A stretch of 64,000 nucleotides of DNA from Rhizophagus irregularis (lineage: Eukaryota > Glomeromycota > Glomeromycetes > Glomerales > Glomeraceae). The notes below the pieces were generated by a model that made no database searches, was not told the origin of the DNA, and worked only from the letters and a program-made list of their open reading frames with translations. Within the stretch, counting starts at the first letter, position 1. Each line of letters begins with the position of its first letter. Position numbers and translations under genes: made by a program. The stretch covers positions 1,844,001-1,908,000 of the forward strand of contig NC_089451.1 of assembly GCF_026210795.1 (NCBI RefSeq), in the 5' to 3' direction. Below, piece after piece: positions 1-64,000 of the stretch.

Positions 1-830
1 CAACTTAATTTCATAAATTAGAAATGAAATTTATAGAGAAATTTGTATTTTTTTATAATATTACTAACTGTTTAACTCCTAAAGTTTTATATTTTTTTAT
101 TTAATAACTTTAAAATGTAATTTTACCACTTTAATCAAATGAAATTAACTTCTTTTATTAATTGAAAGTTGTTCAACAGAGCCAAAATTACTTATATATT
201 AATTTTTATAAGTGTAGGTATAATATATATAAAGAAACCTATATTTTTCATAATAGTACTAACTTTTAAATTTTTTTTTTATTTATTAACTTCAGAGCGT
301 AATTTCACCACTTTAGTCAAATGAAATCAACTTTCTAAATTAATTGAAAATTATTCAACAAGATCAAAACTACTTGTATATTAATTTTATGGGTGTAGGT
401 ATAGAGAAATCTACATTTTTTATAATAGTACTAACTTTCAAATTTTTTTTCTGTTTATTAATTTTAGCACGTAATTTTATTACTTTAGTCAAATGAAATC
501 GATTAAGTAATCCCAAAAACTGTTTCCTTAGGGAATGATCAAAGCAACAGCAACAGCAGCAACAGCAAAAGCAGCAACAGACTTTTTAAATCAATTGAAA
601 ATTGTTCAGCAAATTCAAAACTACGTTATATTAATTTTATGGGTATAGGTATAATACATATGGATATTTTTCATAATGGTACTAACTTTCAAATTTTTTT
701 TCTATTTACTAACTTTAGAATGTAATTTTACCATTTTAGTCAAATGAAATTAACTTTCTTTATTAATTGAAAGTTATTTAGTGATATAAAATCTACTTAA
801 TACTTGTAAGATTTATCACATTTTTTATAA
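1..830. repeat. Degenerate tandem repeat, unit about 175-180 bp
   Basis: A block reading roughly TAATTTTACCACTTTAGTC followed by AAATGAAAT recurs near positions 119, 300, 472 and 722. The spacing is about 175-180 bp, except for the third unit (about 250 bp), which holds an inserted CAG/CAA-rich stretch at about 540-583. Each unit also carries a 'gtgtaggtat' box and a 'cataatagtactaact' box. No coding capacity is visible. The array may continue to the left of the window. Confidence 0.75.
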
Positions 831-1204
831 TAATACTAACTTATGAATTAATATTGTATAATATATTATTATATTTAAATTATATACTTTATATAAAAAT
901 ACTTTTATTAATAAAATTATTAGTTTTTTCAAAACAAAACAATTAAACTTTTAATAAATTATGTGATATAGGTGAACTTTACCTTAGGTGAATTTTACCC
1001 CTAATAAATTTACACTTAATGAATTTCATCACTGGTAAATGTTAAGATTACTCTTAAATAAAATAAAAAATTAAAAATAATTGCTTCTATAAAAATTTAT
1101 ATTAATTTTGATTTTATAGGATATATTTTTATAAGTAAATATTTTAAAAAGGTAAAATATTAAAAAAAAAATAACTAATATTAAATAATTGGGAAAATAT
1201 TATT
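831..1204. other. AT-rich spacer
   Basis: Very AT-rich sequence between the tandem repeat and the next element. I see no gene, RNA or clear repeat here. Confidence 0.6.
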
Positions 1205-1736
1205 GGTGACCCATATCGCCAGTGTAACCTTAAATTATGTGATCAAATTTGATTGGCTAACTAATATTTACAATTATGTCAGCCTTCAGTTATTTGTTAT
1301 TATTTTCCTCCCTCCTTTTTTTGTTTCCTTTTCTCTTTATTTTCGCTTTACTTGTTTATTTTTTGACTTTTTTTTTCATTTTATTTCTCTTTTCTCTTTT
1401 TTTGATTTTATTTTCCTTTCCTTTTTTCCTTCTTTTTCATTTTTTTTTTGGTATATTTTTTCGTTCATTCTTGCTATTTTTTGTTTTTTCTTTTTTTATA
1501 GGTCTTTGTGGTTCTTACAGTTTTACAATTAAGGTACATCCTTTTTTTTCTTACCATTGTTTTTTAATTTGTTTTTTACTGACTCTCTATGCTGTTCTTT
1601 AACTCCTTCCTTTTCAACATTATGTGATGCGTTTTACTCTTAACTTCACAAGTTTTGTTATTATTTTGTTCTTTAACTCACTTGTTTATAAGTTTCATTT
1701 TTAACCTTATTATAGGCTTTTTTTCACGTTGAGTAT

Positions 1737-2935
1737 AAAGCTCCGAACGGTTCGGTTTGGTCTGGATTATAGACGGTTCAGATTAGAGTCGAAATCCGTA
1801 AGAACCAAACTGAAAAACTGGCAGTTCAGTTCAGTTTAATCCGATTTTTATAAAAATGCGAAAAATCGAATAGCCGGCCATCTAGTGATCGTATAAATTC
1901 GAGCCATATATCATTGGATTCATCTCGACGAGACGCGTCGAATGGGGGTAAGATCATGTCTCTAGCATCGATAGATCATACGTTAACCTACGCTAAATGA
2001 TTTATAAATAATTGGAATTAGCAAGCTATCTATCAGTGCTAGAGACATGATCTTAGCACCATTTGACGCGTCTCAGTGAGACGAATCTAATGAGTCCTAA
2101 TTCATATTTGTATGACCATTGGACGACGAATAAATTCATGTATCAGAATTTTTAATTTTTAACGCTCGAAAATTTTAAAAAAATGCGAAACTTGATATTA
2201 TTCGCCATCCAATGGTCGTACAAATATGAATTAGGACTCATTGGATTCGTCTCAATGAGACGAGTCGAATGGTGGTGAGATCATGTCTCTAGCATCAATA
2301 GATCGTAAGTTAATTCACACTAAATGATTTATAAAAAATTGGCATTAGCAAGCTATCTATCGATGCTAGAGACGTGATCTTACCACCATTTGACTCGTCT
2401 CATTGAAGCGAATCCAATGAGTCCTAATTCATATTTGTATGACCATTGGACGACGAATAAATTCATGTATCAGAATTTTTAATTTTTAACGCTCGAAAAT
2501 TTTAAAAAAATACGAAACTTGATATTATTCGCCATCCAGTAGTCGTACACGAACGAATTTATATTCATTGGATTTGTCTCACTGAGACGCGTCGAATGGT
2601 GCTAAGATCATGTCTCTAGCACTGATAGATAGCTTGCTAATTCCAATTATTTATAAATCATTTAGCGTGGGTTAACGTGTGATCTATCGATGCTAGAGAC
2701 ATGATCTTACCACCATTCGACGCGTCTCGTCGAGACGAATCCAATGATATATGGCTCGACTTTGTACGATCACTAGATGGCCGGCTATTCGATTTTTCGC
2801 ATTTTTATAAAAAATTGGATTAAACCGAACCGAACCGCCAGTTTTTCGGTTCTAATACCCGAACCAAACCAAACCGAATTTTGAGCCAGTTTCGGATCGG
2901 TTCCCCAGTTTAGCCTGAACCATTCGGAGCTTTAG
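1737..2935. mobile_element. hAT-like non-autonomous palindromic element
   Basis: The termini are inverted repeats: AAAGCTCCGAACGGTTCGG on the left and, reverse-complemented, CTAAAGCTCCGAATGGTTCAG on the right. The flanks are near-perfect 8-bp duplications, TTGAGTAT (1729-1736) and TTAAGTAT (2936-2943), as expected for the hAT superfamily. The whole 1.2 kb is a set of inverted repeats: three forward and three reverse copies of a cassette containing GTCTCAATGAGACG-type hairpins followed by a 'gatcatgtctctagcatcgat' box. There is no transposase ORF. A diverged relative lies at about 19.5-20.4 kb. Confidence 0.8.
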
Positions 2936-3001
2936 TTAAGTATTTTTTCTTTTTTTTCTTTTTTATTTTTTAGGTTCTTGTTTTTATTATTCTTTACTAA
3001 A

Positions 3002-3742
3002 GGATGTGCCAGAAATCACGTAATAATGCTCCTAACCCCCCTACCTACCATGTGATTGAATTCTGATTGGCTAAAAAAATACATATAATATATAATATAT
3101 TATATTAATATATATATATATTATAATCCAATTAGTTTGCTATCTAATAATCCAATTTGCATAAACTTTTTTTTTGTTTTGTAGCCCCATTTATGCTTTA
3201 TAAAATAAAAAAAATTTCATTGAAATTGGACTGCTAGATGGTGAAATAATTGCAAAAAAGCTTATTAATAAATAAATTATTATATATTATATATTATATT
3301 ATAATACAATTATTTCACTATTCAATAATCCAATTTACATAAATTTTTTTTTGTTTTATAGACCTCTTTATGCTTTACAAAACAAAAAAAAATTCATTAA
3401 AATTGAACTGCTAGAGTAAGTTAATTGCAAAAAAGCTTCTTAATAAATAAATTACTATATATTACATATATATTATAATACAATTATTTTACTATTCAAT
3501 GATTCAATTTGCATAAACTTTTTTTTATTTTGTAGCCCTCTTTATACTTTATAAAACAAAAAAAAATTCATTGAAATTGGACTTTTAGATGGTAAGATAA
3601 TTTCAAAAAAACTTCTTAATAAACAAATTATATATTATTTATTATAAAAGATATACTATTATCATAAAAGGTATATTGTGTCACCTGATTGCAGGACCTA
3701 ACCCCACCCACCTACTAAATCACGTAATTTCTGGCATGTCCC
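3002..3742. mobile_element. MITE with GGAYRTGCCAGAAATYACGT ends and internal triplication
   Basis: The left end GGATGTGCCAGAAATCACGT matches the reverse complement of the right end, GGACATGCCAGAAATTACGT. Both sides continue with a C-rich 'taaccccacccacctacc' box. The centre holds about three copies of a 175-bp unit containing 'ttgtagcccYYtttatgctt' and 'tcattgaaattggactgctag'. Short CTAA repeats flank the element, but the target duplication is not clean. Non-coding. Confidence 0.7.
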
Positions 3743-4437
3743 TAACTATATTTTCTTTACTTTATGCCACTCTTTGACTTCGCAGGCTTTATTTTTCAAT
3801 GTCATTAGTTTTGTTCTTTGATTTCATGAGTTTCATTATCATTTAATTCTTTAACTTTCTTTGTGGGGTTTGTTCTTCATCTTGATTTTGTTTTTTACTC
3901 TGTTGTTGTCATTTTTTTTTGTGTATCAAAATTACTAGTTCTGTTAAAAATAAAATATAAATTTTACAATGTTTTTCTATTAGTAAACTTTAATAAATGA
4001 TTTTTAACCATACATACAGTATATCATTATTTTATTGCGTAAATCAAAAACTTTTTGCAAATTAAAGTATTGCGAATTTTTTAACAAAAATAAAAAAAGT
4101 TGACCAATCAAAATATAGTATAAAATCATGTGATTAGGGTCACCATAGCGACAGGGTCGCTATAAATTAACGCCCTAAATAATTTATTTTAATTTCTATT
4201 TAATTAATAAGAATAAAAATTATATATAGATTAATAATAACAATTATATTTTTTTACTTTATTCTTTGATTTATTAATTCAAATTCAGCAGTTATTTGAT
4301 TATTTATTAATACTATTTGCTAAAATTTTGGCTATTCTGCAAAATTGCAAAGTATATCAATTTATAATACTAAAAAATATTAAATTTACCAATATTTATA
4401 AATAGGATTTAAAATTTATATGCAGATGCATTACAGC

Positions 4438-5021
4438 AACAGGGTGGACATTCTTATATCACCTTGCCAATCATTTTCTGATCATATAGTAATTTGGTGA
4501 TATCAGACTTTGTGAAGCCACAGAAGTTTGGGCGAAACTTGAAACTTTTATAAGTTATAGATTAACAGCTTTAAAATTTATAGCTGAAATAACACAGTGA
4601 AATTTTTGGTAACATTATATTATTATAATTTATATAATAAATAGAGGTTTTTAAAATATCATTTCTCAAATCAATTTTGTGTAAATATTTCAGTTATGAA
4701 TTTACTATCAAAATGTTTCATCTTGATGAGATAAATTCAATAAGCTATAAAACATTAAATTCTAATCTAAATTACTTTAAATTTTTCTAATTATTAAAAA
4801 TTCAGCCCATTTTCAGCCAAGTTTTAGTTAATTTTTGGATTTGAAAACATTGATTTTTGGGCTTTTATATAAATTTTGATAACATATAGCAGAATTTGCA
4901 AAAAATAACCCAAAATGATGGTTTTATTATATAATAATATCAAATAGATAATTAACAAATGATTGGCAAAATAATCAGCAATAATGTGATAATATGACTA
5001 TATGAGGATGTCCTTCCTGTT
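4438..5021. mobile_element. MITE with perfect 9-bp target duplication (Mutator-like size)
   Basis: The ends are AACAGGGTGGACATTCTTATAT and, reverse-complemented, AACAGGAAGGACATCCTCATAT. Perfect 9-bp direct repeats CATTACAGC flank it (4429-4437 and 5022-5030). A 9-bp duplication is typical of Mutator-like elements, but no transposase is present, so the superfamily is inferred. Inward, both arms carry a GCCAATCATTT box, which makes the element a long imperfect palindrome. Confidence 0.75.
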
Positions 5022-5031
5022 CATTACAGCA

Positions 5032-5272
5032 GAACCTGCTTACTTCTAATAGAGGTCTCCAGAAAAAATTTCAAGTTTACTAGTAATTTTACTAGCAATC
5101 TTATTGGTTAATTAATCTAAAAAGGAAAAAAATCATAACAACTTAGTGTAATATTTCCTTTTTTAAGTGTAATTTATCTATATATAGTAGGATCTTTAAA
5201 AATTTTTAATTATAAATTTTATCTTAAATTTCCGTTAACCTATCTTATAAGTAAGTGGAGTCCTATACTCCT
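5032..5272. mobile_element. Small palindromic MITE abutting the previous one
   Basis: Direct repeats ATTACAGCA flank this 241-bp segment (5023-5031 and 5273-5281), sharing the left copy with the neighbouring element. The arms are inverted: 'cttacttctaatagagg' on the left and 'cttacttataagatagg' in the reverse complement of the right. The right arm resembles the arm of the Tigger-type element at 36.3 kb (ACTTACTATTAAGATAGGTT), so the two may be related. Non-coding. Confidence 0.5.
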
Positions 5273-5281
5273 ATTACAGCA

Positions 5282-5958
5282 CATCTCTTTTTTTAAAAAT
5301 TATTGTTGATTACATTATGATTAGCGAATTTACTATATAATAATTTTCAAAAAAGGAATGCGTTGCAATGCATCCATGTAAATTATTATTTTTTTATGAA
5401 TATTAAATCTTAATTATTATTTAAGGATATTATATATCATGTGATTTTTTTATATATATTATTTGACAAATTGTTTTTGTTTATATATATTATGTATTAT
5501 TATTAATTAATCTTATTTAATCATGATACTAATAATCAAATAAACCAATAAAATTTAAGTTTGCCTATTTGCAAAAACATATATTCCTATTTGCAACTTT
5601 ATATGAAGATTCTAAAAGACTTTTTTTAAAAAAAATAAATCTTTATTTAAAGTTGGCAAATAAAGTTCAGGAGTATAGCTTTTACAGAAATCTATATTAT
5701 ATAGAAATTTGTGTTACTATTTTATATAAATTTGTCATATCAATTAATATGAAATCTTACATGATATATAATACCTTTAATTGTTGAATATTATAATAAA
5801 TATAGAATAAATTTATTATTTTTAAAAAAAATCCAATATATATAGTACCAGAAGGCTATATTTAATAATCACATAATTTTGTTTCAATTTTTTGAGCTGA
5901 TTTTATATCATATGATCTGGAATTCAACCAATAAAAAATTGGGATTTCTTGTATAAAG
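5282..5958. other. AT-rich spacer
   Basis: AT-rich sequence. An open frame at about 5569-5787 begins at TTG, is low in complexity and has no recognisable domain. I do not call a gene. Confidence 0.5.
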
Positions 5959-6185
5959 TACAGTCAAACCTCTATATACCGATATTGCTGTTTTGAGGAA
6001 AAAGTATCAGTATATTGAATTATCAGTTTATAAAAAAGATTTTATATGCTGATATTATTATAAATAATGTAATTAATATCAGTATAAAATATTTTAATAT
6101 ATATAAACATGCAACTTTAATCTACATTTATAAAATTCAAAAATTTATTAATAAAATTGTATTAATTATATCAATTATGTATTAC

Positions 6186-6335
6186 TAGAGCTCCTAATGA
6201 GTTGAGTTGAGTTGAGTCACAAGTCAAAAACCTTAATTTTAAAGTACTTTTTATTAAGTTAGAATATAATTAAACAAAAATTTACAATTATACGAGTCAA
6301 AAATGCAAGTTTATGCAAGTCATTTCGAAGCTCTA
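6186..6335. mobile_element. 150-bp hAT MITE, perfect 8-bp TSD
   Basis: Ends TAGAGCTCCTAATGA and, reverse-complemented, TAGAGCTTCGAAATGA are inverted. They start with TAGAG, a common hAT terminus. Perfect 8-bp direct repeats TGTATTAC flank the element (6178-6185 and 6336-6343). The left arm also contains a GAGTT microrepeat. It is nested in the TA-target MITE. Confidence 0.88.
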
Positions 6336-6425
6336 TGTATTACATTAGGGATTAAAAGTAAAATTATATTAATTATATAATTACATCAAGAATTAGAAGT
6401 AAAAAAAATTGCGTAACTTCATTTA

Positions 6426-6709
6426 CACTAGTAAAAAAATGATTTATCCTATACATATCTTACACATATTGGGTACTCAAAATGTAGAAAATCATACACA
6501 AATAATACACATATCATACACATATCGGGTACTAATATATATATCATACATACAGTATATCAGGTACCTGATAGGTATACTATATATATAAGTACCCGAT
6601 ATGTATATGATATGTGTATTATTTGTGTATGATTTTCTACATTTTGAGTATCCGATATATGTAAGATATGTGTAGGATATGTGTAGGATAGACCATTTTT
6701 TTACCAGTG
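6426..6709. mobile_element. 284-bp CACTA-like palindromic MITE, TSD TTA
   Basis: It begins CACTAGTAAAAAAATG and ends with the inverse of CACTGGTAAAAAAATG. The flanks are perfect 3-bp duplications TTA (6423-6425, 6710-6712). CACTA/CACTG termini with 3-bp duplications are the hallmark of the CACTA (CMC/EnSpm) superfamily. The whole element is an almost perfect hairpin with repeated 'cacatatc' and 'gggtac' boxes. An open frame across it (6409-6591) is a by-product of the repeat. Confidence 0.85.
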
Positions 6710-6943
6710 TTATGTTATCTAACCTTAAATAGTTAATATATTGGTATATAAACTAGATCTATATATACTACATTACTATATGAAGGACAAAGGAATAGTA
6801 TCGAATAACGTTATATCATGAAATCATATAAAATATCAGTATAATGAGGGTTTTTTATTAGTTGAAAAATAGGGGGAACTAAAAATCATCGATATAAGCA
6901 AATATCAATATATATTGTATCGGTATATAGAGGTCTGACTGTA

Positions 6944-8016
6944 CTAATAAAATGCAGTTTTTGAAAATTTATTATATAAATAAAATAAAACATAAGAAAA
7001 GTAGACTTCAGCAATAAATTGCAACTACCATTTTATAAAAGTCATATATTAATAAAAAAATTTTTTTTAAAAAAAATTACATTTGATTTATATTATAATA
7101 ATTCAGGCTGGTATTATCATAATACATAAAGTCAGCTCAAATTATCATAAGTTTTGGCTAATATATTTTGTTTCAAATTGGGCTGATTATATGAAAATTA
7201 TGCAATTTCAAATGCTTATAACTTTTTACATAGATTTTTTTTTAAAAATCTGACTGGTAATTTATAGAGCTTACCTCAAAAAATAAAGTTACCAGTTTAT
7301 TTTTTTTAATTGTATTTTTTTTAAAAAGTTGAAAAATTTTTAAGTATTACTACATTTTTATTATTAAGTATAAACTTCTGACACCATAGTAATAAGAATT
7401 TATTTATAATTGCATCAGCTATTTTTTAATATTATTTATTTATTTTTTTGTAAATATTGAAATTTTATTTTTAATATTTGCATATAATGTATTATTATAT
7501 ATAAAACTTAATAAATAAATATAATTTAATATAATTATACTATTAATTTTTTTATTTAATCTTTAATATAAAAAGTTACAGTAGTTTTTAAATAAAAAAA
7601 TTTATTTCCTATACTATTACAAATTTCTTTTTTTATAAAATTTTAAAGTATAGAATTAACTATATTCTTCACTTACTAATCATTTAACTATTTTCTTAGT
7701 GGAAGTTTCTGAAGGAAAAGTTTGAGCTTTCTTATTTGAGTGATTGTAGAATACTTTTTATGTTGTTTGTTAACTTCAAGAGGATTCTTTTAAAAACTTA
7801 AATGGACATTTAACTCCTTACTTTTGAAAGATTTTACTAGTTTACTAAAGCTTTTCAAATGTGAACCTATACTTTTTTCTTTTTCAATATTTAAAATCAT
7901 ATATATATTTTATTGTAAAGTAATAGGCAGTAACTAGTTAATAATTAATATATATATTTTGTTTTAGCAAAAAGTTAATAAAATTTCTCAAGAATATAAA
8001 TTAGCAACAATTACAT
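6944..8016. other. AT-rich spacer
   Basis: About 1.1 kb of AT-rich DNA with homopolymer runs. I see no gene, RNA or defined element. Confidence 0.55.
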
Positions 8017-8940
8017 CAGTAAATTTATTAGAGTGCAGAACTGCAGCAATCTGCAATTTTTACAGATTGCTGCATTTTTTTTACAATTTTTAGTAAAAAT
8101 CTGCACAATATTGCAAAATGCAGTTTCCATATTTTTTTAACAAAAAAACAACAAAAAATCTGCAATAATCTCCAAAATTGCAGATTTATCAAATATTCCA
8201 AATAAAAATCTTTGGAGATTTTCAAAGTTTTTTATTTTATTTTAATAAACTTTGCAAGAAACTTTTATATTATTTCATAGTTTAAAATTAAACTTTAGTA
8301 TTATACTATCAACTTTTTCTCTTCAACATCCTTTCACCCTTTCCTTTTCTCTCATTCTTCCGTCAGTTTTCTGACAAGTTTTGCACGCAATTTTTGCATT
8401 GTAAAACAAATTTTATATATATTTTTTTGTAAAAAATGTTAATGTTTCTTTTTTTTTGTAGATTCTGTTAAATATTTCAAATCAGAACGGTAAATTTCAA
8501 AAATGGTAAGTTTTGCAATGTTATGTAACATTGCAAAACATTTTTTTGTATTTTTTTTTACAAGAACCATCTAAAATTTTTTACTTTTTTTTGTAAATTC
8601 AAGTATTTCTTTTGGTTTGGAAACTTTAAAATAATGACTTTCAAAGTAGTAAATTTCACAACATTATATTAGTTATAAAGCTTAGTTTTTTTTTTTGTTT
8701 GAGAAATATTATACTGACATTTCTATCTCTTTTTTTATAGTTTTAAGTATTTCAGCCTTGTGAAATTCAAAATGGTAAAAAAGACAATTTTGAAATAGTA
8801 AGTTTCGCTTAGTTGCAACTTGCAAAGCTTAAAAAAATTTTTTTAAGAAACTTTATACTAACGTTTCTCTTTTATTTTTTGTAGGTTTGTTTTAGCTTGA
8901 AGCTTCAAAATGGGGGATTTTAAATGGTAAGTTTTGCAGG

Positions 8941-10174
8941 ATTCTGGACATCACATATATAACTTACATTTGAGTTTTAGCAAATTCAATTAAAATTAGG
9001 TTAAACTTATAATTTTAGATAGAACAAATTGATTGAAAATTAATTAATAATCATACTTATGAATTTTTTAGCAAATTGTATTAATTTTACAAAGTCATAT
9101 TTTATATTTGAGCAAATTGGTATTTTTTTTAAATTTAACTTTTTTTTTTTTTAACTTTTATGAATAATATTTTTAAAAATATTGGTTTTAAAATCTGAGT
9201 TATATTTTGGCCAAAATTAAGTACAATTCTGGCTAAAATTAAGCATAATGCAGACCAAAAACTATCCAATTAGTTTCACAATATTTTATTTTTTAATAAT
9301 TATTTATATTTAATTTATTATTTTTATTAATTATTATTTTATCTATAATTTGCATATTTTTAATTATAAATTATAAAAATTGGCAGTTTAATTTATATTA
9401 ATTATTTATTTTTTATTGATAATAAAAAAAAAGATTGTTAATTTTGGTAAATTGACAATTAAATTTATTTTCTAATTGATACTATTTACACAATTATGCA
9501 AATGTAGTTATACCTACTGGATAGCAAATTTTATATGTATTTATTTATCTATTTCTAGGAAATTTTGCAGTAAAAATTAACTATTAATTATACTATAATG
9601 GACTGATTTAAAAATTTGAGTAATTCAGAAAGATTTGCATTTTCAAATGAAAAAAACTTTCTTTTAATTTATTTGTAATCTCAATATTATTTTTCAAGTG
9701 TAATAGTAATAGTTCTGAAGCTTTTTAAAATTCAATTATTTTTTAAAATCTTTTAAAATGAAAAAAAAAACTAAGTGAAAGAAAAATAAAATATAATAAT
9801 AAAATAAACTATATTAAATTCACGATATACTATAAAACACTTATTATTGTATAAATGGCAGGAGATAAATCAATTATGAAGGCCGATCATGTTCCAATTC
9901 TAAGTAAAATTTTACTTATTTCTAATTAGCCAGGAAATAAGTAATACTTACTGATTTACAAATAATTTGAATAAACTGAAATATATTTTATTAACAAATT
10001 TAAACCTATATTATTTAAAATTTTACTATAACTCATATTTTGAGTTTTAGTAAATTAGTATAGATTTAAAATGTGATAATTTGATTTTTAGTAAATTAGG
10101 TCTATTTTAATGAGAGCAAAAAATGCTTAAATTTATGCAGATCAATTATGAATTATATATATGATGTCCAGAAT
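8941..10174. mobile_element. Insertion with ATTCTGGACATCA inverted ends
   Basis: Left ATTCTGGACATCA and right TGATGTCCAGAAT are perfect inverted repeats. The segment interrupts an intron-like unit: 'gtaagttttgca' precedes it and 'tagttttgtaacg' follows it, giving a possible 8-bp duplication GTTTTGYA. That size would suit a hAT element, which is an inference. The interior is AT-rich, with several boxes reading 'gagttttagcaaatt', and has no coding region. Confidence 0.65.
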
Positions 10175-11646
10175 TCTAGTTTTGTAACGTTTTAATGTTG
10201 CAAAACTTCAACTTTTTTCTTTGAGAAATAACAATATTAACGTTTCTCTTTTGTTTTTTTGTAAGTTTCAGTATTCAAAGATTTGAAACAATACCACTAA
10301 CATCTGCCACCTGTCGATAAACAAAGTCTCTGCTTTTATTATAATTGTTCTCAATGAAACATTAACATATTTGTACTTGGTTTCAATTTATATTTAGTAC
10401 TTAACTTTTAAACTGTGATAGCTTTCATCGCAAAGTTTTATCCATATTCTAACTTCCAAACTTCAATAGTTCTTGTTACGAAAGTTTATATTCAATTCAT
10501 TTTAAAAGAATTGTTCAATAAATTTTACTTATATTTATGTATTCTTCTCTCATATAATAATATATACTTTCCAATTAATAGCATCCTTACGTGCAGACGT
10601 TTCACATATATCAAATAAAAATGTACTTTTTTATCATAAGAAAATAGTATAAAAAGAATTAAAATAATTAAAGGATGTATTAAAATGAATATTTTTATTA
10701 ATTCACAGTTATTTTGAGTTATTCTCAACTACTGAATTCTGGTCAAATTCCACCTCTTTTTATAGTTTTTAAAATCTGATTTTACAAAAATATTCTGTAG
10801 TTTAATATTTCATTTTTTAATATTTTGTAATCTAATATTTTGTAATTTAATGTTATTCTTTAATCTGTTACTCTTTTAATCTATTATTATTTTTCAAATC
10901 TGTTATTCTGTTATTTTTTCTAATGTTATTCTTTCGTCTTTAATCTATAAATAGATATTACATTATAGATATTACATCATATTACGTGACCCATCTATTA
11001 CATCATACCACATGATCTATTATCATGTGACCTATCTATTCAGTATATTATTTATCCATATCACGTGATTACCTTGGTATTTATGGTTATAACGGATATA
11101 TAGTTAGTTTTACAACATCTTGTTGTGAAACTGTAATTTTTTTTATTTTATTAAAAATATTTCTAATGTTTTTCTTTTTATTTTTTTGTAAGTTTTGGTA
11201 CTCTAACAATTCCCAAAATGGCAAAAGAGTGAGTTTTTCAACATTTTATTATGAAACTCTAATTTTTTTGATTTATCATTAAGAACGTTTACTAAACAAC
11301 ATTCTTTTTTTTTATAGAGAATAGCTTTTTAGGCAAAATAGAAATAAGATAATAATCCGAAAATAAAAAAAATAATTTTTTTTTAATATTTTTCATTAAA
11401 ATCGTTTACTGACGTTTTTTTAGTTTTTTATAGAGAATGGCTCCCTGAGTGAAATGGACATAAAGTAAGCTGAGAAAAGTGATTTTATTGTTTTTTTTTT
11501 ATTTTTTTATTAAGAATGTTTTGCTAACGTTCTTTAATACTTTTTTTTAGAAATGGCTTTCTGAACCATTTAAAGACAAAATGGATGTGAAGTAAGCTAG
11601 AGGAAGTATTTTTTGTTATTTTTTTAATTTTTTTGTAAATTTCAGT

Positions 11647-11890
11647 TAAGGTTGCTTGCCGAAATCTAGGGGTTTAGGCAAGATGGCATTTCGCCAAAAA
11701 GTGAAATTCTGCTGAAACTATATTAAAGTTATATTAAAAAACTGGCGAAACTTTGGAAAAAGGTGAAACTGCCGAAACTTATTATAAATGCTGAAACTGC
11801 TGAAACTCTGCCAAAACTATAATAAATCTATAGTAAAATTTTGACGAAACTAATCATAGGATTTTAAAGAGGTTTAGACAAGCAACCTTA
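11647..11890. mobile_element. 244-bp hAT-like MITE inside the intron-like array
   Basis: The ends TAAGGTTGCTTGCC and, reverse-complemented, TAAGGTTGCTTGTC are inverted. Flanking 8-mers ATTTCAGT (11639-11646) and GTTTCAGT (11891-11898) look like a target duplication with one change. The interior repeats 'gccgaaact' and 'ctgaaact' boxes. A similar end, TTAAGGTTGCTTG, occurs near 35813. Confidence 0.72.
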
Positions 11891-13682
11891 GTTTCAGTAC
11901 TCTAAAGCTTTTTGAAACAAGTAAATGGTAATTTCACAACATTTTATTGCGAAACTTTAAATTTTTTTATTTTTGTAAAAAAATATTTCTAATATTCTTT
12001 TATTCTTTTTTTTTAGATTTTTGGTTTTCCGGTTTCCATCTGAACGGAATTTTCAACATGATAACAATAAGTTTTGTAACAAATTTTTTGTTATGAAACT
12101 TATACTTTTTTATTTTTATAAAGTTAAAGAACATTTTTAACGTTCTTTATATTTTTATTTTATAGGTTCTGGTACTTAAGTCTGAAACGGATATTAAAAG
12201 AGTAAGTTTCGCAACATCTTATTGTAAAACTTTATTATTTTTTTTTACTTTTATAAAAGAACGTTTCTAACGTTCTTCTTTTAATTTTTATTTTGTAGGT
12301 TTCAATACTAAAGAATCCAAAACTGATAAATGGTAAATTTCACAATGTCTTGTTGCAAAACTTTAATATTTTTTTTTATTTTCTTTAAAAAACTTTATAC
12401 TAACATTTCTCTTTTATTTTTTTGTAGATTTTGGTACTCAGGGATCTGAAACTAATAAATGGTAAGTTTTGCAACGTCTTATTACAAAACTTTATAATTT
12501 TTTTTTATCTTTTATAAAAGAACATTTCTAACCTTCTTTCTTCTTTTTATAGAGACATCAAGCTTCTTTGGACGAACCAAATTTGAAATGTATGTAAGGA
12601 ATGAATTTCAAAATTTTGAAGGTATTTACCTTCAAAACTAATTTTTTTTTTATTTAACAAAACGTTTACTAATGGTTTGTTTGTTTTTTCTTTTGTAGTT
12701 TTAGGTTTTTTCAGTTGCCTTCTAGATAAAAGAATTTCAAAGTAAATAAATACAGGTACCTTCAAAATTCTTTATTAATTTTATTTGATAAATATTAACT
12801 AGCATTCGTTCTTATTTTTTGTAAGTTCAGAACACTACTGAAGTCCATTTTGAAGATAACTTAAAAAAAAACTGTTTTTTTTGTTATTTTTTTTTATTTT
12901 ATTTAGCAAAATGTTACTAACGTTTCAATTTCTTTTTCTTTTATAGGTTTTCTGGTCACCACTTAGATTGGATAGAATTTTGAAGGTAAAATTTAAAATC
13001 ATTTTATTTTTATTTTTTATTTAAACAAACATTAACTAACGTTTTAATTATTACTTTTTGCAGATTTACAGCTTCTAGATAAAATTTCAAATGTAAAATG
13101 CCTTCGAAATTCTTTCATATTTTTTTTTTATTTAGCAAACGTTTTCTAACGTTTCATTTTTTTTGTAGATCATCATCATTTCCAAAAAGAATTTTGAAGG
13201 TAAAACTTCAAAATTCTTTATTGTTTTTTTTTGCTATTTTAATTTGCAAAATGCTTACTAACGTTTCAGTTATTTTTTTATTGTAGATCCAGGATGTCAC
13301 CAAACTTTCATTTCAAAGGTAAAAAAAACCTTTAAAGTTTTTTTAATAAATTATTTGATAAACGTTAACTAACATTTGTATTTCCTTTTTTTTCAGGTAA
13401 AGGAAGTCAAAAACGAGTTCTAGACTTCCATATCAAAGGTAAAACTTTCAAAAAAAAATTTTTTAATTAATTTATTGACAAATATTAACTAACATCCATA
13501 CTTCTTTTTTTTAAGTAAAGGAAGCCAAAAGATAAATTCTGGACTCCTATATCAAAGGTAAAACCTTTAAAAATTATTTTTTATTAATTTATTTGATGAA
13601 TATTAATAATGTTCATATTTCTTTTATTTTAGTTTCTAGGTTTCCATTTAAAGAACTTTAAAGGTAAATACTTGACTTTGAA

Positions 13683-15382
13683 GTAGAGTTTTGAACTGGA
13701 TTTATTTTTTAAATCCGAATTAGATACGAATAAATCTGGTTTCCTTCGGTTCAATCCAGATATAATAAATCCGGTTTCCTTCGGTTAATCCGGATATAAT
13801 AAATCCGGTTTAATCCAGATATAATAATTCAGATATAATAAATCTGGTTTAATTTCAGCCAGTATTATTTATTAAATTTTAAATAAAACGAATAATTTAT
13901 GCAGAGGCATTGCAAAGCACCCCTATTACGTTATTTACATGGTAAGTTTTGATTAGTTATTTGTTTAATAATATTTCTTTTGCAATGTTTCTAACAAACT
14001 GAAACTTTTTTTTTTCACCATTAGACACGAATCCAGGCTGCTAAGTGGGGAAGGGAGGATTGGACACAAGCCCTTTAGACGCGAACCATGGGAAGGAGTT
14101 AGGGAAGGGAAATTTCATTTTTGACATAATTCAGTTTTTATATAATGTAACAGTTCTGTTCATATTGATTTTTACAATCGTAATGTTAGTAAATTTTACA
14201 ATTTTTTTTTGTTAATAACATGCATTTTTCTTTATTTAATTAATAAACCTAAAACAAATACATAATAGCAACATTCTAAGACATATATTCACTAACTAAA
14301 TCATAGTTAAAACTGAATCCAACTAAGCTACTGATAATTAACTTGATTATTAATTCTATAATTAAAGAAAAACTTATTTCCCCTCTTTGTTTATGCTATA
14401 AAACCTTCCTTAAAAAAAGCTATAAAGAAGAAATAACTAAAACTATATTAAAAAAATTTTTACAAGAATAAATAAAATCAAAAAAAAAATTAATAAAGAT
14501 GAGAAGGGAGTAAAAAAAGATGATAGAGAATGAAAGAAAGTAAAAATAAGCAAAGGAAATGCAAAGAACAAAAAAAAGTAAAAAGGAGATAAAAAAAGTA
14601 ATAGGTAACAAAAAAAAGTAAAAAATGGAGCATAAAAATGAAAAAAATATAATAATAGGAAGACAAAAAGAGTGAATAAAATAATTAAAAACAAATAATA
14701 ATTGACTGACACCACCCATTAAAATAAAGAGAAAAAGAAAAAAAACTGGTTAGTATCTTTTAAATAAAGGAAAGCAATAGAAAACAAGAAAGACAGAGTA
14801 GCAGACATACCTTAAATAAAAATCTTACCCTAAATTGTTTTAAAAAATATCAAGTTACAAAAAGCAAAAAATAAAAAAAAGAAGGCTTACCATTTTTACC
14901 CAATCAATAAAGGGAATAAATATCAAAAAATATCAAATTTGAAAAGGGGTAGGTGAATTCGGGCAGAAGTTTCATACACAGCCATACACTGATACGTAAT
15001 TGATCATCATAATTCTGGCCAAATTATAAATTTGACCAGAATTATAATTTCCATTTTAGGAAATTGATGTTACACAAATTCGAAAAAGGAAATTTTCATT
15101 TTTTTGGAAAAATCAAAATTTGTGGAACGGCTATCACCAAAAAAGGATATGATAGGCATAGCCGTAGTTATAATTCTGGCCAAAATTATAATTTGGCCAG
15201 AATTACTGCCGATCAATAATAAAACTGAATAAAACTAAATATAATAAATCCGGATAAAACAAATAAAACCGGATATAATAAATCCAGATGAAACCGAAGC
15301 AACTGAATCTCTCCGGTTTTAAATCCGAATCAGGAGAATCCAGATTTAAATCCGAATGTCGAAGGTCAGATCCAAACTCTAC
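13683..15382. mobile_element. 1.7-kb element with GTAGAGTTT ends and 6-bp TSD
   Basis: The ends GTAGAGTTTTGAACTGGAT and, reverse-complemented, GTAGAGTTTGGATCTGACC are inverted, and perfect TTTGAA repeats flank them (13677-13682, 15383-15388). Both arms carry AATCCGGTTT/AAATCCGAATT subterminal repeats. The centre has an intron-like motif (GGTAAGTTT near 13940, CTAAC, CACCATTAG near 14025), a purine-rich tract (14420-14880) and a hairpin family built on AATTCTGGCCAAATTAT (15009-15200). No coding sequence is credible. Open frames on the minus strand at 14420-14719 are low-complexity F/L/S runs. Confidence 0.75.
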
Positions 15383-16457
15383 TTTGAAGTTCTTTTTTTT
15401 TACTTTTTTTAATGATCATTATACTAATGATCATTTTTTCTTTTATATTTAGGTCCCGAATGCTGGATTATATATTTTGAAGCTGCTTGCTTCAAAATTT
15501 TTTTCCATTTGTAGGTCTCCATTGTTTGTTAAATAATATTTAAACTATTAACAACATATAAATTTGTAGTATAAAATAATTAGTGTAGTTTAATTGATTT
15601 GTATATATAATTTGTAATACTTTTATTAAATAAATTGACACTAGTTAATATTAAAACAATAGCAGATAACTAAATTTGAGTTGTTTTGAAAAATTTTAAA
15701 AATTTATTTTTAAAATTTTGTGCAGATTTTTTAACATTTGCAAATCTGCATAGATTTTATTAAAAATTTTTTTCTGATGTGTATTGACATCTGTGCAGAA
15801 ATTTAAGTTGGAGATCTTTGCAGATTTTTATCCTAAAAAATTTACTGATATATTGTATTATTATAACTTTATAAGTTAAATATTCTGATATATTTTAAAT
15901 ACAACCAACTCTCTTTATAGTTACACATTTGGGACAAGCCATTTTCCGTGATTATAAAAAGAAGTGTGACTATATGGGATCTTTGCAATAGAAAAGTACG
16001 AAATTCAAAAAAAATTTTAATTTTACTTTATATACTAATTATGTTTTTTTTACTAAAATAAATGCAAATTTAATATTAATTCAATTTTTGATATTTTTTG
16101 AGTTTCATATCTTTCTATTGCAAAGACCTCATATATAAAACATACATAAAAATTAAATTTTTAATACATTTTATTATACTTTATTAAAAAATATATGTAT
16201 ATATTATTAAATTAGCAACCAGTAATCATAGAAAGATGTAACACAGCTTGTTAGAATTGCCTCATTGAGATGAATTGAATGGTGGTAGTTTCATCTTTCT
16301 ATGATCATTACATATTTAAATTATACTTAAATGATATTTTATTTTTGCCTATTTCAGTATATTTTAAGTATAAAATAAAATTTTAAATCTATTTTAAATA
16401 TATTTTAGCAAAATATTTTTTAGTCAATTAATTTTGTATAGTGATTTATATTTAAAA

Positions 16458-16913
16458 TTGCTACGAATCACCAGTGGTAATCATCACCGGTATCATGTAA
16501 TTTTTAAAATTTTGGCCGGATTTAAGTGATATATATACATGCTGCCCAAATTATTTTGGGATGCCATAATTATAATTTGAGATGCCATAATTCATTCGGT
16601 TTATATATAATTTACTATGTAAAGTACCAAAATAATTTGGGATGCCATAATTGAATTTGGGATTTTACTTATAATTACGGCAGTCCAAAATAATTTGGGT
16701 GGCATGTATAGTGATATACATAAAAATTTCCTTTTTTGGAATCTTGTATAACACATTTCTCATTTTTTGATGAGAAACAAAATAGCCTTTTTTGGATTGT
16801 ATAACATTACTCAAAACTTATAAAGGAAATTTATATATCAATTCCTTAATTCCAGCTAAATTTTATAAAATCATGTGATACTGGTGATGATCATCGCTGG
16901 TGATAAATAGCAA
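16458..16913. mobile_element. Palindromic element with CACCAGTGGTAATCATCACC arms
   Basis: The left arm TTGCTACGAATCACCAG and the reverse complement of the right arm, TTGCTATTTATCACCAG, are inverted and extend inward through 'atcatcaccRgtatca'. Another MITE (16534-16709) is nested inside. Non-coding. No clear target duplication was seen. Confidence 0.6.
16534..16709. mobile_element. 176-bp MITE with perfect 9-bp TSD
   Basis: The ends TATACATGCTGCCCAAATTA and the inverse of ATACATGCCACCCAAATTAT are followed by TTTTGG. The direct repeats AGTGATATA (16525-16533, 16710-16718) are perfect. A 9-bp duplication suggests a Mutator-like source, which is inferred from size only. The arms repeat a 'tttgggatgccataatt' box. 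Confidence 0.78.
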
Positions 16914-17600
16914 ACTCCATTTATATTTTTAAATATTTTTTTATAAAATATTTATTTTTATAGGTAATTGATCTGCAAATAAATTAAAATTAAACAAGCT
17001 ATTATTAAAGAATAAGTTATTTTAAAAATATTATCACTTAGCATTTACTTTTACTTTACTTTTGTAATTCTATCTTTAAACTCAATATTCTCAGATTTAA
17101 GTTTAGTAATAATTATTTTATTTTTTTCTAACTTTTTGATTTTAATCTTAAGCTTAGTATTCTTAGCATTATGCCTTTTATTTTTTTCTATATACTATTT
17201 AAAAGTTTAGCAATCCTGATTTTAAGTTTAATTCTTTTAACCTTAATCTTAACAAACTTTCTTCTAAAATCAGAAATATCAGTATTCTTTTCCTTAAACT
17301 TATCATTTTTTATTTTAATCTCAGTAAACTTTTTTTTAAGTTTAGCGATTTTAGTTAAAAACTTAGTATTGTTAATCGTAATTTAAAAAAGTGCTGTAAC
17401 ACAAAATTTTTAAATGCTGTAATTAATTAAGGCAATTTCTATTTGTACACAGGGTATTTGAACCTGGGTTATGTAATTATTGCCATTTTGACTAATAGTA
17501 TAAACTTCAAAATTAGTAAATAAATGGATTTTTGCCTTGCCAATCACTTTTAAAAAAATTTAAAAAATGATTGGTAAAGACAATTTTTTATATATACCGT

Positions 17601-18044
17601 TATAGATACTGTCGGAATTATTTTTACGGTTACGGCACGTGCCATAATGCCATAATTAAATGCCGTAAATTGTAAATACCGTGACACTGTAATGCCATAA
17701 TTTAATTTAATGCCATAATGTCGTAAATATATATGCTGTAAATGAATAAAATTAAACTTAATTTCAGCCAAGTTTGTAATGCAGGGTCAAATTTTTTCGC
17801 GTTTTATCACGTGACATTACACAGATTTCCAAAAAAGGAAATTTTATCTCTCAATAAAATTGAATAATGGGTTGCACAGGATTACACGAGTTTCCAAAAA
17901 AAGGAAATATTCCTGTCAATCATTTAGAATTGTAAAAATCACGTGATCATGATTAATTACGACGCTACATTACGGTTACGGCATTATTTACGATATATGT
18001 CGTAATGTCAAAATGTCGTAATTAGGGAATTCCGATAGTACCTA
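17601..18044. mobile_element. 444-bp MITE inserted at the edge of a pogo-type MITE
   Basis: The ends TAGATACTGTCGGAATTA and, reverse-complemented, TAGGTACTATCGGAATTC are inverted. The segment is flanked by 10-bp direct repeats TATATACCGT (17591-17600 and 18045-18054). The right copy is the beginning of the next element, so this one inserted later. The interior has GCCATAATG and ATTACGGTTACGGCA boxes in both orientations. Confidence 0.62.
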
Positions 18045-18050
18045 TATATA

Positions 18051-18445
18051 CCGTATTCTTCCGTTTTTAAGCACCACCTGAATTTTAGCACCACCTCGAC
18101 TTTTGCCAAAAAAACTTGAAAAACAAAAATAAGTATCACTTCAAATTTGAAAATTTTCTTATCTGTTATATTTTATTCAAAATAAAATTTATTTTTATGA
18201 TGCATCATTTTACAATTCATCTAATTCATCAGCTGAATCACTATTTATATTTACAATTTCCCTTTCATTTTCATCAATTTCCTCCTCTTTTTCATCTTGT
18301 CTAAACAAATCATCATCTGACATTACAAATATGACTAAAAGCGCAAAAAAAAGTGTAAAAAAAAACTTCTGATTTTAAGCACCACCTTAAACTTTTGCAA
18401 AAATTTTCCCCTAAAAAAGTGGTACTTAAAAACGGAAGAATACGG
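18051..18445. mobile_element. 395-bp pogo/Tc1-type element, CCGTATTCTTCCG ends
   Basis: TA (18049-18050, 18446-18447) flanks near-perfect inverted ends: CCGTATTCTTCCGTTTTTAA on both sides, followed by GCACCACCT on the left and GTACCACTT on the right. The element keeps a short acidic reading frame on the minus strand (18210-18323) that looks like the C-terminal tail of a pogo-like transposase. It is therefore probably an internally deleted derivative. Confidence 0.85.
18210..18323 (-). pseudogene. Acidic 37-aa tail, probable remnant of a pogo-like transposase
   Basis: On the minus strand, an ATG at 18323 opens 37 codons rich in Asp and Glu (MSDDDLFRQDEKEEEIDENE at the start, ending SADELDEL) before TAA. 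Acidic C-termini are usual in pogo/Tigger transposases, and the frame lies exactly inside a TA-flanked element. I read it as the surviving 3' end of a deleted transposase. The catalytic and DNA-binding domains are absent. It could also be a chance frame, but low complexity in this AT-rich DNA normally gives K/N/F/I runs, not D/E. Confidence 0.5.
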
Positions 18446-19500
18446 TAAGTCAAAAATAGAATTCAAAACCCTCATTGATGCATTAAGTAAACTTGCAGAG
18501 CAGTCAAAAATACATATATTATATAGAAAAAGTAAAAGGATATGACATTGGTATCATTATATTTCACATGATACGTGTTCAAACATCCTATATAAATTTT
18601 GAAATTTTCATTAATTAAAACTATAAAAATCTTATAACTGTAATTCAAAATTTTTTAAAAAATAATTAAAACTAATATCTTTATTAGTATTTAATTCTCT
18701 TAATGGCAAATATATCATTTTTGATTCACAAAGCAGATTTTTTTAATTTATCAAATTGTATAATAAATTGCCATACTTTTTTAATTTGAAAGTTTGTAAT
18801 AAAAATAATAAATATATTTTTTGATTTACAAAGCAGATTTTTTAATTTACCAATAATGTTCCTAACAAGTCAAATTAAGTTAAATTTGAGTTAATTTTAA
18901 AGTATTATTTATATAGTAAGATATACCTTATCAATTATTTAAACTATATTATTTATATTATATAAGTTTATGTAAGTTTTATATAAATCAAAATTTATAA
19001 TACTATTTACCAAATTAATTACTATACTTTTTTTGATTCAAAAGCTATATAACAATTATTATGAAATATTTAAGTTTTTTTTGATTTTTTGTTCTTTATT
19101 TTTTTGTTCTTTTATTTTTGCAATATATGTTTTTAAATAACAATACATAAAAGCTTTATAATTAATAATATAAATAAAATTAATTATAGTAAAAGTATTA
19201 AATATTTGTATTATATTACCAAATAGCAAATCTATATAAATTTAAAGATTTTTCTATCAAATATTATTAATTGATAATATTTAATGAATTTTAGCTGTAT
19301 AATAGAAAAAATTTTGGTAACATTTGTATTAGATTAAATAGTAATAAATATAATCTTAATATAGATCATACACCTATATTATCAATTATTATTAAAAATA
19401 ATGTTAGTTGTGAAATATTACTTGCATTTAATATGGATTTTATTATTTTATTATATTTTGATTATTTTAAATATTATACTTATTTTTTTTTAGCTTTAAG

Positions 19501-20409
19501 TAGGGTCAGTTCAGTGTGGGTTTTTTCTGGTTTGAGCAAAAACTGAAACTGAATGAAAACTGAATCAGAACCATCTGGTTCAGTTCAGTTCTACTTGATT
19601 TTTAAAAAAATGTGAAAATTGGAATAACTTGATAATCAGTAATCGTACAGAGCTCAACTATAGCTCATTAGAATCATCTCATCAAGACGTATCGAATAGC
19701 AGTAAAATCACATTTTTAACATCAATATATTACAAAATATTTCATGCTAAACAATTTTTAAAAACTAGTGATAGAAAAGTATTTATTGATCCTAAAGAAA
19801 TGATCTTAACATCATTTAATAGATTTTAATGAGATGAATCTAATAAGCTTTTGTTCTTTTTTGATTATTACATGACAAGTTATTTCAATTTTTGCATTTT
19901 TTAAAATTTTTGAATGTCAAAAAATAAAAATTCCTATATGTGGTATAACTCATCATCTACTGATTGTATAAGAACAAATTTTAGCTCATTAGAATCATCT
20001 CAATGAGGTGAGTCAAATGACGTTAATATCATATTTCTAGCATAGATAGATCAAGCGATAATTCATGCTAAACATTTTTAGAAAATTATAAACTATCTCT
20101 TGATTTATTGATGTTAGAGACATGAATTTACCACTATTCAACTCATCTTAGTAAAATGAATTTAATAAGCTAAAATTTGTCTTTATGTGATCAATAAATG
20201 GCATTTAATCACTTGTGTCAGAATTTTAATTTTTAATGTTCAAAAATTTTAAAAAAATATGAAATGTGAATTTTTACCACTCAGTAATTATAAAAAGACG
20301 AATTATAGCTCATTAGATTTAACTCACTGAGATGAGTTGAATGGTGATAAATTCATCTCTCTAGCATTAATGAATTGTTTGCTAATGCAAATTGTTTAAA
20401 AAACACTTA
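19501..20409. repeat. Diverged relative of the hAT-like palindrome at 1.7-2.9 kb
   Basis: The order of boxes matches the 1737-2935 element: a 'cagttcag' block, 'gataatcagtaatcgtac', a hairpin reading 'attagaatcatctcatcaagacg', then alternating forward and reverse copies at about 19665, 19795, 19985, 20105 and 20305. The right terminus is not found. The sequence instead runs through a PIF-like insertion into the right arm of the surrounding TA-target element. Confidence 0.65.
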
Positions 20410-20994
20410 GGCTGCTTCAATTTAATAGTTTATTTAACGTTCTAACTTTATATAAAAATTGAGGGGGAAGGGGGTCAAATTAAGTAAACATTTAAAAATA
20501 AACATAATTTTTTCTTTATTACTCAATGCATTTTTACTAAAAATACATCTTGTGTTATTACAGATAATGCAATTAATAAATTTACATATATTACTTTTAT
20601 TAATTATTATACCACTACCCTATAAAAAATTTTTATCTGAATATTTCCATTATTTCTCTGGGTCTTCCGTGAAAATTCTGTAAAAATAATACATTCACGG
20701 ATATCCGTGTTAGCGAGATGAAAATTTCCATGATTTAAGGCTATAAATTCCATGAAAATGATACATTCACGGAAAAAACATGGAAAGATAAAACACGGAT
20801 CAGATTTTTTATAGGGCTAGGAATATTTTCTCTGGAAGATTCAAATACACTGGAAAGAAATTCTTTTAAATATTATACAGATTGGTGAAGTTATTATAAG
20901 TCACGTGATATAACATATGTTTGTTTATTTTTAAAAATTTTTCAAAAACAAGGGGGGTGGAATACGTTAAACAAACTATTAAATTGGAGTGGCC
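20410..20994. mobile_element. PIF/Harbinger-like MITE, TSD TTA
   Basis: The left end GGCTGCTTCAATTTAATAG and the reverse complement of the right end, GGCCACTCCAATTTAATAG, are inverted, continuing with TTTRTTTAACGT. TTA trinucleotides flank both sides (20407-20409, 20995-20997). A GG-initial terminus and a TTA duplication fit PIF/Harbinger (Tourist-type) elements. No transposase. A second MITE is nested at 20618-20816. Confidence 0.8.
20618..20816. mobile_element. 199-bp MITE with CCCTATAAAAAAT ends, TSD CTA
   Basis: The ends CCCTATAAAAAATTTTTATC and the inverse of CCCTATAAAAAATCTGATCC are flanked by CTA (20615-20617, 20817-20819). Inside, 'attcacgga' and 'tccgtg' boxes recur in both orientations. 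It is nested in the PIF-like element. Confidence 0.75.
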
Positions 20995-21275
20995 TTATTA
21001 TGAGTTATTGAGCAATCTATCAAATATCAATATTAGAGATATTAATTTACTACTATTCAATACGTCTTAATGAGATAATTCTAACAAGATGTATTGCATC
21101 TTTTTACAATTACTGGTTGTTAATTTAATAATATATATATATATTTTTTAATAAAGTATTAATAAAATGTATTAAAATTTTAATTTTTATATATGTTTTA
21201 TATATAATCATACTTCTTTATAATTACAGAAAATGGCTTGTCCCAAATATGTGACTATAAAGAGAGTTGATTGTA

Positions 21276-22488
21276 ATTATAAATATATAATAATAATATT
21301 ATTATTTAAACAATTTAATTTATCATATTGAATTAATTAATAATTAAGTAAAAAAATATTAAAATATTACAAGTAATAATTGTCTGATTATTATTACTGA
21401 TAATTTTTATCAGATTTAAATTATTATTAAATTAAATAATTATTTATTTATATTAAACAATTATTTTATATGTAAATTTATAAGAAAAAGAAATTTGTCT
21501 AAATTCAAAAAGGTTGTTTTTCAGATAATTTTTAAGAAAAATGCAAAATTTTAATTTTTTAATTTTTTAAAGTTTTTTTGATAAAAATTTTTCAAAATTT
21601 TATCATAATTAATATTAATCAAATTAATATTTGTTAACATATTGTTATTAAATTAAAATTTTATGATTAGTATTTTTTAACCTTAACTAACATTATAAAT
21701 TATTATTTTATAACTTTAATTAAATTGTAATTTTTAATTAGAATTAAATAGTGATTATTACTGATGATATTTAATAATCAATTATAAATAAATTAAATTA
21801 ATAAATAATAATTTATTTATAAATTCTTTAAGATTAATTATTTTTAACCAAAGCTTCAAATTTTCAATTCATTTACATTTTTAGTTCCATTTTCAGTTTT
21901 AAATTTGGGTTTTTACTGGATTTTTTTGTTTGAAATTTTTACTAAAAAACATTTTTAGTATTATATTTTAATTGAAAATATTTTTTTTATTAAAAAAAAC
22001 TTCATTTGAAATATTTTTAGTTTGAAGAGTTTTTCAAAAAATGTTTTTAGTTCTATTTTTAATCTGAAAATAAAACCAGAACTGTTTTCAAACTGAATAT
22101 AGTTTTAGTAGTTTGTAACTAAAAATATTTTCAGTTAAAAGTTTGACTTATTTTATATTTATCTAAAAAATTTTAAATTCTTTTTATAATTTTTATACCT
22201 TATATTAATTTATAAATTAATGTAATTATTATAAAATAACTACTAAATATTCAGTTAAATAATATCTTTAATAATTTATACATAAAATTACTAATTTAAA
22301 ATATATTAAATATATTAATTTACTGCTATCTTTTTTGTATTAAATATTATATTATTTATTACTTATAAAACATCACTTTACAAATAATAAAAGTGAAAGT
22401 TTATAAATTTTATATGAAAAAAAAAATAATTTTTTTATCAATTCATTTTTATAAATATATTATAAAGTATGTAATATATCAATGTAAG
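21276..22488. other. AT-rich spacer
   Basis: About 1.2 kb of AT-rich sequence. Around 21880-22140 there are repeats of 'ttttcagttt' and 'tttttagt' in both orientations, which may be a worn element. No gene is seen. Confidence 0.5.
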
Positions 22489-22496
22489 GATATGTT

Positions 22497-24866
22497 TAGG
22501 GATGGGGGTTAATTAACCGTTAATTTTGTTAGTTATGATTGATTTAAAATGGTTAATTAACCGTTATTTATAATTAGCCAATCAAAATGCAGAATTTAAA
22601 TCATGTGATTAAATGATAATCCATTATTTTGTTACACAATTAAATATTAATTAATATAAATATTGATTAAATCTATGATCTACATATTGCATGATCTTTT
22701 TTTTAAGATAAATTTTTTTTAAAAAAACACTTTTTTTTTGCAAATTTATTGTTCATTATCATGGTAAAAAAAAAGGGAACTGTTTGGAAACATTGGACAA
22801 TAATTACTGAAGCAGAAAGTAATGAAGAAAGTAGTAGGTCTAAGAAAAAAACACATCCTTCTGTACGTTGTAATTATTGTTCTAAAGTTTTTGAACAAGG
22901 TACAGCTAAAAGAATGCAAGTTCATCTTAATGATAGTTGTCCTAGAGCTCCAGAAAGTGCAAAAACAAAGAAACAACAAATTCCTGAACTATTAGAAACT
23001 TCTGATGCTACTACTTCTACTTTTATTCCTACAGTAAAAACATCAAAAAAGCATTTAAAAAATACAACAATTGAGAATTTTGTTGATCGTATGAGTGAAG
23101 AAGAACAAGATACTCTTGAAATTTTACTAGCTCAAGCATTATTTGCTGCTGGAGTTCCTTTTTCTTTTCTTGAAAATAATTATGTTATTCAGTTTTTTCA
23201 ACAATTACGTCCAGCATTCAAATTACCTAATCGAAGAAAACTTGCTGATGAATTACTTGATGATGTTTTTGATGAAGTTAAAGCTGAATGTAATGAACAA
23301 ATTTTACAAGCTAAATCTCTTACAATGGTTTCAGATGGTTGGTCTAATATTAATCGAGAATCAGTTCAAAATTTTGTTATTTGTACTCCAAAACCATTAT
23401 TCTTTGATGCTATTTATTCTGGTGAAGAATCTCATACAGCTAAATGGGTTGCAGATGAAATTATTAAACAAATGGAAATTGTTGGTATTAATAAATTTTC
23501 AGCAGTTATTACAGATACAGCTAGTGTAATGAAAGCAGCTTGGGGAATTATTGAAGATAGTTATCCAAGTATTGTTTGTTTAGGATGTAATTCTCATGTA
23601 ATGAATCTTTTAATTAGTGATATTTTAAAGATTGATCAAATTAAATCTGTTGTTGAAAATGCAAAAAAGTTGGTCAATTATTTTAAGGCACATGTACAGG
23701 CAACAGCTAAATTGAAACGTATTCAAAAAGAAAATTATTCTAAAGAAATTGCATTGGTTTTACCAGCACTTACAAGATGGGTAACACATCTTGCTTGTTT
23801 TCAATCACTTCAAAATTCAAGAACAGCACTTGAACAGGCTTTAATGGATATAAGAATTCGTCAAAATATGGATTTAACTTTAAGAGCTCATATTTTATCA
23901 GATGAGTTTTGGGAAGATTTAGATATAATAACAAAAATTATGGAACCAATGGTTTCAGCATTAAAGTTATTTGAATCAGATATTTCAATTCTTTCAAATG
24001 TTTATTCATATTTCAAAGAAGTAATGAATCAAATTAATCAAATAGATTGTAATTTTTCTGATAAACTTCAAGAACTTATTGCAAAGCGATGGGAATATAC
24101 TTATCATCCTATTATGATAACAGCTTATATGTTAGATCCACAATTTTTGGAAAAAAGTAAAAATGATGAAGTTGAATCTATTGGTTATGTAGAATTTACA
24201 ACATTTGTAAATAAAAGATTTAATCAGGAAGAAGCAGTAGAATTATTTGCTGAATTGGTAAATTTTCGTAATAAAAATTCACCTTATGATAATGAAATTA
24301 TTTGGAAATCTGCTAATATTCTTAATTCATCTTTATGGTGGCAATCATGGCCAACTAGTAAACTTCAACAACTGGCTATTAAAATTCTCTCAATTCCTAC
24401 ATCTTCTGCAGCTGCAGAAAGAAATTTTTCTACTTTTGGTTTTATTCATAATAAAATTTGAAATAGATTGAAAAATGAACGTGTTAAAAAATTAGTTTAT
24501 ATTTATGGAAATCTTCGAATGTGTAATAGACTTGTAAAAATACAAAAAAAGAAACAGATTAGTAATTTTAATGAAAATGAAGAAGATAGTAATAATAGTT
24601 CTGATAATGAAAATAAAGAAGATGATAATAATAATAGTTCTGATAATGATAGTATATTTGGATTTGAAGCAAATGTTATTAATTTAGATGATGAAGAATA
24701 AATAAAATATATTAAAATTTTATAATATTTAATAAATTATAAATTTATTTTAACTTCCTTAAAATTATATATACAGGTTATTTATGGGTTAATTAACCGT
24801 TAACTAACCGTTAATTAACCGGTTAATTAACCAAATTCATAACTAACGGTTATTTTACCAACCCTA
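22497..24866 (+). mobile_element. Complete hAT element with TIRs and 8-bp TSD
   Basis: The ends are TAGGGATGGG and, reverse-complemented, TAGGGTTGG. Perfect 8-bp duplications GATATGTT flank the element (22489-22496 and 24867-24874). Subterminal regions on both sides carry several copies of GGTTAATTAACCGTTA-type palindromes, the kind of site hAT transposases bind. The element is 2370 bp and contains a single transposase frame with one nonsense codon. Intact ends and a perfect duplication suggest recent insertion. Confidence 0.95.
22761..24701 (+). pseudogene. hAT transposase, interrupted by one in-frame TGA
   Basis: This frame encodes a hAT-superfamily DNA transposase. I place the start at the ATG at 22761; an upstream TTG-initiated extension is not needed. 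Residues about 5-62 form a BED-type zinc finger (VWKHW, then RCNYCSKVF, then HLNDSCP). The RNase-H-like catalytic region follows, with conserved segments MVSDGWSN, AVITDTASVM, CLGCNSHVMNLL and LTRWVTHLACF. The C-terminal hAT dimerisation region lies at about residues 520-590 (SLWW, then SAAAERNFSTFGFIHNKI). Codon 567 (24459-24461) is TGA where CGA would continue the conserved stretch, so this is a likely C-to-T change. The frame then stays open to TAA at 24699-24701 and ends in an acidic, Ser/Asn-rich tail. Only this one lesion was found in about 646 codons. Confidence 0.93.
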
Positions 24867-24874
24867 GATATGTT

Positions 24875-25116
24875 TAATGTTTATTAACTAATATATAATG
24901 ATGAATATGTAATGATAAATGTAATGCATGTGATGTTATAAATACTAAAATATAAAATGAAATTGTAATTTAAAGATTTTAAATTACGGATTACCATACA
25001 AAGATCTGTGAATAATTTAACTCTATATGCAAAAGAAATTTTTTATGTTTCTAATAATGAAAATAATTTTCTAGAATTTCATATTTTCATTACTCATAAC
25101 ATTTAATTATATATTT
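24875..25116. other. Short spacer and 3' flank of the minus-strand gene
   Basis: AT-rich 3' flank of the next gene, presumably including its 3' UTR. No other feature is visible. Confidence 0.5.
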
Positions 25117-27632
25117 TTAGACTCTAGGAGGTAAAACTACAACAGATGTTGGTTTATACCCAGGAATCATGTAATAACTAATTAGTTCCTCATATAGATC
25201 TTCTGAAAGAATCTTCCTGTATGGTCGTACACTGTTAGTAAACTGATCAGAAGAAAATTGGAAAAACCGGATCAACGGAAGTATATCCTTTAGAGTCATA
25301 GAAAATGCTTCAACTTCTTTAGGGGACCAAACTTTAGGATCTGGATTTAATGAAGGATGTTTAGCCAATCCCCATTTAAGAACCCTATTCCAAATCTCAA
25401 ATTCATCTAACTTGAGTTTGTGACTCTTAAGTAATTCTACCAAAACTTCTTCTTTGATTTCACAAAAATCATCTGATAAAAACTTTTCCAACATATTCAT
25501 GATAACATCGGTGCAAAAATCCACTAAAATCCCATGTTGTTGACTTGTACGATGTACCAATTCAAAGTTTTCATGTAACCACTTATGATGTTGTTTTATT
25601 AATTGCGATTCTAAATAGCTAATAACTTCTTCGAAGTCAAGTTTTATTGCTGCAAGAAGGAGATCAAAAATTTCCGAAGGTTCATTATCCAAGGAGATAT
25701 AACCACTGTAAATATATCTTATTGACATAAAAACGAATTAATAATGAATTAATAAATTAGCAACAAAACTTAATTCAAATAAAATTAAACTCACTTGAGC
25801 AAAACCTCAAATGTCTTTGATGAAATACCAGAAACCTCAATCACGTGGAGTATTCCTTTATCCAAGATTTTACGAAAAAAAGTAGAACGTGCATAAAGAA
25901 TAGATGCATGTGCTTCAAATTTCTGATTATTTGGATATAATCCGACCTCGATGGTCACATCACAAAATTTTTTTTGTTCGTAGAAAGTAGCAAAGTCTTG
26001 ACAAAGTTTATCACAAAATCGATGTGATATTAATTTCCTAATATTGGATGTAAAAGGTATTTGTTAGCCCCTTGAAATGAAAAGTGTTAATAATATCATT
26101 TATATTATGCAACCTTTTAGTTATTTTTTGTCGAACAATATTACTGTATGCCAAATCATTAATTATGGCTATTTTTTCATTTGTCAAAGTACCCAATAAT
26201 CCTCTAAAAAAAAATTTCAACAAGTGGTAAGTATTAATATTTAATCATATAAGATATAAGGAATTTTACGTACTCAGATAAGACATCCTTAAACTTGAGA
26301 ACTGTAGATTTGATATCTAAACATTGTTGAATAATAACACTACTTATACTCGATTTTTTTGAGGTAATAGTATTCAATTGTTCTTCGTATGCATTTATCT
26401 CGGCCAAAATTTGATTGAATCTCTCACTTTTACTACCATCATCCTCTTCGTAATTGGATATTTCATTCGTCAGACGTATTATTTCACGTTGAACAAGGAA
26501 AATTATTAATTTTATTGACATCGGATCACCGGCAGGAATTTGACTTGGTAGTGATTCGAATATGTAATTCTCTTCGCCTTCTTTTAAATCTTTCAAGATT
26601 TTGACTTCCTTACCCTCCACACTGGAAGCATCATCGTTGAGAATAAGCACTGCAACACCTTCATCATCAAAATTTGCAGGCTGTGGGGTTTCATCCCCAA
26701 TTTTAACATACAAAGTTTTATAACTTGATTCCAACAGCTGTAGTGTTGTCTTCATTTTACCTACAATCTCATCAGAAGATCTAATATACAGAAAGTTACC
26801 TTCCTTCCTACCATATTTTGTTAACCGTGAAAGAAGCTCTATTAAATAAGAATAATAGTTTAATAAGTGATCACATGAATGATTATAATGTTATACTCAA
26901 ATATAAATACTTACTTGCATCATGATCTTTTGTGAATCCAATGGAGTGAACTTCGGTAGAATATGAAGTTCCCTTTAAAGCAGTTTCAATCTTTGCATCT
27001 TCAAGAATATTACTTGTATCTTGACCATCAGTAAAAAAGATAATGGCCAAATCGGTATTAATTCTATCAAGATTTTTGATGATTGAACTGAAAGCAGCTG
27101 AGAAATTTGTACCTAACATTCATATTTCATAAAATATAGAAAATTTTTAAATGAAAATTCATTAAAACATTGATTAAAACTTAATAACGACATAATTACC
27201 TCCACCAGGGCGTACATCATCAAAGTATCTTTTTATTCCGCCATTTGCCCAAAGCATATCCGGATGATCACTGAATCTAACCTCTTGACAAGATGACTGA
27301 AAAAAGAAACATGTAATATCTTTTTCAGCAAGAACGTTTCTTTCTATTAATCCTCCCATAATCTGTAAAATAGCATCTTTTGCTTGACGTATTGGCGAAC
27401 CTGACATAGAACCTATGATTACCAAATTAGGTTAATATAAGAAAAATAAAAATCAACAAAAGTCGACGAGAACATAAAGATAAAGCAAAAAAAAAAGTAA
27501 ATATGAAGTACCTGAAATATCCAGGCATATGAAGAGTGAAAGAGCACGATGTTCATTATCAAGCACTGCTTGAGGAACATTGAGAGATAATACAGTTTTT
27601 CCTTTGGTGTAATTGTAGTATCGAATACTCAT
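25117..27632 (-). CDS. vWA-BTB-BACK protein, 676 aa, seven exons
   Basis: Exons (minus strand): 27632-27512, 27412-27200, 27112-26915, 26838-26274, 26203-26114, 26037-25795, 25717-25117. They sum to 2031 nt (677 codons with stop), and every junction keeps phase with GT-AG introns of 70-99 nt. Residues about 32-200 are a von Willebrand A domain: the MIDAS motif D38-I-S-G-S42 is completed only after splicing of intron 1, and FFTDG follows at 137-141. A helical linker comes next (about 210-395), then a BTB/POZ domain (about 396-500; CDVTIEV, FEAHASIL, YIYSGYI) and a BACK-like helical region to the C-terminus. BTB/BACK proteins usually serve as cullin-3 substrate adaptors. vWA domains bind ligands through a metal ion. 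The combined role is unknown. The N-terminal half resembles stand-alone cytoplasmic vWA proteins, and no signal peptide is seen. Confidence 0.9.
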
Positions 27633-28947
27633 ATTTAGTGAATTGTTGATGGTAAAGAGATAAAAAATGTATAGCCATTAGGAATGTTCGAATTACTTGG
27701 TGTTTTATAAGATTAGCTATTAATTGTTCGTTAATTTGGAAGTCAATTGAATTATCAATTATAGATGTGTAACCGTAATATTTCGCAAATTGTGAAGATC
27801 ACTACTAATAAGTCAATAAGTCAACATATTATACTTCAAACTGGATAATCCGGAACATGAATTTTTAGACAAAGTTGTTTGTGATGTTTGTGATGACAAT
27901 ATGTATTATGTATCATGTTTTGTAACATGTTTTGTTTCATGCCACGCGATTGAAAAAGTATTTTAAAACGATTTTCAATGCTTTATTTGACATATAAAGA
28001 ATAAGTAAAACAACGCTCATGGCATTATCGGAAAACGAATCCGAGTTATTTAAATTTTTACTTTTAAATGATTGTTCTTAACTGCTTAAGTACTGTACAT
28101 ACGGTAATACGGTATCTCTCGCAGCTCGCAGGAGTATTTTCCAAAAAGATCATTGTACAATGACTAAAGGATTATTCATCACGTGATATATTGTGCGGAC
28201 AACATTATATGCATATTTCGGCAAAGTCTTTATCATATCGAATTTAACTGTAATAAACTAGTTTTATGATTGTCCCTAGCTAAAATAGAAAGAAAGTATG
28301 TTCATTCCGGGAAATTCAAACTTATTAATGGCCCTGCCGCCCTGGCAGTTAAATTTTGTAAATTTTCAATGAGAAATTTCACATCACTTTGCCGCAATAG
28401 ACCTTTCTAAAGTTGTGATACGTTCCTGGGAATTACACAATTATTTCATGGAGATTGCTAGAAATCTCTGTAAATTCCCATGAATTAATATTTCATTAAA
28501 AATTCTCTTTTTAACATCTGCATCTCTCCATAATGCAGAAAAGTTATATAATATTTAATCAAGAATATAGTGCCATTCATTAATTTATCTCATGAAATTT
28601 TCTTTTATCTTAAATATCTTAAACAAAGAAACAAAGAATCAATTAATCAATTGTCTGTTCATATGAAAATTTTTTTCATTTTAGCTGAGGAGGCTGAGAG
28701 TAAAAAAGAAAAAGATAAACGTACCAACTTCCAAATTTGATTTGTTTATTAATTCTGATTAAGGTTGTGCATATTGTTAACCCATATTTATGATTTAGAA
28801 CGAAAATTTTTGTCTCTGTGAAACAAGAGATTCGCCAAGTAATCAAAGTGATTAGGTAAGAAAATCATTCGATTGTATATAAATTATACCTTTTTTCCCT
28901 TTGACAAAAGTTAAAAAAAAAAAAATATATATTTCATATCAGTAAAA
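27633..28947. promoter_or_regulatory. Divergent intergenic region between two genes
   Basis: About 1.3 kb separates the starts of the minus-strand vWA-BTB gene and the plus-strand membrane-protein gene, so it must hold both promoters. It is less AT-extreme than the repeat regions. I cannot define specific boxes. No other gene or RNA is seen. Confidence 0.5.
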
Positions 28948-30083
28948 ATGCCACCACGAGTTATTCCTTCGCTATTTTCATCATTAAGATCACTTCGTTC
29001 TCCGACACATAAATTAAAAATCTTACGTACACTCAATATTTTAACCTTTTTGACATTTGTCTCTTCAAGTGTTTATTCTATTGTACTTGCTAAACCAAGT
29101 AGTATTGATATATGTGATAAATATCCTACTTATTTTACTCCTTCATTAACGTTTATAGGAGTATATTGGTCAATTTTATTTTTCTTACAATTCTGTTTTG
29201 TGTCTAGCGTTCAATTTAATGATTTTAATCTCATACAAAGAATAGTTGAAAATTATGTTGATTGGTTGTTTTCTTTTAGCAATTTGTTCATGTGTGGATG
29301 GTTATTCTTTTGGGTAAGTTAATTAATTTTACATAAAATTAATAATAATTTACCGCTTATATTTATAATAACTATTAAAATTCTTTATTAAATAGTTGCG
29401 CGAAAATTTTATTATCTCGGAATTCTTTATTGTCTTGACTCTACTCTCTACATCATTAGTTCAAAATCTTTTAACATCTAAATACATACCAAATCATCCT
29501 CTTATTCCAACTTCCGTTATTTCATTCATTCATATTCCTTTTTCAATGTTTTCGGCCTTTTCTTGTTTTCTTTTATTTCATAATGGATTTATCCTTTTAT
29601 CTCAACAAGGTTATGAAGATTATGGAAAAAATGTTAATTTGGCTATTATATCAGCTTCACTCTTGACTATATATAGTATTTTTTGGTGTACTACTGGTGT
29701 ATTCAGTAAAGGAAAAAGAGATCTTACATTTAGTTTTGCCATAGTTTGGTATGTTCCTTAAAATTGAATTTGTCGAAATTTCTTAAACATTTAATTAATT
29801 ATTTATTTATTTATAAATTAGGATCCTTATCGGAATTGCTGTTCAACAAAAAGAAACAAGTTTATTATCGAATGCTTGTTATTTATTAGCTTTAATTCAA
29901 ATTATGGTTATTTTCTTTATCTTACTTAAAAATTGTTTAGGACCAAGTAAAACTCGTGCAGAATCAGGAGAATCAGATGAAAGAGCGCCTCTATTTCGAC
30001 AGCGAATGAATTTTTATGGAGGAATTATCGTTGATAATTGGTATAAAGCTCCAATAAATGATGACCATCCAGGAGAGGTGTAA
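28948..30083 (+). CDS. Multipass membrane protein, 326 aa, three exons
   Basis: Exons 28948-29313, 29396-29748 and 29822-30083 join in frame (981 nt, 327 codons with stop). The introns are GTAAGT...AATAG (82 nt) and GTATGT...TTAG (73 nt). The start is the first ATG after a purine-rich leader. The protein has about eight hydrophobic segments, near residues 27-47, 65-86, 108-122, 130-147, 163-190, 202-222, 231-249 and 257-277. A short basic N-terminus precedes them, and a polar tail of about 48 residues (280-326) containing GESDERAPLF follows. I do not recognise the family with certainty. The pattern 'YFTPS...IGVYW...ILFFLQ' recalls fungal DUF1774-type membrane proteins, but this is only an impression. 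Function is unknown. Confidence 0.85.
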
Positions 30084-31380
30084 ATGAAGTAATTTAATTA
30101 TATGATAATTTATTATGAGCTTTTTTTTTCCTCCTTTTTTCTTTTTTATGTAAATTTGCGATAATGCACTGTTTATTGGCGTATGTGTAACATAATAAAA
30201 GTTATATTAAGTAATATTTAAAAGATCTTTGGACCAATATTTACTGATCGAAAATATTGTACAAATATATACATAAAAGGAAAAAAATAAATCAATCAAA
30301 TAGGGGCTATATGCCTATATCGGTCATTATTTGAAAAAACGTGCCTACGTAGTACATTTTCATCCAATCAGTGATTTATTGACCAATTATAGGCATATAG
30401 AAATTTTTTTTTGATAATGCACTGTTACGTCCTATGGAAAATTATCTTCTTTTCATAGGAACGATTTTCTCTTTATTCGACCAAAAAAAACAAAGTTTAT
30501 ATGGATCCATCAAGTTCGGACTTTCAGAAATGGGACTAAACCTTATGCTGTTAGAAGAGGAACTATCAAGAATCGAATTTCTTGAATTTTATCATCTGGA
30601 GTATTGCTTTCTCCATTCGTATAATAATTTGTTGACGAATCTTAGTGCAATTCTTAACACATTTTTTCCAATCTTTTTTTGTTCAATATCCTGGGTAAAA
30701 CTGGATATATCAAAAGAATACTTTTAACATTTACTAGATTATATATTATACAACACAGTTACTTCTGACAGCAGATTCTTTGGCCTATGATGACCTGTTG
30801 GGCATAATTATATTTTCATTTATAAACATGCAATAATCGCGATAATAAATAATAATAAAGAGAATTAATTATAATTTTGATCAAATTAATATAGCATTCC
30901 TTGTATTGTTTGCGATACTGTAGTAATTTTTATATACGCTTGCTCTAGTCTCTCTAGATTGAGAAATATTTCATACTTTTTAGCTCCCGTGCAAAACATT
31001 ATTGATTGTATTGAATTGGCCTATCAATTTTTACTTTGTCAAATCATGCGTATTTATACTAATCTTCCGATTTCTTTTTAAGTAAACATCGTAGAAAGGA
31101 ATTTGCCAAGCGATGATGCTTGAAAAAATATTAATATATATATATATATATAGGTTGTAAAATGTAATGTTCACATTTCTTCAAAAATGAAGCACACAAA
31201 AAAAAAAGAATATACTCTATGAAACAATAACTGAAAGCAATCTGAAAGCAATGCACATGATACAACTTTTGCATATGATAAGAATCAGATCAGCCAAAAT
31301 TAGCATTATCTTTAACAGAAATGTGTCATATTTTACCGATAAGGTCCCAATAATTTTTTGGCTACTTCAACATCACTAAC
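30084..31380. other. Intergenic region
   Basis: Contains the 3' flank of the membrane-protein gene, a small inverted pair ('ggctatatgcctatat' near 30305 and 'ttataggcatatag' near 30387) and an (AT)n run near 31133. An open frame at 30434-30727 begins with ATG (97 aa) but shows no domain and no support from introns or homology that I can recognise. I leave it uncalled. Confidence 0.45.
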
Positions 31381-31500
31381 TCAACAGTTTCTAGTCAAAC
31401 GATTTGAAGATGAAAAAGATGATAAAAAAGATGAAAAGGAAACAATTAAGCAGATGCAAAAATCAATAAATGAAATGAGACTAAGAAATGAAAATGTTTA
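31381..31500 (+). pseudogene. Fragment encoding a charged coiled-coil tail
   Basis: An open segment ending at TAA (31498-31500) reads QQFLVKRFEDEKDDKKDEKE and continues with a heptad-like KQMQKSINEMRLRNENV. Its composition, rich in D/E/K, is unlike the surrounding AT-rich DNA. No start codon or upstream exon is clear, so this may be the last exon of a decayed gene or a gene fragment. Family unknown. Confidence 0.35.
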
Positions 31501-31890
31501 ACCTTCGGACATTGTATTTTTTTAAGCGAAAAAGCTCCAAACATTTATTAAATTATACATATATATAAAAAATACTATTACACTTTATATTGTTTCCATG
31601 AATTTATTAACACAACGAACTATATATGCTAATCTTGTAGATTAATAAATAAATTTGCAGTGCAGTCAAAGTATTAAAATCACGAATCAGTTCACGTGGA
31701 ACTAATTATACTGCGGAATCTGTGGACTGTGGCTGACACTTTCATGATAACGACGAAAAAATTCTTGTTTTTCCGATTTTGTAGATCAATTAGTATAAAT
31801 ATAAAAAATATATTTGTAATACGAAAAAAAATCACAATTTTTTGAATTTTTCCAATTTCCTTTCGATTACCGTTTTTTTTAAAAAAAACA

Positions 31891-32703
31891 ATGGAAACAA
31901 ATGAAAATGTTGTAACAAAAGATTACTCTGCATCCTCAGATCAAAATGAGATAAAAATGAACGTATATGATAATAATAAATTAGTTGAAAAACAAGCAAA
32001 AGAATTTGAAGAATTGTGTTTAAATAAGTTTAAAGTAGAAAATGTTTCTTTTGAAATTGAAAAAATCTATAAGAGATATAATGAAAAGATTAATTCTCAA
32101 TCAAAATTAATTGATGCTTTAAGGGCACGTATTGAAGAATTAGAAATTGATTCTCTTATTAAAAATCAAGAAATTAAAAAAATTCAAGAGGAATTTAATT
32201 TCATTAAAAAAGAAATCCAATCAACTCTAGCTGCACCGACGCGAGATAATAAAGAAAATGTTTCTTCAATTAAGGATGAAACCATCAAAGATTTGGGGAT
32301 ATTAGAATCAAATTATAATAGTATTGGTCATTATGAAAAGAAAACTTCATCTAATTGTACTATAGAAAAAGAACAACGAAAATCAAGTACATTTGATATT
32401 TATGATATTTATGGAAAAATTCAAAATGAGGATAATTCCCGAGTTGTTGCTTCATCTAATTATAAGCTCCCTCTTATTTCTATGGTAAATATTTTTATCA
32501 AAAATAGACAAGTTCATAGCAAAGTTATCGCAACTATTAATAATTTTAAGAGTAAAAATAAAATCATCAATGGTAAAGCCTTTTATCATTTATTTGATGA
32601 TTTTACTATTAATGATCTTTTAGAGTATGAAAAATCAATCTTATTTTATTCCTTAGATGATGAATCTAGAAGTTGCTTTAAAAATACGCTAATTATCCGT
32701 TAA
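31891..32703 (+). CDS. Coiled-coil protein of unknown function, 270 aa, N-terminus related to the eIF4G-like gene
   Basis: A single uninterrupted frame from the ATG at 31891 (after an A-rich leader) to TAA. Residues about 30-115 are predicted by eye to be coiled coil (many heptads; charged, few Pro/Gly). Residues 70-103 align with residues 48-81 of the eIF4G-like protein encoded at 51.6-53.7 kb on the other strand: both read QS-x2-I-x2-L-x2-R-(I/V)-E-x-L-E-x-D, then KNQ-(E/D)-IKK-(I/L)-Q. The rest (120-270) has no motif I know and contains no MIF4G domain. It may be a truncated or diverged paralogue, or an independent gene that shares a coiled-coil module. It has no transmembrane segment and no signal peptide. 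Confidence 0.7.
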   Translation: METNENVVTKDYSASSDQNEIKMNVYDNNKLVEKQAKEFEELCLNKFKVENVSFEIEKIYKRYNEKINSQSKLIDALRARIEELEIDSLIKNQEIKKIQEEFNFIKKEIQSTLAAPTRDNKENVSSIKDETIKDLGILESNYNSIGHYEKKTSSNCTIEKEQRKSSTFDIYDIYGKIQNEDNSRVVASSNYKLPLISMVNIFIKNRQVHSKVIATINNFKSKNKIINGKAFYHLFDDFTINDLLEYEKSILFYSLDDESRSCFKNTLIIR

Positions 32704-35700
32704 TAAGGAATGATTTCATTCTGTAATATTTAATTATGATATTAATATAATAAATATAATTGATTCTCATTTTTTTTAATTTTAATTTCTTCTTTAGATG
32801 TTTTATTAATATTAGTAGAGGATTATTGATGCAGTATTTATATTTTTATATAATTATAGGTTCGATAATTTATCCATTACTTTCTCATTTTAACATTACA
32901 ATTTCTTTTGATTTTTTACCGGTATTATAAAATTTTATTATTCAGTACTATACTGTTCACGATTAGTATTATATAAACTTTTTATTATCTGACCATTTAT
33001 TATAGTGTGTAAGCGAGTAGGTGTATCAATAGCTGTGGTACCAAAATCCTCATATACCATATTTGGTCATGAGCATATATTTTTTCACAATTAGATCTTT
33101 TCCTGTTGCATATATTTTAATTCCATAATATTTGTTCTGTATAATATTAATAGCAAAATCAGTTAACAAATAGAGCACCTTATCATTTGATAAAACATTT
33201 AGAACTTCAAGCTAGATTGAATGGGTTAACCACTTAACCTTCTGGGATTTATAGCATATTAATTTTGGTTTTCCGCTGCCAGTAATATTGACTATAAAGC
33301 AAATCATCAGTTAGTATTTACATTTCTGCATGCGCTATATGCGCTATGCTGCAAAGTTATTAGGAAATAAAAATGTACATTTTTTTTTATTGTTGTATTT
33401 ACCTCCCACACATTAAACTATTTCTTTATTAATCTTAGCAAATAACATAAGTGAGATGTTCGTGATATAAATTTTATATCATCTATCTAAACTATTGAAA
33501 ATGTTCCTTTTGAAGTTTTGCTCAAAACACTTAAATATTACTAATTGCAAAGAAACCAATTTCAAACCATCATCGATAAACTCGTGTATGTATGTTTAAA
33601 CAGATAAAAGAACATAGATGTGATGGAATCTTATTTATTTACAATTACTTTCTGCTATTTCTACCATGTTGCTATTTCAGGTGTTCATTTTTCATTTTAC
33701 AACCCATTTTTCTACATTATTGAGGATAGGAGATCTCCGCCTATTTCCTGGATCGTTTTTCGAGTGTTATATATTTGGTGTCTGAAATTCCAATTATCAT
33801 ATAAATCGTTCGGTACAATGAAAATATAGAAAATTCAGTCTTGCGTTATGGTACTCTCCGTACGTTGGTATGTATCCTGATAATTCACTACGTTTAATGG
33901 TGGTTTAAGCCACGGTATTCATCTGGCATCTGCCGAAACAAAAAAATTTTTACGGTCGGTTTGACAATTCTTACTGAATTTTCAAACCTATTGCTTATCA
34001 GATAAAAATTTATATTTGAGTTTTTTATTAAGGTCAACCTGCCGTATTTGATCCGATTTGAAAAGATATTTTTTAATTTTGATTTTTTTTCTTACTTCCA
34101 CCCACTAACCTTGAATAGATGAAGTACATGTGACTCGAATAAAATCCCATAGATCTGGGTTCATCAGAACTTTATATTCTTAGAAATAGATTGTTCCACC
34201 TCTAATTCTTTTTGGATTTAGTCAATAAGAGTGTCGGTCCATCGATGAATAAGGCGACATATATTGAGAAATACTATATAAGCCTTGATATTTTGACTTC
34301 AGAAATGGCGTTTTCAACACTTAAAGATTTTTGTTTAATCGCATCTCGACAAATAAGGACTAGTGGTCGAATAAAATTTGCTGATATCCCAAGAACGTAC
34401 TGAATCTTGGTGCACTGCCCGTTTCATCAATTAAGTCGTACTGTACATAAAATCTAATGAAGATTGTTTCTTGACAGAATTTCTTTTAAAGTTCTTTTCT
34501 TTTAACACTGTTTGATGATGTTGAAACAACTTAATTGCGATATATATATATATATTGAAACGCTTGAGCTTTACCGTCTGCTAAGTATCATGTATCCCGA
34601 CTTGGAGTTTGATATCCTCAAAACTACTATAATCTGTTTTACTTCAGGATGAAAGCAACATATGAAAATAACCGCTCTTCCCGTTTTTTTATCCTTTTTC
34701 CTGATCCTCAATATTATCTTGGAAATATCTGGAAGCTTCTTATTTGATGATCACGTTCAATATATTTGTAAATAATTGGCCTGGAAGAGCAATTTAAAGT
34801 CTTAACTTAATAAACCATTGAGTATTTTATTCTAACCTTTTATGGTGAAAACTTACTTCTCAATCTTTGTTTCTTGGCTGTTTGACCTAGATCAACGGAA
34901 TAAAAGAGAGTGACATAAGTAGCGATAAAAGTTTGGATACTATGAAAAAATGATACAGTATCAAGCAAAGATGCGTTCACTTGTCATCTATCGGTGGCAA
35001 CGAATTGATCTACGATAACGTGAATGTGTTTTTTTGTTTGACGATATACATTTAATATCATTGGCAAATATAATTGATAAGACGAAAATTTAAGCCATAT
35101 TATTTTACTTCATACATACCATTTTATAAACTTCCTCAAGTGCCACTGAATATGAGGAATATCTTTGAGGTAATATGTGAATAACTGAACTACTTTGTCT
35201 CTTCCTCAATAGTAAAAAGGAATGAACTTCGTGATAGACCTTATCTTCCATAGACAAAAGCTATATTCTTGACCTTGTACGACATCACTTCTTGACCTTC
35301 CTATATGTAACATGATAATATGTGTAACATGAGAAGGTTATACGTAGAGGAGTAGAAGTCGAAACCATGCATTGCAATATATAATTTTTCGCATAAAAAA
35401 AAAAAAGATTTAGTAAGTCACTAAAGAAAATCTGGAAAATATGAAAATCTAGTGTTACATGGATTGATCTGACAAAATTTCACGTGATTTTTAGCCAGAT
35501 TAAAATTGTCTCTAATGAAGAAATATTACAAAGTGACAAATATAGTTATGTAAACATAATGTGTAATGTTTAATTTTTTTTGAAGGATTTAAACCCTAAT
35601 TTGCATTTTTTTAATTAACACTTAATTTAAAAATATTCAAAACTAAAAAAATTATAACAATTTGAAGTAAATCATATAATAAAATAAAAGAAGTATTAAT

Positions 35701-36308
35701 GAAAAAGCAAAATCAATATAAAATTAAAGTAAACTTAATTGCTAAAAAACCAAAAATTCATATTATTAGAAAAATTTTATTTTATATAATTTTTTAGTTG
35801 GTATTATTTAAGGTTGCTTGTTAAAATTCTATATTAATTTGGTTCAATATATAAAATTTCAGCCAAATTGATTGTTAAGCAATATGCAAAAATAATCATA
35901 TATAATTTGCAGAAAATCAACACAACTTGCATATTGCACAAATATTTTTAGATATGTTTTGCATAAAAATTTTACAAAAAACAATATACTTTCTTTACAC
36001 TTTCCTTTTACTATTAGTTATTTACCACCTTTAAAATATTTTATATTTTTAAATAAAAAATAAGAAAGATGTTTATTTTATATATAGTTATGATAAGAAT
36101 AATTACCTAATTAGATAATTTTTAGAGGAAATATTTGAATACGATTTGTGAAATTTATGCAAAAATTTAAAATCCAAATTGTGCATTATACAGATTATAA
36201 TTACATATAATTTTCAAAAATCAAAGTAGGTTACACTTTGCAAATTCTGCAAATAGATTTTGTTTAATATAAATTTAAGTAAAGTTTTTTCAGTTTTATT
36301 ATTAATAA
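32704..36308. other. Gene-poor region
   Basis: About 3.6 kb with no gene that I can support. Two short frames (33620-33829 and 34212-34403, the latter TTG-initiated) have less biased composition than the repeat DNA but no recognisable domain. They may be worn gene fragments. An (AT)n run lies near 34542. The part from about 35560 onward is AT-rich and includes a TTAAGGTTGCTTG end (35813) like the MITE at 11647. Confidence 0.45.
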
Positions 36309-36599
36309 TACAGTCACTACTGATTATAACAGGACCCCACTTACTATTAAGATAGGTTACTCTGTGGCTTAAGGTAAGGTTTACTGTTTACATATAAAAC
36401 TCTTTAAAGATCTACTATAAAAGGAAATTTTATGTTATATTGTTATGATTTTTTCCTTTTTAGTTAATTAACCAATAGAATTTAAGCAAATCCTAAGGTA
36501 AGGTTTCATATGAAAGTAAAATTTCTACCAGTAACATATCTTAGTAGTAGGCGGGATCCTGTTATAACGAACCTTCCATTTTAAGAGTTTTAATTCGGT

Positions 36600-36983
36600 T
36601 AAAGATGTAATATGTAATTATTTTTAGAAGGTTATAAGGTTGCAACTATTACAACATACATACAACACTTTTGTTGTAATTACAACACAATATTATAATT
36701 ATTATATAGTATTATAATTACTACTAGTATTGTAATTATTATATAGTGTTGTAATTATTTCCAATTATATAAATATGTATTATTATATATTAATTATTTC
36801 TTTTATGATGATATTTGTTCTATAAAAACTTATTTTTGTAATTTTTATTTTTCAAAAAGGAAATTTTTGAACAATTATAAGTGTTGTAATATTACAACAC
36901 TTTAACTTTAAAAGTAGTAATAGGTTGCAACCCTTACTATTACAACACAAGGTAGTAATTATCAATTACATACTACATCTTTA
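36600..36983. mobile_element. 384-bp hAT-like MITE
   Basis: The ends TAAAGATGTAATATGTAATT and, reverse-complemented, TAAAGATGTAGTATGTAATT are inverted. Flanking 8-mers AATTCGGT (36592-36599) and AATTCAGT (36984-36991) fit a hAT-size duplication with one change. The interior repeats GTTGTAATTACAACAC-type boxes. Confidence 0.75.
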
Positions 36984-37220
36984 AATTCAGTATATAATAA
37001 ATTTGATATATAATATTTGTGTTATATACCAAATAGTTCAGTATATAAATTTTATCCAATAAAATTACAGTTTTATATACAATTATTTATTTATGTACCA
37101 CAACAATACATACAATTATTATTTAAATTTTGTGTAATAATATTCATTTTAACGAACAATATTATCATATTTGAAAGTAATGAAAATTAACTTGTTTTAA
37201 ATTTTTTATGATTAATACTT

Positions 37221-38803
37221 TCACTTGTTTTGCAATTTTCTTAAAATTTTTAACTCTTTATTTATTTTACTGAATTCTGGTTCCTGTTCATATAAAAATC
37301 TTATGGTTTTATCTATAGCTATTTCTACTTCTATTGGATTTATTTTTTCCAATATAAGCATAAATTCATTTTTATCTACTACTTGTTCCTCTTTCTTATT
37401 TACATTTTATATAGTATCAACTATTTTATGATCAGTAAGTCCACCCTTTAAAATCATATCCTTAATATAAAGATGATATTCATAAGTATTAAAATCATAT
37501 TTTGAAAACTAAAAAATTAATATTTTAAGTTTATTGATTTCTATATCAAAACTAAGAAAAAAGAACTGATTTTATGAGTTAATTAAAAATATTTAAAAAA
37601 TCAAATATAAAAAATTTATATCTATTAGAAAATACTGAATCATTATCATCAAAAAATTTTCTAAGTTTATCACTTTGTGAAAGGATATCTGTTTTCTTCT
37701 AACAGTTTAAGATAGTTTTAAAAAATACCATAGATCAGACTTTAGCTATATTCTGAAAAGCATCATAAATAGTATAATCTACAAGTTCTTCCATAATACC
37801 ATCTTGTACATTATTATAAACATTAATCTGATTTTAAAGGAAAAGGCATTTGTAATGGCATTTAAATGAATAAATTATCTCTGCATTACAAGGCTGAAGT
37901 TTAGTGGTAGTGTTTAGTGAAAGAAAGATTACATCTATACTATTCAACTTTTCTTGAGTTTTGTCCAAAACAATGTGTACTGGAATATTATCAATTAAAA
38001 AAGCAATTTTTTGATTTTTTCTTCTCATTATTTTATTGAGTTTAAGGAGAATATTATTAAAAATACTAACTTACATCTATGCCTTCTTATTCCAAAAATA
38101 ATAAACTGAAAGATTTTTATGATTAATATTTTTCATAATGTGAAGTATTTTGTATTTTTAATATTATTTTTTCACTTCCAGTTGCATTTATTATACAAAA
38201 TATTATAACTCAAGATTTTTTTTTTATGATCTGATAGAGAATTACATGCCAAAACTTTAGAAGATTTCATCTTCTAGAATAAGCCAATTTCATCACCATT
38301 CCAAATATTTTTAGAATTATAAGGTATAAAGAGTTGTTGTAAAGTAAGATGATCTTTTTCTATTGATTCAGAAGAGGGTACACTTTTAGTTTTACCTTGC
38401 TTTTTAAACTAATGCAAACAATATTATTTTTTAAAGTCATCTAATCAACCTTCTGAATTATGAAAATCTTCTATAGAAAACTATTTAGTGAAATAGTTTG
38501 CCTTCATTTTTAAGATATTGCCATCAATATCTTACTTTATATTAAATGCATTATCAACTTAAAGTCCAAATGCATCTTCAAGTTGAAGTCACTTTGGCCT
38601 ATGAAATTTTTAATATTTTCTTAACTTTTTGCAATTGTAAGCCAATATTCACTTTCTTTTAAAATGTCTATAATTGTTAATTTGCCAATATTATATTTTT
38701 GCGCAAATTTAACATTCTGAATGCACAGGTCTTTTTCTTTTATTTTACAAATTTTGCACTTTTAATCAGCAGAAAATTTAACTCTCTTTTTCTTTGTTGA
38801 CAT
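37221..38803 (-). pseudogene. Tigger/pogo transposase pseudogene
   Basis: Reading the minus strand from an ATG at 38803, segments of a Tigger-type transposase are recognisable in order. There is a helix-turn-helix N-terminus (MSTKKKRVKFSAD, then KICKIKEK and KFAQKYNIGK), a catalytic start (IWNGDEIGLF), and a DDE core (IAFLIDNIPVHI, then VIFLSLNTTTKLQPCNAEII) at 38028-37834. The C-terminal helical part is IEVEIAIDKTIRFLYEQEPE, ending near 37221. The frame is broken by many stops and shifts. Most visible stops are TAA or TAG where Gln or Trp is expected, which points to C-to-T (or G-to-A) decay. No function is possible. Confidence 0.88.
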
Positions 38804-39116
38804 TATCAGTATTTTAAAAAAATTTATCTGAAACTAACAGAAATAATTTTTCTGATAAATCTATAACAACATGATTAATGATAATGCATTCATATTTTCA
38901 TATTCTTAATAAAGTCACATGACAGTTCATTATACTAGATATATGACTGATATACATGGGCTGACTAAAATGAATTCAGTTGTGATATATGGTAATTTAT
39001 TATGTAATTTTGTTACATCTAGTGCAATTAATTATAAAAAATTAGTTCTATGAAATCTGGATCAGTACAAACAGTTTTCAGTACAAATAGGTTCATTATA
39101 ACCAGTGGTGACTGTA

Positions 39117-40235
39117 TAATTTAGGTATTTAATTAATTAGTTTTGCTAATTTTTTAATAAAAATTTACTAGGTTTTGCCTTTTTAATGTTATATTAATTT
39201 GCTAAAACTTCTAGTTTTTCTAATAATTTTAGTATTATTATTATTTTTATTAAATCAGTATACTTAATAAAAAATAGCTATTTAAATATTACTATTTGTA
39301 AAACTAGCATTTATTAAGCAAAATAAAATTAATTACAAATAAATCAAAATATTTAAACAAAAAAAAGACAAACTAATTTTTACAAAATATTATTGTAATA
39401 TATTATTATATACTTATTATATAGATTCTCATGAATTATGATCATACTATTAAATCATTCTTAAATTTTCAACCTTTTTCATGCGTTCCGCCTAATTAAA
39501 TTTACGAGATTTTTACTGGCTAAATTTTGGTAGTACAAAACTGACTGAAAATATGACTGACCAGAATTGGACAGGGCTAATATTTAAGTTTAGCTTTAAC
39601 GGGCATCCAGACGCGTCCTTATCTTACGGGGGTGTACAATCTTAAAGTACATCTGGTGGGCCGAGTTTAAGAGTTATGCACGTGCACGTGTGTTAATTCC
39701 GGCCAGTTCAATTTTTTTATTTTTATGTTTAGAAAAACCAGATTGTAGTAAAAATTACAAGGATAACATATACATGAATCGAAAGCAATTCTATCACTAA
39801 CAACCAAGCCACTCATAGGTGACGATTTCTAGCCTTTAAAAAAAAGAGAGGAACGGGTCAAATCCAAGATCGTTCCCAGAACCAATCAGTTCCAGCTTTA
39901 ACGACACGTCAAAACTATTGAATCACGTGATAATAACATCCAATTTTGTATATATGTATCAGTATTATTATTTTTTTCTTTTTTAGTTCGGAAGAGAGTT
40001 CACCTCTCTCCCGCTCATTTACATTTTTTTCTTTTATCAAGGTGACAACACCCTATCTTAAGGGTCAGACGTGTTTTGGTTTCCTGTTATGTAAATTGCT
40101 TTCGGCCTTAGTATGTAGAGTTTGGGTAATTTGTACTGTAACTCGGTACATTTTGTGATTAAAATAAAAAATAATTTTAAAAAAAGTTCACTTTTATTCT
40201 TTTTATAAACGTTATCAAGAGTAAAAAAGAAATAA
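39117..40235. other. Intergenic region
   Basis: AT-rich to about 39590, then more balanced sequence with a GC-richer patch at 39600-39710 (CCAGACGCGTCC, GTGCACGTGCACGTG-like). No gene is recognised. Open frames at 39946-40158 (plus) and 40058-40291 (minus) overlap each other and lack domains. Confidence 0.45.
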
Positions 40236-40345
40236 ATGGAGAACACGGAATTGCCTACCAATGGACTTGTCAAATTTACAGGAAATAACATTAAACGCGA
40301 AATTTCATGGCAAGGAAAACAATAAAGCTTATAACTTAAGAGCGT

Positions 40346-41110
40346 ATGGATAAACCCAAAATTGAATCCGGATTTGAGTGTTCTGCAAGACGCGTTGCTC
40401 TAACGCCAAAAACTGTTGTTAACGTTACTGTAAAGTCTGTTGGGGAAAATTCAATTCCAAAAAAAAATGAACCAGATATCAACAGAAGTCAATTGTCAGA
40501 AAAGTCTCGAGTTCTATTAAACACGGCCAAAATTCCGAATTATGAAGTCGCTGGCAAATCAAAATCGCCCATCCGAAGCCCAAAATCTTTATCTTGGCAA
40601 TAATATATTTTCTGGCTTCATAACTCGATGAATGACTTTTTTCTTTTGAAGATAGACAAGAGCATCTGCTATCTGAGATATATAACTTGCTGCTTTATGT
40701 TCTGTAAAAGGTCCGATGCTTATACAATTCTCCATTTTCGGCATATTCCAACACCAAAAATAACACTCTGGGCTCTATTCTTTTTGAAGCGTTACTAAAA
40801 ATTTGTGGTTTCGCATACCGGACGCAAGCCAGAGACGTATGACACTCTGTAGTACGCCTGATTACTGGCACCTGAAATGATCAAAGACACAGGTTATGAC
40901 CAATAGATAGATTCGTGGCACTTGGAGTGTTGTGTTATGAATTCTTGGTTGGGGAGCCTCCTTTTATGGTTCAAGGTAGATTATAAAATACCAAATCAAA
41001 TCTCTTCGGAAGCTAAAAATCTCATTTCGTCTTTATTACAGTCCGATCCTGAGAAACGTTTGCCCCTCGATCATGTTACAACACACCCATGGATTTTGAA
41101 GAATAAGTAA
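40346..41110 (+). pseudogene. Rearranged Aurora-type kinase pseudogene with an internal inversion
   Basis: Three pieces of an Aurora-like Ser/Thr kinase lie together. (1) 40346-40603, plus strand: an 85-aa frame that could be the N-terminal regulatory region. (2) about 40800 down to 40561 on the minus strand: [12 protein letters not shown], then (frameshift) [34 protein letters not shown], then [10 protein letters not shown]. This covers the hinge, the catalytic loop (HRD changed to HRV) and the DFG region (changed to GFG). (3) 40830-41110, plus strand: LLAPEMIKDTGYDQ, a stop, then SWHLGVLCYEFLVGEPPF, and finally VDYKIPNQISSEAKNLISSL up to HPWI. The middle block is inverted relative to its neighbours, several frameshifts and stops are present, and the ATP-binding lobe is missing. 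A 29-codon frame at 40236-40325 may be a further 5' remnant. No introns are visible, so a retrocopy origin is possible. Confidence 0.82.
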
Positions 41111-42080
41111 TCAGTTTATGGAATATGAAAGAATTTGTAACGTTTTTAGATCTTAAGAATCGTGTAAATATTATGAAATTTTGTTTTATAAGGTTATGTT
41201 AGTATAGCATTTCCATTAACTATATTGATAAACAAGAATAAATTATGGTTGAATAAGGAAAAAATAATTATAAAAATAAACAATTTTATCATGAGTATTA
41301 CTGTTTATGATTTAACGATTATGCGGCTTAGTAATAATAAAATATTTAGTGTTCGCAGGGCAGGGCTAGGTTCAGAATTGGAATCAAATATAAATCTTCC
41401 AGGTGCTGGCTCTAGCCGCATTTTAAGTAATCTCACCTCTTGGCTATCCTTTGTTGCAACCATTCCGCATTTCGATCTTGATGCAGAACTTCTTCAGTTC
41501 CCTTATCTACAAATGCAAAAATTAAAAAAAAAGATCATATCAGTAAATTTTTTAGTATGTGGATCACTAAAATTTACATAAAGCTACTTGTGTATCTTTG
41601 TGTATTATATTAATATACATAAAGTAGTTGTTTTATAGTTTTATTTATATTTGCTGTTAGTGTATTAATATATTCAATATTTCAATCGCCGTACAGTATC
41701 ATGATAATCATGATAGGCGTGCACACACATCATCTCATCCACATGAAATACGATGTCAGTCATCAGAGTCGCGACTCGCGACTATATATATACTCTCACA
41801 TATATATATCATCAGTTTTTTCTAAAAAAAAAAAATACTTTCATACTCTAAAAAATAAAACCACTCATACTCTCTAAAAAATAAAACCGGTATTTTTAAA
41901 ATAAAACTGATAGCCAGAGCAAAGTCAACAAGAAGCTTTTACAATTGCACTCACAAAAGAATCGAATGATATAGGCAAAAACACGTCAAAGGTTAATGTG
42001 GAGAATAAGTAACAATAGAAACGAAAATTCGGGTTAGAAAAAAATAAAGATTCAGAAGATAATAAAATTGATATGAATTC
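41111..42080. other. Intergenic region
   Basis: Contains an open frame at 41225-41581, a segment of less biased composition at 41340-41510 with no recognised domain on either strand, and a short direct repeat 'catactctaaaaaataaaacc' near 41843 and 41867. No supported gene. Confidence 0.4.
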
Positions 42081-42969
42081 AATTAATGACATGGCCTCTT
42101 CAACTGGCGAAACTAAGGAAGACGAAAATCCAGAAGAAAACTTATTAATAGAAATAAAAACTTGGTCGAAAATAAAAGTGATACGACTTTGTTAATGGCA
42201 CAAACGATCCCTCTTCAACCAGTGAAATTGTGAATATGAAGGAAGACGAGAATCCCAGGATGGACTCGATAACGCAGACGCGGATGCAGAAGAAATTGCT
42301 GCACGCCGCGCAACAGAATATATCGACGATGAAGCAGATGACTTGGAAGTAAACTTCACGTACATTGTTCGCGTCTACTTGTCTAGCTTTTTAATCGATA
42401 AATCTGGTTATGTTCAAATGGACCAATTTCGCGAAGACCTCAGGTTGTGTTATCATTTTTAAATTATTTACATAACCATAAGGTATGTCCGGAGTATGAA
42501 GAAGATATGCAAACGGCTTTGCAAATCGCTCACAAAGCAAAAGAAGAATTACCAAATTGCAAAGCGCTCGCACAGAATGCGCCAGGAAAACTCAACAAGG
42601 CGTATTCTTTATTATTCAGAGTTATTTGGCGCCAATGCAGTCGAAGAGTTTACCCGAGTTAAAGAAGATTCTAGAACCGCTTTGACATGTGAAATTATTG
42701 GAGTTGAACCTTTTCAAAAGGATATATCGGAGGTTTCCGCAGATGAAACCTTTCAAAATTCTAATGAATTACACAACACGCAAGAAACTGATCTTTACGT
42801 GAATTCGATGTGTCTACTACGGAACCTTTTTATATATGTGTAAATTCAGATTTAGGAATTTATGCTATGCCCGGAATGCGTATCACTGCCGATTTTCATA
42901 AGTTATCTAATGGATTTTGGTATTGGGATTATTATCAACCTTGTGATGATTCCGATGATGATGATTAAA
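42061..42969 (+). pseudogene. Degraded or frameshifted gene of unknown family
   Basis: Coding-like composition begins at about 42070 with two copies of a Ser-Ser-Thr-Ser/Gly...KEDENP module (near 42098 and 42210) in different frames. A clear segment ends at 42443: EEIAARRATEYIDDEADDLE, then VNFTYIVRVYLSSFLIDKSG. A possible 39-nt intron (GTTGTG...ATAAG, 42444-42482) joins it to a basic, helical stretch, YVRSMKKICKRLCKSLTKQK, continuing to about 42800. A frameshift near 42800 leads into EFDVSTTEPFYICVNSDLGI and a tail FWYWDYYQPCDDSDDDD ending at TAA (42966-42968). At least two frame breaks suggest decay, although unrecognised introns cannot be excluded. I do not know the family. Confidence 0.5.
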
Positions 42970-45149
42970 TTAAATTTTAGATTTTGCATTATGGTAAAAA
43001 TTCTTTTTTTTGTTTTTTTTTTGTATTATTTTATGTAAATTCTTTTTTGACTCATGATCGGACGATTCTACAATATTCATTTCTAAGGAGTTTTGAAAAG
43101 ACCGTTCTGAAGAAGCCTAACAAACAAAGACGTCGCGTACGCCTACTAAGAAAGGGACGAAGTGACGTCTGTGATCAAAATTTTTGACGATATTTCCAGC
43201 AAAGCTAATAGTAAATATTTATTAATTTATTATTTTTTATACTTGAATCTTTATTACAAATATTAAAAAAAAAAATCGTTTTTTTTTATTATAGAGTGAT
43301 AGGATAAAACGAAGATGAAGATGCACATATTTTCTTAGAGGAGTTCTTGAAAAAGAGTGCATATCAAGTATTAAAAACGCGAAATTTTTTTTTTTTTTTT
43401 TTGATGTTTATACTTTATATTTGTTATCTGACCTCTTATCATTGGATTGTATTTATTCCTTTTTTTATTTATCAGTTACAGCACTATTTTGTATTGAAAT
43501 ACTGGACAATAGATGAAAGTTCTCTGAAAAGAGCATTACTGATTTTCTAGAGAGTGTAAATGGTTCAAGAGACTTTAAAAGAGGTGTGTATTTTTTTATT
43601 TGCAAAGTGGGTAACTTCCTAAGCTAAAATTAGAACAGATAACTCATTGAGTCGGGGAGTTCACAAATTTTACTTAGGAGGATACTGGATTTATTTGTTT
43701 GGGTTGGGTAAGGGTGAGCAAAGTGGGTAATTCCTATGAAATTACCTGCTTTTTCTTTTTTATTTTTATTTTTATTTTTATTTTTTTATTTTCTTTTTTT
43801 TATTTTTTTTTATTTCTCTTGTTCACTTGATAACCAACTCAAGCAAATAACATCCTACTTTGTTATTGATAAAGTCTGCTAATTCTAAAGGAGAAATTGG
43901 CTATGTCTTCTTTACCATTAAATAAAAATTTAGCATACTTTTAATAATTTTTCTTTCTTATAATAGGTAAATGCAAAGATTTACAATCACTGGTAAAATG
44001 AAGATTTCCTAGAGAAATTTTTGAAAAAGAATGCATATCAAGTGAAAATTTTTTTTTATATTTATACTTTATATTTGTTATCTGATTTCTTATTATTGAA
44101 TTGTATTCAATTATTTATCAATTACAGCATTATTTTGTATTGAAATACTGGACAACAGATGAAAATTCTCTGAATGGAGCATTACTGATTTTTAGATAAG
44201 TGTAAATGGCTTATTAAAAGACTTTAAAAGAGGTGTGTATTTTTTTATTTGCAAAGTGGGTAACTTTCTAAGTTAAAATTAGAACAGATAACTCATTGAG
44301 TCGGGGAGTTCACAAATTTTACTTAGGAGGGTACTGGATTTATTTGTTTGGGTTGGGTAAGGGTGAGCAAAGTGGGTAATTCCTTGAAATTACCTGCTTT
44401 TTTTTTTATTTTATTTCTTTTTTATTTTATTTTTATTTTTATTTTTTTATTCCCTTTTTTTCTTTTTTTTTTATTTTTTTTTATTTCTCTTGTTCACTTG
44501 ATAACCAATTCAAGCAAATAACATCCTACTTTGTTATTGATAAAGTCTGCTAATTCTAAAGGAGGAATTGGCTATGTTTTCTTTACCATTAAATAAAAAT
44601 TTAGCACACTATTAATAATTTTTCTTTCTTATAATAGGTAAATGCAAAGATTTACAATTACTGGTAAAATGAAGAAATTTCCTAGAGGAATTTTTAAAAA
44701 AGAGTGCATATCAAGTGAAAATTTTTTTTTATATTTATACTTTATATTTATTATCTGATTTCTTATTATTGAATTGTATTTAATTATTTATTAATTATGG
44801 CATTATTTTGTATTGAAATACTGGATAACAGATGAAAATTCTTTGAATAGAATGATACTGATTTTTAGATAAGTGTAAATAGCTTATTAAAAGATTTTAA
44901 AAGAGGTGTGTATTTTTTATTTGCAAGTGGGTAACTTTCTAAGCTAAAATTAAAACAGATAACTCATTGAGTTAGAGAGTTTACACTGGTTAAAATAGTC
45001 CAAATCGGCTAGAAATTGGATGTCTGATTTTAGGTTGAATTTGGTAATAAAGATGGCTGAATTGTCAATCCAAAAAAAGTTTCAATTGGCAGGTTGATCG
45101 ATATCAATCAGAATGTCTGAATTGTATCTGGATTGCTTAGTATTTTTAA

Positions 45150-45435
45150 TCCGAATTGTTTAAAAAATATATTCATAAATTTACTGAATTGCAGTGAATT
45201 TATTCTGAATTATGATAAATTTTGATAAATTGCGATAAATTTTAATCTGAATTACAGTAAATTTTATTCTAAATTGTAATCTGAATTGCGGTAAATTTTC
45301 TATTCTGAATTGTGGTAAATTTTATTCTGAATTGTGTCTGAATTGCAGTTAATTTTATTCTGAATTGTATCTGAATTGCAGTAAATTTTATTCTGAATTG
45401 TATCGCAAATTGCAGTAAATTTTATTCTGAAATTT
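45150..45435. repeat. Minisatellite, TCTGAATTGCAGTAAATTTTAT units
   Basis: Variants of 'tctgaattgcagtaaatttt' followed by 'attctgaattgta' repeat about eight times with a period of roughly 25-45 bp. This is subterminal repeat DNA of the CACTA-like element. Non-coding. Confidence 0.75.
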
Positions 45436-45719
45436 AAAATATTACATATACATATAAAACAATTTCACCCAAAAATCAATATTCCAGTTGCCTGAAAAAA
45501 TGAAAAAAACTTGAAAGGTGAAGTAGCCGTTTAAAATCACCTTACCAAATTTCGAATTTCTATGTGTCTAAAAGATCTCAGAATAATGTTAAAAATGTTT
45601 AATTACATAAATAATAAAATACTTTTTTATAAAAGTTTTGAATTTTTTGTTTTGAAACTAACCTGGAAATCCAGTATACGTTAAATTCCTTAATTCCCAT
45701 TCATTTCTACAAATTGGAG

Positions 45720-47222
45720 ATGATTTTCCTACAAAAAAAAAGAAAAAATATTAAAATAATCAAAACATTACCTGTAGGATGGCAAATTGAAGCTGATTTC
45801 CCTACAAAAAAAATAATAAAATATAATAAAAAAATGTTAAATTAAACGTTTTTATTAAGTTTCGTCAAAAAATTTCAAAAATCAAAACTTTACTTGCGGG
45901 ATTCCAGTATCCAAATTGGAGCCAATTTCCCTGCAAAAAAAAAATAATAATAAATAATTAAAAAATATTAAAATAAACGTTTTTTTATTAAGTTTCAAAA
46001 ATACGAAACTTTACCTATAGGATTGGCCAAATCAAAGCTGATTTCCTATAAAAATATAAAAAACGTTAAAAATAAACATTTTTTATGAAAGTTTCAAAAT
46101 TAAAAACTTTACTTATAGAATTTGCCTAATCAGAGCTGATTTCCTATAAAAAATATAAAAAATGTTAAAAATAAACATTTTTTATGAAAGTTTCAAAGTT
46201 AAAAATTTTACCTATAGAATTGGCCAATTCAGAGCCAATTTCCTATAAAAAAAATATAAAATGTTAAAATTAACATTTTTTTTATTAAGTTTCGAAAATA
46301 CGAAACTTTACCTGTAAATTTGGCCAAATCAGAGCCCTGCACTTTGGTGTTCTGGACTTACAAAATTAAGAACGAATGTTAGTTAACGTTCGTTAAAATA
46401 AAATAAAATAAAATTTTTTTTTTCAAAGTTTTACCTTTGAAATGCCACCTAGAAAGCTGAAATCCTAAAAAAAAAAAAAAATTGAAATATTAGTCAACGT
46501 TTCATTCAAATAAAAATACAAAAAAAAATGCGAATTTCAAAGAGATACCTTCAAAATTCCATCCAGATATATGGAAACTGGAGAGCAAAACCTAAAAAAA
46601 AAAGAAAATAATGAAACGTTAGTTAACGTTTCGTTTAAATAAAAAAAGAAAAAAAATCAGAATTTCGAAGAGATACCTTCAAAATTCCATTTAAACATAT
46701 GAAAACTGAAAAGCCAAAAACCTAAAAAAAAAAGAAAATTGAAACGTTAGTCAACGTTTCGTTCAAATAAAAAAAAATAAAAAATCGAAGAAGTACTTTC
46801 AAAATTACATCCAGACATACGGAAACTGAAGAGCCGAAAACCTAAAAATAAAAGAAAATCAAAACGTTAGTCAACGTTTCGTTCAAATAAAAAAAGAAAA
46901 AAAAATCAAAATTTTAAAGAGTACCTTCAAAATTCCATCCAGACATACAGAAACCGGAGAGCAAAACCTAAAAAAAAAGAAAATAATGAAACATTAGTCA
47001 ACGTTTCGTTCAAATAAAAAAAGAAAAAAAAATTGGAATTTCGAAGAGGTACTTTCGAAATTCCATCCAGACATATGGAAACTGAAAAGCCGAAAACCTA
47101 AAAAAAAAGAAAATTGAAACGTTAGTCAATGTTTCGTTCAAATAAAAAAAAAATAAAAAATCAAAATTTTGAAGAGTACCTTCAAAATTCCATCCAGACA
47201 TACAGAAACTGGAGAGTAAAAC
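45720..47222 (-). repeat. Second array of intron-like units, minus strand
   Basis: Read on the minus strand, pseudo-exons start at 47222, 47097, 46967, 46841, 46721, 46592 and 46464 (spacing 120-130 bp), followed by more diverged units to about 45720. Each unit is GACTAACGTTTC, a T-rich tract ending TTTTTTTAG, a 43-45 nt pseudo-exon with the core TGTCTGGATGGAATTTTGAA, and a donor GGTACTCTTC or similar. The pseudo-exons are clearly the same family as the later units at 12.9-13.7 kb (GAATTTTGAAG before the donor). Lengths of 43 and 45 do not keep frame. An open frame at 47010-47201 is a by-product. Confidence 0.8.
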
Positions 47223-47295
47223 CTAAAAAAAAAGAAAATAACAAAACGTTAGTTAACGTTTCATTCAAATAAAAAAAGAAAAAAAAATTGGAGTA

Positions 47296-48332
47296 CAGTC
47301 AACTCCTTCTATAGTCACTCCCGTTATAGTCACATTCTACTATATAGTCACACCTATCCTCAAAAATCATATTAAAAAGAACCGTTTATAATCACAATTA
47401 TATAAAGAATATATCAAATAACTTGGCATCTAATAATCGTACAAAGATGTACCATAGCTTGTTAGAATCGTCTCACTGAGACGAATCGAATGGTGGTAGT
47501 TTTATCCTTTTACGATCACTGGCTGATGAGTTATTCAGCAAAATGGTAAGCATCGGCATTATTATATTCCTTGATTTACGTTTACTGCGCCATTTAACAT
47601 TTTGCTAAATATCTCGGTACCTAGTGATTGTAAAAAGACGATTAATAGCTCGTTGGAATCGCCTCATCAAGACGAATTGAATGGTAATAAGTTCATCTCT
47701 CTGTGATCAATATTGACGGAGTTACTACTTAAAAACTATTTAATATTTTTTAATTTCAAAAATTGATCTAGTAATTGGATTTCGATGTATTTTATACCAT
47801 TAGATTCGTCGCATCAAGACGAATCGAATGGTAGTAAGATCGTCTCTTTAGAATCAATATTGGCAGAGTTACTATTTAAAAACTATTTAATATTTTTTAA
47901 TTTCGGAAATTGATCTAGTGATTGGATTTCGATGTACTTTATACCATTAGATTCATCGCATCAAAACGAATCGAATGGTAGTAAGATCGTCTTTCTAGGA
48001 TCAATATTGGCAGAGTTATTACACAAAAACCATTAATATTTTTTTAATTTCGGAAATTAATCTAGTGATTGGATTTCGATGTATTTTATACCATTAGAAC
48101 CGTCTCATCAAGACGAATTGAATGGCGGTAAGATCATCTCTCATCTCTCTACGATTAATATTGGAGGATTTACGATACAATAAAGTTTTAAGTATAATTT
48201 TGGCCAAAATTATGTTAATTTTTGGCCAGAATTATGATATACTAATATAAGAAATTTTTTATATAGTCACATCTCTTTATAATCACCAAATATGGACTGT
48301 CCCAAATGTGTGACTATAAAGAGAGTTGACTG
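47296..48332. mobile_element. 1.0-kb Tc1/mariner-type MITE
   Basis: TA (47294-47295, 48333-48334) flanks inverted ends: CAGTCAACTCCTTCTATAGT and, reverse-complemented, CAGTCAACTCTCTTTATAGT. The family also forms the ends of 15902-21273. The interior contains five direct copies of a cassette reading 'ttagattcgtcgcatcaagacgaatcgaatggtagtaagatc' (near 47470, 47655, 47800, 47945, 48095). It is nested in the CACTA-like element. Confidence 0.87.
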
Positions 48333-48359
48333 TATATCAATAATATGAAAAGATTCAAC

Positions 48360-49140
48360 CATAAATCATTAACCAATATGCCACAAATCAGAAATAAATG
48401 CCGATTTGTAATTTTAACTAATATTAGGCAAATTTTAGGCTGATTTGCCATTTGTCTGATTTTTTTTTTGATTTTTAACTAGTATCAATTAGTCAATCAA
48501 ATATGATCATTTTCTGCTGAATTTTTGTTGAATTTTTATTGAATTTTAATAATGTATTAAATTTCCATAAATCAGAAGTGCTGATTTGTAATTTTAGCTA
48601 ATTTTAGGTAAATTTTAGGTTGATTTACCATTTTGTTTGATTTTTTTTTAATTTTAACCAGCCATCAATCAAATATGAGTGATGATTTTTTTGCCAAATT
48701 TTTATCAAATTTTTATTGAATTTTTATTGAATTGTCAATTTTCCATAAATCTGAAGTATCATATTTGAATATTGGGTAAATTTTAGGTTGATTTGCCATT
48801 TTGTCTGATTTTTTTTTTGATTTAATACGTCAATCAGCCGTCAATCAAATATAATGATTTTTTGCCAAATTTTTATTGAATTTTTATTGAATTTTTATTG
48901 AAGTGTCAATTTTTCATAAATCAGAAGTGCATATTTGAATATTGAGCAAATTTTAAGTTGATTTGCCATTTGTCTATTTTTTTTTTTGATTTTAACTAGC
49001 ATCAATCAGCCGTTAATCAAATATGATGATCTTTTGCTGAATTTTTATCGAATTGCCTGATTGGCATCAATCAGATGTGCTGATTTATAATATTAGCCAA
49101 TTTTGGTCTGATTTTTAGCCGATTTTTCATATGTCCGATT
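48360..49140. repeat. Subterminal tandem repeat of the CACTA-like element
   Basis: About four or five degenerate copies of a 120-170 bp unit with the boxes 'ataaatcagaagtgctgattt', 'ttttaggttgatttgccattttgtctga', 'tcaatcaaatatgatgat' and 'aatttttattgaatttttattga'. Non-coding. Confidence 0.7.
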
Positions 49141-50860
49141 TTTTTGATTTCGACCAGTGTCACAAATTTTACTTAGAAGGGTACTGGATTTATTTGTTTG
49201 GGTTGGGTAAGGGTGAGCAAAGTGGGTAATTCCTATGAAATTACCTGTTTTTCTTTTTTATTTTTATTTTTGTTTTTTTATTTCTTTTTTTATTTTTTTT
49301 TATTTTTTTTATTTTTCTTGTTCACTTGATAACCAACTCAAGCAAATAATATCCTACTTTGTTATTGATAAAGTTTGCTAATTCTAAAGAAAGAATTAGC
49401 TATGTCTTCTTTACCATTAAATAAAAATTTAGCATACTATTAATAATTTTTCTTTCTTATAATAGGTAAATACAGAGATTTACAATTACTGGTAAAATGA
49501 AAAAATTTTCTAAAGGAATTTTTGAAAAAGAGTGCATATTAAATATTAAAAATGCAAAAAAATTTTTTTATGTTTATATTTTATATTTGTTATCTGATTT
49601 CTTATTATTGAATTGTATTTAATTATTTATCAATTACAGCATTATTTTATATTGAAATACTGGACAATAGATGAAAGTTCTCTGAAAAGAGCATTACTGA
49701 TTTTCTAGAGAGTATAAATGGCTCAAGAAACTTTAAAAGAGGTGTGTATTTTTTTATTTGCAAAGTGGGTAACTTCCTAAGCTAAAATTAGAACAGATAA
49801 CTCATTGAGTTGTGAAGTTTACAAATTTTACTTAGAAGGATATTGGATTTATTTATTTGGGTTAAGTAAGGGTAAGCAAAGTGGGTAATTCCTATGAAAT
49901 TACCTGCTTTTTATTTTTTATTTTATTTTTTATTTTTATTTTTTATTCTTTTTTATTTTTTTTTTTATTTTTTTTATTTCTCTTGTTCACTTGATAATCA
50001 ACTCAAGCAAATAACATCCTACTTTGTTATTGATAAAGTCTGCTAATTCTAAAGGAGAAATTGGCTATGTCTTCTTTACCATTAAATAAAAAATTTAGCA
50101 CATTATTAATAATTTTTCTTTCTTATAATAGGTAAATATAGAGATTTACAATTACTGGTAAAATGAAAAAATTTTCTAGAGGAATTCTTGAAAAAGAGTG
50201 CATATCAAGTATTAAAAATGTGAAAAAATTTTTTTATATTTATACTTTATATTTGTTATCTGATTTCTTATTATTGAATTGTATTTAATTATTTATCAAT
50301 TACAGCATTATTTTATATTGAAATACTGGACAATAGATGAAAGTTTTCTGAAAAGAGCATTACTGATTTTCTAGAGTGTATAAATGACTCAAGAAACTTT
50401 AAAAGAGGTGTGTATTTTTTTATTTGCAAAGTGGGTAATTTCCTAAGCTAAAAATAGAATGGGTAATTTATTGAGTCAAGGAGTTCACAAATTTTACTTA
50501 GGAGAGTACTGGATTTATTTGTTTGGGTTGGATAAAGATGAGTAAAGTGGGTAATTCCTATGAAATTACCTGCTTTTTCTTTTTTATTTTAATTTTTTTA
50601 TTCCTTTTTTTTTCTTTTTTTATTTCTTTTGTTCACTTGATAACAAACTTAAGCAGATAAAATCCTACTTTGTTATTAGTAAAGTCTGCTAATTTTAAAA
50701 GAAGGAATTAGCTATATCTTCTTTACTATTGATAAAGTCTGCTAATTCTAGAAAAGGAATTGGCTATGTCTTCTTTATCATTAAATAAAAATTTAGCATA
50801 CTATTAATAATTTTTTCTTTTTTATAATAGGTAAATACAGAGTTTGAAATTCTATTTAGC

Positions 50861-51576
50861 ATTATTAGTTTTTTCCTTCAAAGTTATTGGAATAGTTATA
50901 GTTAAATCCAACTAATAGTTATTGTACTTAATAATCTTATTCATATAGTATTTCTTATTAAATCTAAAAGCCAATATATAAAAGAAAATATTTCTAAATA
51001 CTTTTTTCTATTATAAAAATTAATTCTTCTAAAAATAAAAGTTTTTGGAAGTTATTTTTGACATTTTGGAATTATTAGGTTCATATTTCTATATATTTTT
51101 TACATAAAATACACTGAAAAAATTCTTGAAAATTTTGGATCTAAAGATCAGTTTCTTACTTTCTTTTGCTTGATCATTATAATACTAATTATATTAATCT
51201 TTAAGATTTATTATTATTTATTTTTATAATTATCCTATATATTATATATTGTATAAATGTTTTATAATGAAATACAACATATAAAATAACTTAATATTAA
51301 TATTTTCTAGTTTTATATAAAATAAGATATGTATTTATTCTTTTTACCAAAAGATAGATTAAGAATTATTGATCTTACTTATTTCTTAAAAATATTATTC
51401 TAAAAAATAAAAAATAAATAAATCATGTTAAATCATATTAAACAAGATATTGTTTTGTAGTATGTATATAAATAAGTTATATTTTACATATTTAAATAAT
51501 AAAGAAATTCAATAAGTATTCAGATAATAATTCCTGAAAATGAAGATGAGTTGAAACTATATATTTATATAAAAAT
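50861..51576. other. AT-rich 3' flank
   Basis: AT-rich DNA between the tandem array and the stop codon of the eIF4G-like gene. No other feature is recognised. Confidence 0.5.
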
Positions 51577-53724
51577 TCATTTCGACCAACCCTTAGCCCC
51601 TTTTGAAAGTATTCCAAACGTACCACCCGGTACTAAATTAACCTTGCCAGAGACCCTAATGCGACCCACCGATCCAAATTTGGTAAGGTCACCAGCTTTT
51701 TCTTTATTTTTCTTTAGAGATGTACTTTTACTAACGACATTCCAACCATCATTTCCCGATGATGCTGACGATTCTTGAGATGTCATTTCTTTATCTGATC
51801 GGTGGTCATGACCACTAGAGCCTCTAGGCCACACTGGTTCAGTTATACCTAAAATTTATACTTTGTATTTTAATAATCAAATTAAGAAAGATATATTATT
51901 GATTTAATTTTAACTTTACCACCTGCACTAGATGTTTTTGGAGATTCGGCATCCTCCTTTTGTTTTGCTGCCTAAAATTGATGAAAAAAAAATTGTAAAA
52001 TGAATGATTTATTAAGTATACGTATATACAATAACAATAGTTATTACATTTGGAGAATAAAGAGGTTTCCAAGCGTTATTTCGTAAATCGATAGTACTCT
52101 TAAAATTTTACAATAATAATATTAGTAACATAAAAATAAAAAATTATAGAGAAATATTTACCATTAACATAGATTTTATACGATCTGGCAAGTTTGGAAG
52201 GTTCGTTATATTCCTCATAGCATTAAAGTAAGAATCCATTAGCCGTTTTGCTTTGCCATAATCAAGTTTTTTTTCAAGTTGATTTGTTTTGAAATGATCA
52301 AGTTCTTCGCCTATTGTAATCATTAATTTACATAAAACTTCCATTTCTTCTTCTCCGGGTAGATCTTGAAATACTAATAATTTTTTTATACATTCATGCA
52401 TAATGCGTTCTGTAACCATATTTAATTTAAATAGTTCACTGATGAAACATATAAGACCGAGACCTCGCCTCTTAGCTTTTTTCCTAGATTTTTCTGAGAC
52501 CAGATTTGATTCGTCCCAACCTTTCTCAAAGCCTTCTTGGCAGCAATTAAGAAGATATTTTCTAAATAGTGCTCCGCCTTGGATAAAATTACCCTCAATG
52601 TTTTTAACATTTTCATCAACTATTCTAGGATCAATATTTTCCATTATCTTACGGCAAAGTTGAGCGTACAATGCACAAATTTCCTGAGGTTTCAATCCCT
52701 CAATTATAAGATGAGTTAGTTCTCTCAATATACGCCCGTCTTTTTCGTCTCTTGACCTGTTGGCATATTCAATAATTTGGTCTGATACAAAATCAAATTT
52801 TTCGGGAGTTAATTTTTTTAGAAATTCCCTGATATCACGTATTACTATGTAAGTAGGGATGATGTCTTCAGTTGTTTTAGGTAAAATTCCTAAAGCTGAA
52901 ACAGGAACTTTTTGGTTCTCTGAACGTTCAATAGGTGCAACTTTCTCTTGTATTACATTTAGTTCTTGTACTTGGCGTGCACCTTTATCAAGTGTATTAT
53001 ACAGACGATCGAGTCCAGTTTTATCAAAAACATCTGTTGTAGGCGTTAACATTTTTTCTTCGATCGTTTGAGATTGAACTTGTCTATTAGTTCTTCTTTT
53101 TCTACGCCGTGTTGAATTATCTTCTGGCTTTTCTGGCTTTTCTGTAGAAGTATCATATAAATTTTCTAAATTTTTTGGTCTTTCTCTACAAACACGCATA
53201 AATTGCATCATAAAATCACGATCATATCTAAATTTTCCTGGCTCAGCGTTAGAATTTAAGGCTGGATTTTGTGGCTTGATATTCGGAGGATATTTTATAG
53301 AGTTCAAGTCATCAATCATACGAGCACTACAAAGTGCATTATCATTGTAACTTTCTACCTCTTTACCTTTTAACTTATTTGAAGAAATGCAATTTTTAAT
53401 ATTTTGTGTTGCTAAAGAAATTTGCGGTTCATAAAAACGGTCAACCACCTGTCGTCCATTAACAGCGCTAAGACGAGCTAATTTGAATTTTTGTTGAAGC
53501 TTTTTAATATCCTGATTTTTAACAACAAATAAATCTGTTTCCAAATTTTCAACACGAACTGTCAAAGAATTGATTGTTTGTGATTGAATATTAATATTTT
53601 CTTCACATTCACAAGAATTCTTTTCGTTAAACTCTTTTTCTACATTAATTTCCTTGTTATCGTAAAATTCATTTTCTTTGTAGGGACTTTTTGAAATTTT
53701 TAGAGAATTTTTGTCTTTATTCAT
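51577..53724 (-). CDS. Short eIF4G-like translation initiation factor, 645 aa, four exons
   Basis: Exons (minus strand) 53724-52162, 52098-52048, 51971-51920 and 51848-51577 total 1938 nt, with every phase consistent. eIF4G scaffolds eIF4E, eIF4A and eIF3 on mRNA in the cytoplasm. Residues about 40-85 are coiled coil. Residues 163-173 (GKFRYDRDFMM) sit at the eIF4E-binding motif Y-x4-L-phi, but the Leu is Met here. Residues about 296-530 form the MIF4G domain, which binds eIF4A (REFLKKLTPEKFDFVSDQI, ALYAQLCRKIMENI, GLICFISELFKLNMV, STIDLRNNAW). The C-terminal exon has the fungal eIF4G tail signature (DGWNVV...KAGDLTKFG...FGILSKGAKGWSK). At 645 aa it is much shorter than typical fungal eIF4G and lacks a long N-terminal PABP-binding region, so it may be a paralogue, not the main factor. 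Confidence 0.88.
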
Positions 53725-55280
53725 GCTTAATAAGTTGTAACGGATATATTACTGCGGAATTTTCGACAAAGTTAAAAAAGTTGGGGGTATGTTATAACCC
53801 CGCCTATAAATATAGTTTTTTTATCTACCAATTATGGAGACAATGTCATAAAACAAGTCTTAATGTTGGTAATCAATGTGTAAATCATTGCGTAATTCGA
53901 ATAAATTAAATATGCTGAGTGCTGGAATTAAACCATAATTTTTGCCTTAGCATGTGAATTTAGTTAAATTCGGCAATAATACGCTAGTAGTACGCTACTA
54001 ATTTGACAATGACAATAATTAACTCTGACAGAATTTAAATGATAGAATAAATTCACGAGATTTTTTTTTTTAGTCGCATAAGTTAAATTTACTGATATTA
54101 CTGTTTTTATTAATCAAGCATATGTTTGTTGGGGAATTATAACCGAGCGGTGTAGACGCGTAGTAACAATGTGGTTTTTAAATCTATTTTTTTTTAATGA
54201 TCCAATCTAACGAAACGAATAAAAAAAGCATTTGTTAAATTTGGTAGTCCGGCCCGCTGACCATCTGAACGTGATTTTATTGTACTGTACAATTGAATCT
54301 TTTCTCAAATCATTGTTATTATGTGATGCAGAATCTTTATTTTCCCATGTTTTTCACTTTGTCATTGAAATTATGTCAATCATTTCTCTCTTTGGGTGTT
54401 ATTTATTACTTTTATTAATTTTTATCAACATAGCAATAAACTTACGAGAATAAATACAGTAAGTCCGATTAAGACATTATTTTCAATACTCGATTTAAAC
54501 ATATCATTTTAATGTATACTATAACTTCGCAATTCACACTTAATTTATAATGTACGATTATGCGATAACGGCATTACACTATTCTAAGTTTCTAACATTA
54601 GACAGTATGAAAATATAAGTCAGTAATACAGCCTATGTGATTTCATCGATTTATTTCATCCGACTTATAAACTGCATGGACTTTTGAGCTTTGGCAATGC
54701 CTGGACAATATAAGGATTTATTAATTATTGTTTTGTAACGTGATTTGTTTATTATAGTAGTAATGACTTGATATACTGTACAGTATATATAAAGATGATT
54801 TAGGTATTTTCATTAAAAATAAAGGAATTAATAATGTATATCGGAAAGCACTTCTTGATGTTAACATATTTGCTATTCATAAGTTGCGTACCGAAAAGGT
54901 TATACTACCACAAATAGTCTATGAAACTATCGACGCTCTTCGTAATTTTAGTGTTTGAGAGTATATGACCTACTTTGAATCTGCAATCTAGATAGATTTC
55001 GCATCAATACATCAATCAATAACCTTTTTGTGTATGTAATTAATTATAACACTTCTATGAAAATAAGGAGCTTTTACATGAATTATATTTTCGAGAAAAG
55101 GAGTTTGTACTGTAAGCATTAAATTAACGTCGATTTTCCGAATTTAGATAGATTATCAATTTTTTGATCATGAATTTTAAATCACAATATCTAAATACCC
55201 TTCCTTTAGAAAATTTTCCACAAAAAAAAAATAAAATAAATAAAATAAAATAGAAACTTTTTTTCTTAACCTTATTTTCA
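53725..55280. promoter_or_regulatory. Divergent intergenic region
   Basis: About 1.55 kb between the starts of the eIF4G-like (minus) and TFIIIC-like (plus) genes. It must hold both promoters. Short frames at 53691-53909 and 54232-54453 have no domain support. No RNA gene is recognised. Confidence 0.5.
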
Positions 55281-58200
55281 ATGAATTTAAACAATGGAGA
55301 TGTAAATACAAAACCCACAATACCAAATTGTTTAAAATGGTCCGAAGATAATCAAATATTATTATTTACTCCGATAGGAATTTACATTTTCGTAAGTTCA
55401 GTGATTCGTAACAATATTCATTTCTAAAAAAGATATTTAATATTATAATTTATAATATTAGACTCCATTATATAAAGGGTTAAATATTGATAGAAATGGA
55501 ACTTGTGTGTGTACTGCCCGTGTCGAATGTCAAGAATTTAATAAAGAAAGAGGATATTTCAAATTCAATAATAAAGTTCTAGGTATTATACGTGATTTTA
55601 TGTCTTACTTATAAAGGAATTTGTTATTATTAATTTATCGAATTTATCGAATTGATTTTAGATTTTACTGATAGAATTATTCAAGAAAATCAAGAAACTT
55701 TTAGATGTGCTACTTGGTCACCAAATGGAACGTCAAATTTAAAAGGGTAAAAATTTTTTTTTTTATCAATTGTTTCATTTGTAAAAGTGATTTTTAAAAG
55801 TGTTTATTATTTTTAGTTGCTTGTTTATAGCTATTACAACAAAATATAACGTTTCTATTTATGGGCCAAAAGTCAACCCTATTAATTCAGATTGGATAGA
55901 GGTATTAAATTGCAACGCAAGATATTTTTATTTATGTAAAAGAAATTGTTTATTAATTATTACTTATTGTAATGTTGTTAGATTGAAAATATGACCGAAA
56001 ACATCATTAATTCGTATACCAATGAAAAGGTCGAAGATATAACTGACGAAATAATAGCAGATCAACTCCAATCAATTTGTAAATATTTTATTAAAAAAAA
56101 AAAAATTTATGAAGAAAAACTTTTTCTAATTAATTTAATTAATTTGTATTTTATAATATTTATGTAGCTATTTCATGGTCACCGTTATTTATTGGTGAGA
56201 ATTTTGATCCTGTTTCTATTATAGCCATCGGAAGTAAGGCTGGAACAATTACTTTTTGGAGGTATATTGCACCTGTTATTTTTACTTTATGAAGAAAGAC
56301 TGATTTTATTTAAATATGTTCTTTTATAGTTATAATAATGGAGTTAATTTCCTTTATTGCTTACAAGCTCATGAAACTTGGGTAACGATATCATCTTGGT
56401 CACGATGGGTTAATTTAGGAAATAATCAATGTGAGTAAAATTGCAGAATTTAAATTACTCTATAATAAATCTTATTTATCAATTTTTACTGGAATTATAA
56501 AGATGCATCAAGTTTTGTAACAGGATGTGTTGAAGGTTCAGTTTATCTGTGGCAAGTGAGCTTATCAAGAGACTTTTCAAATAATGAGGACGGGGATGGA
56601 AAACTTTTACTCTCTGTCACGTTACGTATGACTCTTACAAATGAAGATGGTCGCATGGCTGAGATTATGAAATGGTACGATTCAGCAGTAGGTATTTTTA
56701 TGTTTCTACCTATTTTCTATTAAAGCAGAATTATAATCGTTTTATCTGAGTTAGGATGGAAGCGAAAAATTTGCTGTGATAAAAGGTCGCAAGATTTATG
56801 TATGGCTTTCAAATGAATCAATGTTGCTTTATGACGCACAAATTATTTCGTTGAATTTCACGATGCAAATGTCCAAAGTTGTTACAGGTGAGTTGATATT
56901 GATCAAGATATTCATTGATTATGAAGTTTGACTTTAAAAAAGACTATTTTTATAGGATTAACATGGAGATATGATGGAAGTCAATTGCGTGTTTTCACAA
57001 TGGATGGAAATCATTGGACATTTAATGTTTCAAATGAGGAAGGAATAAATATTGATGAATCTCGAACAAATTTCATTAATAAAAGCTTAATTACAAAATG
57101 GCAAGAACAAGAATTTGAAGATGAAAAAGATGATGAATCTCTTGAAGAATTTACGTTTGTCGAAGAAGTTAAAAATGCCGAAGAAGAAAATGATTCTTTA
57201 ATGAAAGAACCGATTTATTATGGAGCTGACTCATCTGCTAATGAATTATTCGTTGCAGTTGTTTTTGCTTTAGAATCTCGTACTGTACAGTATCTTACCG
57301 ATAAATTTGAAGTTTCTCATGTTACCTTTATTCCTACCGAAAATTATAAAAGTATCGAAATGCGTGGATCTTTAGTTAAACAACTTTTGAATAGGCTTGA
57401 GGATCCGTTTTTAAGTATGCTTTGAGTTTTGATTTTATAATATCTTACAAATATAAAATTTCATAAAAATTTTACATTTACGTAGTTTGCAGAAAGTCTA
57501 CTACTTATCTCATGTGGGATTTGCTCGAATACTGTGATCCTGAAAATGAATATTACGAAGATGATTCTTTATTTTCTATGTTGGAGAAAGCTCTCAGAAA
57601 TAGTTTATTACAACAATCGGATAATTTACACTTTCTAGAAACTAGTTATTCTTTGTTTGATATGACGACTAAGTAAGTTTACGAATAATTTTCTTATTTA
57701 AAAACATTCAATACATATTAAGCTTCTTTTTTTTTAATTTAGTGACATATCAATGAATGGATTAGTTAAGAAATTAAAACGTCAATTGTATAACCATACC
57801 CTATTAAATAAATCGAGGATTATTATACACCTTTATTGTAATACTTTAGTATGTTTCAGAAAAAATACCATTTCAGTAAGATAACATCTTTATAATTTTT
57901 TTCTCTTTTTATAGCGATTAGAGTTTAATGGTGAAGAAAGTATCGAGATTCAAAACAAAATTCAATATGAAATTTCAACTCTCTTAAAGTATTTTTTGGG
58001 AAAAGTGTTGAATATAATTTCAGATTGTCTTCAAGGTGGATTAATTGCTGGTAATGGTAAGAACTTTTTTCTAATTAAAAAAGGAAACAATACATTATAA
58101 CTTTAATTATATTCTAAAACTAACGATTTTCTTTTAATCTATAGAAAGAGATCAAACTTTCATATTAAATTTATGCGATTGGATATTATTATATTATCAA

Positions 58201-58798
58201 ACCGATGAACAATTATTAAATTATGCAAAGGTTATTTATGAGAATTTAAGTGGATTACAAAGGACTACGACAAAAAGAACATTTAAGGATTTGGATAATG
58301 AAATAAATTGGACTATTAAACTTATTTCATCAACAAAATCGGCAAAAACAAAAAAATTAAAGATTCCTGCAAGAGAATCTTGTCCTTTATGCCAAAAAAA
58401 TATCCTTTTTAAACATAAGATTATAATTATTTTTTAAAAAAAAAATTTAAATATCTATACTTAATTCTTTTTCGTGTTTATTACATGTTTCTTTAGGACC
58501 CGGATTTAAAGGTACTTGTGAAAAAGGACATCTTTGGGGTAATTAAATTTTCTCTTTAGATACTCTATTAATAAACAATCATTTTTAATAACACTTCTTT
58601 TTTATAGAACGATGTTCAATAACCTTAAGCCTTCTTTCAAATAAACATATAAAATCTTGTAGCACATGTAAACGTAAATCACTTGATATAACAAAATTTA
58701 ACGATGAACTTTCTATTAATTCAATGTTCTTTAAAACCATTTTAACGGTAAGTGATAAGTGTTTTTATTGTGGTGGTAATTTTATTTGTAATTGTTAG
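55281..58798 (+). CDS. TFIIIC 90-kDa-type subunit with C-terminal zinc finger, 801 aa, 16 exons
   Basis: Exons: 55281-55391, 55462-55582, 55662-55746, 55817-55901, 55982-56078, 56168-56261, 56330-56430, 56503-56687, 56755-56887, 56956-57414, 57486-57672, 57743-57848, 57915-58056, 58145-58399, 58485-58538, 58608-58798. They total 2406 nt (802 codons), and all phases match. TFIIIC recruits TFIIIB to tRNA and 5S promoters for RNA polymerase III. Residues about 15-480 form the WD-repeat-like TFIIIC90 N-terminal region (CLKWSEDNQILLFTPIGIYI, FRCATWSPNG, ISWSPLFIG, FVTGCVEGSVYLWQV, GLTWRYDGSQLRVF). An acidic loop follows, then helical sequence. The C-terminal zinc domain has C715-P-L-C718, C732-x3-H736-x4-C741, C756-S-T-C759 and C790-F-Y-C793. 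The length is close to that of human GTF3C4. All introns are GT-AG except the one at 58400-58484, annotated separately. Confidence 0.92.
58400..58484 (+). other. Probable U12-type AT-AC intron
   Basis: No GT donor exists between the CPLC codons and the next zinc-finger exon. The sequence at the junction is ATATCCTTTTT, a match to the U12-type donor consensus. The intron can end at TTAC (58481-58484), 20 nt downstream of a branch-like TACTTAATTC (58458-58467). It then joins in frame as QKN-VSLGPGFKGTCEKGH. An alternative end at CTTTAG (58496) also keeps frame and removes four residues. Minor-spliceosome introns are known in some early-diverging fungi. Transcript evidence is not available here. 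Confidence 0.75.
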
Positions 58799-59154
58799 AA
58801 ATAAGTAAAATTTTAATAATTTAATAAATAATAAATAATAATTAACATTAAATACAATTACATAAAATCCTTGATTGCTGACCTTGCTATTATTTAATTT
58901 ATTCATTAAAAAATTTCCTATAGAAATTTATTATCATTTAGGGCGTCCTTTCACTTATCATCTTCTGATATAAACTGATAATAAAACTGCTTGCTTATTT
59001 AATTGTCAGCCAATACAATACATTTACTAAATTATATCGAAATGGTTAAGAAGTTTAATAATAAAAATTTTTTGTAACGACTTCGATAATAAATTACTTC
59101 AATCGGTTTATAATAAATATTTTATTCCTTTGCACAACTAGGAAGTGATACATT
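58799..59154. other. Convergent 3' intergenic region
   Basis: The short AT-rich gap between the convergent ends of the TFIIIC-like and P450 genes holds both 3' ends. No other feature is visible. Confidence 0.5.
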
Positions 59155-60905
59155 TCAATATATTCTAGGTTTAATTTTAACTATTAATTCTTTACAAACT
59201 CTAAGAAGACCAGATCTGCATTTAAATGGTTCATTCACATCTGCTATTTCTATATCATATTTTCTATAAATCAAGGAAACTAAACACTTTAATACTATCA
59301 TTGCCAATTTTCTTCCCGGACATATTCTAATTCCACCTCCCCATATAGTAAAGGAATCTTTAATATGTTGCTTTTCAAGTAAATATTTATCACTTTCTTC
59401 AACTTTGTAAAATCTATCAGGGTCGAATTTTTCAGGATCAGTCCAATAATTCTTATTTTTCATTATTGCACCATAATGCATTTGAAATGAGGTTTTTTCT
59501 GGCCAATTGATTCCTCCAACCTCATCTTTTTCAAGATTTACACGTGGGATCGAAAAAGATATAGGATGATGACGATGTACTTCTTTGATAACTGCATCGC
59601 AATATTGTAATTCATCAAGATCTTTAGCTGTTATGGGCTTTGTTAAGTCTTTTCCAAGAACCATTTCAATTTCTTGTCGTAATCGTTGTTTCACTTCAGG
59701 ATAAGTTCCAAGATAATATATGACAAAGCAAATCAAATTTGACATCTATTGTTTAAATATTTAGAAAGAAATGAATTTGAATTTTTTGAAAATGAAATAT
59801 ATTTTTTTAAAAAAAAATAAATCCATCTTACCGTACCTCCTCCAAGTAAGGAATCGAATATATTATCAAAAACATCACCGTCAGTCATTGGTCTCAACAA
59901 TTCGATATCGGCATGTTTCGTAACATTGATATCACGTGGTGTATTTGCGGTTAAATATGATGTTAACATATCGTAACGAAGAGGTTGATCTAACGGTGTA
60001 CTCTCAATTTCAACTCTTCTTTCTTTAATAATATTATATATTTTATCAAACAAATAATCTCTATTTTTTAAAAAATTATTTATTTGTCCACGAATAAATG
60101 GAACATAACGGCGAATTAACTTATTAAACATAAAAAAATAAATTAATCCTTTATCGAAAATTTCAAGTGATTGAATAAACTTTTCAGTTTCTTCGATTTT
60201 TTCCTTTTCTTTTTTATTTAAAGAAGCATAATTTTCAGGAATAAGGGTACTATAATAAGAAGCGACAGAATTATTTTTTACTCCAGTTGAAACTTCAAAA
60301 ATTATTTCATTTGTAAATCTAGACATCCATTTTTTCAGATCCAATTCTTTATTTTCTCCTATAATATTCCAATAAGATTCCATTTCTCTCCATAATTCAA
60401 TCGTCCGTGTAATAATTTTATCATTAAAATTTGGAGTCATCATAGCTTGAGAAACAAATTGACGATTATATTTCCAAGATTTATAATCAGTATTCCGAGA
60501 TATTCCTGACCCACTCGCTCCATATTTCATATATTCCATAGTACCTTCTGTAATAAGGTTTCTAATAGGATATTTAGTCTTTGATGAAGGTACATTCATA
60601 TTTTCAATTAAATCTGGTCTAGATAGTATGATTACACGTTCCCCTGCTAAATTGATTTCATACATATCTCCATATTTTTTATACAATGACATCAACCAAT
60701 CAATATGTTCAAATCCAATTCTTTGATGAGCGTTACCAAGAATTGGAAGTGGAAATGGACCAGGTAGAGGATTTGGTCGAGTAAAATAACGATAATAGTA
60801 TTGAGTTACATAGATAACTGTAATAACTATCAGAAGAGAAAAAACACTGTAGTTTACGAATAAAGAGATAATCGTGAATATCATATTAATATTAAAAGTG
60901 GGCAT
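59155..60905 (-). CDS. Cytochrome P450, 554 aa, two exons
   Basis: Exons 60905-59832 and 59745-59155 join in phase 0 (1665 nt with stop) across an 86-nt GTAAG...ATAG intron that cuts the I-helix. P450s are haem mono-oxygenases, usually bound to the endoplasmic reticulum. Residues about 8-33 are the membrane anchor, followed by a proline-rich hinge (PNPLPGPFPLP, 44-54). The I-helix region reads LLGGGT|MSN. The K-helix ExxR is E413-V-H-R416. The PERF-like region is DPEKFDPDRF (about 461-470), and the haem loop WGGGIRICPG places the thiolate ligand at Cys500. The first position of the haem signature is Trp instead of the usual Phe. The substrate cannot be inferred. It shares its upstream region with the divergent kinase gene. 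Confidence 0.93.
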
Positions 60906-61865
60906 AATTTTTAAAAACCAAGTTCATATATAAAGAATTTTTACGCTTCTCATCTGGGAATTCATATGATACATGCCAAACAAAAACAAATAAAGGAGCA
61001 CAATTATATGATATTATCCTTTTGTTTCTCTTTGCCTTACTCGGACAAATTTATCCTGAACCGGTTCTTTATCAAGTTTTTTCAGAGCGTCACGTGATTA
61101 ATACAGTTGCGGTCTAGGATAAGAACCTGAACCCCCAGTCTATTTAAGGACACTCAAGTCTCTCAGGAATGTCCGTGTACTTCCTTGAAATTCCGAAGAT
61201 CGAACCAATGAATATTGCTGATCGAGATTTTTTAGTAAATCGAATATTATAATATTCCAGAAGGTTATCAAGTGGTTAAGGGCTTTTTTAAGTTTAATAA
61301 TGAATATGGGTTAGCAAGTTTTTATAAAAAGTTAAACTGTGATACACGTGATAACCATCGAACTTAGAAGGTAAAAAATTAAGTACATTGTACCATTGTC
61401 GCAAAGATACTCCAAACTAACTTTTTCTGACTATGCTATTTTTAAAATAAATATTAAAGATTTTGAAACTAATTAGTTATGGAACAATAGTGATGTTTTT
61501 ACAATTTCGCTAATATAACATGCAGTTACGTAATCCTTAACAAATCAGCGTACAAAATCTATTCAAATTTTGCCGGATTTTCCGAAAGGTTTTTGAAAAA
61601 TCCGGTAAAATTTTTTAAATCTTGAATGATTTCGGACATTTTACTGCAGATTTCGGTATTTTTCAGAAGATTTCCGGAATTTTTCTAAAAACTTTTTGTA
61701 CGCTGTTAACAATTAAGTGAGTTTCTGCAAAGTTGTTTACAAGTGCACAACATAAACCAATAAATAAGAGTACTTTCATTACACCAATAAATTCAATAAA
61801 TTGCATCGCTCAAACCTTTTCTTTTACTACGAAGTCAATGAAATATAACTTAATTGCATTGCATT
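60906..61865. promoter_or_regulatory. Divergent intergenic region between P450 and kinase
   Basis: 960 bp between two gene starts, so both promoters lie here. It holds the short inverted-repeat element 61546-61705. No other gene is visible. Confidence 0.5.
61546..61705. mobile_element. 160-bp MITE with CAGCGTACAAAA ends
   Basis: The left end CAGCGTACAAAATCTATTC and the reverse complement of the right end, CAGCGTACAAAAAGTTTTTA, are inverted. The arms contain TTTCGG/CCGGA hairpins. TTAACAA occurs on both sides (61537-61543 and 61706-61712) and may be a target duplication, offset by AT on the left. Confidence 0.65.
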
Positions 61866-63349
61866 ATGTCTGCTGTTCGAAAGGACTCGATTAATGCAAT
61901 AATTAATAAAGCATATACATTAATGGATAATAAAATTCACGACGACATACACAAAAAATTTGAATTTCAACAAAAAGTAATTCTTGATGATGAAATGCTT
62001 ACAGAGAATCAAAAAACTAGAGCAATAAACCAATTAAACAAATATTATGATCGAAATAAAGTTTTATTTAATGAAGGAAAAAGAAGGATTTGCGAAAATT
62101 GTAACCAAGTATGTTTAGCTACTTTATTTTGTGAATATTGTGTTCGAAATAATTTAAAAGTAAATTTTTCAAATTGGACATCTAATAATGATGAAATTGA
62201 CAACTTAATACGGAAATGTCAAATGGAAACATTGGGACCGGATTATATAATTGAATGGATCCCATATGATAATTTACAAAATATTAAATATCTAACAGAA
62301 GGTGGAATCTCTAAAATTTATAGAGCAGATTGGATTGGTGGTAATTACAATGAATGGGATATGGAAAAAAATCAATTAAAAAGATTTGGAACTTTCGAAG
62401 TAATACTTAAAAGTTTAGAAAATGTTGAAAGTGCAAGTCATAGCTGGTTTGAAGAGGTAAGTGTATTAAAACCTAACACTAATAATTAAAAAGTTTTAAA
62501 AAATAATATATATATATATATATATTTTAGGCTAAATCACATTTAACTATAAACAATAAGCGGCCAGAAATCGTCCGATGTTATGGGTTAACACGAGATA
62601 TATCAAATGGAAATTATATGCTCGTGATGATGAAAATGGATATGGATTTAAGAGAATATCTACAGCGAAATCATCATCAACTCACGTGGAAGAAAAGAAT
62701 TAGAATTATTTTTGAGATATTAGATGCACTTTATTATCTTCATATTGAAAATGCAATTCATAGAGATTTGCATTCAGGAAATATATTGTATTCACAGTTC
62801 GAAGATTATTGGTATATTAGTGATCTTGGATTTTGTGGACCTGCTGATAAACCATCAAAAAGTATATATGGGAATCTTCCTTACATAGCGCCTGAAGTTT
62901 TTACTACAAAAAAATATTCTTTTGCATCCGATATTTATAGTATTGCTATGCTTATGTGGGAAGTTTCATTTGGCCAACCACCATTTATAAATTGTGAACA
63001 TAATTTTGATTTGATAGTAAATATCATTGGTGGTTTAAGGCCAAATTTTGCATCAGAAATTCCTTTAGAATATAAAAATTTAATTGAAATATGTTGGAAT
63101 GCTGACCCATTAAAAAGACTTGATATTTATACACTTAGGAACAAAATAATTGAAATTAGTAAATTATATCAAAATATGTTAGATGAATCATTTCAATCAA
63201 ATCTTAGTAATTTAAATATGAATAAATATAGTTTAGAATCAGCAGGTAGCAGATTACTTACATATCAATTTAACAGCCCACTTCCTAATACAAAAAATGT
63301 GTCAGAGATGCTAACAGGTATAAATAAATTAACAAGTTTTGTTGTTTAA
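61866..63349 (+). CDS. TKL-type protein kinase with N-terminal zinc ribbon, 469 aa
   Basis: Exons 61866-62456 and 62531-63349 join in phase 0 across a 74-nt GTAAGT...TTTTAG intron. I start at the ATG at 61866; the frame is open further upstream only from a TTG. Residues 76-92 form a possible zinc ribbon (C76-x2-C79, C89-x2-C92). The kinase domain spans about 130-410: glycine loop region LTEGGISKIYRADW, VILK with Lys182, catalytic H274-R275-D276-LHSGN, then D295-L-G in place of DFG, and YIAPE (315-319). HRDLHSGN and SIAMLMWEVSFGQPPF are typical of the tyrosine-kinase-like kinases expanded in glomeromycotan fungi. The catalytic Lys, both Asp residues and the Asn are present, so it is probably active. 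There is no transmembrane segment and no Sel1 repeats. Signalling partner unknown. Confidence 0.92.
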
Positions 63350-64000
63350 TTTTACTATAATCTACTGAACTAAATACTTTATTAGTAGAATATTCATATT
63401 CTAAATTATATGAATTTGTTATTCCTAATAACTGTAAGTATTTATTTAAAATGATATTTTATAATCATTTTTATTAATTGATTGGTTTAATAAAACAGAT
63501 ATAGAAGAAGATCATCTTTATTAAAAGAACAAATGTTTGATAAATATTTATCAATATGATCATTCATTTCCAATGTCTGCTAAATGTATTTATGCAGAAT
63601 GGTAATGTAGTTGAGCTCTTTAATAACAAGGTTGCATATATTTTTGTACAACAGATTTTATCATATACAGTATATTCTATAATTTGCCTTCATTTTATAA
63701 AAATATTTGATTGTTCTTACTTGATTACCTTCAACTTTAAATTTCCATTTTTTATTGCAAAATTGTAGCTGAACTTTTAATTATTTAAACCTTTTTTTCT
63801 AAATTTATAGTTTTCAATTTTTGAAATATATTTTATACAAAGTTTTAATGATATTACCACTCATTTAAAATAATTTTAACTTTTTTATTATATAAATTAT
63901 TATTATATAAATTAACTTAATTTAAATATATTTCTTTTTTTTAATAAAATTATCATTTTATTTTATTTTATTTATAATAAACTATTATATTTGTATAATT
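63350..64000. other. 3' flank, AT-rich
   Basis: Downstream of the kinase gene, the sequence is AT-rich with no supported gene. A 70-codon frame at 63556-63768 lacks any domain. Confidence 0.5.

Follow-up and report, generated by a model that had tools for sequence, protein, structure and literature searches.

Splice-signal arrays carried by DNA transposons in Rhizophagus irregularis

The window, the whole 64-kb stretch of Rhizophagus irregularis DNA analyzed here, holds an array of short exon-like segments separated by intron-like sequence; the array lies within a non-autonomous DNA transposon that has decayed and taken up younger insertions (Table 1). Judging from sequence comparisons, there is about an even chance that the cargo of these transposons is a noncoding, intron-dense transcription unit in which splicing itself is under selection; such a unit would be transcribed and spliced. 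Related arrays are held by two carrier types.

Table 1. Features of the two arrays and of their carrier elements (positions in the window)
Feature	Position	Strand	Basis or remark
Degenerate non-autonomous Plavaka-type element holding the array	8014-15850	+	Ends and similarity to other copies
TA target duplication, 2 bp	left 8012-8013, right 15851-15852
Pyrimidine-rich tract ahead of first recognized exon	8310-8366	+	By eye
Exon-like unit	8462-8489	+	Donor alternatively at 8506
Exon-like unit	8741-8774	+	Weight-matrix scan
Exon-like unit, upstream CTAAC	8885-8926	+	Weight-matrix scan
Younger insertion, inverted ends	8940-10176		Ends by eye
Dispersed short repeat within the array	11643-11893		At least 34 near-full matches, ~90-97% identity
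Exon-like unit, upstream CTAAC	12299-12332	+	Weight-matrix scan
Exon-like unit, upstream CTAAC	12428-12461	+	Weight-matrix scan
Exon-like unit, upstream CTAAC	12553-12621	+	Weight-matrix scan
Exon-like unit, upstream CTAAC	12947-12985	+	Weight-matrix scan
Exon-like unit, upstream CTAAC	13169-13199	+	Weight-matrix scan
Exon-like unit, upstream CTAAC	13287-13318	+	Weight-matrix scan
Exon-like unit, upstream CTAAC	13397-13438	+	Weight-matrix scan
Exon-like unit	13640-13663	+	Alternative start 13633; weight-matrix scan
Younger insertion flanked by 8-bp CTTTGAAG copies (13676-13683, 15382-15389)	13684-15381
Last intron of the array, past the third insertion	15353-15450	+	Model R1, 46.7 bits, E 8.5e-6
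Presumed terminal exon, start	15515-15560	+	Position from comparison with locus L005; boundary by eye
Second array element, family B, CACTG...CAGTG ends	44984-49159	-	Termini; target duplication unseen here
Second array, 11 exon-like units passing the same threshold	45772-47222	-	Weight matrices

The first-pass annotation had described about 22 complete units in one continuous stretch, 8462-13682. The array is real and exceeds chance, with a branch box, a T-rich acceptor, a short exon and a GGTAA-type donor following one another in that order on the plus strand, but it is partly decayed and interrupted, and its unit count and extent are amended here. Fourteen acceptor-donor rows in 8380-15560 passed splice-site weight matrices whose training used other loci, with 11 distinct donors among them; at this threshold a donor and an acceptor are present in 11 units and an upstream CTAAC in eight of these, and 22 is an overcount. 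All 11 distinct donors fall inside the annotated span, but the array continues as far as a final exon near 15515 and is broken up by the sequences at 8940-10176, 11643-11893 and 13684-15381. A covariance model, R1, built from 29 introns at other loci, gave 30 matches in the 64-kb window at E ≤ 1. Seventeen lie on the plus strand at 8634-15450 and 11 on the minus strand at 45826-47317; there is a single minus-strand match within the plus-strand array (12575-12641) and a single plus-strand match at 47707-47794. The window array is an old, interrupted copy, and the view of it as a working unit finds no support; its CpG observed/expected ratio is 0.89, compared to 2.1-2.6 in seven of the eight related arrays that were examined and 1.56 in the remaining one.

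Fourteen of 16 bases agree between the two ends of the carrier element, and either end agrees with the terminal repeat of the family at 13 of 16. This match is weak on its own, since 13/16 matches occur 6 + 2 times in the window. Similarity to other copies begins at 8012-8014, and the 5′ part of the element is 87% identical to L006:6434-6746 over 315 bp. Its 5′ end is 75-79% identical over ~70 bp to the 5′ ends at loci L006, L007, L010, L016, L019, L021, L024, L027 and L028. Near the other end, 15400-15571 of the window is 78% identical to L010:4941-5128.

The relatives of the array are non-autonomous elements, and their ends correspond to the ends of elements of this genome that have a Plavaka transposase. 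These ends are sharp, with inverted repeats CATC..GATG that have become degenerate in the window copy, and a 2-bp target duplication is found in 13 of the 14 copies in which both ends were seen, the exception being L009. Thus the earlier suggestion that the array was multiplied by transposons is borne out. Plavaka transposase (PF18759) is encoded in L025 (E 2e-23); a piece of L024 gave a match of 0.00078, under the curated cut-off, and L022 and L023, of which one piece each was searched, gave no Plavaka match. L024 and L025 share both their 5′ and their 3′ ends with the array elements. As in lineage B of Plavaka (CMC/CMCT group), the ends are 5′-CATC...GATG-3′ with a 2-bp target duplication (PMC12730594 for the termini, where the account of lineage B does not name Rhizophagus), and the transposase is encoded by an autonomous relative; in contrast, the array elements lack a transposase and are occupied by an array of noncoding exons. 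From their sequences they appear to be non-autonomous Plavaka transposons, and Plavaka transposase is their putative mobilizing enzyme. An origin of the array from the transposase element itself was considered and rejected, as model R1 found nothing below E 0.45 in L022-L025. A Helitron, suggested by one end with TC after A, was ruled out by the inverted ends and 2-bp duplications. The terminal pattern with at most one mismatch had 79 forward and 69 reverse matches (reversed control, 0). The exact unit pattern had 72 matches (control, 0), and its 59 places are spread over 27 of the 32 contigs. Intact copies are at contig C22:1421130-1425430 (L027), C32:269440-272815 (L028) and C16:1676500-1684000 (L029).

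On the minus strand, at 47.3-45.4 kb, another transposon, family B, contains the second array, which is like the first. The CAC..GTG ends of this transposon recur at four of four related loci besides the window copy, and a 3-bp target duplication is seen in two of the five copies and is not visible in three. The CACTG...CAGTG ends and the 3-bp duplication, where present, resemble those of EnSpm/CACTA elements; the noncoding exon-array cargo and the three copies without a visible duplication do not.

It had been proposed that the splice signals have survived better than repeat decay alone would allow, and comparison of two subfamilies supports this, the signals being better kept than the rest of the unit. 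The splice GT and AG are 96-98% identical between the subfamilies and other GT and AG dinucleotides 67-69%. At like flank identity, the splice GT was kept in 326 of 339 cases vs. 534 of 802 for other GT, and the splice AG in 306 of 314 vs. 786 of 1134; eight of the 13 fetched A and C copies were used, and since the copies are related, the cells in these counts are not independent. Columns kept in every comparison were 17/19 for splice positions vs. 28/65 for others (p 4e-4) and 17/19 vs. 35/93 (p 3e-5). Exon interiors are 75-76% identical and intron interiors 78-80%. The exons measure ~25-55 nt and the introns ~75-90 nt; exon G+C is 46% and intron G+C 22%.

The claim that the short exons keep no frame also stands. 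The open frame of the joined exons was no longer than in permuted exon order in all 17 elements tested (P 0.18-0.96), a set of 20 from which L008, L009 and L013 (fewer than six called exons) and exons of at least 100 nt were excluded, and in three of three family D elements (P 0.51-0.92); exon calling was partial in several copies, with 2 to 24 exons per copy. With splice sites kept and exon text and frame not, the splicing signals look selected and the exon text does not. It is nevertheless conceivable, though distinctly unlikely, that the array is a decayed and amplified microexon gene that formerly encoded a repeat protein. The higher G+C of the exons would fit such a gene, as would the in-phase open runs of 42-nt exons in L027 and L028, and stop codons are fewer than in base-shuffled exons in seven of 17 elements (P<0.05; in L027, 21 vs. 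52.4 expected), so some coding past is possible. Exon lengths that fall in all three classes modulo 3, exon text kept no better than intron text and the permutation results argue against it; the frame that a protein-coding microexon gene would keep across its exons was not found, stop depletion being the sole contrary sign. An SP7-like effector gene was rejected. SP7-like genes of R. irregularis share with the array the species, tandem repeats and a splicing theme; they encode proteins with a signal peptide and have one conserved intron before the repeats (as described in PMC11333574), whereas the array keeps no such frame.

Two palindromes belong to each intron, one that contains or adjoins the donor and a second that contains the CTAAC branch site. 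Among 32 introns kept from 94 (L017 being left out), folding at z < -1.5 was found in 25 donor and 24 branch segments; it was found in none of eight ordinary introns of transposase genes. For the covariance model, 29 of the 32 were used, and three with longer donor hairpins were dropped. Hairpins formed by these palindromes may contain the splice sites; alternatively, the palindromes may be a DNA-level feature. Donor and branch palindromes change in a compensatory way. In one analysis of these changes the outer arms were fixed by the search pattern, so that the inner pairs alone were tested; in another, two of the five measures failed to rise above shuffles (4 pairs vs. 3.4; 7 further types vs. 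8.4). Outer branch-stem pairs comprised 46 GU+UG vs. 65 AC+CA, and pairs adjoining the branch site 18 vs. 38; this count goes against selection for pairing in the plus-strand RNA, so a reading of the palindromes in terms of RNA alone was set aside, and DNA palindromes are possible. In a mixed set, donor arms paired no better with their own partners than with others (7.31 vs. 7.24), and one donor-hairpin comparison was confined to the 15 of 42 distinct donor hairpins of one length. RNAalifold predicted the branch helix and nothing else.

Compensatory changes with no wobble excess would also follow if the palindromes were purely mutational and functionless, template switching having perfected imperfect ones, with splicing signals alone selected. 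Many palindromes lie outside the array too, for example in the terminal regions (by eye), but their recurrence at both the donor and the branch site in arrays whose exons are unrelated, and their absence from the eight ordinary introns, make this account unlikely. The same changes and the same lack of wobble, together with the high CpG ratios of the related arrays, fit an array of CpG-rich DNA palindromes (AACGTT, TTCGAA etc.) that would serve as binding sites for a protein of the transposon or of the host, with the order of intron-like signals handed down from an ancestral gene. We consider this quite improbable: the binding protein is putative, and the account leaves unexplained why, outside palindromes, GT and especially AG are still 97% conserved as their neighbors drift. 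Very improbable is a role of the hairpin introns as mirtron-like small-RNA precursors, or as double-stranded RNA that would feed the silencing of competing elements. Each intron has one or two predicted hairpins, but their stems are 8-15 bp and the usual Dicer substrates are longer. No known RNA family was found by Rfam in the window at gathering score, which also speaks against such precursors; on the other side, small RNAs are reported from transposon loci in this species (PMC8647823). Weak matches to miRNA families in L005, L024, L026 and L028 (E 4e-5 to 0.08) all fell below gathering score and lie on inverted repeats, and miRNA identity was rejected. ARAGORN found no tRNA in the array at five loci.

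If the cargo is indeed an intron-dense unit kept for its splicing, selection would most likely act on splicing itself and not on the spliced product. A promptly spliced transcript would pass as ordinary mRNA and would not enter the silencing by small RNAs and CpG methylation to which R. irregularis transposons are subject (PMC8647823). Because such transcripts would escape silencing, elements with a well-spliced passenger would, we propose, stay active longer; that splicing helps them to escape is a guess. Tentatively, and at somewhat less than even confidence, the array may be a selfish passenger, a noncoding splicing cassette in at least two unrelated-looking types of DNA transposon, in which repeated splicing would be selected and the product irrelevant.

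Introners, fungal introner-like elements and symmetrical stwintrons likewise consist of fungal introns that have multiplied in near-identical form and contain inverted repeats, as described in PMC8469720 and PMC9860276; the array introns differ in standing in tandem inside a transposon with short noncoding exons between them, and are known here from tandem arrays alone. No published description of such an array was recognized in the portions of the open-licence PMC literature covered. About two-thirds of R. irregularis transposons are given as unclassified in PMC11075540, and for one such group the name, the ends and the carrier enzyme can now be given. If it is splicing that selection maintains, these elements would let the question of whether splicing protects transposons from silencing be tested directly, in a fungus whose transposons are targeted by methylation and small RNAs. 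The palindromic donor and branch sites with matched changes form a natural series useful for work on splice-site structure.

The pyrimidine-rich tract ahead of the first recognized exon is promoter-like in sequence, and we infer a possible promoter function. Family D elements have a longer pyrimidine-rich tract at the equivalent position.

From 8.4 kb the + strand carries short segments flanked by a T-rich, AG-terminated acceptor on the 5' side and a GGTAA-type donor on the 3' side. Splice-site weight matrices trained on loci other than the window passed 11 distinct donors in 8380-15560, each with an acceptor 18–75 nt upstream, and CTAAC lies ahead of the acceptor for 8 of them. Of the 30 window matches that a covariance model of 29 introns, all from loci outside the window, gave at E ≤ 1, 28 fall into two clusters, each on the expected strand. 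The - strand cluster, with 11 exon-like units at the threshold used for the + array, is a second array. The array of ordered splice signals reported in the first-pass annotation thus stands, on the weight-matrix donors, the clustered matches and the second array, but its complete units are fewer than claimed and three insertions interrupt it.

Clusters of covariance-model matches in the window
Feature	Position	Strand	Content
Model-match cluster 1	8634-15450	+	17 covariance-model matches
Model-match cluster 2	45826-47317	-	11 covariance-model matches

Within the assembly from which the window comes, DNA searches found many related arrays among the matches listed. Loci L005-L010 and L015-L021 are alignable over about 4–5 kb with sharp stops and terminate in inverted repeats, CATC[G/A]GGAAATTTTTT and its complement. 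With seven further elements counted in, a 2-bp duplication of flanking DNA is present in 13 of the 14 copies that have both ends, L009, which lacks it, being the sole exception. The terminal pattern, at up to one mismatch, had 79 + 69 matches (reversed control, 0). Two loci, L024 and L025, share both ends with the array elements, but their frames are on the other strand; a 212-aa frame of L025 matches the Plavaka transposase PF18759 (E 2e-23), and a shorter frame of L024 reaches only 0.00078, below the cut-off. Plavaka lineage B, as described in an excerpt of PMC12730594, has ends CATCA..TGATG and duplications of 2–3 bp, and shares CATC-type ends and a short target duplication with the array elements. 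From the inverted ends, the 2-bp duplication, the ends of L024 and L025 and the transposase match of L025, it is concluded that the array elements are, by sequence, non-autonomous Plavaka-type elements. The window element is consistent with this assignment: TA is present at both flanks, similarity to other copies begins at 8012-8014, and the ends match the family terminal repeat at 13/16, a match that is weak alone because the window contains 8 of this quality.

In copies aligned there in full, the first kilobase (L005:860-1816) is 92–94% identical between A and C, the two subfamilies of Plavaka-ended array elements, and the array (L005:2351-4833) only 76–77%, as if ends and array were parts with different histories. 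A fold-back insertion (long inverted repeat) occupies L005:1816-2351. An array of a further type, with exons around GTATCG and GTGAG donors, lies in a Plavaka-ended element at L026:2250-3450; it has a strong palindrome 3' of the donor but none that is evident at the branch site.

Arrays also occur in other carriers. Family B comprises L011-L014 and the - strand element of the window (49159-44984), whose termini read CACTGGTCGAAAT and its complement, and of whose 5 copies 2 show a 3-bp duplication; these features seem to agree with EnSpm/CACTA, whose termini were taken from an excerpt of PMC12730594. Further arrays are found in family D (L029, L030 and L032), with a 3' end ...CCTGTG, read from the 3' end only. 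By eye, the exons of families A and B appear related. The exact unit pattern, a branch palindrome and then a T-rich acceptor, has 72 matches (reversed control, 0). Separated at a spacing above 10 kb, these make up 59 places distributed over 27 of 32 contigs, so that the spread is at least this wide. CpG observed/expected is 2.1–2.6 in 7 of 8 related arrays, 1.56 in L015, 1.43 in the - strand array of the window and 0.89 in the + array, the last being the whole-window value. The + array is therefore an old copy whose CpG excess is gone.

Conservation of the splice signals was assessed by calling exons and introns in one copy and reading them off in the other subfamily (four copies of A and four of C, in both directions). 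Identity came to 598/610 for GT, 594/610 for AG, 903/915 for the last three exon bases, 851/980 for the branch box and 2982/3332 for the branch stem arms, compared with interior identities of 0.78–0.80 in introns and 0.75–0.76 in exons. In the same arrays, other GT and AG were kept at 0.657 and 0.653, against 0.958 and 0.975 for splice GT and AG. With flank identity ≥ 0.6, and CpG contexts excluded for GT, the values were 326/339 vs. 534/802 for GT and 306/314 vs. 786/1134 for AG, the flanks averaging 0.82 and 0.83–0.84 identity. Columns kept in every comparison were 17/19 vs. 28/65 for GT (Fisher p 4e-4) and 17/19 vs. 35/93 for AG (p 3e-5), with only 19 splice columns of each kind and related copies within each subfamily. 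The preservation of splice signals, proposed from the + array, is thus borne out between subfamilies. The loss of frame in the pseudo-exons is supported as well. Joined exons gave no longest stop-free run above permuted exon order in any of 17 elements (P 0.18–0.96; of 20, the three in which under six exons were called were omitted) or in 3/3 family D elements (P 0.51–0.92), exon calling covering only part of each element's exons. Because no run is longer, and because exon lengths spread over all three modulo 3 classes, the array is read as noncoding at present. A decayed coding gene is the rival here: stop codons are rarer than in base-shuffled exons, with the longest run at P<0.05 in 7/17 elements, and a coding past is possible. 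Splice sites are kept while exon text and frame are free, a pattern suggestive of selection on splicing itself.

Folding of 32 non-redundant introns gave z < -1.5 in 25 donor and 24 branch segments, and z of -0.5 to 1.6 in 8 ordinary Plavaka-element introns. Branch arms pair with their own partner at 7.86/10, against 7.20 for dealt-out arms (maximum over 300 shuffles, 7.37); the score for the window's other CTAAY is 5.71. In GTRAGTTT-type donor hairpins, Watson-Crick pairing accounts for 0.727 of inner-pair cells vs. 0.490 dealt out (maximum over 1000 shuffles, 0.601). In 15 of these hairpins 97.2% of cells are paired, and 17 cells have both-side changes vs. 6.4 in shuffles (0/500 as high). 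Neither pairs with both-side changes (4 vs. 3.4) nor further pair types (7 vs. 8.4) exceeded shuffles in these 15; donor arms in the mixed set of 32 fitted their own partner no better than dealt out (7.31 vs. 7.24), and RNAalifold on 29 introns returned the branch helix only, no donor helix. The palindromes are genuine and maintained as palindromes. Pairing in + strand RNA predicts G-U to be commoner than A-C among departures, and it was not, either in outer pairs (46 vs. 65) or beside the branch site (18 vs. 38; 125 stems); the palindromes could therefore act as RNA or as DNA. The array might be a set of DNA-level binding sites, or its hairpins might yield small RNAs; the palindromes could also be mutational, from copying errors that perfect them, alongside selected splicing.

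As to what selected splicing might achieve, transposons of R. irregularis bear DNA methylation and small RNAs (PMC8647823, in part), and an excerpt of PMC6643885, citing Dumesic 2013, names stalled spliceosomes as an siRNA trigger in Cryptococcus. We suggest that a promptly spliced passenger could spare the element's transcripts this methylation or small-RNA fate. Among the open-licence papers listed by the literature searches, no array was recognised as the same. Non-autonomous Plavaka and EnSpm elements are an already known kind; a noncoding, splice-conserved exon array common to two carrier types is new to us.

A short tRNA-like sequence lies antisense to the presumed terminal exon at L028:2929-2981 (- strand), with a T-loop and B-box-like GGTTCGATTCC; its best Rfam match is tRNA-Sec (E 0.36, below gathering score). 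It was looked for in L011-L014, L022-L025 and L029-L032 and found in none; in some form it occupies the same place in 16/16 Plavaka-type array elements (L005-L010, L015-L021 and L026-L028). The window also holds a third tandem repeat of a different sequence type (3086-3646, unit 174 bp), with acceptor-like and donor-like motifs, and, at 22707-24458 on the + strand, a hAT-type transposase, whose frame of 584 aa combines DUF659, hAT dimerisation and BED finger domains.
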